From a virus: a stretch of DNA of 26,380 bases. Positions 1 through 26,380 of this stretch are shown here, piece by piece. The translations under genes were made by a program, and so were the position numbers. Under the pieces are notes generated by a model. It saw only the letters and a program-made list of their open reading frames with translations. It had not been told where the DNA came from and searched no databases. Where the stretch lies: IMG/VR virus record IMGVR_UViG_3300048031_000234, positions 1 through 26,380 of that record. The stretch is one strand, 5' to 3'. Every line of letters starts with the position of its first letter. Position 1 is the stretch's first letter.

Positions 1-208
1 ACATTGTCAGTTGGTTCTTTACGTATATTGCATCAACGCTATGGCCAGATGTTAATCTGTCGCTAATGATAATATATATCTTGCTATTGATTGGGTTATA
101 GAAATGTTGTTGCGCTAGGCTGTTGCTAACCACGTCATAATAGTCGTTATCGCGTAGTAAACCGCCTATGATAGCCTGTTCAGCCTCTGGTGAGTGATAA
201 TCTTGCAT
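1..208 (-). CDS. dnaB: Replicative DNA helicase DnaB, N-terminal part (cut by window edge)
   Basis: Reading leftward from an ATG at 208-206, the first 69 codons start MQDYHSPEAEQAIIGGLL, followed by an acidic DND and later FYNPINSKIYIII and GHSVDAIYVKNQL. This is the usual pattern of the DnaB N-terminal domain (EAEQAVLGGLL...FY...H..I...I..L...G..VD...V...L), the helical domain that helps form the hexamer and contacts primase. The ATPase domain lies outside the window. A ribosome binding site of the form AAAAAGGATTAAAAA precedes the ATG, the same leader type used by several rightward genes. It is the last gene seen of the leftward operon and implies that the phage carries its own replisome genes to the left. 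The call rests on motif memory only. Confidence 0.85.
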   Translation of the reverse strand, partial: MQDYHSPEAEQAIIGGLLRDNDYYDVVSNSLAQQHFYNPINSKIYIIISDRLTSGHSVDAIYVKNQLTM

Positions 209-261
209 TTTTTAATCCTTTTTGCTTGCAATATGTTATATTGTATTTAATATTATGTAAA

Positions 262-335
262 GCCATTGGTTTCCCCCTATAGTAATGGCATCTGGGCGGT
301 AGTTTTCTAATCCTTTTCTATCGCCCTATTTTTTT
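262..335 (+). ncRNA. Candidate small RNA or antisense terminator opposite the leftward operon
   Basis: The gap between dnaB and the DUF1064 gene holds two consecutive hairpins that make best sense on the plus strand. The first has arms GCCATT (262-267) and AATGGC (284-289). The second has arms GGGCGGTAG (294-302) and CTATCGCCC (318-326), nine pairs including one G-U that pairs only in plus-strand RNA, followed by a T run (329-335): a textbook intrinsic terminator. No rightward gene lies upstream. A weak sigma70-like promoter (TTGCAA at 226-231, TATTAT at 251-256, spacing 19) would start transcription at about 263, on the first hairpin. Alternatively the hairpins act on the leftward mRNA, in which case the G-U would be a mismatch. 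Confidence 0.35.
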
Positions 336-663
336 AGTATACTTCTAGGATTGTAATCCCATGAACAGCTTTCATAAGCTTCTTGACCAACCTGTAACGC
401 GCTTGCTTTGCTGTAATAGGTGATTTAACATCCTCAACAATCAATGTGCCTTCTTTATTTTTGTATTGCGAATCCGCTGTATATCTACATATCTTTTGGT
501 CGTTCACTAGTATCTGATAAACTGGATGTATCTCAAGGTCTGATATCTCACCATCCTTTAATCTTTGTTTGTTATGTAAGTATCTGGCGTGTTCCCGTTT
601 ACTGTCAAATGTCATACCATCGTCTTTGACTTTGATAGCGTTGTATTTATTGCGTTTGTACAT
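334..663 (-). CDS. DUF1064-family nuclease-like protein
   Basis: A 109-aa protein with the usual length and layout of DUF1064: KRNKYNAIK at the N-terminus, then TFDSKREHARY, GEISDLEIHPVYQI, RYTADSQYKN and a closing VEDVKS...A..R..LVKKLM. Family members are small phage proteins thought to have the PD-(D/E)XK nuclease fold. The D of YTADSQY (about residue 64) and the E-D-V-K near residues 76-79 would be the metal-binding and catalytic residues. Holliday-junction or flap cleavage in phage replication or recombination is the usual suggestion, not shown here. It overlaps the stop of the HNH gene by one base (TAATG), so translation is probably coupled. The residue W/F that often follows YxAD is replaced by S. 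Confidence 0.8.
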   Translation of the reverse strand: MYKRNKYNAIKVKDDGMTFDSKREHARYLHNKQRLKDGEISDLEIHPVYQILVNDQKICRYTADSQYKNKEGTLIVEDVKSPITAKQARYRLVKKLMKAVHGITILEVY

Positions 664-1070
664 TAGTCAATTTCCTTAATGTTCGGCTTGTAGCTGGTGT
701 TAAAGCCACGCGATTGTATCTTAGTTTTACCTTGTATTTTCTGTTTAGGCTTCTGACTTTTCTTGGTAGACTTTGTTAAGCTTCTGACCTTACGCCTATT
801 TTGAGCGTCTCTCCTGTCTTTAGCTAGAGCGCAGGGGTTCACACACCAAAGCGCTATATTAGCCTCCTCATGCTTGCCCCCAAACGCCCTCTGAGCCAGA
901 TGCTCAATACGTATCTTACGTTGTGCAAATTCCAAATCTCTACCACATCCACAGCCACACTTGCCACACTGCTCAAGCGCTATCTTAGCATAAAGATAAT
1001 TTGGTATAAGTTTATATTTAATGTAGTCTGGATGTTCGCTAAATTTCACGTAACAGTCTCCTGAGTGCAT
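663..1070 (-). CDS. HNH endonuclease-like protein
   Basis: A 135-aa protein with a Cys-rich zinc-ribbon-like segment (C35-G-K-C38-G-C40-G-C42) followed by a betabeta-alpha-metal core: RIEHLAQRAFGGKHEEAN and LWCVNPCALAKDRRDAQ. E56-H57 and N71 match the first His and the Asn of HNH nucleases. The position after the second C-x3-C cysteine, often His, is Ala here. The tail (about residues 88-125) is very rich in Lys, Arg, Ser and Gln and probably binds nucleic acid. Its start lies 32 bases inside the preceding 60-aa gene, and no internal Met offers a later start that keeps the Cys cluster. HNH proteins in phages serve in packaging, recombination or as homing enzymes. The place beside a DUF1064 nuclease and dnaB suggests DNA metabolism. 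Confidence 0.7.
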   Translation of the reverse strand: MHSGDCYVKFSEHPDYIKYKLIPNYLYAKIALEQCGKCGCGCGRDLEFAQRKIRIEHLAQRAFGGKHEEANIALWCVNPCALAKDRRDAQNRRKVRSLTKSTKKSQKPKQKIQGKTKIQSRGFNTSYKPNIKEID

Positions 1071-1221
1071 CTGTCGTTTCTTTTGTTACTAACTCCTGGA
1101 AATGGTGTTGCCGCCTTGTGTCGCCTCGTTTAACAGCACGTTGTAACATCATTCGATTGAAGTAAGGGTGGTTAGTGTAAAAGGTTTCAGTCACTTCTCC
1201 TTCATGCTTTTGTATTCTCAT
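1039..1221 (-). CDS. Small unknown protein, 60 aa
   Basis: A 60-residue, Arg/His/Thr-rich protein (MRIQKHEGEVTETFYTNHPY at the start, ALRRLLREI at the end). I do not recognise a family. It is accepted because its ATG overlaps the stop of the upstream regulator by four bases (ATGA, 1218-1221), the coupling used throughout this operon. Its 3' end overlaps the HNH gene by 32 bases, more than its neighbours do. It has no membrane segment or Cys pair. The net charge is positive, so nucleic-acid binding is possible but not shown. Confidence 0.6.
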   Translation of the reverse strand: MRIQKHEGEVTETFYTNHPYFNRMMLQRAVKRGDTRRQHHFQELVTKETTDALRRLLREI

Positions 1222-1433
1222 CTGAAGTCACCTCTGCAAATCTTGTTAAGCTTATGAAGTCTTGTTGGTGACAATCTTTTTTTATGTAACCTTATAATTG
1301 TGCTCCAGTGTCGTTCTGGGATTCCAAATATTTTCCATTTCCTAACGCTATCGTATTTAAGGTTTTCGATGTTGTTAGCGATGGCCTTTGAGCCACCGCA
1401 GTTTTCTATAATTGATTCTATTGTATGTTTCAT
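1218..1433 (-). CDS. Cro/YdaS-like helix-turn-helix protein
   Basis: A 71-aa protein with one small DNA-binding domain. IIENCGGSKAIANNI, then a turn and SVRKWKIFGIPERHW, match the pattern of Cro- and YdaS-type regulators (I...GG...A..L....SV..W...GIP..W). The last third is basic (LHKKRLSPTRLHKLNKICRG). It starts within an ATGA overlap with the upstream 68-aa gene and ends in another. A Cro-like gene inside the leftward operon could regulate the operon's own promoter in the divergent control region (2293-2482), which carries inverted repeats. No second repressor or integrase is visible here, so lysogeny cannot be claimed. Confidence 0.65.
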   Translation of the reverse strand: MKHTIESIIENCGGSKAIANNIENLKYDSVRKWKIFGIPERHWSTIIRLHKKRLSPTRLHKLNKICRGDFR

Positions 1434-1636
1434 TTTATATCTCTACTATAATGTTCCATAGACGCAGTATTAAGTGCGCGTATGATTGACGCTTTGTCAT
1501 TGTTAAATTCTGTAAAGCAAATTTCACTGGGGTCATTCATAAGTTTTGCTATTTTTTTGGCGTGTTTCATGCTTGAAGTATAGGTTGACCCACATCCAGT
1601 TTCTTCTTCATAATCAAATACTCTATATATTTTCAT
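1430..1636 (-). CDS. Small unknown protein, 68 aa
   Basis: A 68-aa protein (MKIYRVFDYEEETGCGSTYT...) with a short beta-like N-terminus followed by a helix-rich remainder (SMKHAKKIAKLMNDP). No family recognised. Both ends overlap neighbours by four bases (ATGA), which strongly supports translation as part of the leftward operon. It resembles short early phage accessory proteins. No Cys-pair motif, signal peptide or membrane helix is visible. Confidence 0.65.
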   Translation of the reverse strand: MKIYRVFDYEEETGCGSTYTSSMKHAKKIAKLMNDPSEICFTEFNNDKASIIRALNTASMEHYSRDIK

Positions 1637-1950
1637 CTTGTTACCCCTTTTGGTTCAGTATTATCCCAAACTGCACTTATAATATTCCATTGGCTATCCA
1701 CAATTATTGGCATGTCATAATTATGGAAAGGCATTAAATGATAAACTATATTTTCGTGTGAATTTGCCTCTCTGTTTTTTATGAGGCGATATTGTTTGTA
1801 ATGCCAGTTGATAGCATCATTAACATTGTCGAATACATTTAAATTCATATTGTCATCGTCAGTCGTGTCAACTGTTCCATCGTCAAATATCTTAACGTTA
1901 AAAACACCATTACCCTCTTTGCTAGTCTCATATATTATTTTATTTGTCAT
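1633..1950 (-). CDS. Unknown protein, 105 aa, acidic centre
   Basis: A 105-aa protein starting MTNKIIYETSKEGNGVFNVK, with an Asp/Asn-rich centre (around residues 24-40) and a C-terminal half rich in aromatic residues and His (HLMPFHNYDMPIIVD). The layout of beta strands followed by NAINWHYKQYRLIKNRE resembles a small alpha+beta fold, but I recognise no family. A ribosome binding site (AAAAAGGAAATAAAATG) precedes the ATG. Its 3' end overlaps the next gene by four bases. It is the first gene after the UUCG-type hairpin at 1986-2003. Confidence 0.65.
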   Translation of the reverse strand: MTNKIIYETSKEGNGVFNVKIFDDGTVDTTDDDNMNLNVFDNVNDAINWHYKQYRLIKNREANSHENIVYHLMPFHNYDMPIIVDSQWNIISAVWDNTEPKGVTR

Positions 1951-1985
1951 TTTATTTCCTTTTTAATTTTTGAAGTTTGAAGTTT

Positions 1986-2003
1986 CCACGCCCGAAGGCG
2001 TGG
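1986..2003 (-). terminator. Perfect 7-bp hairpin with a UUCG loop between two leftward genes
   Basis: CCACGCC and GGCGTGG are perfect arms around a four-base loop that reads TTCG on the minus strand, closed by C-G: the very stable cUUCGg tetraloop. It lies 11-28 bases after the stop of the gene at 2014-2292. On the minus strand no T run follows (AAACTTCAAACTTC), so full termination is doubtful. An mRNA-stabilising, processing or partial-termination hairpin is as likely. On the plus strand, a T-rich stretch does follow. Confidence 0.5.
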
Positions 2004-2013
2004 CTTTATCTTT

Positions 2014-2292
2014 TTACTTTAAACCTAAATATTCAACTTTATATCCATAGTCGATAAGTGTTTCATTAGCTTCCCTTAAGCTTTCAAAAACATAATCCAT
2101 ACCAGTATATTTACCTTTAACATAATGAGGTATACCTTCCCGATTCTTTATAGTAATTATGTCATATTCGAAAGTCTTGCCACATGGGTAAATTACTCTA
2201 TAAAGTTTCTTTTTTTTCGGTTTACCAGAAACAAAAAAAACGTCTAACAAAGCATTTAATTCTCTGGCGCTGTTTGCTAAATTTGCAGTCAT
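2014..2292 (-). CDS. Unknown protein, 92 aa, first gene of the leftward operon
   Basis: A 92-aa protein: a helical N-terminus (MTANLANSARELNALLDVFF), a basic linker GKPKKKK, then an alternating, probably beta-rich domain (LYRVIYPCGKTFEYDII...YVFESLREANETLIDYGYKVEYLG). No family recognised. It has the strongest ribosome binding site in the leftward operon (TAGGAGGT, 8 bases before the ATG) and is the first gene downstream of the leftward promoter at 2393-2419, about 100 bases away. It is therefore probably among the earliest and most highly made proteins of this arm. Takeover or regulatory functions would fit the position but are not shown. Confidence 0.7.
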   Translation of the reverse strand: MTANLANSARELNALLDVFFVSGKPKKKKLYRVIYPCGKTFEYDIITIKNREGIPHYVKGKYTGMDYVFESLREANETLIDYGYKVEYLGLK

Positions 2293-2311
2293 GTTACTAC
2301 CTCCTATATTT

Positions 2312-2325
2312 GGCTTAATTGCCTT
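2312..2325 (-). promoter_or_regulatory. 5'-leader hairpin GGC-AATTAA-GCC of the leftward transcript
   Basis: On the minus strand AAGGCAATTAAGCC lies about 70 bases downstream of the promoter box and just before the AGGAGGT of the first leftward gene. The GGC/GCC arms with a six-base A/T loop recur in the same place in four rightward leaders (3852, 5329, 6358, 7722). The recurrence matters more than the weak 3-bp stem. Confidence 0.5.
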
Positions 2326-2392
2326 GTGTAGTGATTACACTCTATATTATGCAGAAACATGAGTCAAGGAAATAAATTCCGCATTAGCAATA

Positions 2393-2419
2393 CTTATAGT
2401 AAGTATTAGTAAAATTAAT
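2393..2419 (-). promoter_or_regulatory. Composite phage promoter, leftward copy
   Basis: On the minus strand ATTAA-N5-CTAAT-N4-ACTATAAG. The same layout occurs in five rightward intergenic regions, so this is probably the promoter of the leftward operon. The box also sits in a perfect AATACTTA-TAG-TAAGTATT palindrome (2389-2407), which could be an operator. On the plus strand the inverted repeat reads ATTAG-N5-TTAAT (2405-2419) but is followed by GTTAGAAAAG rather than a good ACWATAAG box, so rightward use is unclear. Confidence 0.6.
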
Positions 2420-2482
2420 GTTAGAAAAGTGTTGCATTAGGGTAAATCTTATGTAAATCTAGGCAAAACAAAAGGAGTAACT

Positions 2483-2674
2483 ATGACAAACGACGAATAT
2501 AGCAGATTATTAAAGAAATTAGGTTTTAACTATGCAAGTTTTGCAACCTTTTGTGGGTGCAACAGGTCAACCATCATAAGGCATAGTCAAGGCAAAATAG
2601 ACCCAATTCCACAAGTTTATAAAAACGTGTTGACATGGATGGAAGAAGGCAAGCTTGATAACCCAAATGACTAG
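2483..2674 (+). CDS. Small helix-turn-helix protein, first rightward gene
   Basis: A 63-aa protein that is essentially one HTH domain: EYSRLLKKLGFNYASFATFCGCNRSTIIRHSQGKIDPIP. The segment ASFATFCGCNRSTIIRHSQG reads as helix-turn-helix of the Cro/C1 type, followed by PIPQVYKNVLTWMEEGK, which is typical of phage HTH proteins whose C-terminal helix packs on the domain. A good ribosome binding site (AAAGGAGTAACT) precedes the ATG. It lies across the divergent control region from the leftward operon, so it may regulate that switch. The gene overlaps the next one by eight bases. Confidence 0.65.
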   Translation: MTNDEYSRLLKKLGFNYASFATFCGCNRSTIIRHSQGKIDPIPQVYKNVLTWMEEGKLDNPND

Positions 2675-3239
2675 CTGGATTTGGACACAGGATAAAATAC
2701 TACTAGCTACTAAATTGTGGGGTGATATATATATGTCTCCTGAGCAAATAGCAAAAGAGCTAGGTGTAAGTAAATCAAGCTTAGATAAGTTTGCACATCG
2801 CAATCGCGATATATTGCCCAAGCGTGGTTTTACTAAAAAGAAAAAAGAGTTAAAGCTTGTAGCGCCAAAATTTAAGCAATATAAAAAATATGCGGATATA
2901 GCTGAAATACATAAATGTAGGAAGTTATGGATGGAAGGCTACGGAGTAAGTGAAATATTAGAAATGGCTGATATAAGCTACACCACATTCAATAAAATGC
3001 GTAAATATGCACCTAATCAGTTTCCTAAGCGAAGCAACAAGAGCGAAAATATTATATCCGCAAGCTTTGTGCCAAAACCTGGCAAGGGTTATTTTTTAAA
3101 GTCAGCAGGTGGCTATTTGCATTGCTCTACCAAGACACTAACATTACAGGCAAAACTGGCATGGCGTGGTAACTTAGAGCAAGCAAAAAATGTAATGGAT
3201 AGCAGTAGTTTTAAATTAATACCAATTAGAGAATATTAA
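2667..3239 (+). CDS. GcrA-like DNA-binding protein with an unknown C-terminal half
   Basis: The N-terminus (MTSWIWTQDKILLATKLWGD, then SPEQIAKELGVSKSSLDKFAHRN) matches the pattern of the GcrA-type HTH (W...R...L..LW..G.S...IA..LG.....V..K.HR). A second HTH-like unit follows at about residues 78-105 (CRKLWMEGYGVSEILEMADI, then SYTTFNKMRKYAP), so the protein may have tandem HTH domains. The last 60 residues are unrecognised. I place the start at the ATG at 2667, inside the ATGACTAG overlap with the preceding gene. A TTG 12 bases upstream is possible but less likely. GcrA regulates cell-cycle transcription in alphaproteobacteria by contacting sigma70 at methylated GANTC sites. Whether this phage protein does so is unknown. 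Confidence 0.6.
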   Translation: MTSWIWTQDKILLATKLWGDIYMSPEQIAKELGVSKSSLDKFAHRNRDILPKRGFTKKKKELKLVAPKFKQYKKYADIAEIHKCRKLWMEGYGVSEILEMADISYTTFNKMRKYAPNQFPKRSNKSENIISASFVPKPGKGYFLKSAGGYLHCSTKTLTLQAKLAWRGNLEQAKNVMDSSSFKLIPIREY

Positions 3240-3241
3240 TA

Positions 3242-3796
3242 ATGTTGTGGCAGATATTAAAAGTTAAAAGTGATGCAGTTTTAAATGTGCATGATTATTT
3301 AAGTTTGAATGATATCGAAGTATATACGCCATTTGAGACTAAATATTTAAGGACTAGCAAGCAACAAAGAAAAAAGCGCGTGAGGATTAGTTATGTCGAG
3401 CCATTATTCAAAGGATATTTAATAATAAAAGTTGAAGGTAATACAAACAGGCTAGCTGAATTGATAGCCAAAAATGCTAACATATATGGATTTATAATGC
3501 ATAACGATGCACCATATTGTCTGAGTTTAAATGCTATTGATGATTTAAAAGAGATATATCCAACAGGCTACAAAACCAATAAACATTCAAAAAAAAATAG
3601 ACAAAAAAAATATAAACCTGATGTGTTTAAGCAATACACCCAAGGTGAGTTAGTACAGTTTAAAACAGGTAGTATGGCTGGCTTGCAATTAAGTGTACAA
3701 AGCCAGGTAGATAATAATTTAATACTTATGTTAAATATTTTAGGTACGCCTCGAAAAGTTGAAACAGCACTAGAGAATATAAAGCCTGTTACATAG
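3242..3796 (+). CDS. NusG/RfaH-like transcription antitermination protein
   Basis: A 184-aa protein with the NusG architecture. An NGN domain at about residues 1-105 includes W3, VHDYLSLNDIEVYTPFETKY, a basic segment, and PLFKGYLIIKV, corresponding to the conserved P-x-(F/L)-(F/P)-G-Y-(L/V)-(F/I) core. A basic linker at 112-130 contains KKNRQKK. A KOW-type domain at about 131-184 includes GELVQFKTGSMAGLQLSVQS, then LMLNILGTPRKVE. NusG proteins bind the RNA polymerase clamp and make it processive. Specialised paralogues need a DNA or RNA site for loading. The gene starts two bases after the GcrA-like gene and directly precedes a composite promoter. A phage copy suggests host polymerase is used during infection. 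Confidence 0.8.
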   Translation: MLWQILKVKSDAVLNVHDYLSLNDIEVYTPFETKYLRTSKQQRKKRVRISYVEPLFKGYLIIKVEGNTNRLAELIAKNANIYGFIMHNDAPYCLSLNAIDDLKEIYPTGYKTNKHSKKNRQKKYKPDVFKQYTQGELVQFKTGSMAGLQLSVQSQVDNNLILMLNILGTPRKVETALENIKPVT

Positions 3797-3797
3797 T

Positions 3798-3825
3798 ATT
3801 AGTTTTTCTAATGCTGTACTATAAG
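3798..3825 (+). promoter_or_regulatory. Composite phage promoter, rightward copy 1
   Basis: ATTAG-TTTTT-CTAAT-GCTGT-ACTATAAG, starting two bases after the stop of the NusG-like gene. The arms ATTAG/CTAAT form a perfect 5-bp inverted repeat with a 5-base spacer. No TTGACA-like element lies 16-18 bases upstream of the box. Drives the unit beginning at 3884. Confidence 0.6.
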
Positions 3826-3851
3826 TAGTTTCTATATTAGTCATGTAGATA

Positions 3852-3863
3852 GGCAATTAAGCC
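3852..3863 (+). promoter_or_regulatory. 5'-leader hairpin GGC-AATTAA-GCC
   Basis: Lies 27 bases after the promoter box and just before the AAAGGA of the gene at 3884. The 12 bases are identical to the leftward leader element at 2312-2323. Confidence 0.5.
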
Positions 3864-3883
3864 ACCTAAAAAAAGGAAATAAA

Positions 3884-4288
3884 ATGACAAATAAAATAAC
3901 AGTAAATAAATGGGTTGGTAACTTTATTAATGGTGATTACAATTGCGGCGATGTGGACACACAATGTAGTGCCGGTTGGTACGATTGGTTTTGTAATAAC
4001 AGCAGTCTTGCAAAGAAAACAAAAACACTTGGTAAAAAAGTTATACAATTACTGCCTAGTGCAAAAATTGACGGACATACGATGTATGTTTGGTTTAAAA
4101 ATAACTGCAGTAGTCAAGGAAATTATGATGATTTTCGTTTTGCAGATATAAAAACTGGCGAAATTTTTTATACTATCGCTTTAGCAAATAATACTCATAA
4201 AAATGAAATTTGGGGTCGAGAAAATAATTTTGAGCAGCCTATATTAACTGGGTCGTGGAAAGAAGTTAAAGAATTTTTTGGCATATAA
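3884..4288 (+). CDS. Conserved phage protein of unknown function, 134 aa
   Basis: Carries a distinctive segment, NGDYNCGDVDTQCSAGWYDW (about residues 17-36), followed by FCNNSSLAKKT, and later TMYVWFKNNC, YDDFRFADIKTGEIFYTI and EIWGRENNFEQP. I recall similar proteins in many unrelated phages, always uncharacterised. The combination of conserved C, D, W and G residues suggests a compact fold or a ligand site. A clear ribosome binding site (AAAAGGAAATAAAATG) follows the GGC...GCC leader. It is the first gene of the 3884-5269 unit and so is probably well expressed. No function is assigned. Confidence 0.75.
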   Translation: MTNKITVNKWVGNFINGDYNCGDVDTQCSAGWYDWFCNNSSLAKKTKTLGKKVIQLLPSAKIDGHTMYVWFKNNCSSQGNYDDFRFADIKTGEIFYTIALANNTHKNEIWGRENNFEQPILTGSWKEVKEFFGI

Positions 4289-4299
4289 AGGATTATAAA

Positions 4300-4695
4300 A
4301 TGTTAAATAATGTAGAAATAAAAACAACATTAAACACTGCAATAGTTGAGATGGAACACGCATTTAATTTTTCTCACTGTGGGCTTTATCATAGCAAAAC
4401 ATATAAACTATTTGCTGTCAGTGGTGATTTATCAGCTTATGGTATGTCAAATAGAGCAACAGTTTTGACTATTAAACGCGAGCAAATGGCAAATGTGGAG
4501 TTATATATTGAAACACAAAGAATATGGCATGAAACGCTTGCAATGCTTAGTATTGGGATTTCTAAGGTTCACAAAAAACACGCTGAAACATTTGATAAAC
4601 TTTATCAATTATGGCGTAAATCTAATGCGCTGATGGCTGATATATTTGACAACAAATATTGCTATCGTTCAAAATGGGCACTTTTAAGCAAATAA
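4300..4695 (+). CDS. Unknown helical protein, 131 aa
   Basis: A mostly helical 131-aa protein (VEIKTTLNTAIVEMEHAFNF, later VELYIETQRIWHETLAMLSI and HAETFDKLYQLWRKSNALMA). I recognise no family. It lies 11 bases after the preceding gene behind the leader AAAGGATTATAAAATG, which is repeated before the next gene and, in variant form, before those at 4922 and 5361. It has several Trp and Tyr residues in the C-terminal half and no membrane segment. Confidence 0.7.
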   Translation: MLNNVEIKTTLNTAIVEMEHAFNFSHCGLYHSKTYKLFAVSGDLSAYGMSNRATVLTIKREQMANVELYIETQRIWHETLAMLSIGISKVHKKHAETFDKLYQLWRKSNALMADIFDNKYCYRSKWALLSK

Positions 4696-4711
4696 TAAAA
4701 AGGATTATAAA

Positions 4712-4909
4712 ATGACTGAATTAGAACAAAAAAATGATATATTACTTGATATTACAGAATTGACTGACGATAGCGAGGATATATTAAACGAATTACTTGA
4801 AATTATGACGCTAGACCAATGGTATGAGCTATATAATAGCTTTTATGAGCCGCCCGAAGAACGGTCAGATTGGGATGAGCATAACACAATGCACCCTAAT
4901 TTCCATTAA
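4712..4909 (+). CDS. Small acidic unknown protein, 65 aa
   Basis: A 65-aa, strongly acidic protein (ILLDITELTDDSEDILNELL, then IMTLDQWYELYNSFYEPPEERSDWDEHN). The size and charge are those of DNA-mimic or inhibitor proteins in early phage regions, but nothing specific links it to one. It has the ribosome binding site AAAAGGATTATAAAATG and lies 16 bases after the upstream stop. Confidence 0.65.
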   Translation: MTELEQKNDILLDITELTDDSEDILNELLEIMTLDQWYELYNSFYEPPEERSDWDEHNTMHPNFH

Positions 4910-4921
4910 AGGATTAAAAAA

Positions 4922-5269
4922 ATGATTACAAGAAAAACAGAATATGACTTAGAGCGAATTAATAAATATAACGAAAAGCCAAGATATAAATTGACGTTAA
5001 GGCTTAACTTTTACAAACGTGAGGCAACAAAAAAACCTACTGTTACCGGTTTTTATAGAACATTTTTTGAGGATATCTTATTTGATAGTTTTGAGAAAAG
5101 CCATATTATAAAATACAATAATAATAGTTTTAAATTTGATAATGATATACCAATTGAAACAAGCGGCATTTTATGCGATAAGCAAGCTGCTGATTACCTG
5201 GTTAATTACATTGAAACTAAATTATTAGACTTCTTTGCAAGAAAATATAAAAAAGAATATGCAGTATAA
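4922..5269 (+). CDS. Unknown protein, 115 aa
   Basis: A 115-aa basic protein (MITRKTEYDLERINKYNEKP...) with beta-like alternation in the first two thirds (YKLTLRLNFYKRE, VTGFYRTFFEDILFDSF) and a helical, Lys-rich end (ADYLVNYIETKLLDFFARKYKK). No family recognised. Preceded by AAAGGATTAAAAAAATG. It is the last gene of the 3884-5269 unit, and a new composite promoter begins two bases after its stop. Confidence 0.65.
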   Translation: MITRKTEYDLERINKYNEKPRYKLTLRLNFYKREATKKPTVTGFYRTFFEDILFDSFEKSHIIKYNNNSFKFDNDIPIETSGILCDKQAADYLVNYIETKLLDFFARKYKKEYAV

Positions 5270-5270
5270 C

Positions 5271-5298
5271 ATTAAAAATTTTAATACTGTACAATAAG
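5271..5298 (+). promoter_or_regulatory. Composite phage promoter, rightward copy 2
   Basis: ATTAA-AAATT-TTAAT-ACTGT-ACAATAAG. The arms extend to a longer perfect palindrome (ATTAAAA-A-TTTTAAT). Spacing is identical to copies at 3798 and 7048. Drives the Cys-rich protein at 5361. Confidence 0.6.
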
Positions 5299-5328
5299 CA
5301 ATATTTATGTAATAAAAAAATCAATCAA

Positions 5329-5338
5329 GGCATAAGCC
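5329..5338 (+). promoter_or_regulatory. 5'-leader hairpin GGC-ATAA-GCC
   Basis: Preceded by ATCAA, as in the copy at 7722 (the copy at 6358 has TTCAA). The loop is two bases shorter than in the other copies but the GGC/GCC arms are kept. Lies before the AAAGGATT of the gene at 5361. Confidence 0.45.
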
Positions 5339-5360
5339 ATTTTAAAAAAGGATTATTACA

Positions 5361-6086
5361 ATGCAAAAACAGTCATGTTTAATTTATCGCGGGCCAAGTC
5401 AAATTGACGGCCAGCCCATTATAGCGGCTTTAACGTTTAGCAAAAGAAACAAAAAACTTGGTAAAATGGCAAGCCTGTATATTATTAATGACAATGGAAA
5501 AGGCCCAATTGAGAATAATAGATTGGGACTAGATGTTTCAATTTGTGGCAACTGCCCATTGAAAGGTATAGCTCACAATGGTGATAAAGGAACTGCAAAA
5601 CAGCGCGTTTGTTATGTTTCACTTATCCATGGGCCAAATTCAATCTATAAAGCTTACAAGGCCAACAAATATAAACTTGTCAATGACTTGGAATCGCTTG
5701 GCTCTAATGAAGCTATAAGATTGGGTGCATATGGTGACCCCGCAGCCGTACCAAGTCATATAATTAAAGCGTTAATTAGCAAGGCCAAATCTTACACTGG
5801 CTACACTCATCAGCATGATTTAAAAAGTGTTGATTATTCAAATTGCATGGCAAGCGCTAACTCTTTAAAAGACGCGCGTAAATTTTGGAAGCTTAATATT
5901 CGAACTTTTAGAACTATAAAAGAAAATGACAGCTTGCAACCTAATGAAATTTTATGTCCCGCTACTGATAAGCTAAGAGAAAAGAAAATCACTTGCGCTA
6001 CGTGCAGGCTTTGCAAAGGCTCAAGCATCAAGGCTAAATCTGTTGCTGTTGTGTTGCATGGTAGCGGCGCGAAATGGGCAGCTTAA
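5361..6086 (+). CDS. Conserved Cys-rich phage protein, possible metal site
   Basis: A 241-aa protein of a family I recall from many alphaproteobacterial and marine phages: IYRGPSQIDGQPIIAALTFS at the start, then SICGNCPLKG (about 61-70), VCYVSLIHGP, VRLGAYGDPAA-type motif (here IRLGAYGDPAAVPS), SYTGYTHQH, NCMAS, FRTIKENDSLQPNEILCPAT and finally CATCRLCKG. The spaced cysteines (C-x2-C, C, C, C, C-x2-C-x2-C) suggest a zinc or iron-sulphur site. The family has no assigned activity that I know of. It has its own composite promoter and an AAAAAGGATT ribosome binding site, so it is expressed separately from its neighbours. Confidence 0.75.
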   Translation: MQKQSCLIYRGPSQIDGQPIIAALTFSKRNKKLGKMASLYIINDNGKGPIENNRLGLDVSICGNCPLKGIAHNGDKGTAKQRVCYVSLIHGPNSIYKAYKANKYKLVNDLESLGSNEAIRLGAYGDPAAVPSHIIKALISKAKSYTGYTHQHDLKSVDYSNCMASANSLKDARKFWKLNIRTFRTIKENDSLQPNEILCPATDKLREKKITCATCRLCKGSSIKAKSVAVVLHGSGAKWAA

Positions 6087-6163
6087 TAATAACTAATTAC
6101 TTGCATTTTATAATAAAAAAGCCTATGATTTCATATAGATAATTGATTGAGAAAGGTTAAAAT

Positions 6164-6292
6164 ATGCCAAGCAAAGGACTATATGCAAATATAAACGCGC
6201 GTAAAAAGAAAGGTATCAGTCGAAGTAAAAAGAAGTCAACTATATCACCCAAAGCTTATGCAAATATGAAAAAAGGATTTAAAAAGAAATAA
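6164..6292 (+). CDS. Small Lys-rich conserved phage peptide, 42 aa
   Basis: ATG at 6164 to TAA at 6290-6292, 42 residues: MPSKGLYANINARKKKGIS, then RSKKKSTISPKAYANMKKGF and a KKK end. It resembles a short module (MP.KGLY.NI..RKK.G.SRS..KSTIS..AY.NMK.GF) that I recall both as a stand-alone peptide and as the tail of larger proteins in marine phages and giant viruses. A good ribosome binding site (GAGAAAGG) lies 9 bases upstream. The high positive charge suggests a nucleic-acid or virion-packaged role, not shown. Confidence 0.7.
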   Translation: MPSKGLYANINARKKKGISRSKKKSTISPKAYANMKKGFKKK

Positions 6293-6299
6293 TCGCAAC

Positions 6300-6327
6300 A
6301 TAAGTAACTCTAATTGTTTACTATAAG
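6300..6327 (+). promoter_or_regulatory. Composite phage promoter, rightward copy 3
   Basis: ATAAG-N5-CTAAT-TGTTT-ACTATAAG. The left arm departs from the consensus in one base (ATAAG for ATTAG); the right arm, spacing and box fit. Drives the gene at 6389. Confidence 0.55.
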
Positions 6328-6357
6328 CTAATTTTATATTAACAGAAACGTGTTCAA

Positions 6358-6369
6358 GGCAATCAAGCC
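6358..6369 (+). promoter_or_regulatory. 5'-leader hairpin GGC-AATCAA-GCC
   Basis: Within GTGTTCAAGGCAATCAAGCC, 30 bases after the promoter box and just before GAAAGGAAC of the gene at 6389. The surrounding CAGAAACGTG also appears, slightly changed, at 2352-2361. Confidence 0.5.
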
Positions 6370-6388
6370 GCAATGAAAGGAACAAAAA

Positions 6389-6883
6389 ATGCAAGTAATT
6401 AACAGCAAAGAATATAAAGTTAAGCAGGGGCTAGACGTACGATGTCACGACAACAAGGCGGGGTTTTGTGTAAGTTTTAATAATAATGTAGAAGTTAGCG
6501 TACAAATAGGAGAGGGCAATTATCATAGTAATAGACTTGTTTGTGCTGACGAAAAGCAAAAGGAAAAGCGTAGAAAGGCATGGAAAGATAGCGATTATTA
6601 CAAGGGCAGGACATCGCCAAATTGTGAGACTGCGATACTTTTTAAAGGCAAGTTCTTAAGCTACAAAGGTCACGATGTTCAAGGTTGGCAAACTATGGAG
6701 CAATTAGTTGAAACATTGGTTTATGCAATGAATTTACCAAATGCGCCAGAAAGAAAAGATTTAACTAATACTATAGATGATATGTCACTTGTGCCAAGAC
6801 TAATAGAATTTGGGTGGGCTGTTGCGGGTAATAAAACAGATTGTCCAGAGCAAATAATTGAAATGATAAAGGAACAAGATTGA
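6389..6883 (+). CDS. Conserved phage protein of unknown function, 164 aa
   Basis: A 164-aa protein whose core GFCVSFNNNVEVSVQIGEGNYHS (residues about 26-48) resembles a recurrent but uncharacterised phage family (GF.VSF.NG..VSVQ.G.GNYC.N). The next part is basic (EKQKEKRRKAWKDSDYYKGR), then CETAILFKGKFLSYKG, where a gene product-specific residue set (alternating hydrophobic) suggests a beta sheet, and a helical C-terminus. It has its own composite promoter, leader hairpin and ribosome binding site (GAAAGGAAC). Function unknown. Confidence 0.7.
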   Translation: MQVINSKEYKVKQGLDVRCHDNKAGFCVSFNNNVEVSVQIGEGNYHSNRLVCADEKQKEKRRKAWKDSDYYKGRTSPNCETAILFKGKFLSYKGHDVQGWQTMEQLVETLVYAMNLPNAPERKDLTNTIDDMSLVPRLIEFGWAVAGNKTDCPEQIIEMIKEQD

Positions 6884-6951
6884 TGACTTATAACGACAAG
6901 CACGAATGGGCAGGTAAGGTTATAAGAGCGAATGAGTGTTTTAATAGATAA
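6883..6951 (+). CDS. Possible 22-aa mini-protein coupled to the upstream gene
   Basis: A 22-codon frame (MTYNDKHEWAGKVIRANECF, then NR) starts in a TGATG overlap with the stop of the 164-aa gene and ends TAA at 6949-6951. The overlap would allow reinitiation, and the upstream AAAGGAACAAGATTG provides a possible ribosome binding site. It may be a decayed end or chance; nothing else supports it. Confidence 0.3.
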   Translation: MTYNDKHEWAGKVIRANECFNR

Positions 6952-7047
6952 CTAATAGATTATATATATATAATTAACAGCTCATTTAATTTGTTTTATT
7001 AATATAAACTTGCGGCTTTATGGGGGTTATTATCTAAAATAGATAGT

Positions 7048-7075
7048 ATTAGGTTTATTAATGCTATACAATAAG
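7048..7075 (+). promoter_or_regulatory. Composite phage promoter, rightward copy 4
   Basis: ATTAG-GTTTA-TTAAT-GCTAT-ACAATAAG, matching the 5-5-5-5-8 spacing exactly. The leader downstream lacks the GGC...GCC hairpin found in the other five units. Drives 7125 and 7338. Upstream, 6952-7047 is A/T-rich with a TA run near 6961-6971 and shows no gene. Confidence 0.6.
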
Positions 7076-7124
7076 CTTATTATATGGTTTATTATGGTTA
7101 TTAGAAACAAAAAGGGATTTATAA

Positions 7125-7334
7125 ATGTTTACGATTAAAGCTAAAATTATTGATGATACTATCGCCAGTAATGTTAAAAGCATTATGCAAGCTTGGAAAA
7201 GCAGTGAGCGTTATAACATTACAATCAATAAAGAACAAAACTGTTTTGAGCTACAGCCTTGCGGCAACACTTGGCATTACCACCTAGGGCACCTATTGGC
7301 CTCTGCTGGCTTTAAAATGAGCGAAGCGGATTAA
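7125..7334 (+). CDS. Small unknown protein, 69 aa
   Basis: A 69-aa protein (MFTIKAKIIDDTIASNVKSI...ELQPCGNTWHYHLGHLLASA) of alternating beta and helix character with a cluster of aromatic residues and His near the C-terminus. No family recognised. It has the ribosome binding site AAAAAGGGATTTATAAATG and follows a composite promoter at 7048-7075. The membrane peptide begins four bases after its stop. Confidence 0.65.
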   Translation: MFTIKAKIIDDTIASNVKSIMQAWKSSERYNITINKEQNCFELQPCGNTWHYHLGHLLASAGFKMSEAD

Positions 7335-7337
7335 ATC

Positions 7338-7430
7338 ATGAAAGCGACACTAAAAACAATATTTGACCTAGTCTTGATGGCCGCATTCGTAGTTGTCTCA
7401 ACTGCTTGGTTTATAGTCTTAACAGTTTAA
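7338..7430 (+). CDS. 30-aa single-pass membrane peptide
   Basis: ATG at 7338 to TAA at 7428-7430, 30 residues: MKATLKTIFDLVLMAAFVVV, then STAWFIVLTV. Almost the whole chain from residue 8 is hydrophobic, one transmembrane helix with a short positively charged N-terminus. It lies three bases after the 69-aa gene and is followed 15 bases later by an intrinsic terminator, so it closes its transcript. Small one-helix peptides in phages can be holins, spanins' partners or regulators of membrane enzymes; the lack of a neighbouring endolysin makes a lysis role uncertain. Confidence 0.5.
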   Translation: MKATLKTIFDLVLMAAFVVVSTAWFIVLTV

Positions 7431-7444
7431 GAGGGGGAATAATC

Positions 7445-7468
7445 GCCAGGCTTCAATGCTTGGCTTTT
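7445..7468 (+). terminator. Intrinsic terminator after the 7125-7430 unit
   Basis: Arms GCCAGGC (7445-7451) and GCTTGGC (7458-7464), seven pairs with one G-U, a six-base loop, then TTTT. It lies 15 bases after the stop of the membrane peptide gene. Confidence 0.7.
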
Positions 7469-7483
7469 ATTTGTACTGTAAAA

Positions 7484-7528
7484 GAACAAACCATGAACAA
7501 ACGTTCGCTATCTGTTCACCCTTTGTTC
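7484..7528. repeat. 11-bp phased GAACAAAC/GTTC box array, first block
   Basis: GAACAAAC at 7484-7491 and 7495-7502, then GTTC at 7503, 7514 and 7525. The GTTC units share the context GTTCRC(C)...TTT. The spacing of 11 puts the boxes on one face of the helix. Confidence 0.55.
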
Positions 7529-7575
7529 GCCTTATATCTTGGCTTCTGAGAGAGTTTTAAGCTTTTTATATAGTA

Positions 7576-7603
7576 GGGTAAGTAAAACCTTGAAACCTTA
7601 CCC
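7576..7603. repeat. Perfect 7-bp inverted repeat
   Basis: GGGTAAG and CTTACCC separated by 14 bases, with no T run on either side, so probably not a terminator. Confidence 0.5.
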
Positions 7604-7617
7604 ACGCGGCTTAAATC

Positions 7618-7645
7618 GCTCATATGAGCCGTTCACCTTTTGTTC
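7618..7645. repeat. 12-bp palindrome plus second GTTC pair
   Basis: GCTCATATGAGC (7618-7629) is a perfect palindrome. It is followed by GTTCACCTTTTGTTC (7631-7645), two GTTC boxes spaced 11 bases, closely matching GTTCACCCTTTGTTC at 7514-7528. Confidence 0.55.
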
Positions 7646-7667
7646 TTTTGCTACTGGCGCGGCTAAC

Positions 7668-7694
7668 ATTAGTAATATTAATGTTGACTATAAG
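7668..7694 (+). promoter_or_regulatory. Composite phage promoter, rightward copy 5
   Basis: ATTAG-TAATA-TTAAT-GTTG-ACTATAAG, with the four-base spacer also seen in the leftward copy. It is the last copy found in the rightward direction; none was seen among the structural genes. Confidence 0.6.
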
Positions 7695-7721
7695 TAGCTA
7701 AAAATGCTAATACTTAATCAA

Positions 7722-7733
7722 GGCAATAAAGCC
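7722..7733 (+). promoter_or_regulatory. 5'-leader hairpin GGC-AATAAA-GCC
   Basis: Preceded by ATCAA and followed by ATTTTTT, 27 bases after the promoter box. Same element as at 3852, 5329, 6358 and, on the minus strand, 2312. Confidence 0.5.
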
Positions 7734-7753
7734 ATTTTTTAAGTGTTGCAAAA

Positions 7754-8071
7754 ATGCAACAGAAAGAAAAGACAATGTATGGGCATAGTAACTATAATTA
7801 TTTCGTAAAAATATATTATATTGAAAACAATAATAAAGCGAATGAAACATTCATTTTTGACAATCGCAAAGAATATAGTAAATTCTTTGATTATGTGCTA
7901 AAGCTAAGGCATAACAGGGACAGCAACATTTATGATATAGCTTATGGGCATGCGTATAAGGTAGGCACAACTAAAGACGCTATTAACAAATTGTTAGACT
8001 GGGGCGACGTGTTACTACCTAGCGAAAAAAAAGATATTGATGTTGTAAATATGGAATTTGAAGAAGCATAA
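7754..8071 (+). CDS. Unknown protein, 98-105 aa
   Basis: A protein of 105 aa from the ATG at 7754, or 98 aa from the ATG at 7775 (MYGHSNYNYFVKIYYIENNN). The second start is favoured: the first ATG has no ribosome binding site and sits in the loop of a 6-bp hairpin (GTTGCA-AAAA-TGCAAC, 7745-7760), while AGAAAG precedes the second. The sequence is beta-like at the start (FVKIYYIE, ETFIFDNRKEY), helical in the middle, with the segment DIAYGHAYKVGTTKDAINKL, and acidic at the end. No family recognised. It is the only gene between promoter copy 5 and the terminator at 8121. Confidence 0.65.
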   Translation: MQQKEKTMYGHSNYNYFVKIYYIENNNKANETFIFDNRKEYSKFFDYVLKLRHNRDSNIYDIAYGHAYKVGTTKDAINKLLDWGDVLLPSEKKDIDVVNMEFEEA

Positions 8072-8368
8072 ACTACAAAACTCAAAACATAAACGACCTA
8101 AACCAAAACAAATTTAACCAGGGGGGCATTGCCTCCCTTTTTTATTGCCCGACCCCACCCCACCATCTTATATATATTTATATGTTTAACTTTATATATA
8201 CATCACCACCTATTTTTATATCCCCATTTTTTTCTTGAATTTTTTTTGCCCTGTGGTAATTATACAACAGATGATGCCGCGCGTTCAAACAATATTGAAG
8301 CCTCGCACCTCGCCTTTTGTTAAGGCTTATGGGGGTATTGCGTCATTTTTTTTTTGGAAAAATTTTTT
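8072..8368. other. Gene-free region before the packaging module
   Basis: No convincing gene. It holds the terminator at 8121-8143, a C-rich stretch with CACCCC repeats (8153-8164), long A/T-rich tracts with TATATA runs, a short hairpin GCCTT-TTGTT-AAGGC (8312-8326), a G5 run at 8331-8335 and a T10-12 tract near 8346-8355. No copy of the composite promoter and no clear sigma70 promoter could be fixed, although the late genes begin directly after it. A packaging-initiation (pac/cos) signal is possible from its position but not identifiable by sequence. Confidence 0.45.
8121..8143 (+). terminator. Strong intrinsic terminator before the packaging genes
   Basis: GGGGGGC (8121-8127), loop ATT, GCCTCCC (8131-8137) with one G-U pair, followed by TTTTTT. 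It separates the early/middle region from the packaging and structural genes. Confidence 0.8.
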
Positions 8369-8479
8369 ATGAAACCTTGTAAGTCATGTACCAGTCCTAA
8401 GACCTGTCAGAAGATGGGTAAGTGTAGAAAGCGTTCTGGTAAGCGTAAATCAAGCGGTTATAAGATACCTGGGTATTAG
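8369..8479 (+). CDS. 36-aa Cys-rich basic peptide
   Basis: ATG at 8369 to TAG at 8477-8479, 36 residues: MKPCKSCTSPKTCQKMGKC, then RKRSGKRKSSGYKIPGY. The C-x2-C-x5-C-x5-C pattern (C4, C7, C13, C19) suggests a single zinc knuckle, and the second half is rich in Lys, Arg and Ser. I recall similar short peptides next to the packaging genes of marine phages, without known function. A weak ribosome binding site (GGAAAA) precedes the ATG. It is the first gene of the late module. Confidence 0.65.
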   Translation: MKPCKSCTSPKTCQKMGKCRKRSGKRKSSGYKIPGY

Positions 8480-8485
8480 TATATT

Positions 8486-9049
8486 ATGTTTGGTAGACCT
8501 GGCTTAGATAGATTTAACAGACCTAATGGCAACTTAACCAATGGTGGTAGGCAGAATAATATGGGTTTTGCACCCTTGCAACGTGCTGTAAAGCGACCTG
8601 GTGGTAATGGTGGTATGATGCGCCAGCAACAACCCATACAACAGCGCCCTATGCAACAAGCGCCAAAACAACCTATGATGCAAAATTCTGTACCAGAATA
8701 TATTAAAACAGCACCAAATGTTGCACAAATGCAACAGATACCACAGCCTATGCAGCAAATGCCTGTAACACAACAACAAATACCTAATCAAATGCAGCCT
8801 ATACGTGAGTATCAAGAGCCGCAAGCGCTAACTAACGATGTAATGCCTGTAGCCCCTAAAATGCCACAATACAGTATGCCTACAATGCCTGATAAACAGC
8901 CTATTATGCAAGATTATATGCCGTTTGCTGGTAATAACAACGCATTTAACAACTACAATCGCATGATGCAGCAACAAACATTAAACAATCAGTTAAGAGG
9001 ACTTGGACAGATATCTGATGCAGAATTAAGGCAACAAAATGGATATTAA
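8486..9049 (+). CDS. Q/P/M-rich low-complexity protein, 187 aa
   Basis: A 187-aa protein of strongly biased composition: after a Gly/Asn/Arg-rich head (MFGRPGLDRFNRPNGNLTNG) come long stretches of Gln, Met and Pro (around residues 50-110, such as PMQQAPKQPMMQ and PQPMQQMPVTQQQIPNQMQ). It is probably disordered. The C-terminus becomes Asn-rich and then helical (LNNQLRGLGQISDAELRQQ). It overlaps the small terminase candidate by 11 bases, so it belongs to the packaging operon. No family recognised. It could be a virion protein, a packaging accessory or a condensate-forming protein; none is supported directly. Continuous coding over 187 codons next to conserved genes argues that it is real. Confidence 0.65.
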   Translation: MFGRPGLDRFNRPNGNLTNGGRQNNMGFAPLQRAVKRPGGNGGMMRQQQPIQQRPMQQAPKQPMMQNSVPEYIKTAPNVAQMQQIPQPMQQMPVTQQQIPNQMQPIREYQEPQALTNDVMPVAPKMPQYSMPTMPDKQPIMQDYMPFAGNNNAFNNYNRMMQQQTLNNQLRGLGQISDAELRQQNGY

Positions 9050-9326
9050 ACCTAAACGTAAAAAAACAGGTGGCAGACAAAAAGGTACACCAAATAAACA
9101 AACTGCATTATTAAAGGATGCAATACTGCAAGCTGCTATTAAAACAGGTGGTGGTAAAGATGGTTTAGTTAGGTATTTACGTGAACGTGCAGAAGAAAAC
9201 CCTGCTGCATTCATGACGTTGTTGGGCAAAGTATTGCCAATGCAAGTGGCTAACGACGACAGCGGTGAGCCATTTAAGATAATAAATAAAATAGAATTGA
9301 CAGCACCAAAAAGTGACAGCGATTAA
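9039..9326 (+). CDS. Small terminase-like protein (DUF5681-type start)
   Basis: A 95-aa protein: RKKTGGRQKGTPNKQTALLK at the N-terminus, then helices ending in ENPAAFMTLLGKVLPMQV. The KTGGR.KGTPNK start is the DUF5681 signature, and the PAAFMTLLGKVLPM part resembles small terminase subunits that occur directly before the large subunit. It overlaps the large subunit by 14 bases. Small terminases recognise the packaging site and load the large subunit. The length is short but within the range for these compact versions. The identification rests mainly on position plus the N-terminal signature. Confidence 0.65.
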   Translation: MDIKPKRKKTGGRQKGTPNKQTALLKDAILQAAIKTGGGKDGLVRYLRERAEENPAAFMTLLGKVLPMQVANDDSGEPFKIINKIELTAPKSDSD

Positions 9327-10629
9327 CATAGAATTACCGCCTAAGCTTATACCTGTATTTGAAGGTAAAGCTGATTTTAGAGGCGCATATGGCGGCAGAG
9401 GCAGTGCTAAGACACGTAGCTTTGCCATGATGACGGCTGTAAGAGGTGCAATGCTTGCAAGTAATGGCGAAAGTGGACAAATACTTTGCGCTCGTGAGCA
9501 GTTAAACAGTTTGAATGATAGTAGTTTTGCCGAGGTGAAAGCAGCTATATTAGGCAATAAATGGCTGTCACAATGTTATGAAGTAGGCGAAAAGTTTATA
9601 AGAACTAACCCTAAAATGCCAGGGCGTGTTGATTATAGTTTTAGCGGACTAAGACATAACCTTGAAAGTATTAAGTCAAAAGCGCGTATTATGCTGTGCT
9701 GGATTGACGAAGCAGAACCTGTAAGCGAACTAGCCTGGAGTAAATTACTCCCTACAATTCGTGAAGAAGGCTCTGAAATATGGGTAACATGGAACCCAGA
9801 ACGCAAAGGTAGTGCTACAGACCAACGCTTTAGGCTTGAACCGCCTAACAGCAGTAAAATAGTACAAATGAATTGGAAGGACAACCCTTGGTTTAACAAA
9901 ACGCGATTGGCTAATCAACGCATAGAAGACCAAGAAAAACGACCCGATAGCTATGAGTGGATATGGGAAGGCGATTATGCCAGTGTGCATGAAGGCGCAT
10001 ATTTCTCTAAACTATTAGCGCAAGCTGAACGTGATAAACGCATAGTTGATAGTCTGCCTATTGACCCTGCATTGCCTGTATATGGTTTTCACGATATTGG
10101 CGGCTCTGGTGCTAAAGCTGATAGTTATACTATTTGGTTAGCACAATTTGTAGGTGATTGGATACACATATTAGACCATTACATAGCACAAGGCCAAGTG
10201 CTTAGTTATCACATTAATGAAATGCGTAGACGATGGCCACACGCTATAATGCAGCTACCGCATGATGGTGTTAACGAAAATAGTTGGACAGGCAAAAGAA
10301 TAGAAGACCATTGGAGAGATGGCGGGTTTGAGGTGCTAAAACCATTGACAAACCAAGGTAAAGGCGCAGCAATGCAACGTGTTGAAGCTGTAAGACGCAT
10401 ATTACCTAAATGTAAGTTTGTTAGAGAAAAAACACAGGCTGGCCGAGTATCACTTGGTTGGTATCACGAAAAGCGCCCTGCTGATGGACGTGACATAGGA
10501 CTTGGCCCTAATCACGATTGGTCATCACATGACGCTGATAGTTTTGGATTAATGGCAATAATGTCAGATAGATTTGTTAGACGTAAAGCAAAACCACTGA
10601 TAATGCCTAATTACGGAAGTGCAATATAA
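9313..10629 (+). CDS. terL: Terminase large subunit
   Basis: A 438-aa packaging motor protein with both domains. ATPase: Walker A GGRGSAKT (27-34), Walker B CWIDEAE (129-135) and the coupling motif WVTWNPE (157-163). RNase H-like nuclease: first Asp in YGFHDIGG (D261), second in LPHDGVNENSW (D318), and HDADSFGLMA near the C-terminus for the last metal ligand. The overall pattern is that of the PBSX-like Terminase_3 group. The start is a GTG at 9313 within the overlap with the small subunit; the next Met lies after Walker A, so a later start is excluded. The stop overlaps the portal start (TAATG), indicating coupled translation. Confidence 0.95.
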   Translation: MTAINIELPPKLIPVFEGKADFRGAYGGRGSAKTRSFAMMTAVRGAMLASNGESGQILCAREQLNSLNDSSFAEVKAAILGNKWLSQCYEVGEKFIRTNPKMPGRVDYSFSGLRHNLESIKSKARIMLCWIDEAEPVSELAWSKLLPTIREEGSEIWVTWNPERKGSATDQRFRLEPPNSSKIVQMNWKDNPWFNKTRLANQRIEDQEKRPDSYEWIWEGDYASVHEGAYFSKLLAQAERDKRIVDSLPIDPALPVYGFHDIGGSGAKADSYTIWLAQFVGDWIHILDHYIAQGQVLSYHINEMRRRWPHAIMQLPHDGVNENSWTGKRIEDHWRDGGFEVLKPLTNQGKGAAMQRVEAVRRILPKCKFVREKTQAGRVSLGWYHEKRPADGRDIGLGPNHDWSSHDADSFGLMAIMSDRFVRRKAKPLIMPNYGSAI

Positions 10630-12680
10630 TGCAAGAATACAACGCAGACATATTTGACGATGATGAAAACAACACTGCTGACGGCGTAGATGATACGGGT
10701 GATGATGATGTGTTATCTATGGTACGTGCTGAGTTTGAACAATCTATTGGTATGTCACATGATAGTGACCTAACAAACAGTCGTGAAATAGCATTACGTT
10801 ACTACAATGGCGATGTGTTTGATGTATCTGTATTTGGACAGCGCAGTAAAACTGTAAGTACAGATATTGCTGACAATGTTGAATCTATACTTCCTGACCT
10901 TGTAGAAATATTGTCAGGTGAAGATGTAGCTGTATTTCAACCTGTAGGTATAGAAGATGAAGAAGCTGCCCAACAAGAAACAGATTATATTAATCATGTG
11001 TTTTTTGAACAAAACAATGGGTTCCAGGTGCTATATGACGGCATAAAAGAAGCATTATTGCTTAAAACAGGTATATTTCGTTGGTATTGGGAAGAAGATA
11101 GCTACGACGATAAACAAACATACGAGCAGATTGACGGCTTTGGGTATATGTCAATGCTTGAAAACGGTTATGAATTGACTGCTGGTGAAACAGAAGAACG
11201 CGAAGATGGTCAAATAACTATAACAGGCGCTGAGTTTACTAAAACTACCACAAAAGGCCGCGTAAAAGTAGAAACAGTACCTGCTGAACGATTTGCAGTA
11301 GCAAAAGATACTGTAAAATTGCGAGATGCAACATATTGCGTAGCGCAAATACAAACACGTAAACAGGATTTATTAGAAAAGGGTTATGACCCTGACAAAG
11401 TAGCAAATTTAACCAATGTAGATGTTGGTGACAATGAAACCGTTACTGATGCACGTAGTTTAGACACTGAAGATGATTTATTTAACAATTCTATAGGTGT
11501 AATGGAGCAAGTTACTGTTTTAGAGCATTATATACGTGTTGAAGGCCAAATAAAACGACTTATAACTAATGACGATGCGTCTGTAATATTGGAAATAGAA
11601 GATGCGGACTATATACAATACTCTAGTATATGTCCATACCCAATGCCCCATAAATTTTATGGATTGTCTTTAGCCGATAAATTAATTGAAGTGCAGCGTG
11701 TAAAAACAGGCATACAACGACATATGCTAGATGAACTGTCATTTAGCCTCAATCAACGCATGGAAGTGTCAGAAGATGGTGCGAATGAAAACACTATATC
11801 TGATTTGCTCAACAATACGCCTGGCGCACCAATAAGGTCACGCAATGGCGGTGCCGTAAGACCAGTTAGACTGGCTGGCAGTGGTTTTGACTATATGTCA
11901 GGTCTAGAAACAGCAAATGTCATGGCAGAGCGCCGTACAGGCATCATGCGCGGTGAAACGGGTATAAAGGCTGACACATTGCACGAAACGGCCTCAGGAG
12001 CGCTTACAATGCTTTCTGAAGGTAAAAAACGTACAAGACTAATGGCACGTATCTTTGCTGAAGGCGGTATTAAAGATATGATGTTAGGTATACATTGTCT
12101 TATTAAAGATTATGCAACGGAAGCTGATTATGTCCGTCTTAGAGGTAAGTGGACACAAGTAGACCCTACAAAATGGGGTAGGCGACACGATATGACTATA
12201 GAAATTGGCGTTGGTGCTGGTGGTAAGCAACAAGAAGCATTATTAGCTAAAGAAGTTATAAATCTGCAAGCTGCAATTGTTAATCAGCAAGGCGGCGCAC
12301 CGCAAGGTTCGCTTGCAACACCTGAGTCAATACACGCTGCATTAATACGATATGCTACAAAAGCTGGTATAAAAGCACCTGAAATGTTTTTCCCTGCACC
12401 ACAACCTGGCATGGGTGAGCAAGGCCAAGAGCCGCAAGATAACAGCGAACAAATAAAAATGCAAATGGAAGCACAAGCTAAACAACAAGAAATGGAACTT
12501 AAAAAATACGAAATAGATAGCAGAATGCAAATTGAGCGTGAAAAAATGGCTGCAAACGATGCATTGCAACGTGAAAAAATTGACCGAGAAACAGCATTGG
12601 CTGTGCAGATGCGTGAAATGGAAATGCAGTATAAACAAGAAATATCATCATTTAGACCTGGTGGCAGCCTTATAACATGA
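10629..12680 (+). CDS. Portal protein (P22-like, podovirus type)
   Basis: A 683-aa protein. An acidic head is followed by REIALRYYNGDVFD, SKTVSTDIADNVESILPDLV, and EALLLKTGIFRWYWEE, then DYIQYSSICPYPMPHKFYGL, SLADKLIEVQRVKTGIQRHM and LHETASGALTMLSEGKKRTR. This is the recurrent pattern of long podovirus portals related to P22 gp1. The portal forms the 12-mer ring at one capsid vertex, through which DNA enters and leaves. Residues about 605-670 form a long charged coiled coil (KQQEMELKKYEIDSRMQI), comparable to the barrel helix in P22. It begins one base before the terminase stop ends and overlaps the next gene by four bases. Confidence 0.9.
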   Translation: MQEYNADIFDDDENNTADGVDDTGDDDVLSMVRAEFEQSIGMSHDSDLTNSREIALRYYNGDVFDVSVFGQRSKTVSTDIADNVESILPDLVEILSGEDVAVFQPVGIEDEEAAQQETDYINHVFFEQNNGFQVLYDGIKEALLLKTGIFRWYWEEDSYDDKQTYEQIDGFGYMSMLENGYELTAGETEEREDGQITITGAEFTKTTTKGRVKVETVPAERFAVAKDTVKLRDATYCVAQIQTRKQDLLEKGYDPDKVANLTNVDVGDNETVTDARSLDTEDDLFNNSIGVMEQVTVLEHYIRVEGQIKRLITNDDASVILEIEDADYIQYSSICPYPMPHKFYGLSLADKLIEVQRVKTGIQRHMLDELSFSLNQRMEVSEDGANENTISDLLNNTPGAPIRSRNGGAVRPVRLAGSGFDYMSGLETANVMAERRTGIMRGETGIKADTLHETASGALTMLSEGKKRTRLMARIFAEGGIKDMMLGIHCLIKDYATEADYVRLRGKWTQVDPTKWGRRHDMTIEIGVGAGGKQQEALLAKEVINLQAAIVNQQGGAPQGSLATPESIHAALIRYATKAGIKAPEMFFPAPQPGMGEQGQEPQDNSEQIKMQMEAQAKQQEMELKKYEIDSRMQIEREKMAANDALQREKIDRETALAVQMREMEMQYKQEISSFRPGGSLIT

Positions 12681-12919
12681 CAACAATAAATAGCGCAGAA
12701 GCAAGCACGAACGCTACACAAGCTAAACGTGAGTTAAAGCTGACAACTACAGCACTAAAAAACATGGAAGAAATAGCATATGAAACGCTCTTGCAAACAG
12801 GAGCAAAAGACGAAGATAAACGACGTGAACTTATAGCGCTTATCAATGTGTGCCGTGAGATACCACGTAAACTAAACAACTACATTGACACTCATAAGAT
12901 TAACCAAGAAGGAGTCTAA
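12677..12919 (+). CDS. Small helical protein between portal and scaffold, 80 aa
   Basis: An 80-aa mostly helical protein (AKRELKLTTTALKNMEEIAY, ETLLQTGAKDEDKRRELIAL, EIPRKLNNYIDTHK). No family recognised. Its ATG overlaps the portal stop by four bases, and the scaffold follows three bases after its stop, so it is certainly in the head operon. Small helical proteins at this position may be packaging or scaffold accessories. Confidence 0.65.
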   Translation: MTTINSAEASTNATQAKRELKLTTTALKNMEEIAYETLLQTGAKDEDKRRELIALINVCREIPRKLNNYIDTHKINQEGV

Positions 12920-12922
12920 AAA

Positions 12923-13894
12923 ATGAGTAATGAAGCCCCCTTAAGTATCGACCAAGCCGTAAGCGAGCTAACACAGTTAGAGCCGCCAAAGCCTGATGAA
13001 GCAGAAACTACAAATGCTGTAGAGGAAGTAGAAACAGAAGATACTGAATTAGATGGTGAACCAGAAGCCATCGACGACGACGAGGAGCCTGACGATAGCG
13101 AGGTCAACCTTGAAGATGAAGAAGTTGAGGAAGTTGAAGCGGAAGAAGATGTTCCGTCAATCGATGCACCCCAATTCTGGACTGATGGCGCAAAAGATGT
13201 TTTTTCATCACTGCCTGCTGAAGCACAATCTGTTATTGCAGACGAAGTTAAGCGGTCACAAGCTGAAACAACTAGAGCGCAACAAGCTGCGGCTGAAGTA
13301 ACTAAACAGTCAGTGCAACGTATGGAACAATTACATAATGTTATTGAGTCAGTGCAAACTGAAACAGCAACATTAGATAGATTGTTTGATGAACGTTGGA
13401 ATAACATTGATTGGGTAGCTATGTCGCAAAGAGACCCGTCAGAATACTTGCAAAACAAAGCGTTGTTTGAAGCTGAGTCGCAAGCCTTAGAGGTTCATAA
13501 AGAATCTGCGGTTAATGCACAACAAGAATATGAGCAACAAATATTGCAAGAAAACTTTGCAAATGTACCTAAACTATTTCCAGATTTATTGGATGCTGTT
13601 AAAGGGCCAGAAATACAACAAACATTGACTAAGACATTGTTGGATTTAGGCGCTACACCAGAAGAACTTAGGTTTGCAAAACCAGGAATGTTAGCTTTGG
13701 CTTATGATGGTATAAAATACCGTAATAGTCAAAAGAAACTTTCAAAAACTAGCGCAAAACCTGCGCCTAAGACAATTAAGTCAAAAGGCAAATCAGCAGG
13801 CAATGCAAATTCATTAAGAAAAGCTCGTGCTGCAAAGCGCTTCAACAAGTCTAATTCATTAGATGATGCTGTAGCGTTATTGTTATCGAGTTAG
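12923..13894 (+). CDS. Capsid scaffolding protein
   Basis: A 323-aa protein directly before the capsid gene, with the usual scaffold profile: a very acidic first third (residues about 26-83, with runs such as DDDEEPDDSEVNLEDEE and EVEEVEAEEDVP), the segment PQFWTDGAKDVFSSLPAEAQ, a long coiled coil (about 108-210), and a basic C-terminal tail (KKLSKTSAKPAPKTIKSKGK and RKARAAKRFNKS), which in P22-like scaffolds binds the coat. Scaffolds shape the procapsid and leave before or during DNA packaging. The motif W.D.A...F..LP is shared by many phage scaffold proteins. Ribosome binding site AAGGAGTC. Confidence 0.85.
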   Translation: MSNEAPLSIDQAVSELTQLEPPKPDEAETTNAVEEVETEDTELDGEPEAIDDDEEPDDSEVNLEDEEVEEVEAEEDVPSIDAPQFWTDGAKDVFSSLPAEAQSVIADEVKRSQAETTRAQQAAAEVTKQSVQRMEQLHNVIESVQTETATLDRLFDERWNNIDWVAMSQRDPSEYLQNKALFEAESQALEVHKESAVNAQQEYEQQILQENFANVPKLFPDLLDAVKGPEIQQTLTKTLLDLGATPEELRFAKPGMLALAYDGIKYRNSQKKLSKTSAKPAPKTIKSKGKSAGNANSLRKARAAKRFNKSNSLDDAVALLLSS

Positions 13895-13915
13895 CTATCA
13901 ACAGGAGATATTAAG

Positions 13916-14875
13916 ATGGCTGCACCAACAAACACAATCGTACCAGCAGGTGTTGCTGGCAACAGAGAAGACCTCTCAAACCTCATTGAGCGCGTTGCTC
14001 CTGAGAAAACACCATTCTGCTCAAACATTAAAGGCGGCGGCGTTAAAGTTACTGCTACACGTCATGAGTGGCAAACAGAAACACTAGCAACTCCAGATGC
14101 TGCTTCAGCACAAGTTGATGGTGATGATACTACATCATTCGAAGCTAACACAAGAACACGTGTTGCTAACCGCGTACAAACTAAAAAGCGTGCCGTAGTT
14201 GTCGCTGGCATACAAGAAGCTGTTGACTCAGCTGGCGTAGCGTCAGAAATGGCTAGACAAAAGCTTATCAAAGGTATTGAGCTAAAGCGTGATTTTGAAG
14301 CACGTTTTATTGGTAACTTTGCTTCATCTGAAGAATCAGGTTCAACTGGTCGTAAAGCTGCTGGTGCATTAGCCTGGGCAACTTCAAACGTATCGCGTGG
14401 TACAAATGGTGCTAATGGTGGATATAGCGGAACAGATTGTGCTGCTGCTACAAATGGTACACAGCGTACTTTCACTAAAGACATCATGGATGCCGTAATT
14501 CAATCTGGATTTAACAATGGCGCTACATTCTCACAAATCTATATGAGTGCTGCTCATAAAGCAATATTTGCTGGATTTGCTGGACTTGCAGCTAACCGTT
14601 ATGAAATCAACGGAATGGATGAAGGCGTAGTTGTTGGCGGTGCAGACGTTTATCTGTCTAACCACGGCAAACTAACTATAATACCAGTACAGTATGGCCT
14701 AACACGCGATGCTCTATTTGTAGACCCATCTATGTGTACATTAGGTACATTACGTTCACCACGTTATGAAGAACTATCCAAAACTGGTGACAACGAAAAA
14801 GGTCAAATCCTTGGTGATATGACACTTATCGTTAAGAACGAAAAAGGTCTAGGCGTAGCCGCAGACTTAACCTAA
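13916..14875 (+). CDS. Major capsid protein (DUF5309 / SU10 type)
   Basis: A 319-aa protein with the clear pattern of the SU10-type capsid family (DUF5309): NREDLSNLIERVAPEKTPFC near residue 20, HEWQTETLATPDAASAQVDG, TRVANRVQTKKRAVVVAGIQ, AVDSAGVASEMARQKLIKGI, ELKRDFEARFIGN, and the C-terminal half with DVYLSNHGKLTIIPVQYGLTRD and LVDPS-like segment. It should adopt the HK97 fold. Ribosome binding site CAGGAGAT. The gene uses more C-ending codons than its neighbours, as expected for a very highly expressed protein. A hairpin follows its stop at 14892, probably adjusting expression of downstream genes. Confidence 0.93.
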   Translation: MAAPTNTIVPAGVAGNREDLSNLIERVAPEKTPFCSNIKGGGVKVTATRHEWQTETLATPDAASAQVDGDDTTSFEANTRTRVANRVQTKKRAVVVAGIQEAVDSAGVASEMARQKLIKGIELKRDFEARFIGNFASSEESGSTGRKAAGALAWATSNVSRGTNGANGGYSGTDCAAATNGTQRTFTKDIMDAVIQSGFNNGATFSQIYMSAAHKAIFAGFAGLAANRYEINGMDEGVVVGGADVYLSNHGKLTIIPVQYGLTRDALFVDPSMCTLGTLRSPRYEELSKTGDNEKGQILGDMTLIVKNEKGLGVAADLT

Positions 14876-14891
14876 TATTAGGTAATTATTG

Positions 14892-14913
14892 GGGGTTGGC
14901 ATTTGCCAGCCCC
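14892..14913 (+). terminator. Hairpin after the capsid gene
   Basis: GGGGTTGGC (14892-14900), loop ATTT, GCCAGCCCC (14905-14913): nine pairs with one G-U. Only TACAATT follows, so it is probably a partial terminator or an mRNA-stabilising hairpin, leaving read-through into the tail genes. Confidence 0.65.
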
Positions 14914-14931
14914 TACAATTAGGAGATAAAT

Positions 14932-15150
14932 ATGCCAAAAGCAAAAGCACCAAAGATTAAAGCTAAAATACAAAAAGATGATGGTATTGAATGCATAGTT
15001 ACTAAAAAAGGCGCTATAGCTTGCATTAGAACAGGTAAAAATAATGCTGATGGCAGTGAAATATGTTACAAAAAAGGCGACATATTTAAAACAAATGCAA
15101 CACAAGCTAAATTACTAGAAGAAAACGATTTAGTTGTAGCAAGGGATTAA
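14932..15150 (+). CDS. Small unknown head-region protein, 72 aa
   Basis: A 72-aa protein: a Lys/Ala/Pro-rich head (MPKAKAPKIKAKIQKDDG), then a probable small beta domain (CIVTKKGAIACIRT, DGSEICYKKGDIFKTNATQA, KLLEENDLVVARD). The VTKKG...Y.KGD.F........L...G pattern resembles small domains that interact with the head or form neck parts. I do not recognise a named family. Three Cys are present. Good ribosome binding site TTAGGAGATA; the next gene starts after a single base (ATTAACATG context). Confidence 0.6.
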   Translation: MPKAKAPKIKAKIQKDDGIECIVTKKGAIACIRTGKNNADGSEICYKKGDIFKTNATQAKLLEENDLVVARD

Positions 15151-15151
15151 C

Positions 15152-15481
15152 ATGAGTAGTTTTAAACCATTTTCATATGATGCAGCAACAGGCATGAAAC
15201 ACAGCCTGGCAGTAGATAGTGCAACAGATGAAATGTATGTAAAAACAGAACAAGATGTCACTAAAATATTAGATGATAATAAAAGACAACAATATGATGC
15301 TAAAGGTACATTGGGCAAGGCTGACTTGGTAAAGGTTGGCACAATACCATTAGGGCTTATACAGCATTGGAAAGCAACAGAAGGCATTGATGTATTTAAT
15401 CAAGACCATTGGCCTCGTGTTGTAGAAAAATTAAACAGTAATGAATTTCAAGCATTGCGAGTGGCGCAGTTTAAGGTGTAG
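15152..15481 (+). CDS. Probable head-completion or virion protein, 109 aa
   Basis: A 109-aa protein: FKPFSYDAATGMKHSLAVDS, TEQDVTKILDDNKRQQYDAK, VKVGTIPLGLIQHWKATEGI, and VEKLNSNEFQALRVAQFKV. The layout (a helical linker, then VGTIPL.L...W....GID.F, then a helix with KLNS.EF..LR) is one I recall between capsid and adaptor genes of short-tailed marine phages. No function is established. Being between the capsid and adaptor genes, a role in neck or head completion is inferred. Confidence 0.6.
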   Translation: MSSFKPFSYDAATGMKHSLAVDSATDEMYVKTEQDVTKILDDNKRQQYDAKGTLGKADLVKVGTIPLGLIQHWKATEGIDVFNQDHWPRVVEKLNSNEFQALRVAQFKV

Positions 15482-15483
15482 TT

Positions 15484-16095
15484 ATGGCATTTGCAAATCT
15501 AGGCGAGTTAAAAACAGTTATAAATGACACGTTAAATCGTAATGATTTGACTGCACAAATACCTAATTTTATTAAAATGAATGAAGAAAGCGTTAACCGC
15601 AAAGTCAATGTATCTGAGATGGAAGAATACACTGAGTTTACTATAAACGTAGGTCAAACAACATTGCCCACAAACTTTTTAGAGATGCGTAATATACAGA
15701 TGAAAAGCTCTGAATATCCATTGCAATACGTACCGCATAACTCATTGGATGGCATAGGCGCTGACTCAGGTATACCTAGGTTTTATTCGATACAAGGCAC
15801 TAAACTATTATTTTACCCATTTCCACCAGATGCTACTATAGGTATTATGAGATATTTGGCTGAAGTAACGCCTTTAGTAAATGATGTAGATACGAATTGG
15901 TTATTAAGCAAATCGCCGCAAATATATTTATACGGTACATTATTACACGCTGCACCATTTTTGAATGATGACAGTAGATTGCCTGTGTGGAGTGCATTGT
16001 TTGAAGATGCTGTAAAAGCATTAAACGACCAAGACAAACGCAGAATGTCAGGAACAAAACCACAGATGATTAACGCAACAGCAGGATACTATTGA
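15484..16095 (+). CDS. Head-tail adaptor protein (SU10/P22 gp4-like)
   Basis: A 203-aa protein with the pattern of podovirus adaptors: a first helix (LGELKTVINDTLNRNDLTAQ), IPNFIKMNEESVNRKVNVSE, then TTLPTNFLEMRNIQM, PRFYSIQGTKLLFYPFPPDA and a helical C-terminal half with YLYGTLLHAAPFLNDDSRLP. The order helical bundle - beta barrel - helices matches the ring of 12 adaptors that bind under the portal and connect the nozzle. Two bases separate it from the previous gene, and the next gene starts one base after its stop. Similarity to the SU10 adaptor is recalled rather than computed. Confidence 0.8.
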   Translation: MAFANLGELKTVINDTLNRNDLTAQIPNFIKMNEESVNRKVNVSEMEEYTEFTINVGQTTLPTNFLEMRNIQMKSSEYPLQYVPHNSLDGIGADSGIPRFYSIQGTKLLFYPFPPDATIGIMRYLAEVTPLVNDVDTNWLLSKSPQIYLYGTLLHAAPFLNDDSRLPVWSALFEDAVKALNDQDKRRMSGTKPQMINATAGYY

Positions 16096-16096
16096 T

Positions 16097-16633
16097 ATGC
16101 CTACAACAACTAACTATGGCTGGACATATAATACACCAGGCACTGCACAGGATACATGGGGCGGTGACTTAAACACTACGCAAATAGCGATTGATGCACA
16201 AGTAAAGATTAATGAAAACTTAGCTAACAGTAAAGCACCAATAGCCAATCCTACATTTACAGGCACAGTAACAGGGCCAACATTTGCTGGTAATTTAACA
16301 GGCAATGTTACAGGTAACGTAACAGGTAACGTAACGGGTGCTGTGACAGGCAATGCAACATCAGCAGATAAATGGTCTACTGCTAGAACAGTAACGTTAA
16401 CAGGCGCTGTAACAGGAAGCGTAGCATTTGACGGTACAGGTAATTTTTCGTTAGCTACAACACTTGCTACTGTAGCTGACAGTACATTTACAATAGCAAA
16501 AACAAGCGGTTTGCAAGCTGCATTAGATAGCAAAGTAACACACGCTAGCGGAAATGGCAGAACAATAACTGTAGGCACATCAGCACCCAGCAGCCCATTA
16601 ACAGATGACATTTGGTTTGATACAAGTACATAA
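16097..16633 (+). CDS. Fibre-like virion protein with GNVTG repeats
   Basis: A 178-aa protein: TNYGWTYNTPGTAQDTWGGD and LNTTQIAIDAQVKINE at the start (a common head of short phage fibre or appendage proteins, where the W and the D-A-I-D are recurrent), PTFTGTVTGPTFAG, then tandem GNVTGNVTGNVTGAVTG (residues about 71-91), and a C-terminal half ending TVGTSAPSSPLTDDIWFDT. The repeats suggest a trimeric beta fibre shaft, and the DIWFD end resembles capsid-fibre modules. The gene sits between adaptor and nozzle and overlaps the next gene by one base (TAATG). Confidence 0.65.
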   Translation: MPTTTNYGWTYNTPGTAQDTWGGDLNTTQIAIDAQVKINENLANSKAPIANPTFTGTVTGPTFAGNLTGNVTGNVTGNVTGAVTGNATSADKWSTARTVTLTGAVTGSVAFDGTGNFSLATTLATVADSTFTIAKTSGLQAALDSKVTHASGNGRTITVGTSAPSSPLTDDIWFDTST

Positions 16634-17100
16634 TGGCAATAAAAACGTATAACGGCACTGCATTTGCAGAGGTAACAGCTAAGTATTACAACGGTAGTGC
16701 GTGGGTGGAACCTAATAGTGGTGTCAAAAGATGGAATGGTAGTGCATGGGAAGTTGTTTCTACTGCATTTGAAGCTACAACAGCGCCTACACAATTATAT
16801 GGTAATGTAACTTACAATGATATACGCCAACTTTATGTAGGGCAATCAAGCAGTCCAAATAACGGTTATGCAACAGTTACAGTCACAGGCGGGGGTCAAA
16901 ATATTGCATATTTATGGCAATATGTATCTGGTACTACGGCTGCTATAAATTTATCAGCAGTAACGCCATTTGCATCTTCTACAGTGTTTAGTTATAACAA
17001 CGATTTACAAGTAGGCAATGCTGTTTATAGATGTCGTGTAACAGATACTGATAGCGGCAATGTAATTTATACAAATACAGTTATAGTGAGTTTTAGTTAA
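16633..17100 (+). CDS. Fibre-like protein with YNG-W repeats and an Ig-like C-terminus
   Basis: A 155-aa protein. The N-terminal third has three short repeats of the form (Y/R)(Y/W)NG(S/T)A(W/F) (KTYNGTAFAEVTAKYYNGSA, then VKRWNGSAWEVV), a module seen in phage fibres. The C-terminal two thirds read as an Ig-like beta sandwich (YATVTVTGGGQNIAYLWQYV; VYRCRVTDTDSGNVIYTNTV), with the WQ...C.V.D... pattern of such domains. Ig-like domains on virions often bind carbohydrate. The start and stop overlap both neighbours by one base. A domain with YNG...W also occurs in the tail fibre at the window end. Confidence 0.65.
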   Translation: MAIKTYNGTAFAEVTAKYYNGSAWVEPNSGVKRWNGSAWEVVSTAFEATTAPTQLYGNVTYNDIRQLYVGQSSSPNNGYATVTVTGGGQNIAYLWQYVSGTTAAINLSAVTPFASSTVFSYNNDLQVGNAVYRCRVTDTDSGNVIYTNTVIVSFS

Positions 17101-18578
17101 TGTTAGTACCATTAAACATACCACCAGGTGTATACACTAACGGCACAGAGTATCAATCTAAAGGCCGTAACTTTGATGCTAACCTTGTGCGTTGGCAATT
17201 TGGTGCATTGGGGCCAATGGGCGGTTGGAGGCAAAGAGCAACTACAACTGTAAGTGGCAAGGCAAGACGTGTTATATCTTGGCGTGATAACAGCAATCAA
17301 ATATTTGCCGCTATAGGTACCAACAGTAACTTGTACGCTATGACTGTAGGAGGTGCTGTAACAGACATAACGCCTTCTGGATTGACTACAGGCAGGGCAG
17401 ATGCAGATACAGGTGCTGGTTATGGCACAGGTTTATATGGTCGCGGCCCGTATGGGGTTAGTAACCCTGCTGTAACTAATACTATAAATCCAGCAAGTGT
17501 ATGGTCATTAGACACTTTTGGTCAAATATTACTAGGTGTATTACCTGATGATGGTAAATTATACGAATGGAATGTAGATGTTAATGTTGATGCTACACAA
17601 GTAACAAATGCACCTATAAGTAATAAAGCAGTATTAGTAACGCCAGAGCGTATTGTAATGTGCCTTGGAGCAGCGGGAGTACCAAGAGATGTTGCTTGGT
17701 CAGACCAAGAAGATAGAAATCAATGGACAGCGGCAGCCAACAATCAAGCTGGTAACTTTAGCTTACAAACAGCAGGTACAATATTAAATGCTGTAAATGT
17801 CAAAGGCGGTAGTCTTATATTTACAGACAAAGACGTATGGCGCGTTGTATATTTAGGGCCGCCATTAGTTTATGGATTTCCGCAAGATAATGCTGGTGGC
17901 GGTTTAGTATCTGCTGGTGCGGTGACAACGGCTGATGGCGCAGCATATTGGATGTCACATGAAAACTTTTATGTTTATACAGGTTACAGCCAACCTATAG
18001 CGTGCGACGTACATGATGCAGTGTTTAAAGATATTAACAGAGCGCAAATTAGTAAAGTTACTGCTTGGCATAACGCATCATTTGGTGAGGTTTGGTGGTT
18101 TTACCCTAGTGCTGATAGCACTGAAAATGACAAATATGTGGTTTATGACTACAGAGAAAGACATTGGAATAAAGGCAGTTTATCACGATTATGTGCGACA
18201 GACAAAGCGCCATTACCATATCCAATAGCTGTAGATGCTAGTGGTAAGATATATGACCATGAGTTTGGCTATGACCATAATGGAGATGTCAGTTTTGTTG
18301 AGCATGGGCCTGTAGAATTAGGTTCAGGTGAAAATAGCTCTAATCTTACGTTTTTATATCCTGATGAAAGCGCACAGGGCGACGTTAGCATGACATTTAA
18401 AACTAAAATGTACCCTAACGGCACAGAGCGTAGTTTTGGGCCATACACAGCAACTAGGCAGCCTGTACCAATAAGAGTACATGGTAGACAAATGCTTGTT
18501 AAGGCAATAGGTGCAGAGTCAACTAATTGGAGGCTTGGTGTACCGCGTATTGAAGTTAAACCAGGGAGCAAACGATGA
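17100..18578 (+). CDS. Tail nozzle / DNA stabilisation protein (P22 gp10-like)
   Basis: A 492-aa protein, beta-rich along its length. It starts PLNIPPGVYTNGTEYQSKGR and contains VRWQFGALGPMGGW, GLYGRGPYGVS, WSLDTFGQILLGVLPDDGKL, VAWSDQEDRNQWTAAANNQA and IFTDKDVWRVVYLGPPLVYG. These are typical of podovirus nozzle proteins with a beta-propeller-like core: P.GVY.....Y.S.GR......VR......P.GGW is a recurrent start. The nozzle forms the tip of the short tail below the adaptor and closes the DNA channel. The order portal-adaptor-nozzle supports the call. It ends in an ATGA overlap with the next gene. Confidence 0.8.
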   Translation: MLVPLNIPPGVYTNGTEYQSKGRNFDANLVRWQFGALGPMGGWRQRATTTVSGKARRVISWRDNSNQIFAAIGTNSNLYAMTVGGAVTDITPSGLTTGRADADTGAGYGTGLYGRGPYGVSNPAVTNTINPASVWSLDTFGQILLGVLPDDGKLYEWNVDVNVDATQVTNAPISNKAVLVTPERIVMCLGAAGVPRDVAWSDQEDRNQWTAAANNQAGNFSLQTAGTILNAVNVKGGSLIFTDKDVWRVVYLGPPLVYGFPQDNAGGGLVSAGAVTTADGAAYWMSHENFYVYTGYSQPIACDVHDAVFKDINRAQISKVTAWHNASFGEVWWFYPSADSTENDKYVVYDYRERHWNKGSLSRLCATDKAPLPYPIAVDASGKIYDHEFGYDHNGDVSFVEHGPVELGSGENSSNLTFLYPDESAQGDVSMTFKTKMYPNGTERSFGPYTATRQPVPIRVHGRQMLVKAIGAESTNWRLGVPRIEVKPGSKR

Positions 18579-18784
18579 GGCTACCTGATGCAATGCCAGC
18601 CTACGATGCAGTAAATGAAACAGAAACACGTCGTAATATTACATATGAAATGACGCAAACACGTAAGATTAATGAAGATATAAATATAAATGCAAACAAT
18701 AGATTAATACTTACAAGTCCTAACGGCACACGCTATAGTGCAAGTATTAATAACTCTGGAGTATTAACATGGACGGCTCTGTAA
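18575..18784 (+). CDS. Small conserved virion-region protein, 69 aa
   Basis: A 69-aa protein: MRLPDAMPAYDAVNETETRR, then a helical part (NITYEMTQTRKINEDININA) and a short beta end (RLILTSPNGTRYSASINNSG). The start (RLP...P.YD...E...RR.I) resembles short proteins next to nozzle genes in other phages, possibly a tail-tip or fibre-attachment piece. Function unknown. It overlaps the nozzle gene by four bases and the next gene by 16. Confidence 0.6.
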   Translation: MRLPDAMPAYDAVNETETRRNITYEMTQTRKINEDININANNRLILTSPNGTRYSASINNSGVLTWTAL

Positions 18785-19140
18785 ATATAGAGAACCATAA
18801 AGAACAAATTGTAAACGCTTTAGCACGTTCAGGACATAAACACACGTATGATGATGTAAAAAAAGCTGTTGCAAATAGTGAGGCACAATATTGGCCCGCT
18901 AATAACAGCGCTGCAATAACACAAATAGCTAACAAATCTGATGGAACTGTTGGATTAAATGTTTGGCTATATGGTGGTGATTTAAAAGACTTTTATCTTT
19001 TAGTAGATGCCGCAAAAAAACACGTAAAAGACTTAGGCGGTGACTTTATTATGACATTTGACCACCGCAAAGGTTGGAACAGATTATTAAAAAAACTTGG
19101 TTTTGTTGAGCATGGCAAAACCTTAATATGGAGGCTGTAA
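18769..19140 (+). CDS. GNAT-fold-like protein in the tail module
   Basis: A 123-aa protein: a helical first part (ENHKEQIVNALARSGHKHTY, DDVKKAVANSEAQYWPANNS) followed by GLNVWLYGGDLKDFYLLVDA, AKKHVKDLGGDFIMTFDHRK and GWNRLLKKLGFVEHGKTLIW. The last part has the pattern of degenerate GNAT acetyltransferase folds found in phage structural modules (..YGGD......L....A...G.....I..R.GW.R.L...GF......L...L). The acetyl-CoA loop (Q/RxxGxG/A) is not evident, so catalytic activity is doubtful; the fold may serve assembly. It overlaps its upstream neighbour and is joined to the next gene by TAATG. Confidence 0.6.
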   Translation: MDGSVNIENHKEQIVNALARSGHKHTYDDVKKAVANSEAQYWPANNSAAITQIANKSDGTVGLNVWLYGGDLKDFYLLVDAAKKHVKDLGGDFIMTFDHRKGWNRLLKKLGFVEHGKTLIWRL

Positions 19141-20156
19141 TGGGCGGCAAGAAAAAAGTTGAAGATAAAAAAGATGTTACGTTTGACCCGTACTCAAGAC
19201 AAATGCTGGATAGCGCTAATCGTAATGTAAATGAACTTACAGGGCAAGAATTTGCGCCATATACAGGTGAGCGCGTTGTAGATATAACGCAAGGCGAACG
19301 TGATGCTGTAGCTAATTACTTAGGAAACAATGTAAGTAATCGAGGTTTTGTTGAGCAAGGCTTGTCAATGGCACAACAGGGCGCACAATACACGCCAGAC
19401 CAAATACAATCACAAAACTTTACTGATGCTGACATTAGCGGATACATGAACCCATACATGGAAAACGTTATTGGTAATGCATTAAGTGATATAGAGCGCA
19501 AAGAAATGGCTAGTGCTGAAAACATTGACGCACAGGCATCCAGAGCGTCTGCATTTGGCGGTTCTAGACAAGCAATACAACAGGCTGAAAATACACGTAA
19601 TTTTGCTGAAATAGCTGCAAAAACTGCCGCACAATTAAGGCAACAAGGTTATGAGGATGCTGCAAGCAGAGTACAAGCAGACGCACAAAGACAGCTAATG
19701 GCAGACCAATATAATCAATCGGCTGGATTACGCGGTGCAGATATGAGAGCGCGTAGTGCTGAGCAAGTAGCACAAATGGCTGGGCAATTATCTGATGCTG
19801 ATATGAGGGCAATGCAGATAGAATCTGGATTAGGTGCTGCTGATAGAGAAATTGAACAGCAAAGACTGCAAGCTGCATATGACGATTATTTAGCAGGTAT
19901 AAACGATAGATATAGACGCGCTGATTATCAGATACAATTAGGTCAATTAACACCAAACTTACAAGATAGCACAAGCACACGTACAACAAGTGGTGGTAGC
20001 GGCATCGGCGGTATGATTGGGCAAGGTCTGTTAGGATTAGCTAGTATGCCATCAGGCGGTGTAGGTGCTGGTATATTAGGTGGATTATTTAGTAAGCCGT
20101 CAGCACCATCAGTACCTAGAGTTGACACTGGATTTGGTAATTACAACAGACTGTAA
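19140..20156 (+). CDS. Internal virion (DNA ejection) protein, 338 aa
   Basis: I place the start at the ATG at 19140 (MGGKKKVEDKK), five bases after GGAGG (19130-19134) and overlapping the upstream stop by one base. An ATG at 19128 would cover that ribosome binding site. The protein has a basic head, then SGYMNPYMENVIGNALSDIE at about residue 98, a motif I recall from many podovirus internal proteins (YMNPY...V.......I.), and long Gln/Ala-rich helices (about 110-270). The C-terminus is Gly/Ser-rich and hydrophobic (GGMIGQGLLGLASMPSGGVG). This suits a protein packed in the capsid and ejected with the DNA to form part of the channel. Confidence 0.75.
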   Translation: MGGKKKVEDKKDVTFDPYSRQMLDSANRNVNELTGQEFAPYTGERVVDITQGERDAVANYLGNNVSNRGFVEQGLSMAQQGAQYTPDQIQSQNFTDADISGYMNPYMENVIGNALSDIERKEMASAENIDAQASRASAFGGSRQAIQQAENTRNFAEIAAKTAAQLRQQGYEDAASRVQADAQRQLMADQYNQSAGLRGADMRARSAEQVAQMAGQLSDADMRAMQIESGLGAADREIEQQRLQAAYDDYLAGINDRYRRADYQIQLGQLTPNLQDSTSTRTTSGGSGIGGMIGQGLLGLASMPSGGVGAGILGGLFSKPSAPSVPRVDTGFGNYNRL

Positions 20157-20171
20157 ACAAAAGAGAATAAC

Positions 20172-22592
20172 ATGAGAAACTCACAACAAAATGCACTGTT
20201 AGCAAATATATTAATAAATCCAAGTACAGGACTTCCGTATCGTGGGCAAAGAAATAATAATTTGTTAAATATACGATATAACAAAGCTAATAATTGGCAA
20301 GGGCAAACAGGACAAGATGATTCGGGTTACGCACAATTTGATGATAGATTTAGTGGCATACGTGCAGCTGATAAAGTATTGAACAATTATGGTAAATTGC
20401 ATAACATAAACACAATTGAGGGCATGGTAAATAGATTTGCGCCTAAAGATGATAATAATCCTGTAGATGCATATATAGACAATATATACGACAAAACTGG
20501 TATAGAGCGTGGAAGTAAAATTAATTTACAAGACCCAAATGTAAGAAATCAGTTGTTACCTGTAATGGGAAATTTTGAAACACCAGGTGCAAATATTACT
20601 TTAGATGACTTGCAACGCGCAAGAGGATTTAGCAAAGCACAAACAATACCAAGCAACAATCAGGGTGCTGACGAGCCTGACATAAATACAAGCTATAACA
20701 CAGGCTTTATGCCAGGAAATGAAACGTCTACACGCAAACGTCAAGGTCAAAGGCTTGTTGACATACTAACAAATAGAAAAAACAGACAAGCAAACCAAAG
20801 GACAGAACCTACAGTTGTAAATACAAGACCAGGGTTTTTAGATTTAAAGAGAAGGTCTACATTAACACCTGAGGATGTAAATCCAGGCGAAGATTTATTA
20901 GGACAAGAAGTAAGTCGCACAGCCTTACAAGTAATGTCTGCAAATCCTGATGAAGTAATTACAAGTAAAGCTGGTAATGTTACATATCAGCATTTAGTAG
21001 ATACACCAGAAAGTGTAAAAAAAGAATTGGCGAGACAAGCAATTGTAGCAGCAACGGCTAAAGAGGCATATGACAAGATGCCAACTGATGAAGATGTAAA
21101 AAAATTAAACGATAGTGATGGTGCTGGTGATGGTGCTGGTGATGGTGCTGGTGATGGTGCTGGTGATGGTGCTGGTGATGGTGCTGGTGATGGTGCTGGC
21201 TCTAGTAGTAGTTTTTTAAATGCTGGTATGTACCGCAATCCAGCAAGGCAAATAAATACAAATGTAGAAAAGCCAGAAACTGAAAGAGATAGATTAACAA
21301 GATTAATCCAAGAAGAATACAAACCAACAAGTATGAACAAAAATAAATACTTATTAGGTATTTTAGGTGGCATTATGGCAGATAGATTTGGCGACCCTAC
21401 TGTAAACAATAATAATTTTGGTCAATTTATGGATTACGCACAAAGCCAAAATGCAAATAATTATGAACAATACAATGACCGCAGAAATGCATTGCTTGAG
21501 CAATTAAAGTTACTAGATGACCAAAGCATTGATAAACAAGATAGTGCAGGTTATTACAACCCTTACAACACTGGTATAATGTATGGATATTACGATGGTA
21601 ATAATTTTGTACGCTTACGTGATAATCAAAATCAAAGAGCAGAATTTACTGCAAATGCATTAGCAGCTGGTATGCGAACACCAAGATTTGTATCACAATC
21701 TGCTAATACAGGTGTGCCTGACGCAGCTAATAATTTACCTGCAGAAAAAGATGTAGTAAGCGTTGACCCAGAAACACAAAAAACAAACGCACAATATATT
21801 AATAATATAGAAAGTAATTATGAATTTGATGATGGGCTGTCACCCAAAGATAAAGAAAGGAAAAAAATTGAAAATATTAACAATTTAATTGGCGCACCAC
21901 CAAAAAGTGCATTGATAGAACAACCTGACGGCACTAAAAAATATTGGTTTGATACCGACCAGCCTGGGCAACTTGAAACAATGCAATTACCAGATGGCAA
22001 AACAATTAATATAAATTCACGCGCATCAAAGAAATATTACGATACATACGGAAGTGACGCACCACAAGTAATTGCATCACTGTTGAAACAAACTGATGGT
22101 TTAGCAAGAGAGTTAAATACATTAGATAATATATTAAATATTGACCCTAAAATATTAAATAAAATGTCAGGCCCATTTAGAGGTGAAGAAAATAGTAAAG
22201 TAGGTAAAACATTAGTAGGTACATCAAAAGCGTTGGATGCTTTTTTACCACCAATTTTAGGTGGAAAACGCGAAATTGCAGAAGATATAAATACAGCAAT
22301 ATCATACTTTGACCAATTTGACGGACAAGTATATGCAAAAGCTTATGAAATACTAAAAGGCGCTGGTCAAATTACTGAGTTTGAAGCAAAAACAGTTGCA
22401 AACGGACTTACAAACATTAGCAGAGGTTTAAGCGGTAAGAATCTTGTAGAAGCTATAAAAGAATATAAATTGATAAATCAAATTATATTAGATAATGGTA
22501 AAGCAAGATTTGGTATGAGAGATGAAAATGGTAATCCTTATGTAGAAAAAGACTTAAAAAAAGCGTTGGCAGAACTTAAAGGTAGAAATTAA
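20172..22592 (+). CDS. Large internal virion protein with a muramidase-like N-terminal domain
   Basis: An 806-aa protein. Residues about 1-145 contain YRGQRNNNLLNIRYNKANNW, GQTGQDDSGYAQFDDRFSGI, RAADKVLNNYGKLHNINTIE and GMVNRFAPKDDNNPVDAYID, which match the phage domain often named structural protein P5-like or lysozyme-like (RG.RNNNPGNIR......WQG..G.D..GF..F....G.RA......Y....G..T...I...WAP..EN.T..YI). It probably cleaves peptidoglycan during entry. A tandem DGAG linker (about residues 316-343) follows, then a long, mostly helical part with Asn/Gln-rich regions. It is the likely entry enzyme of the virion. Catalytic residues cannot be fixed by eye. Confidence 0.75.
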   Translation: MRNSQQNALLANILINPSTGLPYRGQRNNNLLNIRYNKANNWQGQTGQDDSGYAQFDDRFSGIRAADKVLNNYGKLHNINTIEGMVNRFAPKDDNNPVDAYIDNIYDKTGIERGSKINLQDPNVRNQLLPVMGNFETPGANITLDDLQRARGFSKAQTIPSNNQGADEPDINTSYNTGFMPGNETSTRKRQGQRLVDILTNRKNRQANQRTEPTVVNTRPGFLDLKRRSTLTPEDVNPGEDLLGQEVSRTALQVMSANPDEVITSKAGNVTYQHLVDTPESVKKELARQAIVAATAKEAYDKMPTDEDVKKLNDSDGAGDGAGDGAGDGAGDGAGDGAGDGAGSSSSFLNAGMYRNPARQINTNVEKPETERDRLTRLIQEEYKPTSMNKNKYLLGILGGIMADRFGDPTVNNNNFGQFMDYAQSQNANNYEQYNDRRNALLEQLKLLDDQSIDKQDSAGYYNPYNTGIMYGYYDGNNFVRLRDNQNQRAEFTANALAAGMRTPRFVSQSANTGVPDAANNLPAEKDVVSVDPETQKTNAQYINNIESNYEFDDGLSPKDKERKKIENINNLIGAPPKSALIEQPDGTKKYWFDTDQPGQLETMQLPDGKTININSRASKKYYDTYGSDAPQVIASLLKQTDGLARELNTLDNILNIDPKILNKMSGPFRGEENSKVGKTLVGTSKALDAFLPPILGGKREIAEDINTAISYFDQFDGQVYAKAYEILKGAGQITEFEAKTVANGLTNISRGLSGKNLVEAIKEYKLINQIILDNGKARFGMRDENGNPYVEKDLKKALAELKGRN
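21117..21200 (+). repeat. Seven tandem copies of a 12-bp repeat (DGAG)
   Basis: GATGGTGCTGGT repeated seven times without change except the last base (GGC). It keeps the frame and codes for seven DGAG units, a flexible acidic linker. Such repeats can gain or lose units by slippage. Confidence 0.95.
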
Positions 22593-22593
22593 A

Positions 22594-24138
22594 ATGACTG
22601 ATTTTATAATAGATAAAAATGGCAATTTAGTTTCCTTAGATGAAATACAGTCACAAAACTCTATGGACAGTAGCAATAGATTGGCTAAAGGTTTGACACA
22701 GCAAGCATTTAGAGGCGCAACTGCTAATTTAAGCGACCCAATATATGCTGGAATTAAATCACTAAGTCCAAATGTAACCTATCAAGAAGCAAGGCAAGGC
22801 TTACGTGAATTAGACAAATACACTAAAGAAACTGCACCTAAAGCTGCTATGGCTGCAAATATTGGTGGTTCAGCAATAGGATTTGGAAAGCTTAATGCAT
22901 TAAAAGTATTACCATCACAATTAGCTAAAAGAGCAACATTGAGAGGACGTGATAAAGATACAGTAAAACGTGCATTAGAAAAAGCATCATTAAATGCAAA
23001 AGGCGTTGCAGGTGATTCTGTAGCATACAGTGTTGCAAGTGATATTGTTGACGATAAAGATGCTGAATTAGTTGCAAGAAACGCTGCGCTATCAGGATTG
23101 CTAGGAGCTGGTAGTGCTAAAATAATAGGCGGTGTGGGTAAAGGATTAGTTAGCAACGCAAATCGTAGAAAAATTAAAAAAGATAATATTACATCAGAAA
23201 GTATATTAAAGAAAAGTGAAAAACATTATAAAGATGCAGCAAAATATAATACACCATTAGATGATAACATTGTTGATGATGCAATTAGAAATGCTAGTAG
23301 TAATAGAGATGTACAATATGCAACTGGTGAAACTAAAGCATTTATAGATGCATTAAGAAACAAAGTTAATGTAGAACCACAATTAATAAATAACAAAAGT
23401 GTGCGTATACAAACAACAAATTCATTACAAAAATTAATAACTGATGCAAAAGCTAGATTGCCTGGACTGATGAAAGACCAAGAAGCACAAGCAAAAGCAA
23501 TATTAGATATTATTGATAGTTTAGACAACACACTTATAAATAAAGTTAGTGGCAATGCTAAAAAGTCACACGCAGCTTATTTGTTGGGTAATCAAGAATA
23601 TTCACGTTATAGTCGTATAGCTAATTCAGAAAAAGTAATAGGAAATCCAAATGCAACTGATATTGCAGGAAACCCAATAAGGGGTAAAATTGAATATCTG
23701 CGCGGTGCAGATGCAATACAAGAAATAAGAAATACCGCACGAAATGTAGCAAGTGGCTCAAGTGGTGTAGGTAAAAATTCTGTAGCTAATATTCCTGTAT
23801 TAAATATTGCAGATGATTTGGTGCATCCATCGACAACGCAAAAATTAAAAGAAGTAGTTGCTGGTACTTCACTTACTGATGGCAATCTTAATGTTGCTGG
23901 TGGATTAGGCGTATTAAGTGGTATTGCAACAGGTGGTATAGCTGGCCCAATAGCTATACTTACAGGTGCTGAATATGCTAGTAGAAGTGCAAAGAAACAA
24001 GCAGTTAAACAATTGCAAGAAATTATTAATGCATTAAAATTGCAACAAAATTATAGATTATTAAGTCCTAGTGAAACAAATACAATGCGTACAATTAGTA
24101 GAGTATTAGGCGCACAATCAAGTAATTTGTATGATTAG
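22594..24138 (+). CDS. Internal virion (DNA ejection) protein, 514 aa
   Basis: A 514-aa protein beginning MTDFIIDKNGNLVSLDEIQS. It has amphipathic and Gly/Ala-rich hydrophobic parts: AAMAANIGGSAIGFGKLNAL (about 82-101), ALSGLLGAGSAKIIGGVGKG (about 164-183) and LNVAGGLGVLSGIATGGIAG (about 428-447), separated by charged helices (for example SLQKLITDAKARLPGLMKDQ). This profile, and the place after the muramidase-bearing protein, fits podovirus ejection proteins that insert into the host membrane during entry. I recognise no specific family. It overlaps the next gene by eight bases. Confidence 0.7.
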   Translation: MTDFIIDKNGNLVSLDEIQSQNSMDSSNRLAKGLTQQAFRGATANLSDPIYAGIKSLSPNVTYQEARQGLRELDKYTKETAPKAAMAANIGGSAIGFGKLNALKVLPSQLAKRATLRGRDKDTVKRALEKASLNAKGVAGDSVAYSVASDIVDDKDAELVARNAALSGLLGAGSAKIIGGVGKGLVSNANRRKIKKDNITSESILKKSEKHYKDAAKYNTPLDDNIVDDAIRNASSNRDVQYATGETKAFIDALRNKVNVEPQLINNKSVRIQTTNSLQKLITDAKARLPGLMKDQEAQAKAILDIIDSLDNTLINKVSGNAKKSHAAYLLGNQEYSRYSRIANSEKVIGNPNATDIAGNPIRGKIEYLRGADAIQEIRNTARNVASGSSGVGKNSVANIPVLNIADDLVHPSTTQKLKEVVAGTSLTDGNLNVAGGLGVLSGIATGGIAGPIAILTGAEYASRSAKKQAVKQLQEIINALKLQQNYRLLSPSETNTMRTISRVLGAQSSNLYD

Positions 24139-24412
24139 CCGCAAACCCATACTAAAAGCCAAGATGAAGTGCAACAAGCCCAGACGCACGCCTGGGCATA
24201 GTAAGAAGTCGCACGTTGTAAAAGCGTGTTATGATGGCAAAGAAAAGATAATACGCTTTGGACAGCAAGGTGCTAGTACAGCAGGAAAGCCTAAGTCTGG
24301 TGAAAGCCAACGTATGAAGAAAAAGAGAGCTAGTTTTAAAGCGAGACATCGCAAGAACATAGCAAAAGGTAAATCAAGCGCAGCTTATTGGGCTGACCGC
24401 GTAAAATGGTAA
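24131..24412 (+). CDS. DUF6321-like small basic protein, 93 aa
   Basis: A 93-aa, very basic protein: KAKMKCNKPRRTPGHSKKSH and VVKACYDGKEKIIRFGQQGA, then KKKRASFKARHRKNIAKGKS and SAAYWADRVKW. The pattern (CNKPRRTP...K..VVKAC..GKEK.IRFG...........R..SF.ARH...........YW....KW) is that of a family I know from many marine phages and list as DUF6321. Function unknown; its virion-gene context and charge suggest a DNA-associated role. A start at an internal ATG (MKCNKPRR) is possible. It overlaps the ejection-protein gene by eight bases. Confidence 0.75.
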   Translation: MISRKPILKAKMKCNKPRRTPGHSKKSHVVKACYDGKEKIIRFGQQGASTAGKPKSGESQRMKKKRASFKARHRKNIAKGKSSAAYWADRVKW

Positions 24413-24423
24413 TGGAGAGTTAA

Positions 24424-26380
24424 ATGCCAATAGCTGAAGATAGTGCTGGTGGTTCACCCGTACCCGTACCTACAGACTTAACTACAAACCTTACTGGAGA
24501 AGCAACAGGTAGTGGTACGTTAGATTACACAACAGGCGATATAGATATTGTAGTTACTGTTGTAGATAATGGTCATAATCACATATTAGACAACATTACA
24601 GATGTGCAAGTCAATAACGCCATAAGCGGTCAGGTATTAAAGTACAATGGAAATGTATGGGTAAATGGCACAGATGAAAATGCTGGTATTACTGCACTTG
24701 TGCAGGATTTGTCACCTCAGCTTGGCGGAAATCTTGATTTAAATAATCGGAATATCACAGGCACAGGCAATTTAGATTATACAGGAGACATTACTTTAAC
24801 AGGTACTGTTGATGGTCGTAATGTATCAGTAGATGGCACAAAGCTTGACGGCATTGAACCTGGAGCTACAGCAGACCAAACAGCCGCACAAATTAAAACC
24901 GCGTATGAGAGTAATGCAAACACAAACAATTTTGCTGACGCTGATGTAAGCAAACTTAGCGGTATAGAGCCAGGTGCTACAGCAGACCAAACTGCGGCGC
25001 AGATTAAAACCGCATACGAAAGCAACAGCAACACAAACGCATTTACGGATGCTGACCACACAAAATTAGACGGAATAGAAACAGCGGCTGATGTTACAGA
25101 TACAACAAATGTTGTTGCTTCACTAACTGCTGGTACAAATGTAACTATAGCGGCTGATGGTACTATATCTGCAACAGGCGGCACTAGCGGTATAGCACAC
25201 GTTGTAGACGACACGTCACCCGAGCTTGGCGGCAATTTATCGCTTAATTCACACGATATTACAGGCACAGGTAACTTAAACTTTACAGGAAATTTAACTC
25301 TATCAGGCACAGTAGATGGCCGCGACGTAGCTGCTGATGGTACTAAGCTTGATGGCATAGAAGCAGGTGCTAACATAACAGATACTGCTAACGTAACAGC
25401 CGCAGGAGCCTTGATGGACTCTGAGGTTACTAACTTAGCACAAGTTAAAGCATTTGATTCATCTGATTATGCTACTGCTGCACAAGGCACTACTGCTGAT
25501 GCTGCGCTACCTAAAGCTGGTGGCACAATGACAGGCGATATACTGTTTAACGACAGTGTTAAAGCTAAGTATGGAACTAGCTCAGACTTACAAATATTTC
25601 ACGATGGTAGTGACTCCTATATTACAGAAAGTGGTACAGGAATATTATTTCTTCGGTCAAATCAATTAAAAATACAAAGTGATGATGGATTAGAAACTTA
25701 TGGTGTATTTACCGATAATGGTTCAGTACAATTGTATCACAACAATGTAGAAAGGCTTGAAACAAACTCTGTTGGTGTAAGTGTAACAGGTGTTTTAGAT
25801 ATCTTTGATAATAACAGTGACATATCACCCAATGGCTCAGGAAGTGGTCAGCTAAAAATTGATGGTAATGGTTACAGAGCCGCTATAGCATTAGATGCAG
25901 ACGGTGTTAATCTTTATAGTACATCAGCTTCAAGACCATTAATATTTGGTGTAAATGAAACAGAAGTAGCGCGTGTTACGACAACTGGTTTGGGCATAGG
26001 TACTACGTCACCATCTGTAAAGCTACAGACAACTGTTGCAAACTCCTCTACAGAGGCAATAAGAATTACTAACGATACAGATTCAGTCAGAACGCATATG
26101 TATCCTGCCGAGATTCAAGCGCATAATTCTAATTTAACGTTAAATGCTAATGATGGTGGTTTTGCAACTGTTATTAAAACAGCAGGTACAGAACGTATGC
26201 GTATTAATAGTACGGGTGTGGGAATAGGTACTACAAGTCCTGCACATGAGCTTCACATTGAAAGCACATCACCGACTATTCGTTTAGTTGATTCTGATGG
26301 TAGTAATACACTAGATATTACACAAAGTGGTTCGGCTTCTTACTTAACTTTTGATAACAATATGCGCTTTAGAAACGCAT
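24424..26380 (+). CDS. Tail fibre protein, N-terminal part (cut by window edge)
   Basis: Open from the ATG at 24424 (ribosome binding site GGAGAG) to the window end, 652 codons with no stop. It starts MPIAEDSAGGSPVPVPTDLT. The sequence is repetitive and beta-rich: DGTKLDGIEPGATADQ occurs in variants at about residues 137, 177, 216 and 313; AAQIKTAYESN occurs twice; LVQDLSPQLGGNLDLNNRNI recurs as VVDDTSPELGGNLSLNSHDI. Later come LQIFHDGSDSYI, GLGIGTTSPSVKLQ and GVGIGTTSPAHELHIE, which are common in trimeric phage fibres. The host-binding tip lies outside the window, where an S74 chaperone domain would be plausible. The N-terminus lacks a T7 gp17-like attachment domain that I can recognise. Confidence 0.85.
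   Translation, partial: MPIAEDSAGGSPVPVPTDLTTNLTGEATGSGTLDYTTGDIDIVVTVVDNGHNHILDNITDVQVNNAISGQVLKYNGNVWVNGTDENAGITALVQDLSPQLGGNLDLNNRNITGTGNLDYTGDITLTGTVDGRNVSVDGTKLDGIEPGATADQTAAQIKTAYESNANTNNFADADVSKLSGIEPGATADQTAAQIKTAYESNSNTNAFTDADHTKLDGIETAADVTDTTNVVASLTAGTNVTIAADGTISATGGTSGIAHVVDDTSPELGGNLSLNSHDITGTGNLNFTGNLTLSGTVDGRDVAADGTKLDGIEAGANITDTANVTAAGALMDSEVTNLAQVKAFDSSDYATAAQGTTADAALPKAGGTMTGDILFNDSVKAKYGTSSDLQIFHDGSDSYITESGTGILFLRSNQLKIQSDDGLETYGVFTDNGSVQLYHNNVERLETNSVGVSVTGVLDIFDNNSDISPNGSGSGQLKIDGNGYRAAIALDADGVNLYSTSASRPLIFGVNETEVARVTTTGLGIGTTSPSVKLQTTVANSSTEAIRITNDTDSVRTHMYPAEIQAHNSNLTLNANDGGFATVIKTAGTERMRINSTGVGIGTTSPAHELHIESTSPTIRLVDSDGSNTLDITQSGSASYLTFDNNMRFRNA

Follow-up and report, generated by a model that had tools for sequence, protein, structure and literature searches.

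A conserved palindrome with a -10-like box ahead of early and middle transcription units in a marine phage lineage

Palindromes overlapping promoters are typical of repressors, and GcrA, the sigma70 cofactor of Alphaproteobacteria, acts at GANTC methylation sites. In middle promoters of phage T4, a case of sigma appropriation, the host sigma70 -10 is combined with a phage element centred near -30 that replaces the -35 (PMC2988021). This element, the MotA box, has the consensus (t/a)(t/a)(t/a)TGCTTtA and lies 12+-1 bp from the -10 (PMC2988021). Cluster K mycobacteriophages have imperfect inverted repeats (ESAS) and, closer to the start codon, another short repeat, the 13-bp SAS GGGATAGGAGCCC (PMC3203893). 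Conserved 17-bp dyads of unknown function are spread over the genomes of Cluster O mycobacteriophages (PMC4351075), and sites of the regulator CtrA are used by other alphaproteobacterial phages (PMC9437464).

Six copies of a composite element

The window (the whole stretch of DNA analysed, 26,380 nt of IMG/VR virus record IMGVR_UViG_3300048031_000234) carries six copies of an element made of a palindrome and a -10-like box (Table 1), and this element is real and conserved in a marine phage lineage. An earlier note on this DNA had described six copies of ATTAR-N5-YTAAT-N4/5-ACWATAAG. In an exact search five of them were recovered (2393-2419 on the minus strand; 3798-3825, 5271-5298, 7048-7075, and 7668-7694 on the plus strand), with a mean of 0.00 matches in 100 dinucleotide shuffles. 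The copy at 6300-6327 is outside this consensus, as its left arm is ATAAG and not ATTAR; relative L021 has ATTAG at the same position. As first bounded, all six elements are intergenic and each precedes a gene read in the same direction, as claimed, with intergenic DNA representing 6% of the window and 18% of its first 8.3 kb. The pattern thus favours intergenic DNA over both genes and shuffled sequence; an equal frequency would have refuted it according to the note. The box alone is uninformative, because ACWATAAG is expected about five times from base composition alone and occurs six times on both strands of the window, always at the six sites; its combination with the palindrome is informative.

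An inverted repeat at a nearly fixed distance from the box was confirmed, but its geometry had to be revised. The dyad is 21 bp long with 8-bp half-sites (ARYATTAR-N5-YTAATRYT), not 15 bp with 5-bp arms, and it ends 1-2 bp before the box, so the spacing of 4 or 5 bp becomes a gap of 1 or 2 bp after the full right arm. With the arms extended in this way, those on the left at 3795 and 5268 run into the stop codon of the gene before them. Compared with most relatives, the copy at 2393 has a deletion that leaves its gap at 1 bp. The six copies, with scores of 14.6-22.1, are the six best palindromes in the window (the next one scores 13.3), and the same six are at the top in the near-full-length relative G001. 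When dyads were counted in an unsupervised way, ATTA-N7-TAAT was present in 5/8 intergenic segments of the window and 4/7 of G001, with the next best dyad in two; in sister phages any dyad was present in at most three segments.

In orthologs found by flank similarity, variable positions were 0/48 in the arm core, 2/48 in the box, and 114/720 (16%) in the flanks (Fisher p=4e-5), and changes at degenerate arm positions were nearly all within the consensus. Among 2.9 million viral contigs, the strict pattern was found in this lineage only, plus five isolated matches; among the matches listed, loose scans gave mainly chance matches. The motif is absent from sister phages G002 and G005, despite 99-100% identical terminase protein, and in G005 the early units are preceded by -35/-10-like promoters instead. 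The lineage and its sisters could thus represent a natural case in which the control of early genes has been rewired by a phage.

Another conserved element, AGGCAATNAAGCC, is usually located 17-23 nt before start codons and is independent of the promoter. It was considered as a NusG recruitment site (ops/LoaP-like) and rejected: it is present in two partial records (G020 and G021) without a detectable NusG gene and also before genes inside operons, and is thus tied neither to NusG nor to the promoter.

Table 1. Positions of the composite elements, start-associated elements, and candidate regulatory genes in the window
Feature	Position	Strand	Remarks
Start-associated element AGGCAATTAAGCC	2312..2324	-	
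Canonical sigma70-like promoter TTGACT-N17-TAGAGT	2339..2367	-	Downstream of the composite promoter of the leftward unit; TTGACA in several relatives
-10-like box ACTATAAG, leftward (replication) unit	2393..2400	-	Last G is A in some relatives
Putative operator palindrome AACATTAA-TTTTA-CTAATACT	2402..2422	-	~60 bp upstream of 63-aa HTH gene (other strand); conserved in L006-L012
63-aa HTH protein, first gene of divergent early operon, candidate regulator	2483..2674	+	Weak HTH matches
190-aa protein, two HTH domains and C-terminal sheet-helix domain, candidate regulator	2667..3239	+	AlphaFold2
NusG paralog, last gene of early operon, candidate elongation factor	3242..3796	+	Profile matches
Palindrome AGTATTAG-TTTTT-CTAATGCT	3795..3815	+	
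-10-like box ACTATAAG, upstream of gene 3884-4288	3818..3825	+	
Start-associated element AGGCAATTAAGCC	3851..3863	+	
Palindrome AACATTAA-AAATT-TTAATACT	5268..5288	+	
-10-like box ACAATAAG, upstream of gene 5361-6086	5291..5298	+	
Start-associated element AGGCATAAGCC	5328..5338	+	
Palindrome, divergent copy AACATAAG-TAACT-CTAATTGT	6297..6317	+	Left arm in relatives AGTATAAG or AGTATTAG
-10-like box ACTATAAG, upstream of gene 6389-6883	6320..6327	+	
Start-associated element AGGCAATCAAGCC	6357..6369	+	
Palindrome AGTATTAG-GTTTA-TTAATGCT	7045..7065	+	
-10-like box ACAATAAG, upstream of gene 7125-7334	7068..7075	+	
Palindrome AACATTAG-TAATA-TTAATGTT	7665..7685	+	
-10-like box ACTATAAG (ACCATAAG in relatives), upstream of gene 7754-8071	7687..7694	+	
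Start-associated element AGGCAATAAAGCC	7721..7733	+	Start codon not assigned by automatic rule

Promoter reading of the sites

The box is -10-like and in a promoter-like position, and no -35 accompanies it, both as proposed earlier. Best -35 scores at the six sites were -4.1 to 0.3, around the random mean of -0.85 (sd 2.56), and the canonical minus-strand promoter about 60 bp away (2367-2339) scored 6.5. A -10 without a -35, as in promoters of T4 type, was found at 6/6 sites, with an only moderate -10 match and with presumed use of sigma70. The -10 scores are weak, 2.7 for TACTAT and 0.2 for GACTAT at the 7668 copy, and the AAG conserved after the hexamer is not explained by sigma70. The palindrome is fixed in place of the -35, again in agreement with the note, and a control protein probably binds to this 21-base sequence, which stands in for one half of the standard bacterial start signal. 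A repressed weak promoter could also lack a -35, or the host could prefer a -35 different from that of E. coli.

We lean towards reading the six sites as host sigma70 promoters with an operator at about -34 to -14 for a regulator that would most likely activate them. The -10 TACWAT (inside TACWATAAG) would be read, with no -35, by the sigma70 form of the host RNA polymerase, and the 21-bp operator would be bound by a dimeric or two-headed HTH regulator. From where sigma region 4 would touch the -35, this regulator would activate the units, like T4 MotA does at middle promoters. It would be most likely an early product of the divergent operon, with the 63-aa HTH protein, the GcrA-like multi-HTH protein, and the NusG paralog as candidates.

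Two readings without such a regulator were rejected. ACTATA resembles the T7/SP6 core, as the note had remarked, but a promoter for a single-subunit phage RNA polymerase is hardly credible here, as a spacing change of 1 bp is tolerated, the core itself varies (ACTATAAG, ACAATAAG, ACCATAAG), and large proteins of the window have no Pfam polymerase match. No polymerase gene, for which the note had suggested a search, was seen in the gene list of G001 or in the window. The RNA_pol profile had no match in 20 related records, which is a weak test, as the control matched nowhere either. The inverted repeat could also work as RNA and not as DNA, in a hairpin that serves as terminator, processing site, or leader, and some copies fold well, such as the one at 3795 with -6.4 kcal/mol. 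The 2402 copy, however, does not fold at all and sits between divergent genes, no T-run follows the repeat, and a spacing to the box that hardly varies speaks for a role as DNA, so this function is very improbable. Half-sites are not always complementary, as expected for half-sites on DNA.

Candidate regulators in the divergent early operon

HTH proteins nearby had been pointed out earlier, and two are indeed coded in the divergent operon. The 63-aa protein has weak profile matches (Pfam HTH_36, E=0.014; phrog_8898, E=0.002; phrog_14076, E=0.03). In the 190-aa protein, HTH1 has the fold of the GcrA DNA-binding domain (Foldseek 5yiv, TMt 0.84, rmsd 1.2 over 44 columns, 36% identity, E=0.45), and hmmsearch matched GcrA in the N-terminal part only (E=0.008). 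In the AlphaFold2 model, its C-terminal half consists of HTH2 and a sheet-helix domain, the latter similar to AP2 by eye. The NusG paralog contains an NGN domain (PF02357, E=7e-10, residues 2-102), with matches to phrog_6386 antiterminator (E=4e-8) and to Spt5, NusG, and RfaH profiles; at the sensitivity used, no relatives of it were found in phage records and GTDB genomes.

The GcrA-like protein has almost identical recognition helices in G002/G005, as has the 63-aa protein in L340-L345, and all these phages lack the palindrome set. Neither protein is therefore a clean match for the binder, the distribution favours neither, and neither was accepted as the named binder.

A Cro-like repressor, such as the 63-aa protein, bound at -34 to -14 and shutting the early units off, seems less probable than activation and is still a serious rival. 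The divergent operon begins with the gene of this protein, immediately upstream of which is the 2402 palindrome, an arrangement expected of an autoregulator, and the overlap of palindrome and promoter is the usual repressor layout. The distant phage L342 has a single core match of 13/14 in 16 kb, 56 bp ahead of the gene for the homologue. This match, however, overlaps with a small open frame, and the corresponding sites of L344/L345 reach only 11/14. Six promoters without a -35 would, moreover, be weak unaided, and no integrase was noticed on reading through the gene list of G001, so there is no sign of an immunity repressor.

The palindrome might instead be the site of a host regulator borrowed by the phage, as CtrA sites are elsewhere. 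No phage HTH protein co-varies cleanly with it, and the phage also carries four conserved GTTC-N7-GTTC sites, which we take to be LexA-type in Alphaproteobacteria. Such borrowing is nevertheless quite unlikely, as sister phages, presumably with similar hosts, are without the sites, and CtrA itself was rejected because its TTAA-N7-TTAA has another dyad spacing and does not occur in the window (0 sites).

With GcrA-like and NusG-like genes close by, the element is a candidate site for control of both initiation and elongation. A GcrA-type phage regulator might take the -35 contact of sigma70 at the palindromic promoters and work with the phage NusG paralog, so that one early operon would control initiation and elongation of middle genes, with ACWATAAG, which is also half-site-like, read jointly by sigma and the regulator. 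This extension is tentative and rather doubtful.

Relationship to described phage control sites

Although similar to control sites known from phages, the element is not identical with any of them, and sequence alone was enough to define a putative promoter class, with a precise and testable operator, for a lineage of uncultivated marine phages. The 190-aa protein shares the DNA-binding fold of GcrA in HTH1 and differs from it in a second HTH and another C-terminal domain; unlike in GcrA targets, GANTC is absent from both palindrome and box. CtrA-controlled promoters of alphaproteobacterial phages are similar in having repeated palindromic sites in intergenic regions, but these are TTAA-N7-TTAA sites of a host regulator (PMC9437464). 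Cluster O dyads are likewise palindromes conserved phage-wide, but with 34 copies, about a third inside genes, and no tie to a -10-like box (PMC4351075). Cluster K phages share inverted repeats with a second repeat, placed ahead of several genes of one lineage; their ESAS differ in sequence, in 17-bp repeats, and in a variable spacer, compared with the fixed N5 and -10-like box here (PMC3203893). Their SAS also does not correspond to AGGCAATNAAGCC, which, unlike SAS with ESAS, occurs without the palindrome too.

T4 middle promoters differ in the MotA box, which is short, non-palindromic, and for a monomer, while here a 21-bp palindrome is centred at about -24 and followed by an 8-bp conserved box. 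Compared by eye, ARYATTAR-N5-YTAATRYT does not fit the MotA box consensus, and no match to MotA or AsiA was obtained in the family searches run. Common to both are the host-type -10, the replacement of the -35 by a phage element (PMC2988021), a tolerated 1-bp variation in its distance to the -10, and several copies ahead of early/middle units.

Six sites and an extended palindrome

The record (IMG/VR, 26,380 bases) is linear. The earlier note had described six copies of the pattern ATTAR-N5-YTAAT-N4/5-ACWATAAG. Five sites match it exactly, against none in 100 shuffles, and the site at 6300 deviates, with ATAAG for ATTAR. The claimed intergenic location was confirmed for all six sites, with intergenic DNA making up only 6% of the window and 18% of its first 8.3 kb. 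Every ACWATAAG octamer on either strand of the window belongs to one of the six sites; since about five are expected by composition alone, it is the combination and its spacing that are informative.

The inverted repeat is present, but larger than described, with arms extending to a 21-bp dyad, ARYATTAR-N5-YTAATRYT. When scored by a half-site matrix derived from the six sites themselves, these occupied ranks 1-6 in the window, and the same six palindromes were on top in the near-full-length relative G001 (36.7 kb). The weakest copy (6297) scored 14.6 and the next palindrome in the window 13.3; as a best score of at least 14.5 was reached in 3 of 20 shuffled windows, the 6297 copy counts by position and box, not by score. 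In a motif-free dyad count of intergenic DNA, ATTA-N7-TAAT was the top dyad in the window and in G001, with nothing comparable in the sister phages, and no palindromes stood out when G002, G005, G007 and G009 were scanned with the matrix.

The right arm is separated from the box by 1 or 2 bp. The box resembles a half-site (A..ATAAG), which may be the reason for its conserved AAG. A secondary palindrome, CGCATTAG-CAATA-CTTATAGT, lies at 2380-2400, its right arm coinciding with the -10-like box that belongs to the leftward promoter. It scores 13.1 (counterpart in G001 12.0) and is possibly a second operator.

Coordinates of the palindromes and associated elements
Feature	Position	Strand	Remark
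21-bp palindrome	2402-2422	minus	
21-bp palindrome	3795-3815	plus	
21-bp palindrome	5268-5288	plus	
21-bp palindrome	6297-6317	plus	
21-bp palindrome	7045-7065	plus	
21-bp palindrome	7665-7685	plus	
Canonical promoter TTGACT-N17-TAGAGT	~60 bp downstream of the leftward unit's composite promoter		TTGACA in several relatives
Start-associated element	2312-2324	minus	
Start-associated element	3851-3863	plus	
Start-associated element	5328-5338	plus	
Start-associated element	6357-6369	plus	
Start-associated element	7721-7733	plus	

Conservation and neighbouring sequences

Orthologous sites were collected by blastn with the element and 60 bases on either side, the motif not being demanded. Across the six sites, with three to nine relatives per site, variable positions numbered 0/48 in the arm core, 2/48 in the box, 8/48 at degenerate arm positions, 5/30 in the N5 centre and 114/720 in the flanks, counts from close kin that are not independent events. 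The same limit applies to the comparison of arm core and box with flanks (p=4e-5). Nearly all arm changes are R/R, Y/Y or T/A, at degenerate positions. When 2.9 million viral contigs were scanned with the strict pattern, 17 stretches matched: 12 belong to phages of the present lineage, and the other five are single hits on contigs that show no similarity to it.

A conserved element, AGGCAATNAAGCC (AGGCATAAGCC once), follows five of the six promoters and sits shortly ahead of the ribosome-binding site. Where the start codon was assignable (window, G001, more distant phages), its end is usually 17-23 nt before it. The sequence folds into a GGC/GCC stem of 3 bp at most, and was also found in G001, G005 and the records L008, L009, L010, L342, L344, L345 and L348, including phages without the composite promoter. 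Because it also precedes genes inside operons and is present in records where no NusG gene was detected, it is a start-associated sequence, separate from the promoter. Its placement is comparable to that of the SAS of Cluster K mycobacteriophages (PMC3203893).

Four GTTC-N7-GTTC sites are grouped within about 160 bp at 7484-7645 and are conserved in G001, L008, L009, L351 and L353. They have the LexA box form of Alphaproteobacteria, which points to a host from that class and to a control region of LexA or iteron type. Between these sites, intergenic DNA at 7555-7630 contains GGTAAG...CTTACC and GCTCATATGAGC as complementary arms. The stretch is mostly preserved in G001 and may be an origin or code for a structured RNA.

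Candidate regulators

The divergent operon at 2483-3796 encodes three candidates for palindrome binding: a 63-aa protein with weak HTH matches, a 190-aa GcrA-like protein and a NusG paralog. The model of the 190-aa protein has two HTH domains and a small sheet-helix domain (mean pLDDT 73, pTM 0.30; usable for single domains only). When superposed, its HTH1 fits the DNA-binding domain of GcrA with an rmsd of 1.2 A across 44 columns, and the profile of its family detects GcrA (E=0.008). Clean co-variation with the palindrome was seen for neither HTH protein, and a host protein is a further candidate for the regulator. A GcrA-like protein, 56-58% identical and with similar helices, occurs in G002 and G005, yet these lack the palindromes; L340-L345 have a 63-aa protein 50-54% identical, yet lack the palindrome set. 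In L342 a single palindrome match lies upstream of the 63-aa homolog; it coincides in part with a small reading frame, and L344/L345 do not conserve it. The NusG paralog (3242-3796) adjoins the GcrA-like gene, an arrangement kept in sister phages G001, G002, G005 and G007-G009.

Probable promoter type and mode of control

The six sites lack a -35 element, as had been claimed: the best -35 scores are -4.1 to 0.3 versus a random mean of -0.85, and -10 scores are moderate (0.2 to 4.8). In G005 (99% identical terminase protein), TTG...-16/17-TATNNT arrangements precede early units; they were picked by eye, with a bias in favour of a good -35. The G001 gene list, which includes DnaB, SSB, recombination and lysis-type proteins (named by inspection), shows no polymerase gene, nor is there any polymerase match among the window's largest proteins; a Pfam search of 20 records also found none, a weak result with a control that rang nowhere. 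These promoters are therefore probably read by the host polymerase.

If TACWAT is taken as the -10 (-12 to -7), the palindrome spans -34 to -14. The main rival to activation is a repressor covering these same positions; the chief argument for activation is the six missing -35s. An activator site would then stand in place of the -35. The element is real and lineage-specific, a putative promoter-operator with candidate regulators and a putative activating control, and is now better defined than in the earlier finding. Since it differs from the MotA box of T4 in consensus and in its palindromic form, it is not a member of the T4 middle-promoter class. At T4 middle promoters the -35 is likewise replaced by an activator site (PMC2988021), and by this likeness in geometry the element may work as they do.
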